A DNA stretch of 47,308 nt. It comes from Candidatus Nitrosopumilus sp. (GTDB lineage Archaea > Thermoproteota > Nitrososphaeria > Nitrososphaerales > Nitrososphaeraceae). How positions within the stretch are numbered: the first letter of the stretch is position 1; each line of letters starts with the position of its first letter. The position numbers and the translations under genes were made by a program. The stretch is taken from NCBI GenBank assembly GCA_013694585.1, contig JACDCB010000186.1, forward strand, positions 1-47,308, read 5' to 3'. This document shows positions 1-47,308 of the stretch, one piece after another. A model generated the notes under the pieces. The model ran no database searches. It had not been told where the DNA came from and saw only the letters and a list, made by a program, of their open reading frames with translations.

Positions 1-1517
1 ACCTTATTTTTAACACATGATATTAGAAATGGCATCAAATTAACATCTTGTTTTTCGGCTGCTGATAACAAGGATGAAATCTGGTGTTGGATCTTAACAT
101 TATCGCGAGACTTTTTAAATTCCTTTAACCTATTTACTTGTTTTATTTCCAATTGAGGGTCAACTATAGCCAATTTTGGCTCTATGTCTTGCTGGTCGGT
201 AAACTTGTTTACCCCGACAATTGTTCTTTTATTGCTGTCGATTTCTTTCTTTAGGGAATATGCATTTTTTCTAATTTCTTCTTGGAAAAAGTTTCGTTCA
301 ATTGCCGCCAATGCCCCACCCATCTTGTCTATTCTGTCAAGGTAAGAATTGACTCCTTCTATAATTTGCTCAGTTAAATATTCTATATAATAAGAACCTG
401 CTAATGGGTCAACTGTTTTTGTAACTCCCGTTTCGTAGGCTAGAACCTGTTGCGTACGCAGGGCAATCTTAACAGACTCTTCAGTAGGTAAAGCTAACGC
501 CTCGTCTCTTGAATTTGTATGCAAAGACTGACATCCGCCCAAAACGGCAGCCAATGCTTCAGTTGTAACTCTGATAATGTTATTATCAGCTTGTTGCGCA
601 GTTAGGGATTCCCCACTAGTTTGCACATGGAATCTTAAGTGGGAAGATTTGGGATCTTTGGCATGATATCTTTCTTTGATAATCTTAGAATAGATAACCC
701 TTGCCGCCCTAAATTTAGCAACCTCCTCTAAAAATTCCATAGTACAACAAAAGAAAAAAGAAAGCCTAGGTGCAAAATTATCTATTTCCAATCCTCTATC
801 CATGCAAGTATTTATGTACTCAATAGCATCGGCAAAAGTGAAGGCTAATTCTTGGATTGCATTGGAACCTGCTTCGCGGATGTGATACCCAGAGATGCTT
901 ATTGGATAAAATTGAGGAACATCAGTTGAACAATATTGTATCATATCTCCAATAAGTCTTAATGAAGGTCTAGGTGGGTAAATGTATGTATTTCTCGAAT
1001 GATATTCTTTTAAAATGTCGTTTTGAGTGGTTCCTCTAATTTGAGAAGGCGATACACCTTGTGATTCTGCAACTGTAATGTACAATGAAAGCAGGGTTGC
1101 AGCAGTGGAATTAATTGTCATAGAGGTACTTACCTTGTCAAGTGGAATATCTTTAAAACAAGTTAGCATATCATCTATAGAACTTATCGCTACTCCTGTT
1201 CTCCCCACCTCACCCTCCGACTGAGGATTATCTGAATCTCTTCCTGTTTGAGTAGGTAAATCAAAGGCTAAAGACAATCCAGTCTGACCATGACCTAACA
1301 AGAACTTGAACCTGTTATTTGTCTCCTCCGCACTACCGAATCCACTATACTGTCGCATTGTCCAATGGCGTTCCCTGTACATAGTAGGATATATGCCCCT
1401 CAAATACGGATATGTACCTGGGTCAGATTCATTTTCCTTCCTAATATCGCTAGATGTATAATAGTTTTTTACTGAAATATTAGAATCAGTCTTGATTGAA
1501 TTTTTATCTTCGCTCAT
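1..1517 (-). CDS. mcmA1: Methylmalonyl-CoA mutase, catalytic (alpha/large) subunit, C-terminus cut by window edge
   Basis: About 505 codons are open from the ATG at 1517 down to base 3, with no stop, so the C-terminus lies outside the window. The protein carries the mutase barrel signature around residues 50-90 (RHWTMRQYSGFGSAEETN, then FDLPTQTGRDSD), the substrate-binding segment SISGYHIREAGSNAIQE and the segment DPLAGSYYIE near residue 390. It catalyses the B12-dependent interconversion of methylmalonyl-CoA and succinyl-CoA. In archaea the B12-binding domain is normally a separate small subunit, and none is visible here. The gene starts 7 bases after the stop of meaB on the same strand, so the two are probably co-transcribed. 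In autotrophic Nitrososphaerota this reaction belongs to the 3-hydroxypropionate/4-hydroxybutyrate cycle. That role here is inferred. Confidence 0.93.
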   Translation of the reverse strand, partial: MSEDKNSIKTDSNISVKNYYTSSDIRKENESDPGTYPYLRGIYPTMYRERHWTMRQYSGFGSAEETNNRFKFLLGHGQTGLSLAFDLPTQTGRDSDNPQSEGEVGRTGVAISSIDDMLTCFKDIPLDKVSTSMTINSTAATLLSLYITVAESQGVSPSQIRGTTQNDILKEYHSRNTYIYPPRPSLRLIGDMIQYCSTDVPQFYPISISGYHIREAGSNAIQELAFTFADAIEYINTCMDRGLEIDNFAPRLSFFFCCTMEFLEEVAKFRAARVIYSKIIKERYHAKDPKSSHLRFHVQTSGESLTAQQADNNIIRVTTEALAAVLGGCQSLHTNSRDEALALPTEESVKIALRTQQVLAYETGVTKTVDPLAGSYYIEYLTEQIIEGVNSYLDRIDKMGGALAAIERNFFQEEIRKNAYSLKKEIDSNKRTIVGVNKFTDQQDIEPKLAIVDPQLEIKQVNRLKEFKKSRDNVKIQHQISSLLSAAEKQDVNLMPFLISCVKNK

Positions 1518-1523
1518 ATCAGA

Positions 1524-2462
1524 TCATTTACTAGAAAATACTAATAAAGATAATTCTTCGGCTGCTGTGTAGGGATCTTTTGATTTGTCGAGCATAGAGT
1601 CGACTAACTTGTTTATCTCCATGTTTTTTGAGTTCAACACTTGCAATGACTTTTCCCTCACTTCATCTAATACCATCAATTTTAGTTCGGCTTTCAAATC
1701 TTCTCTTTCCTTTTTCTTCTTTTTTGAAATCCAATCATCTGTATTGATCAAATCTCTTAATTTTTTTGACAATTCCTCCAGTCCTTCCCCAGAATGCGCC
1801 GATACTTTAAAAATTAATGGTTTTCTAGGCAACTCTCCTATGAGATCGAGAAGTGTCAGATACAGTGTAGTAGAGCCTTCTATATCTGACTTATTCACGA
1901 TGTATACATCTCCAATCTCAGTTAATCCTGCTTTTACAGCTTGTACATTATCGCCGGTATTTGGATTGAAAATTACAACCGTTAAATTTACAACTTTTGA
2001 AATTTCGATTTCTAGTTGGCCAGCCCCCACACTCTCTACTATTATTAGATCATACCCTGCTGCATCTAAAATTCTGATTATATTTCTAAGAGATTTAGAA
2101 ATCCCACCAGAAGCCCCTCTTGAACCTAAACTTCTCATGAAAATGTCCTCATCGTCCATCGTAGTAGGCATGCGGACTCTGTCACCTAGAATAGCACCCC
2201 CTGAAATAGCACTAGTAGGATCTACTGCCAATATAGATATCTTGAAACCAAAATCCTTAAAATAAGATATCAGTTTTCCAATAAGAGTACTCTTACCTGC
2301 ACCAGCAGGACCTGTAAATCCTATTGTGACCGCTTTTCCAGTTTTTGGATATATTTTTTTTATTATTTCATGGGATAATGGATCCTCGTCATCTATCTTT
2401 GAAATGGATTGTGCAATAATTCTTTTATTTTTATTTAATATTCCTTCAACAATGTCATCCAT
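1524..2462 (-). CDS. meaB: MeaB/ArgK-type GTPase, methylmalonyl-CoA mutase chaperone
   Basis: This 312-residue G3E-family P-loop GTPase loads or protects the B12 cofactor of methylmalonyl-CoA mutase. The Walker A motif GPAGAGKS lies at about residues 51-58. It is followed by the family segments LAVDPTSAISGGAILGDRVRM and ESVGAGQLEIEI (about 155-170), and the guanine-specificity motif NKSD is present. The open frame extends 36 codons further upstream to 2570, but that stretch overlaps the end of cofE and does not resemble the family. The ATG at 2462 (MDDIVEGIL) gives the usual N-terminus. The mutase follows directly downstream, the normal partner arrangement. Confidence 0.93.
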   Translation of the reverse strand: MDDIVEGILNKNKRIIAQSISKIDDEDPLSHEIIKKIYPKTGKAVTIGFTGPAGAGKSTLIGKLISYFKDFGFKISILAVDPTSAISGGAILGDRVRMPTTMDDEDIFMRSLGSRGASGGISKSLRNIIRILDAAGYDLIIVESVGAGQLEIEISKVVNLTVVIFNPNTGDNVQAVKAGLTEIGDVYIVNKSDIEGSTTLYLTLLDLIGELPRKPLIFKVSAHSGEGLEELSKKLRDLINTDDWISKKKKKEREDLKAELKLMVLDEVREKSLQVLNSKNMEINKLVDSMLDKSKDPYTAAEELSLLVFSSK

Positions 2463-2514
2463 TATGATGAGATAAAAGAAATGTAAATAAATTATTTTGC
2501 AATCTTTGATTGAT

Positions 2515-3312
2515 TCAATCAGAGTAATGAATGATGTTGTTAGGGTTTCTAAATAAATCGTCATGTTCACTTCGCAATAACGTGTTTATGTTAATTTCGT
2601 GGTCAGCCTCTATTGACAGTGTTTCATATTTATAGCCCCTTATAATAGCTGCTGGAATCTTTAAAGTTTTACCCATTACAAGTTCAGCGGCTGCTGCTAA
2701 TTCATCCGCTATGGCAATTTCTGTTACCATTAATTTTTTTCCATATTCATCATTCATCCCCACGTAACTTTTTAGCGGAGTAATGCCGGCTATCCCGATT
2801 GCAATGTTAGTTTGACCCGTTCTAAAAGGTCTGCCAAAAGTATCGGCTATAATTATGGATACGTTTTTTCCAGAAATATCGTGAATTGATTTCCTCAGGT
2901 TTCTCGCGGAAATATCAGGATTCTCCGGTAATAAAAGAGCCTGTTGCGAATCTTCAGATACATTACTTTGATCTATTCCCGCATTAGCGCAAATAAATCC
3001 ATGTTTAGTCTCAACTATCAAATGTTTCTTTGTAATTCGTATAATTTTAGTGGCTTCACTTAAAATCAATTCAATCAATCGAGGATCTTTATCGTGTAAA
3101 TGAGCCAATCGAATCGATTTTGGAGATGGAATAATGTTTCTTAAGTCCCTCAATCTATTCTCTGATTTTGATACTATTTTTTGAGCCACCACGATTATGT
3201 CATTATCATAAATCTGTACATTGCTCAAACGTAATGATTCAAGAATAATTTTTGACAAGTCGTCGTTTGGTTCAATATTCTTATTAATCTTTATTGGGAG
3301 GATGGAAATCAA
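2515..3312 (-). CDS. cofE: Coenzyme F420-0:L-glutamate ligase (CofE)
   Basis: The 265-residue protein matches CofE over its full length. This GTP-dependent ligase adds gamma-linked glutamates to F420-0. Visible signatures are IVVAQKIVSKSENR (residues about 40-53), KHGFICANAGIDQSN (about 103-117), the loop ADTFGRPFRTGQTN (about 155-168) and the helix ADELAAAAELVMGK. F420 is a deazaflavin cofactor. A likely user in this window is the luciferase-like oxidoreductase at 16917-17996. The gene lies 52 bases upstream of meaB on the same strand and 27 bases downstream of the SerB-like gene, so it may belong to one long minus-strand operon. Confidence 0.94.
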   Translation of the reverse strand: MISILPIKINKNIEPNDDLSKIILESLRLSNVQIYDNDIIVVAQKIVSKSENRLRDLRNIIPSPKSIRLAHLHDKDPRLIELILSEATKIIRITKKHLIVETKHGFICANAGIDQSNVSEDSQQALLLPENPDISARNLRKSIHDISGKNVSIIIADTFGRPFRTGQTNIAIGIAGITPLKSYVGMNDEYGKKLMVTEIAIADELAAAAELVMGKTLKIPAAIIRGYKYETLSIEADHEININTLLRSEHDDLFRNPNNIIHYSD

Positions 3313-3339
3313 AAAAAAGAACCACGTATTCTTTTCTCT

Positions 3340-3996
3340 TTATGAATTAATCTTTATTTTAAATTTCTCTTTTATTATGGGGATCAACAAAGACAAATCC
3401 TTCTTATCAATAACTATATTTGCTTTGTCACGAATTACGTCCACTGCACAAAATCCCACCGTAAAAGAAGACAAATCAAACAACTTCAAATCGTTAGCAC
3501 CATCCACCACTACTACGATTTCGTCCTTCGAAAAACTATTCTCTTCTACATACGATCTTACTGATGCAGATTTGTCCGAAGTAACTCTTATGGTTACGTC
3601 TACAAGTTTGTTGTCTTTAAAGATTAGGTCATTAGAAAATATTTTATCGATATTTAATTCTGAATATAGTCTATCCGTTATAAGGGTAAACCCTCCGGAA
3701 ACGGCCACTAGCTTCCAACCCAGACCTTTTAAAAATGAACATAATTCTCTTGCTCCGGGCATAATCTCCAAATTCTGGGCTATCTTGGAGGCTTGATCAT
3801 AATCTACGCCTCTTAATGCATGGACCCTTTCTCTTAATCCCTCTTCCCAATTAATTTCGCCACGGATACCTTTGTTAGTTATATCCCAAATTTCCTTTTC
3901 CTTTTCTGGACCAAACAAATTTGCCAAAACTGGTAGATATTCTGCGTTCAGAAGTACACCTTCTACGTCAAATATAACAAGCATAACACAAATCAT
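3340..3996 (-). CDS. serB: SerB-like HAD-family phosphatase
   Basis: A 218-residue haloacid dehalogenase-fold phosphatase related to phosphoserine phosphatase. Motif I reads FDVEGVLLN, so the usual second Asp of DxD is Glu, a variant seen in some archaeal SerB-like proteins. Motif II is VAVSGGF, and motif III/IV reads VVDGANDLKLF, close to the SerB GDGANDL. The start may be the ATG at 3996 or the one at 3984 (MLVIFDVEG). Serine synthesis from phosphoserine is the natural guess. However, the O-phosphoserine-type cysteine synthase encoded divergently at 4525 uses the same substrate, so the branch point Ser/Cys may lie here. Substrate is inferred. Confidence 0.8.
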   Translation of the reverse strand: MICVMLVIFDVEGVLLNAEYLPVLANLFGPEKEKEIWDITNKGIRGEINWEEGLRERVHALRGVDYDQASKIAQNLEIMPGARELCSFLKGLGWKLVAVSGGFTLITDRLYSELNIDKIFSNDLIFKDNKLVDVTIRVTSDKSASVRSYVEENSFSKDEIVVVVDGANDLKLFDLSSFTVGFCAVDVIRDKANIVIDKKDLSLLIPIIKEKFKIKINS

Positions 3997-4233
3997 TCTC
4001 CTTGTCCATACATAATATTAAGATATTGAAAGGAATAGTCTATTTATTTCGATCCTTCGTATCATGACTTTATAAGCGCAATTAATTTTTATGTGAGTAT
4101 AGTCAATTAATAGGACTGAAATACCCATTACAATCATCATCAAAAATAACCTTTCAAGTTCAGCAAAATTAAGATTAATAGGTCGATAAGAAACTGAAAT
4201 TAATAAATAATTCCTAGTATATTCTGCAAAAAC

Positions 4234-4243
4234 ATTTAATTAA
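4234..4243 (+). promoter_or_regulatory. Possible TATA box for the TusA-like/cysM unit
   Basis: An AT-rich TTTAATTAAG-type element lies about 26 bases before the ATG at 4266. That is the spacing expected for a leaderless archaeal transcript. The 269-base gap before the gene is otherwise without features I recognise. Confidence 0.3.
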
Positions 4244-4265
4244 GTATAAATGCTTTTATTTAAAT

Positions 4266-4523
4266 ATGTCTTCCAATCCTGACGATAACATAAAGTCCAG
4301 TATGAAAACAATTGATGTAAGGGGCCTTTATTGTCCTGAACCAGTTTTTAGAACTAAAATTGAAATTGAACGTATGACCAAAGGTGATTTGTTAAAAGTA
4401 GTTTCTGACGATCCAGATTCTGAGGAAGACATTTCTAGATGGGTAAACAGAAACGGGCATGAATTGTTATCGTTAAACAAATCAAATAATGATTTAGAAT
4501 TTACAATCAAAAAGGCGAAGTAG
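4266..4523 (+). CDS. TusA/SirA-family sulfur carrier protein
   Basis: An 85-residue protein with the TusA signature DVRGLYCPEPVFRTKIEIE at residues 17-35. It includes the CPxP motif whose Cys (residue 23) carries persulfide sulfur in the family. The second half (GDLLKVVSDDPDSEEDISRW) matches the alpha-beta fold of TusA. It ends one base before the ATG of the cysteine synthase at 4525, so the two are almost certainly co-translated. That proximity suggests, but does not prove, that this carrier supplies sulfur to the synthase. A general role in tRNA thiolation or cofactor sulfur transfer is the alternative. Confidence 0.9.
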   Translation: MSSNPDDNIKSSMKTIDVRGLYCPEPVFRTKIEIERMTKGDLLKVVSDDPDSEEDISRWVNRNGHELLSLNKSNNDLEFTIKKAK

Positions 4524-4524
4524 G

Positions 4525-5541
4525 ATGACGACTTCTACCACTTATCCAGTAACTGATAATATAACTGAAAGAATCGGAAATACACCATTGGTAGAATTGA
4601 AAAACTTTTCCACCGATAATGTAAAGATGTATGCAAAACTTGAATGGTATAATCCCTTTGGATCAGTAAAAGACAGGGCAGCATATTGGATGATAAAAAA
4701 TGCAGAGGAAAAAAAAATTCTTAAAAAAGATAAAAGCATCATTATTGAACCTACATCAGGAAACACCGGCATTGCACTAGCAGGAATCGCATCATATTTA
4801 GGGTATAAAGTTGAGATTGTAATTCCTGAAAAGGTGAGTAAAGAAACCAAGGAGATTCTTAGAAAATTAGGAGCTACTTTACATGAGACTTCTGATGATT
4901 TGTGCCCACGAGTAGGTGCCGGTACGGATCAGAGCATTGCCCTTGCTCATGCAATTTCGAAACCTAGACCAGATGTTTATTATATGCCAAATCAGTATGA
5001 AAATGATGCTAATTATCTCGCTCATTTTCAAAGTACTGGGCCCGAAATATGGGAACAGACCAATGGTAAGATAACTCATTTTTTCACTGGTGCGGGAACT
5101 GGGGGTACTATTACGGGAACCGGAAAATTCTTAAAAGAAAAGAAGAATGAAATCCAAGTAGTTGCTATTCAAGCACAGAGAAATCATCTGCTCCAAGGGT
5201 TAAGAAACTTTGAAGAGTCCGCTAAGCCTGAGCTTTTCTTGAGGCGAGAAGAAGTGGTGGATGATTGGTATACAGCAACAAACGACAAATCATTTCAAAT
5301 GGTAAAACAAATTGCGTTGAATGAAAATATGTTGGTGGGCCCCTCTTCTGGCTCTGTTTTGGCTAGCATGGTAGAACGAGCTCAGAAGAATACTGATAAA
5401 GACCAAGTATTTGTGGGTATATTCGCTGATGATGGTCGCAAGTTCAAAAGCTTGTACAATGAACAGTCAGTATTTACAGACGATGAATATGAAAATTATT
5501 TGAAAAACAATAATTTTTTGCCAAAACTAGCATATCAATGA
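4525..5541 (+). CDS. cysM: Cysteine synthase, O-phosphoserine type (CysM-like)
   Basis: This 338-residue PLP enzyme of the cysteine synthase family forms L-cysteine from an activated serine and sulfide or carrier-bound sulfur. Lys49 in NPFGSVKDRAA is the PLP Schiff-base lysine. PTSGNTG (77-82) binds the substrate carboxylate and GTGGTITG (191-198) the phosphate of PLP. Residues 225-231 read GLRNFEE, aligning with the ALRNMDE segment of Mycobacterium CysM, whose Arg recognises the phosphate of O-phosphoserine. I therefore favour O-phosphoserine over O-acetylserine as substrate. The gene directly follows the TusA-like carrier and faces a divergent SerB-like phosphatase. Confidence 0.9.
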   Translation: MTTSTTYPVTDNITERIGNTPLVELKNFSTDNVKMYAKLEWYNPFGSVKDRAAYWMIKNAEEKKILKKDKSIIIEPTSGNTGIALAGIASYLGYKVEIVIPEKVSKETKEILRKLGATLHETSDDLCPRVGAGTDQSIALAHAISKPRPDVYYMPNQYENDANYLAHFQSTGPEIWEQTNGKITHFFTGAGTGGTITGTGKFLKEKKNEIQVVAIQAQRNHLLQGLRNFEESAKPELFLRREEVVDDWYTATNDKSFQMVKQIALNENMLVGPSSGSVLASMVERAQKNTDKDQVFVGIFADDGRKFKSLYNEQSVFTDDEYENYLKNNNFLPKLAYQ

Positions 5542-5612
5542 CAACATACTAGATAATTTCTAATTAACTTTTACCTACCTATTTTAATATAAAATTAAAA
5601 AAGAACGATTTT
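5542..5612. terminator. T-rich convergent gap, probable shared terminator region
   Basis: The 71 bases between the convergent cysM and trxB genes contain T runs on both strands (CTTTT on plus; AAAAAAG and ATTTTTTATTT read on minus). Archaeal RNA polymerase terminates on such runs. There is no strong hairpin. Confidence 0.35.
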
Positions 5613-6632
5613 TTATTTACCTTTTGTTTCAACCAACCATTTTTCAATGTCTAAAGCAGCCATGCAGCCAAATCCGGCCGCAGTAATCGCTTGTCTATAT
5701 CTAAAATCATGAACGTCCCCTGCTGCGAAAACACCGTCGATATTTGTCCTAGTACCATTCTGCACTATTACGTATCCCTTTTCATCCAGGTCCACTTGCC
5801 CTTTAAAGATCGCTGTATTTGGTTCATGACCTATTGCCACAAAAACCCCACCGGCCTCTAGATTTTTTTCTTCAGCCGTATTCATGTTCTTAACGACCAC
5901 GGAGGAGACTTTCTTGTCTCCTTTGACATTTACAATGGATGAATTCCAAATGAATTCGATCTTTGGATTTTCAAAGGCACGTTCTTGTAGAATTTTGCTC
6001 GCACGTAGGTTATCCCGTCTATGAATAAGTTTAACTGTTTTACCAAATTTGGTCAAAAAGGTTGCTTCTTCCAAAGCGGTATCTCCGCCGCCCACAACCA
6101 CTATATCTTGATTCTTAAAAAATGGCCCATCACAAGTTGCACAATAAGATAGTCCTTTTCCAGAAAATTCTTGTTCGCTTTTAATTCCCAATTTCCTAGG
6201 GGAAGCACCTGTACTAATTAATACTGAATCAGAAGTGTAGGTTGATGAGCCAGTAAAAATTTTAAACGGTGTAGATCCAAAATCCACGCTTGTGACTTCG
6301 TCGATGAGCATGGTAGTTCCAAATCTCTCTGATTGTTGTTGCATATACATCATCAACTCAGGTCCATTTATACCATTTGGGAATCCCGGATAATTTTCAA
6401 CTTCGGTAGTGGTCATCAATTGCCCCCCAGGTAAACTCCCTGAGATTACTATGGTCTTTAATTTTGCTCTTGAAGTATAGATGGATGCCGTGTATCCGGC
6501 TGGTCCAGAACCGATAATTGCAACATCAAAGTGATTTTCTTCTGCGTTACTTGGGGTATGATTTTCTTTTTCTTTTTCTTTTTCTTTTTCTTTTTCTTTT
6601 TCAATATCAAATCCGTCCACAGATAGCGTCAT
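5613..6632 (-). CDS. trxB: Thioredoxin reductase with a Lys-Glu repeat N-terminal extension
   Basis: A 339-residue low-molecular-weight thioredoxin reductase. The FAD dinucleotide-binding motif GSGPAG is at residues 41-46, the redox-active CATC at 164-167, the NAD(P)H-binding motif VVVGGGDTALEEA at about 173-185, and the C-terminal FAD motif GVFAAGDV near 300. It reduces thioredoxin with NADPH. The first 33 residues are a non-family extension made largely of alternating Glu-Lys, encoded by a hexanucleotide repeat. Such a low-complexity leader is unusual. A downstream start cannot be excluded, but no Met occurs between residue 1 and the FAD motif. Confidence 0.94.
   Translation of the reverse strand: MTLSVDGFDIEKEKEKEKEKEKENHTPSNAEENHFDVAIIGSGPAGYTASIYTSRAKLKTIVISGSLPGGQLMTTTEVENYPGFPNGINGPELMMYMQQQSERFGTTMLIDEVTSVDFGSTPFKIFTGSSTYTSDSVLISTGASPRKLGIKSEQEFSGKGLSYCATCDGPFFKNQDIVVVGGGDTALEEATFLTKFGKTVKLIHRRDNLRASKILQERAFENPKIEFIWNSSIVNVKGDKKVSSVVVKNMNTAEEKNLEAGGVFVAIGHEPNTAIFKGQVDLDEKGYVIVQNGTRTNIDGVFAAGDVHDFRYRQAITAAGFGCMAALDIEKWLVETKGK
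6562..6602 (-). repeat. Hexanucleotide microsatellite (TTTTTC) in trxB
   Basis: One partial unit plus six exact TTTTTC units lie inside the 5' end of trxB. Read on the minus strand they encode alternating Glu and Lys. The unit is six bases, so gain or loss of units changes the protein length by two residues without breaking the frame. Confidence 0.95.
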
Positions 6633-6772
6633 AACTAATAAACCTGGAATTTCATTTATTAATGTATTAGGCCCGATTTCATAACCATTTCAATTTTTTC
6701 CCACTTAACATAATTATTTCTAATACAAATTTTATTATATTCTCCAATAATAATCATAAAAGGATAATTCTA

Positions 6773-7789
6773 ATGAGAATAATAGTATGTGGAATGGGGG
6801 TTGTAGGCCAAAGTTTTTTAAGATTACTGATTTCTAATTCGAACTTGTTATATAAGAATTACGGTATAAAACCAAGGGTTGTGGCATGTATAGACAGTAA
6901 GGGGATTGCATATTCTCAAACTGGCTTAGATTTGGAGAGAGTCTTAAGAGTTAAGGAAAAATATGGGGAAGTCAGCAAGTATTCTGAAACAATATTTAAA
7001 GCTGATAATCATATTGAAAATATTGACGCTGAAGTCTTGTTAGAACTTACTCCTACCAACCTGACTACGGCTGAACCAGGGTTGTCTCACGTAATTTCAG
7101 GATTGAGAACTAAAAAGAATGTTATTACTGTAAATAAGGGACCATTAGCGTTATCCTTTTCCTCCTTAGTAGAACTATCTGAATATAATAACGTTATGTT
7201 GAGGTTTAGTGGAACAGTAGGGGGAGGCACACCCGTGTTGGATTTTGCAAAGCATTGTCTAAAAGGAGATAGAATTACATCCTTTACAGGGATTTTGAAT
7301 GGGACAACAAATTATATCTTAACTAAAATGGCTGATGGATTACTTTTTAGGGAAGCACTTCAAGATGCTAAGGAGAAAGGATATGCTGAAGCTAACCCTT
7401 CTTTGGATATTGATGGTGATGATGCGGCAGCGAAGCTAGTTATAATGGCTAACTGGATAATGGGATACAAAGTAACATTAAAAGACGTAGACAAAACAGG
7501 AATTACTGATATAGATCAAGAGGAAATAGTTAAGGCAGCAATGGACAGGAAATCATTAAAATTAATTGCCAATTGCGACAAAGAGAACCTTTTCGTTAGG
7601 CCCATTCCAATATCGAAAGATGATCCAATATGTGTTAATGGGACTTTAAATGCTGTTACTTTTCAGTCTGAACATTCTGGTGCGCAAACGATAATAGGAA
7701 AAGGAGCTGGTGGTATGGAAACTGCTAGTTCTGTTTTAAGGGATCTCATCGAAATTAAGGAAAACTTCACCAACTATCAATTAAATTAA
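6773..7789 (+). CDS. hom: Homoserine dehydrogenase
   Basis: A 338-residue enzyme that reduces aspartate semialdehyde to homoserine with NAD(P)H, on the path to threonine and methionine. The N-terminal nucleotide-binding motif is GMGVVG (7-12). The catalytic domain shows VNKGPLA (Lys about 118), FSGTVGGGTPV, the signature ILNGTTNYILTKM (about 170-182) and YAEANPSLDIDGDDAAAKL (about 202-220), which holds the catalytic Asp and Lys. There is no C-terminal ACT domain. Threonine synthase, two steps further on, is at 43676-45022. The gene follows a 140-base gap divergent from trxB. Confidence 0.95.
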   Translation: MRIIVCGMGVVGQSFLRLLISNSNLLYKNYGIKPRVVACIDSKGIAYSQTGLDLERVLRVKEKYGEVSKYSETIFKADNHIENIDAEVLLELTPTNLTTAEPGLSHVISGLRTKKNVITVNKGPLALSFSSLVELSEYNNVMLRFSGTVGGGTPVLDFAKHCLKGDRITSFTGILNGTTNYILTKMADGLLFREALQDAKEKGYAEANPSLDIDGDDAAAKLVIMANWIMGYKVTLKDVDKTGITDIDQEEIVKAAMDRKSLKLIANCDKENLFVRPIPISKDDPICVNGTLNAVTFQSEHSGAQTIIGKGAGGMETASSVLRDLIEIKENFTNYQLN

Positions 7790-7869
7790 AGTTTTGAACG
7801 AGCTGATTCATTCCTCAGATTGTTTATAATAAAGAATTATATGAACATACAATCTTTTGTAACCAATAA

Positions 7870-8520
7870 ATGTATAGCGGTGAGCTAGAGGTCCAAGCAA
7901 AGAGGAAAACAATAGCAATACTACAAGAAGAGACAAATAAGATTTTGAATTTATCAAGAGAATTAGCAATCATGACGGATGCTATTCTCCATGATAACAA
8001 AGTCGGAATTAGAAAATCCTCTCAAAAGATGAGCATCATTGAAAACGATATAATGAAATTGAGAAAACAAATTACTAGAGAAGTAATAGCAATTGGAAGT
8101 TTAATGACATATAGAGAAGACCTTTTGAGAACGGCATATTTTATTGATGAAATTTCTGGTTATATTGGTGGGATCTCATTTAGATTGTCAAACATCGAAC
8201 CGAAAGTCATTACACTAAATTTTGAAATAGAGTTGAAAGGCATGGTCGACATGATAATAGATGTTATATTCAAAATTAATGAGATGTCAAGAACTCTTAC
8301 AATCAAACCGGAAAACACGATTGAATTAGCAAGCGAGGTCCAAAGGATAGAGATGGAAGTAGATAAAAAGTACAGAGAATTGACAATTAAAGTGCTAGAT
8401 CAAATAACTTCCCAAAAGGATTTGATCCTGTTCAAGGATACTATAGCAGGTATCGAAGGAACGGTCGACAAATGTCAACAGGCTTCTAATTCTTTTACAA
8501 TACTAGCTTTAAGCATTTGA
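7870..8520 (+). CDS. PhoU-like (DUF47-type) helical protein
   Basis: A 216-residue, almost entirely helical protein without membrane segments. Its spacing of hydrophobic residues and the segment IRKSSQKMSIIENDIMKLRKQI resemble DUF47/PhoU-like proteins. In bacteria and archaea these are often linked to phosphate transport or regulation. No phosphate transporter lies nearby. The stop overlaps the TTG start of the tRNA endonuclease gene by four bases, so the two are translationally coupled. Family assignment is by pattern only. Confidence 0.6.
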   Translation: MYSGELEVQAKRKTIAILQEETNKILNLSRELAIMTDAILHDNKVGIRKSSQKMSIIENDIMKLRKQITREVIAIGSLMTYREDLLRTAYFIDEISGYIGGISFRLSNIEPKVITLNFEIELKGMVDMIIDVIFKINEMSRTLTIKPENTIELASEVQRIEMEVDKKYRELTIKVLDQITSQKDLILFKDTIAGIEGTVDKCQQASNSFTILALSI

Positions 8521-9071
8521 TAACCACGTTTACTGGTCAACTAGTCGAAAACAGAATATTCATTCATGATATTCTGGAATCACAGGCATTGTTTGGTGAT
8601 GGATATTATGGTAAGCCTTTGGGTATATCCAAACCTAAAAATTCGGAATTCGATGCACCGTTAGTACTCGACCTAATTGAGGGATATTATCTTAATAATA
8701 AGGGTCGACTTAGAATTTTTAGGAATTCGGACACAAAAGTTGAATCAAAGGAGATCCTAAAAATTTGTAAGAAACAATATGTAAACTTTGAAGTCAAGTA
8801 TGTGGTATTTGAAAATTTGAGAGATAAAGGCTATATTGTTACCCCAGGCATAAAATTTGGTTGCGACTTTGCTGTTTATATTCATGGGCCTGGAATCGAT
8901 CATGCTCCCTTTCTCGTAAAGGTATTGAAACAAAATGACAATATTACAAGCATAGATATAGTGCTTGCAGGAAGGCTTGCAACGACGGTTAAAAAGCAAT
9001 TCATTTTGGCAATTGTTAATCAATCAGACAATTCTATTAAATTTGTAGGCTTTGACTGGTGGCGTGCTTGA
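8517..9071 (+). CDS. endA: tRNA-splicing endonuclease EndA
   Basis: A 184-residue archaeal tRNA-intron endonuclease of the single-domain-pair length, which cleaves the bulge-helix-bulge of pre-tRNAs. The C-terminal catalytic half shows YVVFENLRDKGYIV (about 95-108), GIKFGCDFAVY with catalytic Tyr near 121, His129 in GPGIDHAPFLV, and Lys159 or Lys160 in RLATTVKKQFILA. The protein ends with the family-typical FDWWRA. The start is the TTG at 8517, inside the stop of the PhoU-like gene. The length and complete catalytic half suggest a subunit able to form homomeric enzyme. Confidence 0.93.
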   Translation: MITTFTGQLVENRIFIHDILESQALFGDGYYGKPLGISKPKNSEFDAPLVLDLIEGYYLNNKGRLRIFRNSDTKVESKEILKICKKQYVNFEVKYVVFENLRDKGYIVTPGIKFGCDFAVYIHGPGIDHAPFLVKVLKQNDNITSIDIVLAGRLATTVKKQFILAIVNQSDNSIKFVGFDWWRA

Positions 9072-9119
9072 TTTATCTGGCATGAAGTAAGCTCAAACGA
9101 GTATTGATTCAGAATCTAA

Positions 9120-9800
9120 TCATGTTTTCGGTAAATCAAATTTAATGAAGTTCTCTCCTGAAATTGTTAATCGAGTTGATAATTTTTCAATACCTGGCTC
9201 AAGCCATCCTTTGTATCTTATAGAATTTTTCACAATGTCAATAATACTTGGTTTTTTTTCGTTGATTTCTTCATAACATGAGAGTATTTCCCCGAATTTA
9301 ATTTCCTGGTGTTTATTATATTTGGTTAGATAAAAGACAAATAGAGTAGTTTTTTCATAGTGATTTGTAGGTTTTTTCTCGGCATAAAATTCTCGGAGGC
9401 CAATTTTTTCATCATTTTGTTTCAAATCTACAGGAAGTGGAGGTATATTAATAGAGATCTTTGGAATCGAATGCCTAGAAGACTTGCTTGAAAGCGGTAA
9501 TTCGGTTTGAACATCACTAATCTCTGAGTTTTGAAAGGTTTTACGCTTCGATGAGTGATTTCTTCCTTCTTGAGAAGAATAGTTTTCTAGCGGGATTGGA
9601 GCATTGTCTACAGTTGAGTTGGATGGTGTAGTAGTTGTGTAATTAAGCAAATTATCCTTGTTATTAATAATGACCTCCTTGATAGCAACCTTAAAAATTT
9701 CTTCAAATTTTTCTAAATGTTTGTCTACAAAAGATTCGTTTCCTTCCAGTTCGAAAAGACCTTCTTTTAGATTAATCCTGAACTTCGTATCGGAGGCCAA
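9120..9800 (-). CDS. Hypothetical two-part protein with low-complexity linker
   Basis: I do not recognise a named family for this 226-residue protein. Residues 1-45 form a compact beta-helix unit (FRINLKEGLFELEGNESFV). Residues 50-125 are Ser/Thr/Asn-rich and probably unstructured. Residues 130-226 form an ordered domain (LREFYAEKKPTNHYEKTTLFVFYLTKY) whose helix content resembles a winged-helix fold. No signal peptide or membrane helix is present. It lies convergent with endA and 51 bases upstream of the wecB-like gene's stop on the same strand. A DNA- or protein-binding role is only a guess. Confidence 0.7.
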   Translation of the reverse strand: MASDTKFRINLKEGLFELEGNESFVDKHLEKFEEIFKVAIKEVIINNKDNLLNYTTTTPSNSTVDNAPIPLENYSSQEGRNHSSKRKTFQNSEISDVQTELPLSSKSSRHSIPKISINIPPLPVDLKQNDEKIGLREFYAEKKPTNHYEKTTLFVFYLTKYNKHQEIKFGEILSCYEEINEKKPSIIDIVKNSIRYKGWLEPGIEKLSTRLTISGENFIKFDLPKT

Positions 9801-9848
9801 TAAAAATTTTCTAATTCATAATTATATAACTATTTGCTTTTGATTGAA

Positions 9849-11357
9849 TTAAAGATAATCAAAATCGTCCTTCTCGTGCCAATAGTTGAATCTTTGATGT
9901 AACCAGGGGAAAAAGTTACTTTCTCTATTTTCAAATTCTTTTTTCATTATTTTCACTATTTTTTTGGATACCTCCCCGGGTTTTCCGTAAATTTGTTTTT
10001 TCTTTTTAAAATTAAATCCATAATCCACTCCTTTTTCATATGTCATAGTTATCATTTTCGGTAACCACATTCGGTTTATCGGAGGAACTAGAAGATTCCC
10101 TCTCGCCTCAAAGACCGTTTCGGGCCGATCGGTATTGAATCTAACGGTAAAAGAGCTGACCTTTGGGAAATATAATAACTCTTCTTGCAATGAACCCGAG
10201 TCAGTAATTTCTGCCCAACATTTCCCACTATCTAAGAATTCTACAACGTGACCGTATTCTTTCCATAATTCAGTCATCATGAACTTTTCAGGATAAGAAT
10301 TCTCTAGATCTTTAAGCTTATAGTAAAGATCAAATCTGTTCAATGCTGATATGGTAGCATTCAACAAGACCAAAACTATTTTAAACTCCGAATCTTTGAT
10401 CAAATCAGTCAACCCGCCTATTATAGCATTAAACCTATGATTCGTTAGATTTTCCCTACGATGAATATCCATTCTGATCCAGTTTCCGGATTCCAATTTA
10501 GGATATAATTCAAAAATACTATTCTCAGGCTTACTCATTCTTTTGATACCAATAGCATCTACAACTGAATTCCCAACTATATGAATATCTTCTTCGGGAT
10601 ATCCTTCCCTAAGTAAATGCTCTTTGTTTAGTTTAGTAGGAACAAAAAAAAACTTTGTTCCTGAAGAACATACCCAAGTATCAATTTGTTCGGGAAACGG
10701 CTCCTCCCTAGTTAGGAACCAAGATGACGATAACTGATCGGCAATAAATTTTTCTATATCAGAACGGCTTGGATTTACATTCATCTTTATACCTTTGATA
10801 GTAGTTGGACTCATTGACCTAAGTCCAGCCTCATTTTGTCCGACCTTTTGTCCTAGTCCAAAAACCCAAGACAATGTCGCAATTCCTGCCACTAGCGTAT
10901 CTCCATGAACAATCGGTAAAATTCGATTGCCTGAGAATCTTCTTTTTAAATATCTGCCAAAGTATCCGAATTTCATGATTAAATCACTAGATTTTTCCAT
11001 CAAGTCCCCACGAATCTGCAGGTCGCACACGATTGAATTTTCCAAGTCAAATTCCTTTATCCCATAACCTAGTAATTCGTCATAATGTTGTCCGGTAGAA
11101 ATAATAAATGAGGGTAAACCCTCCTTAATTGATTCTATTAAGAGTGGAGCTTGCTTATAGAAATCGGGCTTGGTGCCTATCACAATAGCTAAAGCTTTGT
11201 TAAAATCATTACCCTTAGAAAAAATCGTATCTAAATTAGTATTGTTGATTTTAATTGGAAGAAACTCCTTGTCTATCTTCAGCGTATCAGATTTTCTGTC
11301 AAAATTTTTTTGATCGGTCCTAATATCTTTACTAGAATATTGTTTATCATACACCAT
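9849..11357 (-). CDS. wecB: UDP-N-acetylglucosamine 2-epimerase-like protein (WecB family)
   Basis: A 502-residue member of the GT-B-fold epimerase family that converts UDP-GlcNAc to UDP-ManNAc for surface glycans. Recognisable parts are AIVIGTKPDFYKQAP (about 56-70), STGQHYDE, VHGDTLVAGIA, GQNEAGLRS (the family usually has HVEAGLRS), VGNSVVDAI, DIHRRENL (usually THRRENT) and DSGSLQEE followed by TDRPETVFE. It is about 120 residues longer than typical WecB, with extra segments at both ends. The His-to-Asn change in GQNEAGLR and the length mean the exact reaction is uncertain. Neighbours include a membrane protein and a GalT-like protein. Confidence 0.82.
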   Translation of the reverse strand: MVYDKQYSSKDIRTDQKNFDRKSDTLKIDKEFLPIKINNTNLDTIFSKGNDFNKALAIVIGTKPDFYKQAPLLIESIKEGLPSFIISTGQHYDELLGYGIKEFDLENSIVCDLQIRGDLMEKSSDLIMKFGYFGRYLKRRFSGNRILPIVHGDTLVAGIATLSWVFGLGQKVGQNEAGLRSMSPTTIKGIKMNVNPSRSDIEKFIADQLSSSWFLTREEPFPEQIDTWVCSSGTKFFFVPTKLNKEHLLREGYPEEDIHIVGNSVVDAIGIKRMSKPENSIFELYPKLESGNWIRMDIHRRENLTNHRFNAIIGGLTDLIKDSEFKIVLVLLNATISALNRFDLYYKLKDLENSYPEKFMMTELWKEYGHVVEFLDSGKCWAEITDSGSLQEELLYFPKVSSFTVRFNTDRPETVFEARGNLLVPPINRMWLPKMITMTYEKGVDYGFNFKKKKQIYGKPGEVSKKIVKIMKKEFENRESNFFPWLHQRFNYWHEKDDFDYL

Positions 11358-11384
11358 GACTAATATATCGCCATTTTCTAGTAG

Positions 11385-11822
11385 TCAGAACTCATTATTT
11401 TTAGTGGATAAGTACGCCTTCTTTCTATAGTTTATGTAACCTATAGCTACCAAAAGTATACCAAATATAGAAAATATCCAGGGTGCATAGACAACCCAGG
11501 ACGGCAACTCGATTTCAGTTATCATAGGGATCAATGTAGTTACATAGAACATCCCGAATATTAAGCAAATTCCAGATGCTAATACCAGCAAGGAGGATAA
11601 CCGTGATCCTTCAGATAATACGTTTGTAAAAAATGCGAGTCCGATCGCTGGGGCTAGTGAAATGAAAATGAATTGGATATAAGCAGTGGAGGGATCGACT
11701 GTGGTTGTTGGTCCGGTCCCTTCCGGGCCAATCAGAAAAGTGAAGAAGGCAATTGACGTGAAAATAAATAAAACAACTAGACCCAAAACTGCAATTGACA
11801 ACCATTCGCCGGCTCTAAACAT
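11385..11822 (-). CDS. Small integral membrane protein, four predicted helices
   Basis: A 145-residue protein of unknown family with four hydrophobic stretches: about residues 8-31, 48-65, 74-96 and 106-128. A Thr-rich, Gly/Pro-rich loop (GPEGTGPTTTVDPSTA) lies between helices 1 and 2. It begins MFRAGEW, with no cleavable signal evident. It lies 27 bases upstream of the wecB-like gene and 55 bases downstream of the GalT-like gene on the same strand, so co-transcription is likely. No function can be assigned. Confidence 0.7.
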   Translation of the reverse strand: MFRAGEWLSIAVLGLVVLFIFTSIAFFTFLIGPEGTGPTTTVDPSTAYIQFIFISLAPAIGLAFFTNVLSEGSRLSSLLVLASGICLIFGMFYVTTLIPMITEIELPSWVVYAPWIFSIFGILLVAIGYINYRKKAYLSTKNNEF

Positions 11823-11877
11823 TTCTATATTTAGTATTTTAAAAGGTATAATATTTTAGTATTGTTACAAGAAACCG

Positions 11878-12945
11878 TTAATGAACCCCAATCAATTTTG
11901 CCAATTCCTTTCTTGACGCTTCGCCCAGTATTTTAGCGGAAACTTCCGGATTGGGTGTGTTAACGTATATCCCAAACCCCCTTTCCAATCCCGACCATGA
12001 AGAAATTAGAGGATATACTTCCAGGTGCCAGTGTAACTGCCTACTATTCTTCTTCTCTGGAGAAATATGAAAAGCTATACTAAAATCTGCCTTGCCCAGT
12101 ATTTTATCCATCCCTCGTAGAGATGAACAAATCACCAGAGCTAGATCATTTATTTCCTTCTGACTTGCCTTTGAAAAAAAAGTAGAATGTTTTCGCGGAC
12201 ATATCCAAAATTCGTAATTATATGTTGGTGCCCATGGAACTAAGGTTATGAAACCAGTGGTAGAGAATAATTGCCTGGGACCGTTAATTTCAGCTTCTAT
12301 CATACTACATGCAGGACAACTTCCGCTTTCGTTCATGGATTGGTGAAAGGTTTTTGCTTCCTTTTCAATAATCGGAGGGATTGATGAAAATGTGGTGATA
12401 TGGAAATGAGGGTGTTTTATCTTAGTGCCCCCATTTATTCCTCGGCTTGCATATATAGCAACATATGTCACTCCTCGCTGGCTGTATAACCATCTCACCC
12501 TGTCCTGGAGTACCAACAACAAATTTGTCCATTGATCAATGGACAATTCTGAAAGAGCGATATCGTGCTGCGGTGTTGGAATAATTATGAGGTCAAATCC
12601 ACATGCTGGTTCTCTATAAAAAGGTCTATCAGAATACTGCTGATTTGAGTGCGCTGTTACGAGAGGATTCGTGCATTCAAAGACACGGATCGACCAGTTT
12701 TCATTCTCATCATCTGTTGTATCGTATAGTCTTTGCAATATCCCTTCCTTGACTACAAAGGATAATACAAGATTGTCGCAATCCCCGGTAGATCCAGGGC
12801 AATAGGGGCATGCCTGAGCATTAGTAACAGGATCCGGTTGCTGTGTATTGTAAATGATTTCAGGGTTTTTGTTTATTTGATCAATATTATTAGGTATTAA
12901 AACAAACTTATCTTGAACATAATAATCCTTTCTTAATTCCGACAA
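11878..12945 (-). CDS. galT: Galactose-1-phosphate uridylyltransferase-like protein (GalT, HIT superfamily)
   Basis: A 355-residue nucleotidyltransferase of the GalT branch of the HIT superfamily. It opens with ELRKDYYVQDKFVLIP, as GalT proteins do. A CPYCPGS knuckle at about residue 46 and CPAC near 212 look like zinc ligands. Two histidine motifs, IKHPHFHITTF (about 176-186) and RQLHWHLEVYP (about 303-313), mark the two HIT half-domains. The first departs from the usual GASxxHPHxQ, so the substrate could be another sugar phosphate. Sugar-nucleotide metabolism agrees with the WecB-like neighbour downstream on the same strand. Confidence 0.82.
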   Translation of the reverse strand: MSELRKDYYVQDKFVLIPNNIDQINKNPEIIYNTQQPDPVTNAQACPYCPGSTGDCDNLVLSFVVKEGILQRLYDTTDDENENWSIRVFECTNPLVTAHSNQQYSDRPFYREPACGFDLIIIPTPQHDIALSELSIDQWTNLLLVLQDRVRWLYSQRGVTYVAIYASRGINGGTKIKHPHFHITTFSSIPPIIEKEAKTFHQSMNESGSCPACSMIEAEINGPRQLFSTTGFITLVPWAPTYNYEFWICPRKHSTFFSKASQKEINDLALVICSSLRGMDKILGKADFSIAFHISPEKKNSRQLHWHLEVYPLISSWSGLERGFGIYVNTPNPEVSAKILGEASRKELAKLIGVH

Positions 12946-13183
12946 TTTTTCTACCTAAAAAGTTCACCAAATTGTTTTAATTAAATATTATGTATCCTTT
13001 TTTTGTAAAAGGGATATTTCCTGATATAATAAATTTAAAAAACGACCCTGATCATTCGACAAAATTACGTTTTTGCGAAATATATTGAAAAATGTGGTTT
13101 CCTGAAATTATCGTATCGGTTGTGGCCTCCTCCTGACTTGTTTAATTATCAAAAATTAAATTAAGTAAAAGTAAATAACATTT

Positions 13184-14461
13184 GTGCCTCAGTCAAGTAG
13201 CGACGAGAAATGGGATTCAGTAAGAAAATATAAATTAACTAAAATGTTAAATGACCTATCTAAGATAACCGGTCATGGTACTGAACTAGTTACGGTTTAT
13301 ATTCCACCAAAAAGGCCAATCTATGATGTTATAGCGCAATTAAGAAATGAAGCCGGAACCGCATCAAACATAAAATCAGATTTGACCAGAAATCATGTCC
13401 AGGATGCGCTTAATAAAACAATGGAACAATTAAAATTATACAAGGAACCTCCTGAAAACGGATTAGTTATTTTTTGCGGGGCCATTCCCACCGGAAAAGG
13501 TTTAGGAACTGAAAAAATAGAAATATTCACGGTTGTTCCACCGAAACCAGTTCAGATTAATTTGTATAGATGTGACGACCATTTTTGGATAGATCATATT
13601 AAAGAAATGCTAAAAGATGATCGTACTATCGCCATTATATCTATAGACACTCAGGAGGCAGGTTTAGGAATTTTAACTGGTGATAGATGGGAAACAATTG
13701 AAACTTTGACATCTGGAGTTTCAGGTAAACATCGTCAAGGGGGACAATCTGCGCGAAGATTTGAACGTCTCAGAGATAATGAACTAAACGAATATTATCA
13801 TCGTATTGCAGATTATGCCCAAAAAATTTTTATCGATCAATTTACAGTCAGGGGTGTGATTATTGGGGGCCCTGGACCCACAAAAGAAACTTTTGTTAGA
13901 GAGGAATATCTCGACTATAGATTGCAGAACAATATCATTGCTACGCTTGATACCTCTTATTCTGGCGACGAAGGTGTAAGGGAGATCATCGACAAAGTAA
14001 ATGATCAAGGAATAATGTCGGAATTCCGTTCCATGGAGGAAAAGAAAATAGTGAAAAAATTTATGGGCGAAGTTTTTTCAGGAAAGGGTTTAGGAATATA
14101 TGGTATTAATGATGTTGTAAATAATCTAAAGGCAGGAATAACGGATTCAATAATTGCAACCGACAGTATTGACCTAGTATACCATGAAGTAATTTGCAAA
14201 AAATGCGATTTCAGATATGAAAAAATAGTTGAAAGAGACCAACTGGTTGAAACAAAACAAAACATTATTTCTAACCCTTGTTCAAAATGTAGCGGACAGG
14301 ATTATTCAATTAATGAAAAGGATTTCATTGACTATTTGGAGGAATATGCTTCTTTAGCTGGAACAAAACTTGATATAATTTCTTCTAAAACCGAAGAAGG
14401 GGCCCAGATTCAAAGCCTTGGAAAAATTGGAGCTTTGTTAAGATTTAAACCCACTACATAA
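13184..14461 (+). CDS. prf1: Peptide chain release factor aRF1
   Basis: A 425-residue class I release factor that reads all stop codons and triggers peptide release on the ribosome. The stop-codon recognition motif NIKS is at residues 62-65, and the catalytic GGQ is at 186-188 within GVSGKHRQGGQSARRFERLR. A C-terminal zinc knuckle is visible (CKKC and CSKC). The start is a GTG at 13184. The preceding 238-base gap holds an AT-rich element about 26 bases before the start, fitting a leaderless transcript. Convergent with apgM, 9 bases apart. Confidence 0.96.
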   Translation: MPQSSSDEKWDSVRKYKLTKMLNDLSKITGHGTELVTVYIPPKRPIYDVIAQLRNEAGTASNIKSDLTRNHVQDALNKTMEQLKLYKEPPENGLVIFCGAIPTGKGLGTEKIEIFTVVPPKPVQINLYRCDDHFWIDHIKEMLKDDRTIAIISIDTQEAGLGILTGDRWETIETLTSGVSGKHRQGGQSARRFERLRDNELNEYYHRIADYAQKIFIDQFTVRGVIIGGPGPTKETFVREEYLDYRLQNNIIATLDTSYSGDEGVREIIDKVNDQGIMSEFRSMEEKKIVKKFMGEVFSGKGLGIYGINDVVNNLKAGITDSIIATDSIDLVYHEVICKKCDFRYEKIVERDQLVETKQNIISNPCSKCSGQDYSINEKDFIDYLEEYASLAGTKLDIISSKTEEGAQIQSLGKIGALLRFKPTT

Positions 14462-14470
14462 CTTTTGAAA

Positions 14471-15757
14471 TCAAACTTTCCGGTTTTCTAATTGCTTTAA
14501 GGCAGTATCTAATACCTGATATCCATAAATCTTACCCAACGATCCCCTCTTGGAATTTGATTCTGTGAATCTTGAGGTAGCATCCCTCTTTATGCCTTGG
14601 CCTGAAACAATTATAGGTATGGGATCGTCAGTGTGGGCTTTTTTTATACAAGGTGTTGAGTGATCGCCTGAAATTATGAAGTATATTTCTAAACTTTTGG
14701 TTGTGTTGATTCCTTCTAATATTTTCCTAAAGAAACGTTTATCAATTTCATCTATGTTTCTTTTTTTACCCTTGGCATTGCCATCATGCCCAAATTCATC
14801 GGGACCTTTAATATGGACATAAACAACATCATGATTACCAATTATCTTGAGTAATTCGGCAGCCTTTAATTCATATTCATCGGTCGAACCAGCGTTATAT
14901 GATTTCATTCCCAGTATCTGTGAAATTCCAATTTCCACAGGCATATCAACAAGAGATGCGAAATTTAGGTTGTATTTATCATTAATGCTCTGTAACTGAG
15001 GATATCTATTCCCTCCGTCTCTTAATAAAATACAATTTATTGCCAACAGATTCTTTTCCTTCCTCCCTATATTCACCGGACAATTATCTAATATTTCTAT
15101 TACTTGGTCAGAGAACTGATTTATGACTGCGGCTGATAATTGAGAATTTGCATCCTTTGATTCTGATTTTGCAACATATAAATCTCCTTTGGAAGTATCC
15201 AATGCAATACCAATCCCGTTTATCTTGTCATAAGCAGGATCTGTATTTGTAATGTTCTCACCTAATGTTGTACCTTTCTTCCTGAATCGTAAGACAACTC
15301 TGTGCCCAATAGTTGGCTCTATCGAGAACTCTACCCCTTCTATCTTAACATTCTTTCTAATAAGCTCACAGATTGCGGCCGAATCTGCCTCGGTCACAAT
15401 TCTACCAGCTCGTCTGTCTAAAATTTTCTTATTAGTTGGGTCGATGGTTGCAAAATTGCCTCTTAGTGCTAGATCTCCCTCCTTAAAATCAATTCCGCAA
15501 CCTATGCATTCTACTACTCCCCTCCCAAAATATTCAATGTCTCTAAAATTATAGCCCAACATATTAAAAACTGCAATATCAGATTGTGGAGCAATCCCAT
15601 CTCCAACACTCACAACTTGGCCTGAAACTCCCATTCTAGCAATTCTATCAAGATATGGTGTATATGCCGCTTCCAGCGGGGTCAAATAATTTAAATCTGG
15701 ATGTGGAAGGTCGCCTATCCCATCAAGCAAAACATAAACAATCTTTGACTGATTCAA
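14471..15757 (-). CDS. apgM: 2,3-bisphosphoglycerate-independent phosphoglycerate mutase, archaeal type
   Basis: A 428-residue alkaline phosphatase-superfamily enzyme that interconverts 3- and 2-phosphoglycerate. The metal-binding start is VYVLLDGIGDLPHP (7-20), with the phosphoryl-acceptor Ser in APQSDIAVFNMLGY (about 56-69). Downstream metal motifs are HIKGPDEFGHDGN (about 316-328) and SGDHSTPC (about 360-367). The total length and GRGVVECIG segment match ApgM rather than bacterial GpmI. It serves gluconeogenesis in an autotroph. The glycerate kinase at 40325 feeds the same phosphoglycerate pool. Confidence 0.94.
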   Translation of the reverse strand: MNQSKIVYVLLDGIGDLPHPDLNYLTPLEAAYTPYLDRIARMGVSGQVVSVGDGIAPQSDIAVFNMLGYNFRDIEYFGRGVVECIGCGIDFKEGDLALRGNFATIDPTNKKILDRRAGRIVTEADSAAICELIRKNVKIEGVEFSIEPTIGHRVVLRFRKKGTTLGENITNTDPAYDKINGIGIALDTSKGDLYVAKSESKDANSQLSAAVINQFSDQVIEILDNCPVNIGRKEKNLLAINCILLRDGGNRYPQLQSINDKYNLNFASLVDMPVEIGISQILGMKSYNAGSTDEYELKAAELLKIIGNHDVVYVHIKGPDEFGHDGNAKGKKRNIDEIDKRFFRKILEGINTTKSLEIYFIISGDHSTPCIKKAHTDDPIPIIVSGQGIKRDATSRFTESNSKRGSLGKIYGYQVLDTALKQLENRKV

Positions 15758-15851
15758 TTCCTTAATTTTGATTCAATATAAATTTAATTTTAATGTATTC
15801 AAATATATGAAATAATATTAAATAACTAAGATCAAATAAGATAAACTAATA

Positions 15852-16904
15852 GTGCTGTACCAAATCACCTCGGATGCAAAACATCAAATACTACTTACAA
15901 GCAAGGAAAAAAAAATATATCTAGATCCGAGGCAAATTTTAGCTGAAAATTATGTTTTCATTTCGCATGCACATATCGATCACATGTTAAATAAGACTGC
16001 TATCAAGAAATACAATTTAAGAAATAAGATTATGTGTTCGCCTGAAACTGTTGCAATTGCGAACCTTCGTGGCTACATCTTTGAAAAAGAAATTTGTTAT
16101 CAAGACGACTGCACATTAGTTGATACTGGGCATATTCTAGGATCAAAAGGTCTTTTGATTGGAAACGAGATTTTCTATACGGGTGACTTATCTATGAGGG
16201 ACAGAGCGTTTCTTAGGAAACCAACAATCCCACGAGCTGAAACCCTGATTATTGAAACTACCTTTGGGAAGCCTGATTATATTTTCCCTCCAATAGAACA
16301 GATTACACATTCGGTAAATTCTTTAATATCAGAAATGTATAGTAGAGGAATTCCAGTCATCTTAATGGGATATTCATTAGGGAAGGCGCAGGTTCTTACC
16401 TCATTATTTGGCGCTTGGAAGCCGCTAATCGTTCATGATGAAATATTCAAATTCAATCAAATGTACAAGCAATTTGGAGTTTCCTTAGAAGATTCTATAT
16501 CATTGTCAGATGCAAAAGAACTGGGTTTATTGGAGAAAGGACCATGGATAATGATACATCCTTTAACTAACGGCAAGCATCCCAAGATTGCTCATTATAG
16601 GGAAAAATATGGAGCAATTACGATTGGCTTTAGCGGATGGGGAATAAATAGAAATTACAGAAACATGATGAACCTTGATTATGTGATCCCTTTTAGCGAC
16701 CATTGTGATCATAGTGAATTACTGGAAGTTGTAAAAAAGTGCAACCCAAGTAAAATATATACATTTCATGGGTTTGAGGAAGAGTTTGCTAATTATCTAG
16801 TCAAATTGGGATATGACGCAGAATCCGTAACTAAAGGAAGTAGGACAGTCAAGAAAGAATCAAAGCGACTTCCGAAAACAAAATCATTAGATATTTATTT
16901 TTAA
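15852..16904 (+). CDS. Metallo-beta-lactamase-fold nuclease with C-terminal PCNA-box-like tail
   Basis: A 350-residue protein with the metal motif SHAHIDH (residues 38-44), TGHILGSKG (about 92-100), the Asp motif FYTGDLS, beta-CASP-like ETTFGKP, and the C-terminal RMMBL-like SDHCDHSELLEVV followed by IYTFHGF. The layout matches SNM1/ligase-associated or YSH1-like exonucleases acting on DNA or RNA. The last eight residues, TKSLDIYF, fit the hydrophobic pattern of a PCNA-interacting peptide after a basic linker (KKESKRLPK), which would favour a DNA-repair role. The start is GTG at 15852. It ends 12 bases from the convergent oxidoreductase gene. Confidence 0.85.
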   Translation: MLYQITSDAKHQILLTSKEKKIYLDPRQILAENYVFISHAHIDHMLNKTAIKKYNLRNKIMCSPETVAIANLRGYIFEKEICYQDDCTLVDTGHILGSKGLLIGNEIFYTGDLSMRDRAFLRKPTIPRAETLIIETTFGKPDYIFPPIEQITHSVNSLISEMYSRGIPVILMGYSLGKAQVLTSLFGAWKPLIVHDEIFKFNQMYKQFGVSLEDSISLSDAKELGLLEKGPWIMIHPLTNGKHPKIAHYREKYGAITIGFSGWGINRNYRNMMNLDYVIPFSDHCDHSELLEVVKKCNPSKIYTFHGFEEEFANYLVKLGYDAESVTKGSRTVKKESKRLPKTKSLDIYF

Positions 16905-16916
16905 GAAATAAAAAAG

Positions 16917-17996
16917 TTATTTTTGCATGTCAGCAAAATATGGAATAACTTTATTTCCAAAGGTCTCTATGTTTTGATAAAGCCCGTCACCCCAAAAACG
17001 AATTATGAAATGGTTTGTACCCGCTTTTATAAATCGTTCCAACATCTCTATTACCTCATCTGGGCTACCAACACCTATAGCAGTTCTTGCCACATCGTCT
17101 GGGATTTGCAAAGATGCTTTTTTCATTTGCTCCATTAACTCAGGTTTGTTCATGGCATATTCAGTAAAGTATCTCCTAAAATCAAACTCGGAATCCTGTT
17201 TTATGTTGTGAACCTTCAATAATTCAGGTTTGTAGAGGCTGACTTTAACCGCGTTTTTCATCTTTTCCCATGCCGCTTCTCCGTCTGCAGCAAAATATAC
17301 ATCAACATCATTTGCAAACTCAAAGTTGGATATGTCCCTGCCTAATCTCTTTGCGTGATCTTTGATAACATTTGCATGATGTTCAAATAAATCTGGAGTA
17401 TACCCTATCGGTATCCAACCGTCGCCAAAAGTTGCACACAGTTCTAGGGTTTTTGGTGCTCCGGCAGCGATATATATCGGTGGTCGCGGTTTTCTGATAG
17501 GTTTTGCTTGTAAACAAGCTTCAACAAGGCTATAATATTTACCCTGGTAATTTACATGATTGTCTGGATGGGATTCAAAAAGCTTTTCAATTACTTCCAA
17601 CTGCTCCTTAAATTTTGACACAGGTTTACTAAACTCAATGCCAAAATCAACTACATTCTGAGCCTCCCCAGCACCGATTCCTAATATGCCCCTTCCTTTA
17701 GTTATTCTGTCAAGAGTCACCGTCGACAAAGCAATAGTTGAAGGGTGCCTCCTAATGGCGTCTGTTACACATGTCCCTAACTCCACGTTGTTAGTCACCG
17801 CCCCAATTGCTGCTAACATTAACCAGGCATCATTTACTACAGCGTTTTTCCATTGAGGTACATTTGTGTGATCCATTGCCCAGACAGAGTCAAAATTAGT
17901 TCTATCTGCTATTTGTGCTGCAGTTATTACCTGCATTTCATCCAGCCCCAATCTAGCGACATTTAGGCCAAATGTCAAACCAAATTTTATTTTCAC
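16917..17996 (-). CDS. F420-type luciferase-like oxidoreductase (LLM family)
   Basis: A 359-residue TIM-barrel protein of the bacterial-luciferase-like superfamily. Family signatures are FDSVWAMDHTN (about 35-45), VELGTCVTDAIRRHP (about 71-85), GRGILGIGAGEAQN (about 101-114) and PIYIAAGAPKTLELCATFGDGW (about 173-194). Archaeal members usually use reduced F420 and include methylene-tetrahydromethanopterin reductase-like enzymes. Substrate cannot be told from sequence. CofE, encoded at 2515-3312, would supply the cofactor. The gene stands alone on its strand, convergent with the nuclease gene. Confidence 0.88.
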   Translation of the reverse strand: MKIKFGLTFGLNVARLGLDEMQVITAAQIADRTNFDSVWAMDHTNVPQWKNAVVNDAWLMLAAIGAVTNNVELGTCVTDAIRRHPSTIALSTVTLDRITKGRGILGIGAGEAQNVVDFGIEFSKPVSKFKEQLEVIEKLFESHPDNHVNYQGKYYSLVEACLQAKPIRKPRPPIYIAAGAPKTLELCATFGDGWIPIGYTPDLFEHHANVIKDHAKRLGRDISNFEFANDVDVYFAADGEAAWEKMKNAVKVSLYKPELLKVHNIKQDSEFDFRRYFTEYAMNKPELMEQMKKASLQIPDDVARTAIGVGSPDEVIEMLERFIKAGTNHFIIRFWGDGLYQNIETFGNKVIPYFADMQK

Positions 17997-18205
17997 CTAA
18001 TTATTTACCCCCAATACCATAAATTCTCTTATAATTTCATAATTCCCCATTTCTATAATATCTCTGAAATGATACTTATTTTATAAGTTTTATTATAATA
18101 ATAGAGAAGCAAAGCATGATTTACAAAATATATGAATTATTCGTTCAAAAATACATTGAGTGATAAACAATTAATATTAGAGATTTATGTCTCATTAAAT
18201 GTTAA

Positions 18206-19981
18206 ATGAATAAGAGTGACAAAACAATACTTGTTACAGGGAGTGGAACAGGGATTGGTCAAGCTGTGGCAAGGAAATTTGCTAAATTAGGTTACAATAT
18301 CATAATTTTAGGCAGGAGGAAAGAACCACTAATCGATGCGTCGAATATTTTAAAACAAATAATCACGGACGAAAAATTTGAATCGTCCGTCACTTATTAT
18401 CCAGGGGTAGATGTTTCCGATTTTGAAGCAATTAATACGATGTTTGATAAAATTAATACCGACTATGGTCAAATAGATATTATTGTAAATAATGCCGGAG
18501 TTTCTGGTCCAGTTAAGATTTTTACTAATTCAAGTTATCAAGAGTTTAAAGATTGTGTTTCAATTCACCTGACTGGTACTTTTTGGACAAGCATTAAAGC
18601 TTTAGAGTTACTCAGCAAAACAGGCAAGATAATTACAATCTCCACTTTCTTCACTGAGGAGAATAAATATGAACAGAGGCCATACAGGTTTAGAACACCA
18701 TACACTGCAGCACAGGGTGCAAAGAACAGACTATCTGAGTGTCTTTCTTGGGAACTAGTTGAGAAAGGTATCAAAGCCGTTGCAACAAACCCGGGTCCTG
18801 TTCATTCAGATAGAATATATAAAACCGTATACCCTAAAGCAGCAGCTGAATTTTTAAGAGTCGGAGGTTTTCCGGGTTTGAGTCACAAGCAAATCGAAGA
18901 GATTTCGGTTGCCTTATTACCATATTTGGGTGATGAACCCGAAACAATCGACACTGAATCGAAAAAAATAGCAACTTCCTTAGCTGAAAAATACAAAGAT
19001 TTAGATCCGGCCAAGACTCAACATTTGGCAAAGGAACTTTTGGCTAAGATTCAAGAAATCGCTGAAAAGGTGCAGAATAATACGAAAAAAATGATAGTTG
19101 ATAATGAATTCTTATCTCAGGATGATGTAGCTGAGATGGTACATAATTTAGCAAGCGATGAAATGAGCAAGTTATTAAACGGAAAAGTAATTCCAAATGA
19201 CAGGGTTTTCTACCCAGTAAAGCCAATAGTTGAAAGGACCATAGACATTGAGATGGACAAGACTCTAGAAAATAAAACAATTTTGATTACCACGACCTCC
19301 ACAGACGAAAAATTGTTGAACTTTATTAAAAAAATTGCAACTAAGATTAATGGTTTAAACGTAAAGCAACTAATTGTCCTTACACACAACGATGAACAAT
19401 CACCAGAAGTGAGCAAAATGTTTGAAGGATTTCACCATCACGCTATCGATTTAGGTAATGAGGATACAGTTAAGAAAATTTTCAATACAATCAATTCACG
19501 ATATGGTAGAACAGATTCAGTCATACATTTTACCGGTAGTTATGACTATGATAATGAATTAACTTCTCTTGATCGTAAAGAATGGGACAACTTCGTGGAT
19601 AACTTCGTTAATATCCCGCACCTAGTCACAACCGAATCAGTATTATCAATGACTACACACCAGGCGTTAGATGACCCTTCATTATTTAAAGGAGTTAAGG
19701 GAAACATCGTAATCGTCGGTCCTAATTCGCCGGTTGGGAAGAAAATAGGTGGTAAGGTCCGTGCCAGGTCAGAAGTTTTTAGGGGAGCGTTAAGACCATA
19801 TGTCACTACTGCCAACCAAGAACTTCATGATGTATTAAATTCCGACATAAATCTGACTCTCGTTTTACCAGGGAACATAAATGGTGATTTACCGGACTAT
19901 GACAAACTGGAGAATTCATTGATGGGTTTATGTTCGCAAGAAGCTCAAAAAAATAATTTAATCTATTATGTAGACGAATAA
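18206..19981 (+). CDS. Tandem short-chain dehydrogenase/reductase (two SDR domains)
   Basis: A 591-residue fusion of two Rossmann domains. Domain 1 (about 5-225) has the cofactor motif TGSGTGIG (11-18), NNAG (95-98), Ser146 in ITISTFF, and Tyr166. The usual YxxxK lysine is Gln170, while Lys173 gives the Y-x6-K spacing of FabI-type enoyl reductases. NPGPVHSDR (195-203) follows. Residues 230-345 form a charged helical linker. Domain 2 (about 350-591) keeps a Rossmann-like pattern but lacks the glycine motif and a YxxxK. This layout resembles either half of Chloroflexus-type bifunctional malonyl-CoA reductase. Substrate unknown; redox activity likely only in domain 1. Confidence 0.85.
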   Translation: MNKSDKTILVTGSGTGIGQAVARKFAKLGYNIIILGRRKEPLIDASNILKQIITDEKFESSVTYYPGVDVSDFEAINTMFDKINTDYGQIDIIVNNAGVSGPVKIFTNSSYQEFKDCVSIHLTGTFWTSIKALELLSKTGKIITISTFFTEENKYEQRPYRFRTPYTAAQGAKNRLSECLSWELVEKGIKAVATNPGPVHSDRIYKTVYPKAAAEFLRVGGFPGLSHKQIEEISVALLPYLGDEPETIDTESKKIATSLAEKYKDLDPAKTQHLAKELLAKIQEIAEKVQNNTKKMIVDNEFLSQDDVAEMVHNLASDEMSKLLNGKVIPNDRVFYPVKPIVERTIDIEMDKTLENKTILITTTSTDEKLLNFIKKIATKINGLNVKQLIVLTHNDEQSPEVSKMFEGFHHHAIDLGNEDTVKKIFNTINSRYGRTDSVIHFTGSYDYDNELTSLDRKEWDNFVDNFVNIPHLVTTESVLSMTTHQALDDPSLFKGVKGNIVIVGPNSPVGKKIGGKVRARSEVFRGALRPYVTTANQELHDVLNSDINLTLVLPGNINGDLPDYDKLENSLMGLCSQEAQKNNLIYYVDE

Positions 19982-19994
19982 TTTTTTCATCAAA

Positions 19995-20210
19995 CTAATG
20001 GTGATGTTCAGTATGATGGAGATTATTCTTCCTTTCATACATCGCGGTCCAAAATCCAAGCCCAATGGTCGCAATGCCAATGGCCATTATAAGATAATCA
20101 ACTATGAAAATAGTTGCCCAAATCGAATTTAAAAGTCCAGCTATGAAGAAAAGAAAACCCAGTAAGAATATAGACACCCCTGCTATTATTTCAGAATTTA
20201 GCATTAGCAT
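19995..20210 (-). CDS. Small membrane protein, two helices
   Basis: A 71-residue protein with two hydrophobic segments (about 7-27 and 31-54) and a charged, His-rich C-terminus (KNNLHHTEHHH) that could bind metal. It has no recognised family. It is convergent with the tandem-SDR gene, 13 bases apart, and 67 bases divergent from dph6. The composition and clear spacing make a real gene likely. Confidence 0.65.
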   Translation of the reverse strand: MLMLNSEIIAGVSIFLLGFLFFIAGLLNSIWATIFIVDYLIMAIGIATIGLGFWTAMYERKNNLHHTEHHH

Positions 20211-20277
20211 AAAACTAAAAATTGTATTCTATTATAAAAACTATTAGATTATATCCTAACGTAAATACGTATATTTA

Positions 20278-20964
20278 TTGAGAATGGCAGGCTTGTTTTC
20301 TGGAGGTAAAGATAGTACCTTTGCAATCCTCAAAACCACTTTACAAAAACATTATCTATGTTGCATCATGACAATGCATCCAAGTACCGATGACAGCTTA
20401 TTATTTCATTATCCAACCACCAACCTATTAGGTAAAATTTCTAAAGTAATAGGTGTGCCTGTTATTGAGCGATGTTGCAATGTAGCTGAGAAAAACTATG
20501 AAGTTAATGAGTTGACCCATTTGGTTAAAACTGCTGTAGATGAATTTTCAATTGATGGATTAGTAAACGGTTGTATTTCAAGCAAATTTCAATTAAACAT
20601 TTTTCAGGATATATGCGACAAACTAAACATAAGATTAATTTCACCTCTTTGGAACATAAACAGCGATTATTACTATGAACAGTTGCTAGGTCAGGGATTT
20701 GAAATAATGATTACTAGAGTCGCAGCACTAGGTTTGGATAGTAGTTGGCTTGGAAAGATAATTACAAAAGATAATTATTCTACCCTAAAAAAATTAAGTC
20801 ATAAATATCAATTTAACCTGACATTTGAAGGTGGAGAAGCTGAAACACTGGTACTAGATTGTCCTTTATATAAGAAAAAGATTTGCGTTAAAGACCACAC
20901 CATCACATGGGATGGGATCAGGGGAATGTTTGAAATATTAGATATTGATTTAATAGAAAAGTAG
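20278..20964 (+). CDS. dph6: Diphthine-ammonia ligase (Dph6, ATP-pyrophosphatase family)
   Basis: A 228-residue N-type ATP pyrophosphatase. The PP-loop FSGGKDSTFA is at about residues 7-16. The family's second region is SIDGLVNGCISSKFQ (about 95-109), and ISPLWN and FEGGEAETLVLDCPLY (about 181-196) are strongly conserved in Dph6. The enzyme amidates diphthine to diphthamide on elongation factor 2. The start is the TTG at 20278 or the ATG two codons later. The srp54 start follows 6 bases after the stop, giving a dph6-srp54-pus10 translation-related operon. Confidence 0.9.
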   Translation: MRMAGLFSGGKDSTFAILKTTLQKHYLCCIMTMHPSTDDSLLFHYPTTNLLGKISKVIGVPVIERCCNVAEKNYEVNELTHLVKTAVDEFSIDGLVNGCISSKFQLNIFQDICDKLNIRLISPLWNINSDYYYEQLLGQGFEIMITRVAALGLDSSWLGKIITKDNYSTLKKLSHKYQFNLTFEGGEAETLVLDCPLYKKKICVKDHTITWDGIRGMFEILDIDLIEK

Positions 20965-20970
20965 AGAACC

Positions 20971-22335
20971 ATGCTTGATAGTTTAAAAGATAATTTGAGA
21001 TTGGCCCTAAAGAAAATTGTTGGGGCTTCAGATATTAATGAAGAATTGATTAATGAATTGTGCAAAGATCTCCAGCGCGCTTTGCTAGGAGCAGACGTAA
21101 ATGTTCGATTAGTCTTAGAAATAACAAAAAATCTTAAAGAAAGATCCTTAAGTGAAGCCCCTCCAAAGGGTTTGTCTAAAAAAGACCATATCATAACCAT
21201 TCTATACGGCGAATTATCAAAAATGCTGGGTTACAGTGGTGAAGATATTAAAACCATTGACAGAAAAAAAATGGATGAAAACCTAATAAACTTCAATTCT
21301 GATAAAAAAAACACTATTTTGATGCTAGGGATACAAGGTAGTGGTAAGACTACTGTTATCGCTAAGCTAGCAAGATGGCTCTCAAAACATGGTTATAGGA
21401 TAGGAGTAATCGGAGCAGATACTTGGCGACCAGGTGCATTAACCCAATTAAAAATGAACTGCAGTAAAATCAATGCTCAAGTCTATGGTGAGGAAGGTAA
21501 CAAAGATGCCCTAGAAATAGTGAAAAATGGACTGGTTTTCTTTAACGATCAGCCAGTTGATATAATAATTATTGATACTGCCGGGCGACACAAAGAGGAA
21601 CAAGGATTACTCGAAGAAATGCGAACTATGTATTCAATCATCATACCTGATCAGGTTTTTCTTATTATCGATGGAACAATTGGGCAGCAAGCATATAATC
21701 AGGCAAAGATTTTCCACGAGAATGCCAAAATCAGTGGCATTATTATTACAAAATTAGATGGTACTGCTAAGGGGGGTGGGGCTATAGCTGCTTCTTCTGC
21801 CACTGGTGCAAAGGTCCTTTTCATAGGAACTGGTGAAAGAATTGATGACTTGGAGCAATTTTCCCCTACAAGCTTTGTTGGCAGGCTTTTAGGGATGGGA
21901 GATATAAAGGCCCTTCTTGAAATGGCACGCAATTTAGAAATTCAATCTGATGAAAATCAAGCAAAGAGGCTTATGAGTGGCAAAATGACAATCGAAGACT
22001 TTTATGCTCAAATGGAAAACATGGGAAAAATGGGATTCCGAAATGTAATTGAGAATTTGCCAGGGCTCTCAAACTTTGTAAAAGATGACCATCTTGATGT
22101 TCTGCAACAAAAAATGGAGAAGTGGAGATTCATAATCCAATCCTTTACTACTGACGAAAAGAAGAATCCAGATATTATTAACGAGGCTAGGAGAAAAAGA
22201 ATCGCAAGAGGTTCCGGAGTTATGGAACATGATGTTAAAGACCTCATCAAGCAGTATAACAATTCTAAGACTATGATGAAACAAGCAAAGGGCCGTCAGA
22301 TGCAAGGACTTTTAAGGAGATTTGGGCTTGGTTAA
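20971..22335 (+). CDS. srp54: Signal recognition particle 54 kDa protein
   Basis: A 454-residue SRP GTPase that binds 7S RNA and signal sequences and docks on FtsY. The N domain occupies about residues 1-90. In the G domain are G1 GIQGSGKTTVIAKLA (about 115-129), DTAGRH (G3, about 198-203) and TKLDGTAKGGGA (about 258-269). The Met-rich M domain begins near MTIEDFYAQMENMGKMG and ends with MQGLLRRFGLG. SRP19, its partner in particle assembly, is encoded at 36734-37045. The end overlaps the likely TTG start of pus10 by 14 bases. Confidence 0.97.
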   Translation: MLDSLKDNLRLALKKIVGASDINEELINELCKDLQRALLGADVNVRLVLEITKNLKERSLSEAPPKGLSKKDHIITILYGELSKMLGYSGEDIKTIDRKKMDENLINFNSDKKNTILMLGIQGSGKTTVIAKLARWLSKHGYRIGVIGADTWRPGALTQLKMNCSKINAQVYGEEGNKDALEIVKNGLVFFNDQPVDIIIIDTAGRHKEEQGLLEEMRTMYSIIIPDQVFLIIDGTIGQQAYNQAKIFHENAKISGIIITKLDGTAKGGGAIAASSATGAKVLFIGTGERIDDLEQFSPTSFVGRLLGMGDIKALLEMARNLEIQSDENQAKRLMSGKMTIEDFYAQMENMGKMGFRNVIENLPGLSNFVKDDHLDVLQQKMEKWRFIIQSFTTDEKKNPDIINEARRKRIARGSGVMEHDVKDLIKQYNNSKTMMKQAKGRQMQGLLRRFGLG

Positions 22336-23503
22336 AAACCATGGAGAATCTGAAAACTCTAGAAATAAAAAATTGAAAAATACAGATCAACTTCAGATAC
22401 CTCTCTGTAATTTTTGTTATGATCGAAATTTTTCTAAAAATAAGATGTCTTTAGTGAAATATACAATTTCTGTCAAGATAATAAAAACAGGTATGAAAGT
22501 TTGTTATATTTGTAGAAATTTTTTTCGAGGAACGTTACCATCTATAGTTGATAAAATATTAAACTCGGAAATGTTTAAATCAACCACTTGTATTCTTCCT
22601 ATCGATATAGGAACAAGGCTTCCCTTTTTCTTCTATGAGAATGAGGATTACATACGATCAATGTTCCAAATTAAAGGTACGGCTGGGATAAAAACCCAAA
22701 TTAATTTATTGATTAGGGAAGAAATACGAAAAAACAAAAAATGTGCTATTGATCACGTGAATCCAGAATTGAAATTCGACGTTGTTATTGAAAATGACTT
22801 GAGCTTTAGCATAAATTGCAAAGCGAGAGAATTCTATCTTCTTGGAAGATATATAAAGTTAGGCAGAGGCATAGCCCAAAAAGATAAAAATTGGATGAAA
22901 AAGGATTGTCAAAACTTTTGTAAATTGACAGATAAATATGAGAAATCGATAGAGCACTCAATTAGAAAATCTGTTTGGACAGAATATAATGCAGAGGATA
23001 TGAAAATAACTTGGACTGGTAGCGAAGATAAATATAGCTTAGTTCTTGGTAGCGGAAGGCCCTTCATAGTAAAGGTGATTAATCCTAAAATAAAAGGCTT
23101 GGATGAGAAAAAAGTTTTGGAGAAGGATGTTGAATTGTATTTCAGAAAGATTAACCATGATGAAATCGATTACTATAGTAAATATAGAATACTTGTTACC
23201 GTATTCGTTAAACTAGATGAGAAGGTTCGTAATATTGGTCATTTTCAGAGTCTCTTGGAGACACTAAACGGTGAGGTGACCTTCAGAGTCAAGAACAGAA
23301 AAACAACAAGAAATATCTACTTTGCAAAGTTAGTAAGTGCAGAAGACGACAAACTTGAAATATCGCTAGACATGGATAATGGAATACCCATAAAACAATT
23401 TGTAGGAGGCAACGAGCCCATTGAACCTTGTCTTTCTAACACACTCGAGACAAAGTGCGAATGTATATATTTTGATATTCACGATGTTATTTTAAATAAA
23501 TAA
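22322..23503 (+). CDS. pus10: tRNA pseudouridine synthase Pus10
   Basis: A 393-residue archaeal Pus10, which forms pseudouridine 54 and 55 in the tRNA T loop. The N-terminal zinc module has CNFC (about 29-32) and CYIC (about 60-63). The THUMP-like region includes GTRLPFFFYENEDYIRS and FYLLGRYIKLGRGI. The catalytic region reads TWTGSEDKYSLVLGSGRPF (about 230-248), with the Asp in SED equivalent to the catalytic one. The common second Asp of the family's GREDVDVR is replaced here. The start is TTG at 22322 or 22328, inside the end of srp54. The zinc module argues against the ATG at codon 43. Confidence 0.9.
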   Translation: MGLVKNHGESENSRNKKLKNTDQLQIPLCNFCYDRNFSKNKMSLVKYTISVKIIKTGMKVCYICRNFFRGTLPSIVDKILNSEMFKSTTCILPIDIGTRLPFFFYENEDYIRSMFQIKGTAGIKTQINLLIREEIRKNKKCAIDHVNPELKFDVVIENDLSFSINCKAREFYLLGRYIKLGRGIAQKDKNWMKKDCQNFCKLTDKYEKSIEHSIRKSVWTEYNAEDMKITWTGSEDKYSLVLGSGRPFIVKVINPKIKGLDEKKVLEKDVELYFRKINHDEIDYYSKYRILVTVFVKLDEKVRNIGHFQSLLETLNGEVTFRVKNRKTTRNIYFAKLVSAEDDKLEISLDMDNGIPIKQFVGGNEPIEPCLSNTLETKCECIYFDIHDVILNK

Positions 23504-23516
23504 TAAATGAAATAAT

Positions 23517-24203
23517 ATGAATGATTTTGACCCATTAACACTAGTCAAGAAATATTTTAATGAAAAGAAGGTGGACGAAAGGACCTATAATCTCATCATT
23601 GACAGGATGAGTGTAATTGAAGAGGGAGTCGAGAGGATCAAGCAGATAACCTCCATAGATTACCCATATTATTTTGTAGAACCTAACGTGCTGGTAGCAA
23701 CTTCGGATATCGAGTACCAGCAATATTCCATATTGTATGCAAGGACAATTCCATTTTGCACTACTGAAAATAGAATAAAAATAGTCATCCAACTTTCTGC
23801 CCCATTGGTAATGTATGGATTGAAAGGAACTCTTCACGCTGTGCTCGCCCATGAATTTCTACACTATTTGAATATTTTAAAAAATATAATAAATTTAGAA
23901 GTAACATCAGATAATATTTCCAATACACTTTATGAAAATTCATTTTCGGACAATGAAAAAATCCTTGATTCTAATAAAGTGTTCAAAGGAGACGCTTATC
24001 TTCAAAAATTGGTTAATAAAAAATTCGCTAATGGATTCAATGATTTAAAATTAGATAAAAAAACGGAATCATTATGGATTAAGAAAAAACTACCTATTCA
24101 GAAAATTATGATCGGAGACAATTTTGTAAAGTTGCCCTTTTCTGCTTTGGCCAACACCATTGTGAAGGATTCCATAAAAAATGAAATCTTAAAATTTAGC
24201 TGA
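23517..24203 (+). CDS. Unknown protein with HExxH metallopeptidase-like motif
   Basis: A 228-residue soluble protein whose centre reads LHAVLAHEFLHYLN, giving HEFLH at residues 112-116. That is the zinc-ligand and catalytic-Glu pattern of gluzincin-type peptidases. The preceding residues (NRIKIVIQLSAPLVMYGLKG) would form the strand and helix before it. A third zinc ligand is not obvious. There is no signal peptide or membrane segment, so it would act in the cytosol. It follows pus10 by 13 bases on the same strand and is convergent with eS31. I do not recognise a characterised family. A catalytic role is inferred from the motif alone. Confidence 0.75.
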   Translation: MNDFDPLTLVKKYFNEKKVDERTYNLIIDRMSVIEEGVERIKQITSIDYPYYFVEPNVLVATSDIEYQQYSILYARTIPFCTTENRIKIVIQLSAPLVMYGLKGTLHAVLAHEFLHYLNILKNIINLEVTSDNISNTLYENSFSDNEKILDSNKVFKGDAYLQKLVNKKFANGFNDLKLDKKTESLWIKKKLPIQKIMIGDNFVKLPFSALANTIVKDSIKNEILKFS

Positions 24204-24211
24204 TTAATGTA

Positions 24212-24409
24212 TTATTGTTTTGATTTTTTAGTTTGTTCTTTTTGAAATTCAGTATAGCTACACTTTCCACATGTTAGTCTATCTTTATGCATAGCCATGA
24301 AAACACCTTTACCGCATCTTGGACACTCCCTTTTTGTTCTCTCAACTTTATCGTCAGTAATTTTATAAAATTTTGAAACACTTACTTCTCCTTTTTTCTC
24401 TTTACTCAT
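24212..24409 (-). CDS. rps27ae: 30S ribosomal protein S27ae (eS31)
   Basis: A 65-residue zinc-ribbon ribosomal protein. The metal ligands are in CPRCGKGVFMAMHKDRLTCGKC (residues 29-50), as in archaeal S27ae. The basic C-terminus (KEQTKKSKQ) fits rRNA contact. The gene lies 32 bases downstream of rps24e on the same strand, the usual archaeal pairing. Confidence 0.95.
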   Translation of the reverse strand: MSKEKKGEVSVSKFYKITDDKVERTKRECPRCGKGVFMAMHKDRLTCGKCSYTEFQKEQTKKSKQ

Positions 24410-24441
24410 TGCAGCTCTCCCCTTACCATTGTGTTATCAAT

Positions 24442-24816
24442 TTACTTCTTTTTAGATTTTGCTGCTGCTGCTGCTGCCTGTTTCGCTTTCAGTTTAACTG
24501 ACTTTTCCTCATCTATTATTTTTTTCCTTTCGTCTTTTGTCATTATTCTGAGGAGTCGATAACGAGGTAACTGCTTTTTTGCTTCTTCTAAATCATCATA
24601 ATAATACATCAAAGTCAAAACATCAGGGTTACCATATTCACTCTTTAAAGAAATTGGCAAAAGATTCTTCTTGTTTACACCCATCTTTCCTGCTATTAGG
24701 TTTGCGGCTTCCTCCCTCGGAATAGACCCAGTAGCATTCTTTATTATCGATTTAATCTCACGTCTTTTTAATAATATATTGTTATTATCTTCTAACAAAA
24801 CGACTTCTAAGCTCAA
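24442..24816 (-). CDS. rps24e: 30S ribosomal protein S24e (eS24)
   Basis: A 124-residue protein matching eS24. It opens LEVVLLEDNNNILLKRREI, continues TGSIPREEAANLIAGKMGV (about 30-48), and ends with a Lys/Ala tail. A GCT/GCC run there encodes consecutive alanines (about residues 114-120). It heads a two-gene ribosomal unit with rps27ae. The region upstream of its start is now followed, 42 bases on, by a mobile element insertion. Confidence 0.93.
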   Translation of the reverse strand: MSLEVVLLEDNNNILLKRREIKSIIKNATGSIPREEAANLIAGKMGVNKKNLLPISLKSEYGNPDVLTLMYYYDDLEEAKKQLPRYRLLRIMTKDERKKIIDEEKSVKLKAKQAAAAAAKSKKK

Positions 24817-24858
24817 ACTATTCTACTATCTGTCATGGTTTATTCAATATATGTATTA

Positions 24859-24866
24859 CTAAATCT
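24859..24866 (+). repeat. Target-site duplication, left copy (CTAAATCT)
   Basis: CTAAATCT directly abuts the outer end of the left terminal inverted repeat. The same eight bases directly abut the outer end of the right one. Confidence 0.9.
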
Positions 24867-24922
24867 GGCTCTGTCAACTTATCGTCATATTTTAACTTAG
24901 TAAAGACTTGTAAAAAGTCGTC
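24867..24922 (+). repeat. Left terminal inverted repeat (56 bp)
   Basis: Begins GGCTCTGTCAACTTATCGTC and ends AAAAGTCGTC. It matches the reverse complement of 26174-26229 at 55 of 56 positions. The single difference is C versus A at the ninth base. Similarity stops abruptly on the inner side. Confidence 0.95.
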
Positions 24923-24968
24923 ATTTGAAATTTTGTCTTGTAAATAAATTAGAATATGTGCTATCAGT

Positions 24969-25106
24969 GTGTCCTTAGAAGAACTAATAATTATTTGTAA
25001 TTCTTGTGGATGTGAATTAGAATATAAAGATAAATGGGGAGTTGAACATCTAAAAAAATTTCCTTCACATAGGGATTATACACAAATGATAAAAGAGATT
25101 AGTTAG
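24969..25106 (+). CDS. Possible 45-residue zinc-knuckle peptide inside the mobile element
   Basis: A GTG-started frame of 45 codons. It contains CNSCGC (about residues 10-15) and a charged C-terminal half with two histidines. The pattern suggests a minimal metal-binding fold. It is convergent with and overlaps the next minus-strand gene by four bases. No family is recognised, and the short length leaves it uncertain. Confidence 0.4.
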   Translation: MSLEELIIICNSCGCELEYKDKWGVEHLKKFPSHRDYTQMIKEIS

Positions 25107-25330
25107 AATCTATTCCAATTCCAGAAATAAGTTATTGGTTTATACCAATAAAGTCGATTATCCCTGTTACATTTATGACATCTTACGTTCATTCCTACCT
25201 TATTATACCAATCGAACCATTTACCAACAGTTCTAATTTTCCTGTTTGCCTCCGTATGCACTGCATCCGGTGACCTCGTTTGAATATTATTACCACAGTG
25301 GACACAACCAAACTCGAATGAAGTAGACAT
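25103..25330 (-). CDS. Small zinc-ribbon-like protein inside the mobile element
   Basis: About 75 residues from the ATG at 25330 (MSTSFEFGCVHCGNN). The frame is open up to 25369, but the extra N-terminal residues are less protein-like. Two CxxC pairs (CVHC near the start, CHKC near residue 48) can form a zinc ribbon, and the C-terminus is rich in Trp and Tyr. No helix-turn-helix or catalytic motif is visible. It is probably element cargo, and the function is unknown. Confidence 0.6.
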   Translation of the reverse strand: MSTSFEFGCVHCGNNIQTRSPDAVHTEANRKIRTVGKWFDWYNKVGMNVRCHKCNRDNRLYWYKPITYFWNWNRF

Positions 25331-25390
25331 AATAAAGAAATTATTATTCACATATCGAAGGTTTTTCAAATTTTATGATTTTGCTAAAAT

Positions 25391-25432
25391 TTACCTATGA
25401 GAAGAGGTTTTGGTTTAACTTCTCATAGGTAA
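25391..25432 (+). other. Perfect 14-bp hairpin inside the mobile element
   Basis: TTACCTATGAGAAG (25391-25404) pairs perfectly with CTTCTCATAGGTAA (25419-25432) around a 14-base loop. It lies just upstream of the zinc-ribbon gene on the minus strand. It could be a regulatory or recombination structure, or part of a short RNA. Confidence 0.7.
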
Positions 25433-25449
25433 GGAGAACATATAATACA

Positions 25450-25492
25450 CTCAGATTGGTTGGGGGGAATTTAATCCCTTCATCAATCTGAG
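25450..25492 (+). other. Second hairpin inside the mobile element
   Basis: CTCAGATTG (25450-25458) pairs with CAATCTGAG (25484-25492). A short inner GGGA/TCCC pairing lies in the 25-base loop. It follows the first hairpin by 17 bases and overlaps the end of the minus-strand hydrophobic frame, so it could also act as a terminator for that frame. Confidence 0.6.
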
Positions 25493-25620
25493 GGCTACAT
25501 ACAGTCCAAGGCCAGCACCTAGAAACAAAGCACCTCTCAGGATTAGTTCGTCGATTAATTTATCAAGGGGTAGGTGACTGACGGTTGACTTATGGCTCCA
25601 ATGAATCCTGCTTGTCGCAT
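25451..25620 (-). pseudogene. Frameshifted small membrane-protein frame inside the mobile element
   Basis: An ATG at 25620 opens a 21-codon frame (MRQAGFIGAISQPS...). It stops just after a four-base C run (minus strand, 25567-25570). The adjacent frame is open across the same run and encodes a transmembrane-like helix, ILRGALFLGAGLGLYVALR, before the TGA at 25451-25453. Joined by a one-base shift at the C run they form one plausible protein of about 56 residues. It may be a decayed gene, a sequencing error, or chance. Confidence 0.4.
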
Positions 25621-25725
25621 TGTCCTTCCTTAATCGGAAGAACTATATTATTCTTTTTATTGGTAACATAATCTATCTATTAGGGAAGTAAGTTGTGATT
25701 ATTTTTTTCTCCTCATTAATTCAAT

Positions 25726-25890
25726 ATGTCTGAAAGGATAGAAAAGGCAAAACAAATAGCTATAGAATTTTATGAAAAACAACAAGAACTAATGAATTTA
25801 TTGGCGTCCTTAAATGACGAAGAACAAAAATATTTCATCCATGGTATATGTCTTATAATTCCTCTAGTAACAAGAATCAATAAATTTTAG
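25726..25890 (+). CDS. 54-residue helical protein inside the mobile element
   Basis: The ATG at 25726 opens a 54-codon frame beginning MSERIEKAKQIAIEFYEKQQ. It is strongly helical and charged in the first 40 residues, with a hydrophobic C-terminus (YFIHGICLIIPLVTRI). No family is recognised. It precedes another small helical frame on the same strand by 51 bases, so the two may form a cargo operon. Confidence 0.5.
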   Translation: MSERIEKAKQIAIEFYEKQQELMNLLASLNDEEQKYFIHGICLIIPLVTRINKF

Positions 25891-25941
25891 ATTTATAAAA
25901 GTCCCATACCATTTATATCAAATGTTTCAATTGTCAGAGTA

Positions 25942-26166
25942 ATGAGTGATACTTTTTATCATGATGATTCATTTTATCAGTTTATTAAATCATTACAAAA
26001 TGCTTGGTATGAGTTTGTTGTCAAAAATACTGAAATATATGAAAAAACAACTGAAACAAGCTTTGATATTATGTGTCGGTATGCTTGTGAAGTTATGAAA
26101 CCTATGGCACTAGATATGGCTAGAAATTATGCTAAAAACCTCGAAAGAGAAAGAATATCAACATAA
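25942..26166 (+). CDS. 74-residue helical protein inside the mobile element
   Basis: The ATG at 25942 opens a 74-codon frame (MSDTFYHDDSFYQFIKSLQ). It is rich in aromatic residues early and helical throughout, with two Cys (CRYACEVM, about residues 45-52). It ends seven bases before the right inverted repeat. An AT-rich TTTATAAAAG stretch about 45 bases upstream could be a promoter. No homologous family is recognised. Confidence 0.55.
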   Translation: MSDTFYHDDSFYQFIKSLQNAWYEFVVKNTEIYEKTTETSFDIMCRYACEVMKPMALDMARNYAKNLERERIST

Positions 26167-26173
26167 GTCATCA

Positions 26174-26229
26174 GACGACTTTTTACAAGTCTTTACTAAG
26201 TTAAAATATGACGATAAGTTTACAGAGCC
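26174..26229 (-). repeat. Right terminal inverted repeat (56 bp)
   Basis: This is the inverse of 24867-24922 with one mismatch, ending CAGAGCC at its outer edge. It lies 45 bases upstream of the TTG start of the phosphatase gene. Confidence 0.95.
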
Positions 26230-26237
26230 CTAAATCT
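26230..26237 (+). repeat. Target-site duplication, right copy (CTAAATCT)
   Basis: The same CTAAATCT octamer as at 24859-24866, directly abutting the right inverted repeat. Removing the element and one copy restores a continuous intergenic sequence between rps24e and the phosphatase gene. Confidence 0.9.
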
Positions 26238-26274
26238 AGATTTTTATGTAACCTTGTTATTACCTTGAATTCAT

Positions 26275-26970
26275 TTGAGGTCCATAAAATTCTTTGCCAT
26301 CGACATTGATGGAACCCTAACATTAAACGGTAATGGAGCTTTAAATCTTGATGCGTTAGCTAAACTTCGATATCTAGTTAAAATAGGCTATAAAGTAATT
26401 TATGTAACTGGCAGATCATCCTTAGAGGCTTACGCTTTGTCAGTATTTGGAGGAACAACTCATATTGCCATAGGTGAGAATGGAGGAGTTATCACTACTT
26501 CGCCTGTCGAACACAAATTATTAGCCAATAAAGATAACTGTTTGATGGGATTTAATCTAATAACCAAGAGGATTAAAGGAGTTAGCCAGAAACCAGTTTT
26601 TCCAAGATTGACTGAAATAGTTCTTGAGAGGACATTTGATATAGATGAGGGAAATAAAATCTTTAGAGAAAATGATCTGGATTTGACATTGGTAGATAGC
26701 AATTATGCATTCCATATCAATGAAGATAAAATCAATAAAGGATTTGGACTAGCATTCCTATTGAAGAAGCTCAATATTGATTTTGATGAGGCGGTTGCGA
26801 TAGGTGATAGTGAAACTGATATCCCCATGTTTAAACAATCAAAATTTAGCGTGACATTTGAAAGTTCTGCACAAAATGTTCGAAATAGTGCAACTCACCT
26901 GGTAGGAGGCACGAATGGAGAAGGGTTGATAAATGCGATTGATCTGATAATCAGAGGAAAAGCATTCTAG
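26275..26970 (+). CDS. pgp: Phosphoglycolate phosphatase, archaeal HAD (Cof-type)
   Basis: A 231-residue HAD phosphatase of the archaeal phosphoglycolate phosphatase/sucrose-phosphatase-like type. Motif I is AIDIDGTLTLNG (about 6-17), motif II VIYVTGRSSLEA (about 39-50), then IGENGGVI. Motif III/IV is the Lys in INKGFGLAFLL with AIGDSETDIPMF (about 180-191). It removes phosphoglycolate or related sugar phosphates. The start is TTG at 26275, only 37 bases after the target duplication of the inserted element, so its promoter region has probably been altered. argS follows after 8 bases. Confidence 0.88.
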   Translation: MRSIKFFAIDIDGTLTLNGNGALNLDALAKLRYLVKIGYKVIYVTGRSSLEAYALSVFGGTTHIAIGENGGVITTSPVEHKLLANKDNCLMGFNLITKRIKGVSQKPVFPRLTEIVLERTFDIDEGNKIFRENDLDLTLVDSNYAFHINEDKINKGFGLAFLLKKLNIDFDEAVAIGDSETDIPMFKQSKFSVTFESSAQNVRNSATHLVGGTNGEGLINAIDLIIRGKAF

Positions 26971-26978
26971 TGATTTGA

Positions 26979-28979
26979 ATGATTGTTGAAAATGTAATCA
27001 ATGAAATTAACCGGTCTCTTGAAGTGGTATTAACTTATTATAAGCTAAATAGGTCCGAAGTCAATTTTGAAATCACTGAACCGCATGTGAAGGATTTTGG
27101 AGACTTTTCTACAAACATTTGCTTCTTGCTAGCCAAGAAATTAAAAAAGTCGCCAAATGAGATAGCTGATCATATTGTAAATACTATTTTACCTACTAGT
27201 AAAATATTAATTAACAAAAATGGCTTGATAGAGGCAGTTTCATTCCTAAATCCAGGTTTCATTAATTTTAAGATTAACAATAAGGTATTTGTAAATGAAT
27301 TCTTTAAAGAAGGTACAAATAATCCAAAATTTGATACTGAATATAAAAACATTTCAAATTCGAATGAATTGATACTTATAGAACATACTAGTGTAAATCC
27401 CAATAAGGCTCTACACGTTGGTCATCTAAGAAATGCCATAATTGGGGATTGTTTGTATAGAATACTTAGAACAGCAGGAAAAGATGTCAGGGTGATAAAT
27501 TACATTGACGATTCGGGAGTACAAGTAGCCGATATTATTGTAGGATTCAAACATGCTGGATTCTCTACTAGAATAAATGATCAAGAATTGTCTAGGGAAA
27601 AAACAAAATTTGACCATTACTGTGGTAATGAAATTTACGTTAAGACTAACGAGCTTTACAAAAGCAGGCCTGATTTAGAAATAAAGAGAAATACTATTCT
27701 GAAGGAATTAGAGGATCCTGAATCGGAGACTTCAAACTTTACCAAGACCATAGTTGATAGAGTTCTAAAAGACCAACTTAAAACATGTTGGAATTTGAGA
27801 TGCCGTTATGATTTGTTATGTTTTGAGTCACAAATAGTCCAATCGAACCTTTGGAACGATATTTTTTCAATTCTAAGAGATAAAGGAATAATATATTATG
27901 AAAAAGTTGGAAAGAACTCGGGTTGTTGGGTGTACAAGTCAACGAAAGAAGGAGAAAAGGTATTAGTGCGAAGTGATTTGACTTTAACTTATTTCGCCAA
28001 AGATATTCCATTTGCAGTCTGGAAATTGGGCTATCTGCGAAATCCCTTTGTTTACGCCTTTTACGCCACTCAATGGGACTCTTCTGTTCTATATAGAACA
28101 AAGATTGAGAAAAATGGAAGTGAAACTTTTGAATCCAGTTCTGATCTTGAGAAAGAATCACTTATTGACTTTAACAGAATAAGCAAGGTAATAACAATTA
28201 TCGATTCAAGGCAAGAGAGGCTTCAAAACTTATTGGTCGAGATATTAGGAAAATTAGGGATGGATTCATCAAAGTATAAATATCTAGGTTATGAACCGGT
28301 CATCTTAAGCCAGAGTTCTTTAGATAGTCTCGGCATATCCGTAAAGGATAAGAATTCATTACATATGTCTGGAAGGAAAGGGATTTACATTGAGGCAGAT
28401 ATGGCGTTGAGCAATCTTGAAGAAAGATCAAAGGCAGAAACAAGAAACAGGAATCCAGAACTCTCAGAAGAAGAAATAGCATCTATATCCAAAGAGATAT
28501 CCATCTCAGCAGTTAGATATTTTTTCATAAAATTTGATTTTGGAAAAATGATAACTTTTGATATTAAAGAGTCTCTGAGCCTTGAAGGAGATACCGCATC
28601 CTATATCCAATATGCATATGCCCGAGGTAAGCGAGTGGAAGACAAAATTATTGAGGCAAGTTTCTTAAAAATACAAAATAACCTTGAAAACAAATTTGAG
28701 ATTATGGATTTTTCTTCTACTGAAATCGATTTGATTAAACACGTATGTAGATATGATATTGAACTAAAACAGGCGGCTAATAATATAGATCCAAAGGTGC
28801 TTTCAAAATATCTTTTCCAGCTTGCTACGCTGTTTAATAATTTTTATGAAAAATCACCGATCTTAAAGGAGAAAAATGTGATTTTGGCAACTTACAGGGC
28901 ATTGATATTGAATAATACCCTGGAAATTCTTAAGCGCTGCATGAGTATCATAGGAATAAGTCCTTTGAAGAGAATGTAA
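26979..28979 (+). CDS. argS: Arginyl-tRNA synthetase
   Basis: A 666-residue class I synthetase. The N-terminal additional domain (about 1-105) recognises the tRNA D loop. The HIGH-type motif is HVGH at 146-149 within NPNKALHVGHLRNAIIGD. The KMSKS equivalent is HMSGRKG (about 463-469), and the C-terminal anticodon domain includes SYIQYAYAR. It charges tRNA-Arg. It is probably transcribed together with the phosphatase gene upstream. Confidence 0.97.
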   Translation: MIVENVINEINRSLEVVLTYYKLNRSEVNFEITEPHVKDFGDFSTNICFLLAKKLKKSPNEIADHIVNTILPTSKILINKNGLIEAVSFLNPGFINFKINNKVFVNEFFKEGTNNPKFDTEYKNISNSNELILIEHTSVNPNKALHVGHLRNAIIGDCLYRILRTAGKDVRVINYIDDSGVQVADIIVGFKHAGFSTRINDQELSREKTKFDHYCGNEIYVKTNELYKSRPDLEIKRNTILKELEDPESETSNFTKTIVDRVLKDQLKTCWNLRCRYDLLCFESQIVQSNLWNDIFSILRDKGIIYYEKVGKNSGCWVYKSTKEGEKVLVRSDLTLTYFAKDIPFAVWKLGYLRNPFVYAFYATQWDSSVLYRTKIEKNGSETFESSSDLEKESLIDFNRISKVITIIDSRQERLQNLLVEILGKLGMDSSKYKYLGYEPVILSQSSLDSLGISVKDKNSLHMSGRKGIYIEADMALSNLEERSKAETRNRNPELSEEEIASISKEISISAVRYFFIKFDFGKMITFDIKESLSLEGDTASYIQYAYARGKRVEDKIIEASFLKIQNNLENKFEIMDFSSTEIDLIKHVCRYDIELKQAANNIDPKVLSKYLFQLATLFNNFYEKSPILKEKNVILATYRALILNNTLEILKRCMSIIGISPLKRM

Positions 28980-29032
28980 TTTGATAACAAGTAAAAAGAT
29001 TAATAACTCTCAGAAAATCATTTTCTTTTGGT

Positions 29033-29659
29033 TTGATAGATCTTTTCAATTGGTCCGAAAAGTTGGTATTACAGATTCCAGGTTTGACACCTAGTTATAC
29101 TCAACATCCAATTTTTCCTGATATGTTCACATCTGCCATCGTAGCTGCGATAATTGCGATTGGTTTAAATTTAGCAATGGCTCTTTTGAGAAGAAAGACA
29201 ACCAATATAGAAAAAATGAAAACTGTGATGAAGGAAACAGGAGAATGGAGAAAAAAATACACTGAAGCCATTAAGAAAAGAGATAAACAGTTAATTGAGG
29301 AGCTAAAAAAGAAACAATCTCAAATGCAGAAGATGAGCATGGAGATGCAGCAACAACAAATGAGACCTATGATGCTATATATGATACCATCTTTTATGCT
29401 ATGGATATTTGTTTTTCCAGCGATATTCGGTCAAACGGTGGCTCTTTCACCCATCGAAATACCATACTTAACCTGTTCTGCTGATAATGTAAAAATAGAT
29501 ACACCTGTTCAAACCACGAATAGCACAAGCACTGAATTGAAACAAGGACCATGTAAAGTCCCCGGTCAGGTATTTCTATGGGGTTGGTTCTTGTTAGTTA
29601 ACTTTGCCTTCAGTGGAATCATAGCAAAGGTTACCAATACAAGCATCCCCACATTCTAG
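29033..29659 (+). CDS. DUF106 membrane insertase (archaeal Oxa1/EMC3/YidC-like)
   Basis: A 208-residue membrane protein with three hydrophobic helices (about 34-52, 112-134 and 178-199). A long cytosolic coiled coil (about 58-105, KYTEAIKKRDKQLIEELKKKQ and a Met/Gln-rich stretch) sits after the first. This is the DUF106 architecture shared with EMC3 and TMCO1, which insert membrane proteins. The outside loop between helices 2 and 3 is extended and contains two Cys. The start is TTG at 29033, 53 bases after argS. It fits functionally with the SRP genes elsewhere in the window. Confidence 0.88.
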   Translation: MIDLFNWSEKLVLQIPGLTPSYTQHPIFPDMFTSAIVAAIIAIGLNLAMALLRRKTTNIEKMKTVMKETGEWRKKYTEAIKKRDKQLIEELKKKQSQMQKMSMEMQQQQMRPMMLYMIPSFMLWIFVFPAIFGQTVALSPIEIPYLTCSADNVKIDTPVQTTNSTSTELKQGPCKVPGQVFLWGWFLLVNFAFSGIIAKVTNTSIPTF

Positions 29660-29739
29660 TTTGAGCTACTTTCAGGGGTGTTAGCATCTTTTTGTTTAAA
29701 AATAAATATATTTATTCTTGATAAGTATTATTAATTATA

Positions 29740-30849
29740 ATGGAAAAGATTTTTGGGAGGAAACTTTTATCAGATAAGAAGGACGAAAATTCTTCCCGTA
29801 CTGCTAGCGGTTATAAAATTACTCAGGATGATATCAAAAAAGTCAATCTATACAACAAAGGAGTAAACAAGATGTCGGAGGAAAAATTTGAAGACGCTAT
29901 TAGATGTTTTGATCTTTCCCTTAGGATAGATCCCTTTTTCGTGGACGCCTTAATAAAGAAGGGTTATTCACATTTCCTTTTAAAACAGTATAATGTTGCG
30001 ATCACCATTTTTGATCGGGTATTAGAGATAGATATCAACAATCCTGAAGTTTGGAACTTAAAGGGCCTAGTTTTTTACAAGTCAAAAAATTACGAAAAGG
30101 CTATAGAGTGTTGCGAAAAGGCTATAGATTTCAATCCTAACAACTCCATGGCTTGGTATAATTACGCCTGTTACCTGACATTGGATGGAAGGTCAACCAC
30201 AGGCATGGAAGCTTTAAAAAAGTCTATTGAGCTTGATATTGCTAATGCAAAAAAAGCAGTAAAGGACAGAGATTTTACTAATGCCAGAATGGAGGAAGAT
30301 TATAAAAGGATTATCGAGGTTGTAATACTTGAATCCATTAGACAGGGAAATGATTATTTGGGGAAGATAGTATGGATTACAGGATTAGATCGGGAGGAAA
30401 TTCAAGATGCTACAACCAGATTAGCCAATAAGGGTTTACTAATTAAGAACGTCAAGAAAACATTTACCGGGAAAGATGAACAATATGAGCTCACTAAAGA
30501 ATTGATATCAAAGATAGGGGTTGAAAAACGAAACTCACAATCAAGACCTCTTGAAGGCAAAAAAGAGGTTTTCTTTTCTACTCAACAATTAAAAGATATC
30601 AGTGCAATCTTGTATGAATCTTCAGAATCTTCCGAGAGAGGTGACTTGAATTCTTTATTACAAAATATTGATAAATTATTAAACCCGATCTTGCATGGCA
30701 CTTTGATTCTAGATAACTTTTTTGAAGAACATAGAGAGTTACGATTGTTTAACAGCAGATTACGAGAAAGAGGTCAGGAATACTTGAATTCTAATAAAGA
30801 GGAGATTTCAAAATTCATGCTTGATATGGATAAAAAAATAAGAGGCTAG
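29740..30849 (+). CDS. TPR-repeat protein with a winged-helix-like domain
   Basis: A 369-residue protein. Three or four tetratricopeptide repeats lie at about residues 35-150, for example EKFEDAIRCFDLSLRIDPFF, NYEKAIECCEKAIDFNPNN and the following repeat. A winged-helix-like region follows (about 195-265, LGKIVWITGLDREEIQDATTRL...KGLLIKNVK). The C-terminal 100 residues are helical. The combination suggests a protein-interaction module joined to a DNA- or RNA-binding module. Partner and process are unknown. Convergent with purN. Confidence 0.8.
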   Translation: MEKIFGRKLLSDKKDENSSRTASGYKITQDDIKKVNLYNKGVNKMSEEKFEDAIRCFDLSLRIDPFFVDALIKKGYSHFLLKQYNVAITIFDRVLEIDINNPEVWNLKGLVFYKSKNYEKAIECCEKAIDFNPNNSMAWYNYACYLTLDGRSTTGMEALKKSIELDIANAKKAVKDRDFTNARMEEDYKRIIEVVILESIRQGNDYLGKIVWITGLDREEIQDATTRLANKGLLIKNVKKTFTGKDEQYELTKELISKIGVEKRNSQSRPLEGKKEVFFSTQQLKDISAILYESSESSERGDLNSLLQNIDKLLNPILHGTLILDNFFEEHRELRLFNSRLRERGQEYLNSNKEEISKFMLDMDKKIRG

Positions 30850-30856
30850 ATCATCC

Positions 30857-31483
30857 TTAAATTTGAACAACCCTGTTATCAACAATTGAGATTTGTTTTA
30901 GAGTAAACAACTTTACGGCTCTGACATAGATTTCATGCTCTTTGACAAGTATTCGTTCTGATAGTGACGATTCATCATCGTTGTCATATACTGGAACAGG
31001 ATACTGCAAGATTATCGGTCCACTGTCCACACCATTATCTACAAAATGTACAGTGCAGCCCGAAATCTTTACTCCAGCCAACAATGCCTGTTTTTGTGCA
31101 TGTAGACCTTTAAATGATGGAAGTAATGATGGATGCACATTCATTATCCTGTTTTTGTATAATTCCACAAACGATGGACTTAAAATTTTCATGAATCCAG
31201 CAAGACAAACTAGTCCGTTAAGGTAATCAATGTCATTATTTTTCAATTCAAAATTTAGCCTGCTTTCAAATGACTCATCTTTTCTGTCTGACAATATAAC
31301 AGCGGTCTTAACTCCATATTCTTTTTCTGCAATTTTCAAACCCGAAGCATCTTGTTTATTTGAAACAACTACTATTTTACCAATTCCGTCAACTTCTCCT
31401 CTCCTAATTGATTCAAGAATAGCTTGCATATTGCTTCCACGTCCAGATATCATTATAGCTAAATTTATCAATTCAACAAACAT
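30857..31483 (-). CDS. purN: Phosphoribosylglycinamide formyltransferase PurN
   Basis: A 208-residue folate-dependent GAR transformylase of purine synthesis. SGRGSNMQAIL (13-23) binds the ribose phosphate. The catalytic segment NVHPSLLPSFKGLHAQ (about 114-129) holds Asn and His, and CTVHFVDNGVDSGPIILQ (about 138-155) holds the catalytic Asp. Lengths agree with bacterial PurN. PurS, for the next pathway step, is encoded at 37127-37405. Confidence 0.95.
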   Translation of the reverse strand: MFVELINLAIMISGRGSNMQAILESIRRGEVDGIGKIVVVSNKQDASGLKIAEKEYGVKTAVILSDRKDESFESRLNFELKNNDIDYLNGLVCLAGFMKILSPSFVELYKNRIMNVHPSLLPSFKGLHAQKQALLAGVKISGCTVHFVDNGVDSGPIILQYPVPVYDNDDESSLSERILVKEHEIYVRAVKLFTLKQISIVDNRVVQI

Positions 31484-31697
31484 TTAGTATTAAAATTGGC
31501 AATTTATTAATTGATTGATAGTATTGTAAAAAATCATATATCCATAGTTAATGTAAGATCTCTCTATAATTAAAAATAGACTAATTTATGCAAAGTTTTT
31601 ACAGAGATCATCTGTTGGCATTTAGATCAAATCTATGCTATATCCAACAGGAAAATCGGTGGGCTTTTTTACCTTCGGATTGAAATTATCAGTCACA

Positions 31698-32480
31698 TTA
31701 ACCTAAACCATCATAAATCAATTTAAGTGATACAATTAGTAATATGATGCTGAATATTTTTAGCAATAAATCAGATTTCATCTTACCGGTTAGTATACTA
31801 CCCACGGTACCCCCAATTATGGAACCTACTGACAAAATGAATCCCATATAGTAGTCCGGTTTTCCGTCAATGATGAACAAAGTTAAACCTGAAAGGGATG
31901 TAAATATGAGAGCGAATTGGGATGTAGCTGAAGCTGTTTTCATGTTAAACCCTAAAAGAATAATCAGACACGGGACGAAAATGATACCACCTCCAATACC
32001 AAAACTACTCGACAAAGTACCGGCCAGCAATGAAAAGATAACTAAGATCAATAATCTTGAAAAATCCAAATAATTATTCTTATGCGAGAGATTCTGTCCT
32101 CTTTTCTCTTGACCTAGTATTCTTGATCGAAATAATAAGTATAGAGAGGTAGCTATTAAAATGAGCGCAAAATATATTCTAAATTCATTCAAAGTAAAGT
32201 AATTAGAAATGTAAACACCGATGAAAGTTCCAGGAATAGAGGAGAATGCCAAGATCAATCCGATCTTTTTTTCGGTCAATCCTTTTCTAATATAATGATA
32301 TGAAGAAGACATACTAGTAAAAAAAACTGCAATAAGGCTTGTTGAAGATATCTGCGATGGGATATAATTGAGATAACTAAGATAAGGGGCATTTATTATA
32401 CCACCTCCTATACCGACCATTGAACCAATTAGACCGGCCGCTAGAGAAACCACAAAAGCAATTAGAACATCAGTGACCAT
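31698..32480 (-). CDS. TauE/SafE-family permease
   Basis: A 260-residue membrane protein with about seven or eight hydrophobic segments. It has the duplicated family motif: GSMVGIGGGIINAPYLSYL near residues 19-37 and SSSFGIGGGIIFVPCLIIL near 158-176. Members export or import sulfite, sulfonates or related anions. A sulfur link with the TusA-CysM unit is possible but 27 kb away. It follows a 214-base gap and precedes the small membrane gene (32529) on the same strand. Confidence 0.88.
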   Translation of the reverse strand: MVTDVLIAFVVSLAAGLIGSMVGIGGGIINAPYLSYLNYIPSQISSTSLIAVFFTSMSSSYHYIRKGLTEKKIGLILAFSSIPGTFIGVYISNYFTLNEFRIYFALILIATSLYLLFRSRILGQEKRGQNLSHKNNYLDFSRLLILVIFSLLAGTLSSSFGIGGGIIFVPCLIILLGFNMKTASATSQFALIFTSLSGLTLFIIDGKPDYYMGFILSVGSIIGGTVGSILTGKMKSDLLLKIFSIILLIVSLKLIYDGLG

Positions 32481-32528
32481 ATATACAGGTTATAACTAAT
32501 TCGCGGCTATATAATGAGGATCATGTTG

Positions 32529-32753
32529 TCAAAACTCTTTCGAGGACTTATTAGCCCAATAGAGTACTGCTATGGTGCTCAACCCTGACCCAATTATTCC
32601 TGCGATCAGAGCTTCAAAGAAATATTTAGAAAACAAATTGGGTATGAAAGAATTAAAAAAATTTGTTATTGACGGTAATATTGAATAAATGGAAATTCCT
32701 CCAATAAAGCCTAATATCCAAAATATTATAATCAAGATTAACTTATTCATCAA
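32529..32753 (-). CDS. Small membrane protein, two helices
   Basis: A 74-residue protein with hydrophobic helices at about 4-25 and 46-66, and no recognised family. It lies 48 bases upstream of the TauE-family gene on the same strand and may be co-transcribed with it. Confidence 0.6.
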   Translation of the reverse strand: MMNKLILIIIFWILGFIGGISIYSILPSITNFFNSFIPNLFSKYFFEALIAGIIGSGLSTIAVLYWANKSSKEF

Positions 32754-33435
32754 TTAGTCCCATTTTCAAACATAGAACTATTGATGAGATTCATATTAAA
32801 ATTTTTCATCCCTTGATATGGCTCTGTTCACTTAATGGTCCTTAGTTCTTTCTTGTGATGATTTACAAATAGATTTATCAATTAAATAATCGGATTAGGG
32901 ATGAAGGCCGTAATCACGTCTGATTTTTGCCAGTTAGTGGATCTCGTGTGACATGAAAATAGTTAATATTATAGTATTATTTATATTTTTTATTAATATT
33001 TGGATGAATAGACATAAATTATGGTCGTTAACATACCCGTTTTAGAAATATCTGTACCACTGCTAATATGCTAAAGCTCTACTAAGGTTAATTAGACGAT
33101 CATTGTTTGCCTTCTTCTTTCATATCAAACTTTAGGCGATTGGATACTATTGTTATATAAGCAAATCATAGTATATACAGATATATTTGGTTAATTAGTC
33201 AAGCAACGGTATCCTATTGTGTCGCTTTTGTAAATCAATAGAATAAAAGGAACTTATAAAACCCTCTACAGTTAATATATCAATCAACTTATTAAAAAAA
33301 AGGCTTGTGTTCCGCCTGTTCAGGCGCCTTGGTTAAGTTATGTCAATCCCGTGGATGCTCATATGAATATTGATAGTGCTTGTTTGACTAGAATTTTTTT
33401 CCCTCATTCATAAACCGCATTTCCCTATGTTCTGT

Positions 33436-33780
33436 TCATTGTGAAAGGTGGCAGTGTCTCTCACTGCTTGTCAGTATATGTGGTATTGTATCTATTAGAG
33501 CCTTCATTCCTTTTTTTTCTTTTCTTTCGGGTCGATCCAGAATATCTGAAAATACAATCTGTAATCTTGCATAATATTTGGATATGGTCGATTATATCCA
33601 TCTTGTTTGGCCTATGGTAGATATGTTAGCCAGCACAGGAAACATCTTTTTGATACTCTCATCATATCCTCTTATTGGTTTAACCTCTATACCTAGATAC
33701 CCTATTTCTGTCGTATCTTCTTTTAACCATTGGGCTGCTGTCGGACACACCGCTGACACACCGCTGACACACCGCTGGTC
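33436..33780 (-). pseudogene. Interrupted minus-strand frame, possible decayed gene
   Basis: Reading leftwards from 33780, 62 open codons include AAQWLKEDTTEIGYLGIEVK and end in TAA (33592-33594). The same frame continues for another 51 codons (STISKYYARLQIVFSDILDR...) to TGA at 33436-33438, and remains protein-like with two more stops to about 33290. One frame with charged, non-repetitive sequence broken by isolated stops is what a decaying gene looks like. No family is recognised, although the place and repeats suggest a former mobile-element gene. Chance is possible. Confidence 0.35.
33744..33776 (+). repeat. 11-bp tandem repeat GACACACCGCT, three exact copies
   Basis: Three identical head-to-tail units cover 33744-33776. 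The unit is not a multiple of three, so each unit shifts the reading frame of any gene crossing it. The higher GC of the unit stands out from its surroundings. Confidence 0.95.
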
Positions 33781-34002
33781 TTACAATCAGAGACTCAAAA
33801 ACACGCTTAGGATAACCTTACTTTCGGTGACTATTGAACACTGAATTGTTGCATTGGAGGATATGTATTATGACCATATTTTTTGGCTGCCCTTAGTCCC
33901 TTCCCATTTTCTTTTAGTGGAGATCAAACCCTTGGTAATAAATGCTCATATAAATAAAGCTATTAATATGAAATAAGTAAAATTTAATTTGTGTGATTCA
34001 AA

Positions 34003-34296
34003 TTGACAGTTACAAAGAAAGAATTAAAACAAAAAGAAAATATAGAGAGATTAAATAACGCGATATCTACATTAGATTCTCTAATAAAAAACGTCAACAT
34101 CCAAAGAAATATTAGAAATATGATAAGGGAGGTCTTGGCCATTCTTAAGGATGAGAAAGGAGGAAGTATATCAGTACGAGCTGCAAATGCCATTAGTATG
34201 TTAGACGGTGTCACCCAAAATCCTCAAATGCAGTCACATATCAGGACAAGCTTATGGCAAGTTGTATCAGCGTTAGAGAGTATAAGAGAGCAATAG
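34003..34296 (+). CDS. UPF0147-family protein
   Basis: A 97-residue helical protein matching the archaeal UPF0147 family: ERLNNAISTLDSLIKNVNIQRNIR, then ISVRAANAISMLDGVTQNPQM and SHIRTSLWQVVSALESI. The start is TTG at 34003. The family is widespread in archaea without a firm function. It stands alone on the plus strand, after the gene-poor region and opposite a minus-strand block beginning at 34310. Confidence 0.88.
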   Translation: MTVTKKELKQKENIERLNNAISTLDSLIKNVNIQRNIRNMIREVLAILKDEKGGSISVRAANAISMLDGVTQNPQMQSHIRTSLWQVVSALESIREQ

Positions 34297-34309
34297 CTCT
34301 TATAGATTT

Positions 34310-34447
34310 TTATGTACCCGGCTTGCCTGGTTTAGGTGGTGGTGGTAACTTTTCTAATTTATGGTTAGGATTTGCTAAATAATGTCGTGATGCACCCTCT
34401 CCGCTCAGCACAATATTACAATTAATACATCTATATCTTATGGCCAA
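34310..34447 (-). CDS. Small 45-residue CxxC protein with proline-rich tail
   Basis: A TTG-started frame of 45 codons. It begins MAIRYRCINCNIVLSGEGAS, with a CxxC pair at residues 7-10, two histidines at 22 and 29 as possible further zinc ligands, and a C-terminal PPPPKPGKPG stretch. The sequence is clearly protein-like despite its size. It lies 49 bases downstream of the aCPSF1 stop on the same strand. No family is recognised. Confidence 0.5.
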   Translation of the reverse strand: MAIRYRCINCNIVLSGEGASRHYLANPNHKLEKLPPPPKPGKPGT

Positions 34448-34496
34448 ATCAGTTCAACATTAAGAACATCATACATACGAAAAAACCTATCGAAAT

Positions 34497-36623
34497 TTAC
34501 CTTAGCTTTATGATTTCTCTATTATCCGGGACGCTAGACCTTATTTTCATCCGAGAGTAAATTACACTCGCAATATTCTCTGATTTAGATTTTTCCCCAT
34601 GATTAACCAGTACCCTTTTGGGTCTCACTTTTGAAACAAAGTTTAAAATTTGATTAAAATCACTGTGACCACTAAAACCGTCAATTTTTTGTTTTGAGCA
34701 TCTGACTGGAATTACCTTAACCTTTCCATTCTTATCTATCATGCTAGCTTCAGATATGGTCCCGTCCAAAACCCTACGACCCAGCGTGCCGTTAATCTGA
34801 TAAGATACGAACATAATTTTGTTTTGAGGGTTAGGAGAAATTTGCTTGAAATATTCAACCGATGGACCTCCTTCTAACATTCCGGAAGTTGCCATGATAA
34901 TGGAAGGAGAATCATCGCTAAAGACTTCTTCTCTTTTACCAATTCCATTTATGACCGTAAAATAAGAAGATAAAAACGGATTAGTACCTTCGGATACAGA
35001 TTTTCTCACTTCATATCCTAGATAATGTGCATAAGACATATGGATGGCACTTGCCTCTGATATCATTCCTTCAATAAATATCGGAGATTCCACCAATCGA
35101 CCTTCCCGCATCTCTTTATCTAAGACCAACATTATTTCCTGGGCCCTACCTACAGCAGGAACAGGTATTAGCACCTTTCCACCATGTTTTAAAGTGTGAT
35201 TGATACTCTCAGTAAATGTATTATAAACAACAGATTGATCTGGCATTATATCTGAGCTTGCACCATATGTGCTTTCAGTTATAAGAGTCTCAACACGTGG
35301 GTAATTAGCCAAAGCTCCATCTAGTAACTGTGTTTTAGCGTATTTGTAATCTCCCGTATAAAGGATGTTATGAGCCCCGGAAATATTAATGTGAACAGTA
35401 GCGCTTCCCATAATGTGCCCTGCGTTATTTAGGGTTATTGTAATATCAGGCGATATATCGGTTGGTTTACCATAAGGAAGGGGAATACAATGTTTGATCA
35501 CCTCGTTGATATCCCTGATCTCATAAGGCAGGTATGACCCATTGCTCTGTGCAATCTTTACCGAATCCATTTGCAATAGAGTCATCAAAGGTAAAGTGGG
35601 TTCTGTACAGTAAATCGGACCCTTGTATCCGTACTTGAATATCGCAGGCAAGAACCCTTGATGATCTATGTGGGCATGACTTATTACTACTGCATCTAAT
35701 TCCTCCAAGTTAAAATTAAACCAATCGAGTCTTGGATAAGCATTATAGTTTATATTCTCTCCGGGATTAATGCCGCAATCAAGCATTATTTTACTCTCTG
35801 GGGTTACAACGATAAAACATGACCGTCCTACTTGCTTGACACCACCTAAGCAGTAAATCGCTACCTCTTTGAGATTACTGTATTGATACATTGCTCTATC
35901 ATCAACAGTTTTTTTTGATAAATATCTGGCATTTTTGGCTTGATTATTGTTCGTTAATCCCCTCTCATCATTTGAATCACCATTATACAGTAATGAGGTG
36001 GACAACAAAGGGGGTCTAAAAATTCTTTTTCCTAAACTTTGATAAAAGGTAATGCGTTCTTTGGATGAATTTTTTAATATGGAATGTATATTTTTTATGC
36101 TATTAGAAGGGATATGAGGCGATCGTCTTGTATGTGCAATCCACCCTGTTTCTTTTGCAATTTGTAAAAATATTTCGGGAGTTATCCCCTCGGGATTGTT
36201 TACTTCTAGAATTACCTCGCCTGTAGCTTCATCACAAAATATTACAGTTATCAGGATTTCCTTTGGCAATATTTTATTAATTGCATTACGAGCATCATCC
36301 TCTGAAAGTCTTATAGATGGATCAGTTCTAATTATGAATCTTTTCTTCATCGATTTTGAGAGGGCTGACAGATGAAGGGTTAGCTCTGTCAACGCGAATG
36401 AAGGATCCTTAGTATAAAGAGCAATATTGGCTGCTTCACACCGAACAATCGTTATTTGAGCTTCTTTTGGGATGGATTGCATGACTTGAGATTCCAGCTT
36501 TTCTTCAAATTTTAAGGTAGCTGATAATAGTGAACTTTTATCGCATTTTGTTACACTATTTGAATCCTTTAAAGGTATGGCTCTTTCACGTAAAGTGATT
36601 TTTTCAATTTTCTCATGGGTCAA
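34497..36623 (-). CDS. fttA: aCPSF1 / FttA: KH-domain beta-CASP ribonuclease and termination factor
   Basis: A 708-residue archaeal homologue of CPSF73. Residues about 45-190 hold two KH-type RNA-binding domains (ILITVIFCDEATGEVILEV). The metallo-beta-lactamase core has SHAHIDHQGFLP with HAHIDH at 316-321, NAGHIMGSATVHI, YTGDYKY, the beta-CASP part LITESTYG and VGRAQEIMLVLD, and the C-terminal SGHSDFNQILNF and LVNHGEKS. In other archaea this protein cleaves nascent RNA and terminates transcription. A 30-residue Asn-rich insert (about 212-245) separates KH and nuclease parts. srp19 and purS lie upstream on the same strand. Confidence 0.95.
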   Translation of the reverse strand: MTHEKIEKITLRERAIPLKDSNSVTKCDKSSLLSATLKFEEKLESQVMQSIPKEAQITIVRCEAANIALYTKDPSFALTELTLHLSALSKSMKKRFIIRTDPSIRLSEDDARNAINKILPKEILITVIFCDEATGEVILEVNNPEGITPEIFLQIAKETGWIAHTRRSPHIPSNSIKNIHSILKNSSKERITFYQSLGKRIFRPPLLSTSLLYNGDSNDERGLTNNNQAKNARYLSKKTVDDRAMYQYSNLKEVAIYCLGGVKQVGRSCFIVVTPESKIMLDCGINPGENINYNAYPRLDWFNFNLEELDAVVISHAHIDHQGFLPAIFKYGYKGPIYCTEPTLPLMTLLQMDSVKIAQSNGSYLPYEIRDINEVIKHCIPLPYGKPTDISPDITITLNNAGHIMGSATVHINISGAHNILYTGDYKYAKTQLLDGALANYPRVETLITESTYGASSDIMPDQSVVYNTFTESINHTLKHGGKVLIPVPAVGRAQEIMLVLDKEMREGRLVESPIFIEGMISEASAIHMSYAHYLGYEVRKSVSEGTNPFLSSYFTVINGIGKREEVFSDDSPSIIMATSGMLEGGPSVEYFKQISPNPQNKIMFVSYQINGTLGRRVLDGTISEASMIDKNGKVKVIPVRCSKQKIDGFSGHSDFNQILNFVSKVRPKRVLVNHGEKSKSENIASVIYSRMKIRSSVPDNREIIKLR

Positions 36624-36733
36624 TTTATTATATATTTCCTTAATTTATTTAACATGTCGTAAAAAATCAGACATTCTTCCTATCTACAATTGATTATTTA
36701 TATTTTTAATAAGTAGATGTTTGATGTATCAAG

Positions 36734-37045
36734 TTACCTGCCTTTTAGTTTTGTTCTATTAAGTATCATTTTCTCAGCAATATCCTTTAATATTTTACTC
36801 TTTAGTGATTCATTCTTGGATATCATGATATACCCTGATTTTATGTGTGGTCTTTTAGGTAACCTTGCACCATCATTAATCTGATCTTTTTCAACTTGAT
36901 ATCCCAAGGATTCGGCAGCGACAACCAACTCCGATATCATGGGATCATAGATTGCCATCGATTTTGATATCCTTCTACCTTTCCCTCTTGAAAAGTTCTT
37001 ATTATAGTAGTCTACCCAGATGATAACATTTTCATAGTCCTTCAA
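36734..37045 (-). CDS. srp19: Signal recognition particle 19 kDa protein
   Basis: A 103-residue SRP19, which binds 7S RNA and prepares it for SRP54. It shows VIIWVDYYNKNFSRGKGRRI (about 7-26), then AAESLGYQVEKD and ARLPKRPHIKSGYIMI (about 60-75), with a basic C-terminus. It lies 81 bases downstream of purS on the same strand and 110 bases upstream of aCPSF1. The srp19-gar1-tfb neighbourhood seen here recurs in archaea. Confidence 0.92.
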   Translation of the reverse strand: MKDYENVIIWVDYYNKNFSRGKGRRISKSMAIYDPMISELVVAAESLGYQVEKDQINDGARLPKRPHIKSGYIMISKNESLKSKILKDIAEKMILNRTKLKGR

Positions 37046-37126
37046 ATGCCTTGTAATAAAAAAAGTTCGTTCTAACCTTTAAGTTTTTTTATGCTAATCA
37101 ATTGCAAATAAAAGTAATCAATTATT

Positions 37127-37405
37127 TTAGACTTTTCTAATCGAAAGTTCACAATTACTTACTATCGGATTATAAATCCTTAAATCATCACACATTTTCT
37201 TTACTTTTAACAAAGCTTCTGCCTCATTCTTTGATAATATTTTGATTAAAAAGGATTTAGCTGATCTGACTGAAACTATATCGGAATAGTTCTCTTTGAG
37301 AATTAGATCGTTAAGCACTGTTTCTCCTTCAGGGTCGTTGAGAAATGGTTTGTTCTCGATGCTCACGTTAACGAGAAATATTTTCTTTTTTTTGGCTTCA
37401 GTCAT
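37127..37405 (-). CDS. purS: Phosphoribosylformylglycinamidine synthase subunit PurS
   Basis: A 92-residue PurS, the small bridging subunit of FGAM synthase (with PurL and PurQ) in purine synthesis. It reads NKPFLNDPEGETVLNDLIL (about 18-36), SVRSAKSFLIKIL (about 46-58) and VKKMCDDLRIYNPIVSNCEL (about 68-87), the family's three conserved patches. PurQ and PurL are not in this window. Its start faces the tRNA-Thr gene across 77 bases. Confidence 0.9.
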   Translation of the reverse strand: MTEAKKKKIFLVNVSIENKPFLNDPEGETVLNDLILKENYSDIVSVRSAKSFLIKILSKNEAEALLKVKKMCDDLRIYNPIVSNCELSIRKV

Positions 37406-37430
37406 ATATACTTCTTAAAAAAAGAAGGTC

Positions 37431-37440
37431 ATTATATATA
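37431..37440 (-). promoter_or_regulatory. Possible TATA box for purS
   Basis: ATTATATATA lies 26-35 bases before the purS ATG on the minus strand. It fits a leaderless or near-leaderless transcript. Confidence 0.4.
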
Positions 37441-37446
37441 CAAAAG

Positions 37447-37457
37447 CTTTTAATTAC
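37447..37457 (+). promoter_or_regulatory. Possible TATA box for tRNA-Thr
   Basis: CTTTTAATTAC lies about 26-36 bases before the first base of the tRNA. It matches the usual archaeal TATA distance for a tRNA transcript beginning close to its mature end. Confidence 0.4.
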
Positions 37458-37482
37458 AGAATTTAATTGATAATAAAATCAT

Positions 37483-37556
37483 GGTCATGTAGCTCAGCCT
37501 GGCAGAGCGAAGGTTTTGTAAACCTTAGGTCGCGGGTTCAAATCCCGTCATGACCT
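37483..37556 (+). tRNA. tRNA-Thr, anticodon UGU
   Basis: The acceptor stem GGTCATG (37483-37489) pairs with CATGACC (37549-37555), with discriminator T. The D arm has AGCTCAGCCTGGCAGAGC. The anticodon stem AAGGT/ACCTT encloses the loop TTTGTAA, giving anticodon TGT. The T arm is CGGGTTCAAATCCCG. All stems pair and no intron is present. CCA is not encoded. Confidence 0.96.
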
Positions 37557-37611
37557 ATCTGGATGACTATCCATTAATAATAATAATTATTGATTGATTT
37601 GATAGCTTTAA

Positions 37612-37953
37612 TTGACAGAAGAATATGTAAGTAATAGTGATTATCGGATTTTGACTATGGAATTGCTGGGAGAAATACTGCATTTTTCTAAGAGCGGTCG
37701 CTTAATAGTAAGAATCGAGAATAATGATTCACATGTGAAATCGGGGTTGATAGTATTAGATAATAAAGATAAAAAGGTTGGCAAGATTGCTGAATTGATC
37801 GGGTCGGTGAACTCTCCATATGCCTCCATAATTCCTTTTGTTCAAGCCAAGAGTAAGATGGCAGGCTTAAAAGTGTATTTTGCCATAACTGGAAAAAAAG
37901 ACTTTTATTTCAAATCTAAAAACAAAAGGAAAATTAAGAATAATAAAAAATAG
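37612..37953 (+). CDS. gar1: H/ACA ribonucleoprotein subunit Gar1
   Basis: A 113-residue archaeal Gar1. It has the six-stranded barrel pattern LGEILHFSKSGRLIVRI (about 19-35), VLDNKDKKVGKIAELIGSVNSPYASI (about 48-73), and a Lys-rich C-terminal tail. It is the accessory subunit of the guide-RNA pseudouridine synthase (Cbf5, Nop10, L7Ae). The start is TTG at 37612, 56 bases after the tRNA. tfb follows by 9 bases, a common archaeal pair. Confidence 0.92.
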   Translation: MTEEYVSNSDYRILTMELLGEILHFSKSGRLIVRIENNDSHVKSGLIVLDNKDKKVGKIAELIGSVNSPYASIIPFVQAKSKMAGLKVYFAITGKKDFYFKSKNKRKIKNNKK

Positions 37954-37962
37954 GTGACATAA

Positions 37963-39021
37963 GTGGTTTTGAATGTAGATCTTAAGAATGAATGCCCTGA
38001 ATGTCATGCAAACCTCGTGCAAGATACAGTAAAAGGCGAATTTGTATGTAGCCTATGTGGATATGTGGTTGAAGAAAATTTGGAATATCAAGGTCCAGAT
38101 GCTTATGTTAGCGACCCTGGACACAAATCGAATAACCTGAGAGCTAGTGGTGTAAATAGTGTTGCGTATCATGATTATGGTCTTCATACTGAAATAGATA
38201 ACCAATGCAAGGACTATTCTGGTCGACACTTCAATGATGATATCAGAAAGTCAGTTGTCAATCTTAGGAAATGGAACAGTATTATAAGAATCTCAAATTC
38301 GAAAGACAGGAGACTATCAAATGTGTTATCAAAAATTAATGAGACTTGTTCGCTCATGTCATTTCCCAAAGTTGTATGTGAAACGGCAGCATTAATTTAT
38401 AGAAATTATGAGAATAGGAACGATACCAAGGGAAAATCTTCAGTATGCATGGCTGCAGCTGCTATATACTATGCCTGTAAAATTTGTAAAGTTCTCAGAT
38501 CACTAAACGAAATAGTAAAATATAATGGTAACACCGAAGACACTAATGAAAATCTCAAACTAGCTTCGAAATACTATCGCTCGATGGTATTGATTTGTGA
38601 AAACGATGATACCAATTTGACAATCCAAACTCAAGACAAAATTACCAATTTTATAGAGCAAGATCCAAAAGCCCGAAATAAAAACAAACAGAGTTTTACA
38701 ATAGTAAATATGCAATCAATCAATATAAATCAGTATATATCTAAATTGGCTAACACAGCAAAGTTTGATGTTAAAATAGAGCGTCTGGCCATAGAGATAG
38801 CGAAAAAAACGGAGAATCATTTGCTATCAGATGGCAAATCACCTAATGGAATTGCAGCTGCTTATCTATATCTAGCATCGGTCCTTCTTGGAATTAATAT
38901 ATTACAGATGGATATATCCCGATTAGCTGGGGTTACAGAAGTGACTATACGTAATAGATGCAAAGATATTCTTACGTGTTTCAGAATAACACTCAAAGTA
39001 AAGCCAATTTTAAAGATATAA
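37963..39021 (+). CDS. tfb: Transcription initiation factor TFB, divergent
   Basis: A 352-residue TFB with an N-terminal zinc ribbon (Cys11, Cys14, Cys29, Cys32 in CPEC and CSLC) and two cyclin repeats (about 90-195 and 245-345). Repeat 2 is well conserved (GKSPNGIAAAYLYLASVLLG, AGVTEVTIRNRCKDI). Unusual features are the B-reader region, where the normal GPEWRAF-type sequence reads GPDAYVSD, a less conserved repeat 1, and an added polar linker of about 40 residues between repeats (about 205-245). The start is GTG at 37963. It sits in the ancestral gar1-tfb position, yet looks like a specialised paralogue. Confidence 0.9.
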   Translation: MVLNVDLKNECPECHANLVQDTVKGEFVCSLCGYVVEENLEYQGPDAYVSDPGHKSNNLRASGVNSVAYHDYGLHTEIDNQCKDYSGRHFNDDIRKSVVNLRKWNSIIRISNSKDRRLSNVLSKINETCSLMSFPKVVCETAALIYRNYENRNDTKGKSSVCMAAAAIYYACKICKVLRSLNEIVKYNGNTEDTNENLKLASKYYRSMVLICENDDTNLTIQTQDKITNFIEQDPKARNKNKQSFTIVNMQSININQYISKLANTAKFDVKIERLAIEIAKKTENHLLSDGKSPNGIAAAYLYLASVLLGINILQMDISRLAGVTEVTIRNRCKDILTCFRITLKVKPILKI

Positions 39022-39053
39022 ATAATCTGAAAATATAGAAATTCTGTTTAACA

Positions 39054-39371
39054 ATGGGCGGAAATAAGAAAAAGCCAAGTCAGTCGAATGCTTCTAAATC
39101 CCAAGAGAATAAGGGAGGTAAAAAAGAAGAGGTAAAAAAGACTCCAGCTTCTAAAACTCAGCAGAAACAAAAGCTCTCGGTATTTATTGAAGAAGCTCAA
39201 GGGTTAAAGACGCTGGACTCGATGAAAGCCATCACGGTTCATTCATTTGCAAGGGCATTAGGTGTGAAAATTTCGGTTGCTAATAATTTCTTAAAAAATT
39301 TAGAAAGCAAGAACATCATAAAATCAATAGGCGGATATAGTGGGCATAGAATATACCAAAAGTCAAAATAA
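39054..39371 (+). CDS. rps25e: 30S ribosomal protein S25e (eS25)
   Basis: A 105-residue protein. The Lys/Ser-rich first 40 residues are disordered. They are followed by the eS25 winged helix with SMKAITVHSFARALGVKISV (about 57-76), FLKNLESKNIIKSIGGYSGH and a terminal basic strand. It lies 32 bases after tfb on the same strand. Confidence 0.9.
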   Translation: MGGNKKKPSQSNASKSQENKGGKKEEVKKTPASKTQQKQKLSVFIEEAQGLKTLDSMKAITVHSFARALGVKISVANNFLKNLESKNIIKSIGGYSGHRIYQKSK

Positions 39372-39378
39372 TTAATTT

Positions 39379-39774
39379 TTAATTTAGTGACTTATTTATG
39401 CTCAGATAGTCTCCAACTCTAAAAGATTGTAATATATCGATGTTATTTGAGGTAACCCTTCCCAATAGGTTCAGTTTTTGATCTAGCGTAGCGTCGCATA
39501 GGAAAATACAAAGAAAATTTCCTAATGGGGAAAATGCTATATCACCTTTTTTAAAAGAGTTGACGGGTTTTTCGGATCCCAGCTGTAGCGCTACCTGGAT
39601 GTAAATAAATTTACCATCGTAGCTATTAATTCTACCAAATAATGGGAAAACATTGATTAAGTTTTTTATAGTTAAGGGTGAGAGATGTCTTCTAAATTCG
39701 CCTTGCAATTCATGTGCCCGATTTAACTCTATTTTTATTGGTATTCTCGAAACACTTTGAAACTCAGATGACAT
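39379..39774 (-). CDS. Cyclophilin-like fold protein
   Basis: A 131-residue protein resembling the small archaeal/Thermotoga cyclophilin-like family. It has the pattern RIPIKIELNRAHELQGEFRRHLSPLTIKNL, then LGSEKPVNSFKKGDIAFSPLG (about 67-87) and a final DYLSIN strand. These proteins share the cyclophilin barrel but lack classical prolyl-isomerase residues, and no activity is established. It is convergent with eS25 (7 bases) and divergent from rpoK. Confidence 0.75.
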   Translation of the reverse strand: MSSEFQSVSRIPIKIELNRAHELQGEFRRHLSPLTIKNLINVFPLFGRINSYDGKFIYIQVALQLGSEKPVNSFKKGDIAFSPLGNFLCIFLCDATLDQKLNLLGRVTSNNIDILQSFRVGDYLSINKSLN

Positions 39775-39790
39775 ATATGTCGATAAAAGG

Positions 39791-39798
39791 TTTATAAA
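39791..39798 (-). promoter_or_regulatory. Possible TATA box for the cyclophilin-like gene
   Basis: TTTATAAA (a palindromic-type TATA element) lies 17-24 bases before the minus-strand ATG at 39774. It fits leaderless transcription. Confidence 0.4.
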
Positions 39799-39849
39799 TA
39801 TGAACTTTCAGCAACATTTAATTATATATTTTAATCTTTTTGCATAGTA

Positions 39850-40302
39850 GTGGCTGTCAAGCGAGCAAAAAAGAAGTCAAGTACTGTGAAGGATGATGAG
39901 TTGGACATGGATAAAATTGGTGACGGGGGAATAGACAACTTGCAAGTAGGAGATGTTAGTAGTAACTCAAGGGAAGCGGATAAAAAAGAGTCAAACAGGG
40001 TAATAACATACAAAACTTATGACGCCGATGTAGAATTCAAGCTGAAGGAGATTCCATCTAAGAATGATGAAATCTTAATTGGTCCTGCTCGATTAACTAG
40101 ATTTGAAAAAGCTAGGATTACAGGAGCCCGCTCGTTGCAATTGTCATTGGGCGCTCCCATTCTAACAAAGATACCGCCAGAATTTACAGATACCATCATG
40201 ATAGCCAAATATGAACTGGAAAAGAAAACTTTGCCAATTTCTATAAGGAGAATACTTCCGAATGGACTATATCAAGATATACCGATAGAATGGACTATAT
40301 AG
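39850..40302 (+). CDS. rpoK: DNA-directed RNA polymerase subunit K (Rpo6/RpoK) with N-terminal extension
   Basis: A 150-residue protein whose C-terminal 75 residues are RpoK/RPB6: ILIGPARLTRFEKARITGARSLQLSLGAP (about 76-104), then TIMIAKYELEKKTLPISIRRILPNG (about 115-139). The first 70 residues are charged, acidic and Ser-rich, an extension much like that of eukaryotic RPB6. The start is GTG at 39850, preceded by an AT-rich TTTAATTATATATTTTAA stretch at about 39814-39831, a likely promoter. Confidence 0.92.
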   Translation: MAVKRAKKKSSTVKDDELDMDKIGDGGIDNLQVGDVSSNSREADKKESNRVITYKTYDADVEFKLKEIPSKNDEILIGPARLTRFEKARITGARSLQLSLGAPILTKIPPEFTDTIMIAKYELEKKTLPISIRRILPNGLYQDIPIEWTI

Positions 40303-40324
40303 GCAAGAATGATAGAAACTATAG

Positions 40325-41728
40325 TTATTTATTTCTGACGAAAAGATAAACGTCGTTGAAATTTGTGCCCGTGTAACCTGTGTCTATTTTTGAATGTAAT
40401 TTTGTGAGCAATACATTGGTGTTTTTGCTATTAAGATAATAATTAACATCGAAGTTTTTGCTTTTCAATAATTCAATAGTCTTTGGTGCGATGAAGGCAC
40501 CGGCTGAAGTGGAGTTTCCATCAATACCGTCAGTCCCGATGCAAATAACGGAAAAATCAAGAAAATCGGAGTCCTTTATTACTTGCAACAGGCTACAGAT
40601 TGCCTCCTGATTTCTACCCCCAATCCCAATCTTTCCACCTGATATTATATTGGTGACTTCTCCACCTAAAACGATACACGTTTTCGGCTCGAGTTTAGTA
40701 TTAATGATTTTCGATGCAATTTTATTGAAATCACTCATTGAAATTCCATAATTTGATCCCATATAATTTGTAGAATAACCTCGCATTTTGAAACATTCCT
40801 GAATGAGTCGACAAAATTTTGAATTGTTTCCAATGATGATGTTGGTGATGTTCCTTGAACTAAATTCCTTTGGTTTCAAGGTCTCCGGTATTTCACACCT
40901 AACCCCTGACTCTAGTATAACTTTTATCTTTCTGATTGATTCGGATTTGCTATCTAAGATGAAATAGTTATTCAAAATAGAAAGAGCATCTTTAAAGGAA
41001 GATCTGTCAGAGGATGTCAATCCTGACCCAATCGTATCGAGATGATCACCTACTACATCGGATAGAATTAAACTAATGACTGGAGTGGTAGGATCTATCC
41101 AGTGCAATATTTTACCACCCTTGATTTGTGAAAGATGCTTTCTAACTATATTTATCTCCCTTATATTAGCACCAGAAGTTATCAGCAATTTATTAATAAT
41201 TTTTTTGTCCACAAGGTTAATCCCCTTAATTGGAGATACTATTAGAGAGGATGAACCTCCAGATATTAAGAAGACTATTAATTGTATACCTTTTCTACTT
41301 TGTAATTCCTTAACCACTTTTCTAGCAGCCCAGGCACTTTTGACATTTGGAATTGGGTGAGATGACTGTATTATTGTTACTTTATCCAATAATTCAAAAT
41401 TTTTTTTATGCAGCATATATCCGATAGGGACAATCAATATGGATTTCTTAATTCTATCACTCATTTTATCAAAGAATCCAACTAACATTTTTTCAGACGC
41501 TTTGCCAACGCTAACAACCAATGTCGATTCTTTGCTAGGGAGATCAAATTTGTGTACTTTATTATTTAAATCGGTAATTTGCACATCTGAATCTACATGA
41601 ATAGATTCACTAACGAGCCGTTCAGGATCAGTATATTTGAAAGCATAATCCAAAGCATATAGGGAATCACGTAATGATTTACAATTATGATATCTAAGAA
41701 TAGTATCTTTGTTTCTAATGATACTCAT
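40325..41728 (-). CDS. Glycerate 2-kinase (MOFRL family)
   Basis: A 467-residue GckA/TtuD-type kinase that makes 2-phosphoglycerate from glycerate. Visible are VVSVGKASEKMLVGF, IVFLISGGSSSLIVSPI (about 150-166), REINIVRKHLSQIKGGKIL (about 192-210), LSDVVGDHLDTIGSGLTS, and the C-terminal MOFRL domain with CIVLGGEVTN, GIGGRNQEA and ICIGTDGIDGNSTSAGAF (about 397-414). Its product enters the pool served by ApgM at 14471. The ATG at 41728 follows the AT-rich gap shared with the DUF2203 gene. Confidence 0.92.
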   Translation of the reverse strand: MSIIRNKDTILRYHNCKSLRDSLYALDYAFKYTDPERLVSESIHVDSDVQITDLNNKVHKFDLPSKESTLVVSVGKASEKMLVGFFDKMSDRIKKSILIVPIGYMLHKKNFELLDKVTIIQSSHPIPNVKSAWAARKVVKELQSRKGIQLIVFLISGGSSSLIVSPIKGINLVDKKIINKLLITSGANIREINIVRKHLSQIKGGKILHWIDPTTPVISLILSDVVGDHLDTIGSGLTSSDRSSFKDALSILNNYFILDSKSESIRKIKVILESGVRCEIPETLKPKEFSSRNITNIIIGNNSKFCRLIQECFKMRGYSTNYMGSNYGISMSDFNKIASKIINTKLEPKTCIVLGGEVTNIISGGKIGIGGRNQEAICSLLQVIKDSDFLDFSVICIGTDGIDGNSTSAGAFIAPKTIELLKSKNFDVNYYLNSKNTNVLLTKLHSKIDTGYTGTNFNDVYLFVRNK

Positions 41729-41838
41729 TAGAATTCAGTTGAGTAATCCTATTATTAATCCATATTTGTTATAGTATTGATAATATTAATACCAGTGCAT
41801 TAAATAAAAATAAATATTTATTGATCCTACTTCTCTCT

Positions 41839-42261
41839 ATGTTTAATTTCTTCACCCCTATCAAAGCTAACAGTATATTACCAGAAGTAAAGGTTAAATT
41901 TGCCAATATTCTGACGCAAAGAGATAGTATAATGGAACTTCAGGCCGAACTAAATTCTATAGTGGATCAAGAAGTATCACACGAGGCTTTTTTTATGAAG
42001 AAGAGTCAAGTAAACAAGGCAATTACTGAACTGTATAGAGATATCGAAGATCTTGAAGGATTAGGCATATTGATTAAAAGTTTTGATGAAGGCCTATTAG
42101 ATTTCCCCTCCAAACGATTTAACGAGGAGGTATGGTTGTGTTGGAAGCTAGGTGAGGATAAAATAAAATTTTGGCATGGGAAAAATGAAGGGTTTATGGG
42201 TAGGAAACCACTTTCAATTAGAGGCAGTTTTAATAATGATGATTTAGCAGATTTACGTTAG
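41839..42261 (+). CDS. DUF2203-family protein
   Basis: About 140 residues matching DUF2203. It opens FNFFTPIKANSILPEVKVKF, has a helical middle, then GLLDFPSKRFNEEVWLCWKLGED (about 102-124) and IKFWHGKNEGFMGRKPL, the family's signature. Function is unknown in any organism to my knowledge. The frame is open from a TTG at 41821, but the ATG at 41839 gives the usual N-terminus. It ends 13 bases before trpE. Confidence 0.85.
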   Translation: MFNFFTPIKANSILPEVKVKFANILTQRDSIMELQAELNSIVDQEVSHEAFFMKKSQVNKAITELYRDIEDLEGLGILIKSFDEGLLDFPSKRFNEEVWLCWKLGEDKIKFWHGKNEGFMGRKPLSIRGSFNNDDLADLR

Positions 42262-42274
42262 ATAGGGATTTTTA

Positions 42275-43687
42275 GTGTCAAATGATTTAGATAGACTCTT
42301 CAAGCTTGACAATGAACCAACTTTTGTTATTTTGGAAACAAATATGCACCCATTTGATATATTCAAGAGGCTAAGTTATGAGTTCAGTGATCTTTTCATT
42401 TTTGAATCATTAGAAGGACCCCAGGAATTGGTCGAATCCTCGATTATGGGTTTTGGTCCTAAATACAAAATTAAATGCAATACTAATATGTTACTAGTAT
42501 ATAAGAATGATAGGATTATAAGGAAAATTTCGATCACAGACCCTCTGGACACATTAAAAAATTGTTTTCCAATAATTAGTAATAAAGATTACAGATACGT
42601 TGGAGGACTAGTGGGCTATTTTTGCTATGAGGCAATAAAATACTGGGAGAAAATCAATGTCAAAAGTAAGATATCATTTCCCCTGCTTGAATTTGGGTAT
42701 TTTGATGATGGTTTAGTGTACGATCACACAAAAAAGAGACTTGAATATTTTTTTTACGAAAAATCAAGAATCGAGACAATTAGAAAGATTGTGAAAGGCA
42801 AAAGTAAATTAACAAGAAAGCATGATTCAACATTTTCACTGCCAAAGAGAAGTATGAAAAAAAAGTCATTTGAAAATAAAGTGAATCAGATCAAGGATCA
42901 TCTATCTGATGGAGATATCTTTCAAGCAGTATTATCAAAGAAAATAAAATTTACTTTTAAGGGAAACCCTCTGCAATTGTATGAGGAGCTCAGGAAAATT
43001 AATCCTTCTCCTTATATGTTTTACTATAAAACCGGTTCTAGGATTTTACTTGGATCCAGCCCCGAAATGTTGCTAAGGATTACAGGCGACCAAGTTGAGA
43101 CATACCCAATCGCGGGATCAAGACCGGTTTCTGAAAATAAAGAAATTACAGAACACCTGCGAAGAGAATTATTAAGAGATGAAAAAGAAATTGCCGAACA
43201 CACCATGTTGGTAGATTTAGCCCGAAATGATCTTGGAAAGGTATGTCAATTTGGGTCGGTTATTACTTCAGAATTGATGAAAGTAAAAAAGTTTAGCCAC
43301 ATTCAACATATTGTATCTCATGTCGAGGGTATTTTAGATCAAAAATATGATTCATTTGATGCATTTCGAGCTGTATTTCCAGCGGGTACCATATCAGGAG
43401 CTCCAAAAATTAGAGCGATGGAAATCATAAATGACCTTGAATCAGAAAGCAGAGGACCATATGCTGGTGCTGTAGGCTATTTTTCATTCAATCAATCTTG
43501 TGATTTTGCCATAACCATAAGGTCCATCTTTTTTAATAAGGAAAAGGCGTTTACACAGTCTGGGGCAGGAATTGTCATAGATTCTATACCTGATAAAGAA
43601 TATCAAGAAACTGAAGATAAATCCCACGCCATTCTATCAACATTAAAGGCGGTCGAAAAAACCGCTATTAAGGCTTCAATTAAGTAA
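42275..43687 (+). CDS. trpE: Anthranilate synthase component I
   Basis: A 470-residue chorismate-utilising enzyme. The N-terminal regulatory part (about 1-190) is followed by the catalytic domain: [40 protein letters not shown] (about 252-278), [17 protein letters not shown] (about 307-323), [13 protein letters not shown] and [18 protein letters not shown] (about 368-385), ending [19 protein letters not shown]. It makes anthranilate for tryptophan. PabB is the alternative, but [16 protein letters not shown] favours TrpE. No trpG is adjacent. The start is GTG at 42275. The end overlaps the convergent thrC by 12 bases. Confidence 0.88.
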
Positions 43688-45022
43688 TTCACGAGGTGGT
43701 TTTGCATATTTATTAGATTTGAGCATATGATATTGAATTGCAATTGATGGATCCTTTTGCCTACCTGTTAATACTCCTACAACAATCTCATCTTTTTTTA
43801 TTAATTCTTTTTCACGTAACTTCATTATTCCGGCAGGGACAGATCCTGATGCCATTTCACAGTCAAATCCATTCAGCCCTACGATGGTCATTCCATCCAT
43901 CATATCTATGTCAGCTACCTGTTCTACGATACCATTCGTAAACTCGATTGTTCTCAGTGCTTTAATTATATTTGCAGGCTTTCCGATTTGAATTGCTGTT
44001 GCTTGTGTTTTAGGTACAATGTTTTTTTCTTGTTGTTTTTGATAGAATCGGTCAATTAGCTCTGTATTAACTTTTCCGGCGTTCCATTTTAGTTTGGTAT
44101 CCTCAAACAATCCATTTACTAGTTGATAAAAAGTATTTGCACCTGTAGCATTGACGACCAAAACGCGAGGTATCTTTTTTATCCATCCCCATTCGTAGAG
44201 CTCCATGAGCGCCTTACCACAACTGGATATATTTCCTAGAGCTCCCCCCGGATATACGATCCAGTCAGGTGGATTCCAATTAAGATATTCCATGATTCGA
44301 AATATTATAGTTTTTTGACCTTCAATCCTAAATGGATTCAAAGAGTTCACTGTATATCCGCCTTCTTTCGAGGCCATGGCTAAAGATAGCGATAAAGCAT
44401 CATCAAAATTGCCATCTACTTCAAGTACCTGAGCGCCAAACTGAAAGGCTTGACCAAGCTTTCCTGGAGCTATTTCACCTCTTGGGATGTAAACATCACA
44501 ATCAAATCCCTCATTTGAGGCGTACATGGAAGCAGATGCAGAAGTATTTCCGGTAGAGGCACAAACTATTTTCTTAACACTCAGTAACTTCGCATGTGTA
44601 ACTGCAGCAGCCATTCCATTATCCTTGAAAGACCCACTGGGGTTATAACCTTCAGGTTGAAGAAATAATTTGTTGGTGGGTAAATTAACATACTTTGCAA
44701 CCTTACTCATTTGGTAAGGTCTCGAAGATCTACCCTCTGATCCATCCAATGAGACCAAAAATTTTGAACATTCTTGCACGCTTTCAGTGTCAATGCCAAC
44801 AAAATTTAATAATTCTCTATATCGCCATACACCACTTTCATTGAAAATATTCCCTCCAAAATTGCGTCGTTGGTAAAATACTTCAATAAGATCTCTTTTT
44901 GGTACATCCAGATACTGTATATCTAGGAGAAAGCCGCATGAGCAGCGATAAATATCGTTATCTATGGAATATTCAATTCCGCAAGAAGGATTGATACATT
45001 TTTTTTTTGCTCTAAATTCCAT
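43676..45022 (-). CDS. thrC: Threonine synthase
   Basis: A 448-residue PLP enzyme converting O-phosphohomoserine to threonine. Residues 9-32 hold a small Cys-rich module (CINPSCG and CSCG) seen in many archaeal ThrC. The PLP lysine is in PEGYNPSGSFKDNGMAAAV (about 118-136), STGNTSASASMYA (about 152-164) follows, and the phosphate loop is VYPGGALGNISSCGKAL. Homoserine dehydrogenase is at 6773-7789. Homoserine kinase is not in the window. The coding end overlaps trpE by 12 bases tail to tail. Confidence 0.94.
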   Translation of the reverse strand: MEFRAKKKCINPSCGIEYSIDNDIYRCSCGFLLDIQYLDVPKRDLIEVFYQRRNFGGNIFNESGVWRYRELLNFVGIDTESVQECSKFLVSLDGSEGRSSRPYQMSKVAKYVNLPTNKLFLQPEGYNPSGSFKDNGMAAAVTHAKLLSVKKIVCASTGNTSASASMYASNEGFDCDVYIPRGEIAPGKLGQAFQFGAQVLEVDGNFDDALSLSLAMASKEGGYTVNSLNPFRIEGQKTIIFRIMEYLNWNPPDWIVYPGGALGNISSCGKALMELYEWGWIKKIPRVLVVNATGANTFYQLVNGLFEDTKLKWNAGKVNTELIDRFYQKQQEKNIVPKTQATAIQIGKPANIIKALRTIEFTNGIVEQVADIDMMDGMTIVGLNGFDCEMASGSVPAGIMKLREKELIKKDEIVVGVLTGRQKDPSIAIQYHMLKSNKYAKPPRELLN

Positions 45023-45078
45023 TCAGGTTTAAAGTTTAACGATTTAGATTTATAAACGTAAAATTGATATTATAATGT

Positions 45079-46035
45079 TTGTTAAATTCATGTAGGGAAT
45101 TCCAAGAACTTCTACATAGTGTATGCGAAAGGACGCCGGGGGAATCAATTTTACTATCTGGAGGATTAGATAGCAGTATCCTCCTTTTTTATATGCGTCC
45201 CAGAGAAGCCATAACAGTATCTATCGATCCATATTCTTCCGATTATCGATATTCCACTGTGGTCGCTAAGCATTATTCTAAAAATCATCACATTGTAATC
45301 CCAAGAATGGAAGAAATCTTGGAAAACTTGGAAGAACTGGTAAGGGACTTTAAGACATTCGACCCAATATTCTTAAAAAATAGCGTAGTACAGCTTTTAG
45401 GATTTAAAGAGGCTCTAAGGCTAAAGGTAAATTCGATTATTTTAGGGGATGGTGCAGATGAACTCTTTGGGGGCTATAACTTTCTGTGTAAATACCTAAA
45501 GTCTCCAGAGATTTTGCAATCAAAATTAGATGAAATAGCTCAAAATATGGAGTTTGTATCTTTTAAATTGTCAAAAAAATACTATCTCGGAATAACAACG
45601 CCGTTTCTTGACGATACGATCGTAAAGTTTAGTCAATCATTATCAGCAAATGATAAGATCGCCGTGCATAACGGGATAATTTATGGAAAATTCTTTTTGA
45701 GAAATTGTTTTAAAGAAATATTGGGGGACGAGATTGCTTGGAGAAGAAAAGAAGCGTTAGAAAGCGGATCAGGAATAAACAAGATTTTGCCATATTTAGA
45801 AAATTGTATTACCGATGAAGATTTTCTAGCCGGATTAAGCAAAGCAAAAAACGAAGGGGTTTTAATTAGAAATAAAGAGCACATGTTTTATTATCGAATA
45901 TATAGAGAATTTTTTGACGCACCAATTCATCAGATCTGTGATCAATCTGGAAAATCAAAAAGATGTCCTTCTTGTAACACTGTATTCATTTGGAATGGCA
46001 GCTTTTGTAAGACTTGCGGTGCTTACCCGGTATAA
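45079..46035 (+). CDS. Stand-alone asparagine synthetase-type domain with C-terminal zinc ribbon
   Basis: A 318-residue protein containing the ATP-pyrophosphatase half of asparagine synthase B. The PP-loop is ILLSGGLDSSILLF (24-37), ILGDGADELFGGYNF (about 120-134) is the second signature, and TTPFLDDTIVKFSQSL is conserved. There is no N-terminal glutaminase domain, so ammonia would have to come free or from a partner. A zinc ribbon with CPSC (about 295-298) and CKTC (about 311-314) closes the protein. Free ammonia as nitrogen source would suit an ammonia oxidiser. Amidation of another substrate is possible. The start is TTG at 45079. Confidence 0.85.
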   Translation: MLNSCREFQELLHSVCERTPGESILLSGGLDSSILLFYMRPREAITVSIDPYSSDYRYSTVVAKHYSKNHHIVIPRMEEILENLEELVRDFKTFDPIFLKNSVVQLLGFKEALRLKVNSIILGDGADELFGGYNFLCKYLKSPEILQSKLDEIAQNMEFVSFKLSKKYYLGITTPFLDDTIVKFSQSLSANDKIAVHNGIIYGKFFLRNCFKEILGDEIAWRRKEALESGSGINKILPYLENCITDEDFLAGLSKAKNEGVLIRNKEHMFYYRIYREFFDAPIHQICDQSGKSKRCPSCNTVFIWNGSFCKTCGAYPV

Positions 46036-46104
46036 ATATCAATTGTATGAAATGTAACCATTGAATATTGTCACTTCGGTTACAACAATGGAGAAAAATA
46101 CACC

Positions 46105-46112
46105 TTTATATA
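46105..46112 (+). promoter_or_regulatory. Possible TATA box for cdvB
   Basis: TTTATATA lies about 38 bases before the cdvB ATG. Transcription would start near 46134, leaving a 12-base leader. A purine-rich GGGAGAAGG just before the ATG could serve as a ribosome-binding site. Confidence 0.4.
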
Positions 46113-46146
46113 CAAAATTTTACATTGGGAGAAGGTATAAAAGTAA

Positions 46147-46809
46147 ATGTCTTTCAGCAACAAATGGATCAAACCACAAAATGAGATAAGCAATGTAGGT
46201 ATGAAACTATTAGAGAATATAAAACCCCCCTCGCCATTAAAACCTAGAATAGAAGAGGCACAAAAGAGGCTGCATTCTCAGATCGCAAAACTGGAAAGCA
46301 TGGCATCTAAGATGGACGAGAAAGACCAGGTCATATTTAAGAGGATTATTAGTGCGATGCAGAATCATGATAGTCAATATGCTAAAATCCTTTCTAATGA
46401 ATTATCACAAATCAGGAAAATGAATAAGATGATAACATCCGCAAAATTGGCATTAGAACAAATTCAACTTCGATTAAATACTATTACCGAGCTAGGCGAT
46501 GTCGTGGTTACTTTGAGTCCTGCAATGTCAGTAATAAAGAATATTCAGGGTGGATTGAATTCAATGATACCAGAAGCCGGACAGTCGTTTGGAAAGATCA
46601 CAGATATATTAAATGGTATCATGAATGATTCTGGACAAATACCAACAACGTCTGAGATTAATGGAAACACAAATACTGTAAGCGAAGATGCTTTGAAAAT
46701 AATAGAAGAAGCAAGTGCTATCGTAGAACAAAATATGAAGGACAAATTCCCTGATTTACCAAATACAGGATTAGATTCTAAAATCTCAGAAAGTAACTCG
46801 CTTTATTGA
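46147..46809 (+). CDS. cdvB: CdvB, ESCRT-III-like (Snf7-family) division protein
   Basis: A 220-residue helical protein with the ESCRT-III core. The first basic helix is PRIEEAQKRLHSQIAKLESMASKMDEKD (about 38-65). Helices through residue 115 (LSNELSQIRKMNKMITSAKLALEQIQLRL) follow, and a later segment (about 125-160) resembles Snf7 alpha-5. The C-terminal tail has KFPDLPNTG, which could be a MIM-type motif for the CdvC/Vps4 MIT domain. It polymerises on membranes to constrict the division neck. Nitrososphaerota carry several CdvB paralogues, and I cannot tell which this is. Confidence 0.88.
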   Translation: MSFSNKWIKPQNEISNVGMKLLENIKPPSPLKPRIEEAQKRLHSQIAKLESMASKMDEKDQVIFKRIISAMQNHDSQYAKILSNELSQIRKMNKMITSAKLALEQIQLRLNTITELGDVVVTLSPAMSVIKNIQGGLNSMIPEAGQSFGKITDILNGIMNDSGQIPTTSEINGNTNTVSEDALKIIEEASAIVEQNMKDKFPDLPNTGLDSKISESNSLY

Positions 46810-46831
46810 CATACGATAAACCATTACTATT

Positions 46832-47161
46832 TTAGAGTTCTACATCGTCAATGATGGCGTTCAGCCTCATTTTTATGCGGTAAATGGTAGGGTAGCTATA
46901 ACCACTTTCTCGATATTTTTTTATCATGATTTTCCAGTTTTTTAGCCTTACTTTAGCTTGCTTTTTTGTCAATAGTGCAGTCTCCTTCTTGACCAAGCTC
47001 TTGCGTCCGGGATTTAAGTAACCACCAACATTTGCCCGGTATCTATTATTTGCAAATCGAAGTCCAGATATTATAACATCAAGAGGTATTTTTTCGAAAT
47101 AACTTCTTATTTCATTATATTCAGATTTTAATGCGTAAAATTCAATTCTGTATTTCTTCAT
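46832..47161 (-). CDS. Hypothetical basic protein
   Basis: A 109-residue, Lys/Arg-rich protein (isoelectric point clearly basic). It begins MKKYRIEFYALKSEYNEIRS and has a central GGYLNPGRKSLVKKE turn and a helical end. Basic charge and size suggest nucleic-acid binding. No family is recognised. It is convergent with cdvB, 22 bases apart. Confidence 0.65.
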   Translation of the reverse strand: MKKYRIEFYALKSEYNEIRSYFEKIPLDVIISGLRFANNRYRANVGGYLNPGRKSLVKKETALLTKKQAKVRLKNWKIMIKKYRESGYSYPTIYRIKMRLNAIIDDVEL

Positions 47162-47308
47162 AAACCATTAACCACGACTATATTTCAAAATTCGAATTAT
47201 GAAATATCAATAGATACCTGTCTTAGAGAATGCGAAAACCGGAATAATTAATCCGATCGAGAAAGTCATTTATTTGAATCATCAATTGTGAAAATGGTTG
47301 TGCAAGCT

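Follow-up and report, generated by a model that had tools for sequence, protein, structure and literature searches.

A tandem SDR protein of ammonia-oxidizing archaea as a candidate malonyl-CoA reductase related to the Chloroflexus enzyme

Two kinds of malonyl-CoA reductase (MCR) are relevant to CO2 fixation in ammonia-oxidizing archaea (AOA). The Sulfolobales enzyme is of the aspartate-semialdehyde-dehydrogenase (Asd) type, which is non-homologous to SDRs, and in Sulfolobales a single enzyme reduces both malonyl-CoA and succinyl-CoA. The bacterial, Chloroflexus-type enzyme is built of SDR domains, among which SDR3 is the malonyl-CoA-reducing domain and SDR1 the aldehyde-reducing one. The characterised malonate semialdehyde reductase belongs to the Fe-ADH family. 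In the Roseiflexus MCR, YxxRxxY has been described as the malonate-binding motif and R785 as a CoA-binding residue (PMC10470521). The AOA gene for MCR was listed as unassigned in 2018 (PMC6038301) and 2020 (PMC6964070), although MCR activity has been reported in N. maritimus extracts. A 2025 study of N. viennensis gives Asd as a putative candidate among cycle steps still to be proven (PMC12542715); its main text names no step, and we read the step meant as malonyl-CoA reduction. In N. cavascurensis, SDRs that share about 30% identity with the Chloroflexus enzyme have been mentioned as malonate semialdehyde reductase candidates (PMC5797428). In the open-access papers searched, we found no assignment to a function of the tandem-SDR protein described below.

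Gene, domain layout and distribution

The window, a stretch of 47,308 nucleotides, comes from a genome of the Nitrosocosmicus group that carries archaeal amoA; among named genomes, Candidatus Nitrosocosmicus MAGs come nearest to it (90%). The open reading frame at 18206-19981 on the forward strand begins with ATG and encodes a tandem-SDR protein of 591 aa, a candidate MCR in the form of a single 'half-MCR'. The sequence-only reading had proposed a two-Rossmann layout, and the domain searches bear this out. The catalytic SDR core (residues 1-203; 18206-18814, as all features below on the forward strand) matches PF00106 with an E of 1e-38. It is followed by an inserted helical cap (residues 205-300; 18818-19105), which opens with an invariant YKTVYPKAA and appears to sit in place of the 'extra domain' of MCR, and by the C-terminal strand and helix of the catalytic SDR (residues 301-342; 19106-19231). 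The auxiliary second domain (residues 350-591; 19253-19978) is a degenerate SDR, detected by profile (best natural SDR match, E 5e-6) and fold only; its glycine-rich motif and YxxxK are both absent, as in SDR2 and SDR4 of MCR.

Conservation was analyzed in 35 aligned sequences, which were drawn from four ammonia-oxidizer families and share 46-90% overall identity with the window protein, and it rules out a chance or decaying open frame. Across AOA, the neighbours of the gene encode TauE, a tRNA endonuclease, a PhoU-like protein, DNA ligase, sulphite reductase, PurK and cation efflux; among the neighbours inspected in different AOA there were no carbon-fixation genes. In the window itself, the gene is adjoined by an F420-type LLM oxidoreductase (16917-17996, reverse strand), which is Mer-like but scores under the Mer cut-off, and a beta-CASP/MBL exonuclease-like protein is encoded at 15852-16904 (forward strand), with TIGR04122 as its best model, far under that model's cut-off.

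We also searched 300 sampled Nitrososphaeria genomes, 215 of which encode the family, all belonging to the four families that have AmoA (f1, f2, f3 and f5). Both proteins occurred in 198 genomes, the tandem SDR only in 17, AmoA only in three and neither in 82; the Fisher p of 3e-52 for this association is an overstatement because the genomes are related, and tracking of AmoA would suit any core protein of AOA. In a sample of 397 genomes across the phylum, all 83 matches fell within the same families and none elsewhere. Absence from other autotrophic Nitrososphaerota had been named in advance as an argument against the candidate; the protein was present in all autotrophic ammonia-oxidizer families sampled. 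One genome (G227) holds two full-length copies, at C47:20512-22272 and C82:1451-3211; it has 3% contamination and perhaps comprises two strains. The plasmids searched for MCR or full-length homologues yielded none, only single SDRs. Found in virtually all AOA and nowhere else in the phylum sample, and MCR-like in build, the tandem SDR is a testable candidate for a missing enzyme of CO2 fixation in these very abundant microbes, and it offers a single gene, present as one copy in nearly every genome, for expression and assay.

Kinship to bacterial malonyl-CoA reductase

Structure prediction and a phylogeny with MCR and FabI had been suggested as checks by the sequence-only reading, and both place the protein with MCR. 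Two AF2 models were made, the second of which, from 35 sequences (the first alignment was smaller), reached a pLDDT of 87 and a pTM of 0.89, with low confidence in the active-site loop at residues 150-157. When the model was searched against 350,542 PDB chains, the best 25 matches were all bacterial MCRs covering both SDR domains (TMq 0.65-0.71, E 1e-25 to 9e-19), and the first model gave the same outcome, with MCR in all 25 top places. The control 2et6, an unrelated tandem SDR, reached a TMq of 0.53 with an rmsd of 17.7, and single SDRs a TMq of about 0.35. When the PDB was searched by sequence with phmmer and with a profile, the full-length MCRs 8hjw and 8hi4 came first (E 1.8e-44), with both catalytic domains matched. 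Per domain, SDR3 of MCR scored 83 bits versus 89 bits for glucose dehydrogenase 1g6k. Given that this per-domain score is not exceptional, fold and tree were needed, and the case for MCR is made by fold, clade and motifs.

Next, we inferred an ML tree of SDR domains from two MCRs, represented by fragments from PDB alignments, and 14-19 other SDRs, with FabI as the outgroup. The catalytic domain of AOA formed one clade with SDR1 and SDR3 of MCR (support 95/93, or 95/94 without long branches); in the first tree this clade also held the long-branched 5unl. Together with the fold and the motifs, this makes kinship to the Chloroflexus MCR, as the sequence-only reading had suggested, well supported. 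Within the clade, the archaeal domain was placed nearer SDR1 (96/85), and placement with SDR3 was not rejected (p 0.13). The fold match to the N-terminal half of MCR was equally good (TMt 0.76-0.77 for two N-half structures). Both results would also suit a protein that, like the N-terminal half, reduces malonate semialdehyde to 3-hydroxypropionate, or that carries out both steps in one site. We consider this unlikely, since the spacing of the active site fits SDR3: the step from Ser/Thr to Tyr is 19 residues in the archaeal protein, 18 in SDR3 and 13 in SDR1, and in the aligned generic SDRs it is about as short as in SDR1.

Active site and proposed reaction

The YTAAQ sequence, the lysine at Y-x6-K spacing (K173) and the NPGPVHSDR stretch are exactly as the sequence-only reading had them. 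Since T147, Y160, R163, Y166, Q170, K173, R203 and R218 are each invariant in 35/35, the motifs are not due to chance. The NADP motifs are likewise all invariant, namely the dinucleotide-binding TGxxxGIG motif (TGSGTGIG, residues 11-18; 18236-18259), R37-R38 after strand 2 (18314-18319) and NNAG (residues 95-98; 18488-18499). The arginine pair aligns at or near R616 of MCR, and judged from sequence it suggests a preference for NADPH. T147 (18644-18646) is aligned with Thr165 of SDR1 and Ser731 of SDR3. Y160-xx-R163-xx-Y166 (18683-18703) corresponds to the malonate-binding motif, mapping onto Y743-R746-Y749 of the Roseiflexus enzyme; among the 19 non-MCR SDRs of the comparison panel, YxxRxxY occurred in 5unl only. 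In PGPVHSDRI (18791-18817), R203 is aligned with the CoA-binding arginine of MCR (R785 in Roseiflexus, R773 in Chloroflexus). A correspondence of R218 to R799 of the Roseiflexus extra domain is uncertain: a pairwise alignment puts R799 near R218, one residue off, and the multiple alignment places R799 elsewhere. The invariant R530 (19793-19795) may be the counterpart of Arg1164 in SDR4, which binds the CoA pyrophosphate; this is a guess, because sequence comparison of domain 2 with SDR4 gives generic SDR similarity only.

The catalytic lysine is a different matter. Q170 (18713-18715) occupies the canonical position (K753/K182 of MCR) in 35/35 sequences, whereas each of the 23 remaining SDRs in the panel has the lysine there. 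K173 (18722-18724; K in 35/35) lies one turn further along the helix of residues 164-183, at a position that is Gln in SDR3 and hydrophobic in the remaining SDRs compared. Substitution of the Roseiflexus lysine (K753A) abolished activity (PMC10470521), and its replacement by Gln in the archaeal protein is the strongest contrary fact to a reading as malonyl-CoA reductase. Loss of the canonical lysine in all members would also suit a regulatory or structural pseudo-enzyme, which the sequence-only reading had allowed for. However, the NADP site, Thr, Tyr and substrate motif are intact and invariant, and the active-site stretch is among the best-conserved parts of the protein, so that we regard a pseudo-enzyme as very unlikely. 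The displaced lysine had also been likened to that of FabI. The alignment does not sustain this: FabI keeps Lys in the canonical column and shifts Tyr, whereas the archaeal protein keeps Tyr and shifts Lys, so that the likeness is numerical only. Kinship to FabI or other enoyl reductases is ruled out by this alignment and by the tree, in which FabI falls outside the clade. Acryloyl-CoA reduction, a reaction conceivable for a FabI-like enzyme, has reportedly been demonstrated for another N. maritimus protein (PMC12542715).

From the fold, kinship, residues and distribution observed here, we infer a substrate, a reaction and a role for K173: the tandem SDR is probably the NADPH-dependent, CoA-releasing malonyl-CoA reductase of the AOA 3HP/4HB cycle. 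It would be a Chloroflexus-type MCR cut to one half, with a catalytic SDR, a helical cap and a non-catalytic SDR. NADPH would be held in domain 1, the malonyl carboxylate would be gripped by Y160, R163 and Y166, and CoA would be bound by R203 and the cap and domain 2, the latter shaping the CoA site. Under the cap, hydride transfer to the thioester would yield CoA and malonate semialdehyde for the cycle, with the oxyanion stabilised by T147 and Y166. From its place one turn along the helix, K173 may grip the nicotinamide ribose, with Q170 in place of the usual lysine. Such a replacement would be tolerable because release of thiolate and aldehyde needs no final protonation of an alcohol. In an alcohol-forming SDR the product must be protonated, and therefore the loss of the lysine would be worse for a semialdehyde reductase.

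Other cycle genes and comparison with known systems

We also analyzed other genes of the cycle. Most AOA tested carry a strong Fe-ADH copy (E about 1e-25), which again argues against the tandem SDR as semialdehyde reductase. On the other side, it is present where that copy is missing, in six genomes of f3 (G067, G077, G080, G099, G164 and G137) and one of f5 (G112). This agrees with the literature on N. cavascurensis, which reports that the known Fe-ADH type of malonate semialdehyde reductase is absent there (PMC5797428).

The asd_EA search found one gene over the cut-off in AOA, as mostly in their non-AOA relatives, and no second, Sulfolobales-type MCR gene over the cut-off in AOA. Therefore, there is no Sulfolobales-type duplicate; we take the weak AOA paralogue for ArgC/LysY. 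The single copy, shared with relatives that do not oxidize ammonia, speaks against Asd as the malonyl-CoA reductase of AOA, with another role for the tandem SDR. Although Asd is a published putative candidate for a cycle step and increases in N. viennensis when carbon is limiting (PMC12542715), the cluster of proteins to which it belongs shows an enrichment for amino-acid metabolism, Asd's usual place, and we find this explanation quite improbable.

The dual use of one enzyme in Sulfolobales would also suit a tandem SDR that reduces succinyl-CoA, or both malonyl-CoA and succinyl-CoA. The AOA succinyl-CoA reductase is likewise listed as unassigned (PMC6038301). However, the MCR-type malonate motif is intact, and the tandem SDR is absent from 26/26 genomes of f4 and other non-AOA families with a 4-hydroxybutyryl-CoA-dehydratase-like gene, a broad gene family; such genomes, with strong HpaB_N genes and neither AmoA nor the tandem SDR, include G096, G169 and G199 (f4) and G246 (f12). 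A role in succinyl-CoA reduction thus seems improbable to us. In one genome, an HpaB_N match (G133:C1:943874-944677) lies inside an open frame that, at 1265 aa versus some 500 in relatives, may be a fusion.

The sequence-only reading had offered the protein as a candidate for a missing Sulfolobales-type MCR. Its candidacy for the step stands, but the type does not: the candidate is Chloroflexus-type, since the Sulfolobales MCR is Asd-type and unrelated to SDRs. A wider view, which we hold tentatively and at somewhat under an even chance, is that the missing enzyme of all AOA is an SDR sharing ancestry with the Chloroflexus enzyme, that this step therefore has a common origin in the 3HP/4HB cycle of archaea and the 3HP cycle of bacteria, that the displaced lysine suits thioester reduction and that, in AOA without the Fe-ADH semialdehyde reductase, the protein possibly performs both reductions. 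If malonyl-CoA reduction by the tandem SDR is confirmed, a gap in the 3HP/4HB cycle would be closed, the claim of an independent origin of its enzymes would be affected, and an SDR working without the canonical lysine would be exemplified.

With the Sulfolobales malonyl-/succinyl-CoA reductase, the tandem SDR, which has an SDR fold and not that of an Asd-family protein, has only the proposed reaction in common. FabI enoyl-ACP reductase, a single-domain protein, shares only the Tyr-x6-Lys count. The N-terminal half of MCR (SDR1-SDR2; 8hi6, 8aew) resembles the archaeal protein in its tandem SDR fold, in Thr for Ser and in being the nearest tree branch, but it has a short Ser-Tyr loop, the canonical lysine and a smaller cap. 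The C-terminal half (SDR3-ED-SDR4 of Chloroflexus, Roseiflexus and Porphyrobacter; 8j2c, 8hi5, 6k8s) differs in that MCR is a chain of about 1220 aa with two fused halves, whereas the archaeal protein is separate and, at 591 aa, equals one half; its cap has about 95 residues versus 150, its Ser/Thr-Tyr-Lys triad reads Tyr-x3-Gln, with a relocated lysine, in place of Tyr-x3-Lys, and identity in the structural alignment is about 15%. Nevertheless, the two share the order of catalytic SDR, inserted cap and auxiliary SDR, the common ancestry of the catalytic SDR, the long Ser-Tyr loop, YxxRxxY, the CoA arginine in PGPxxxDR and the overall fold.
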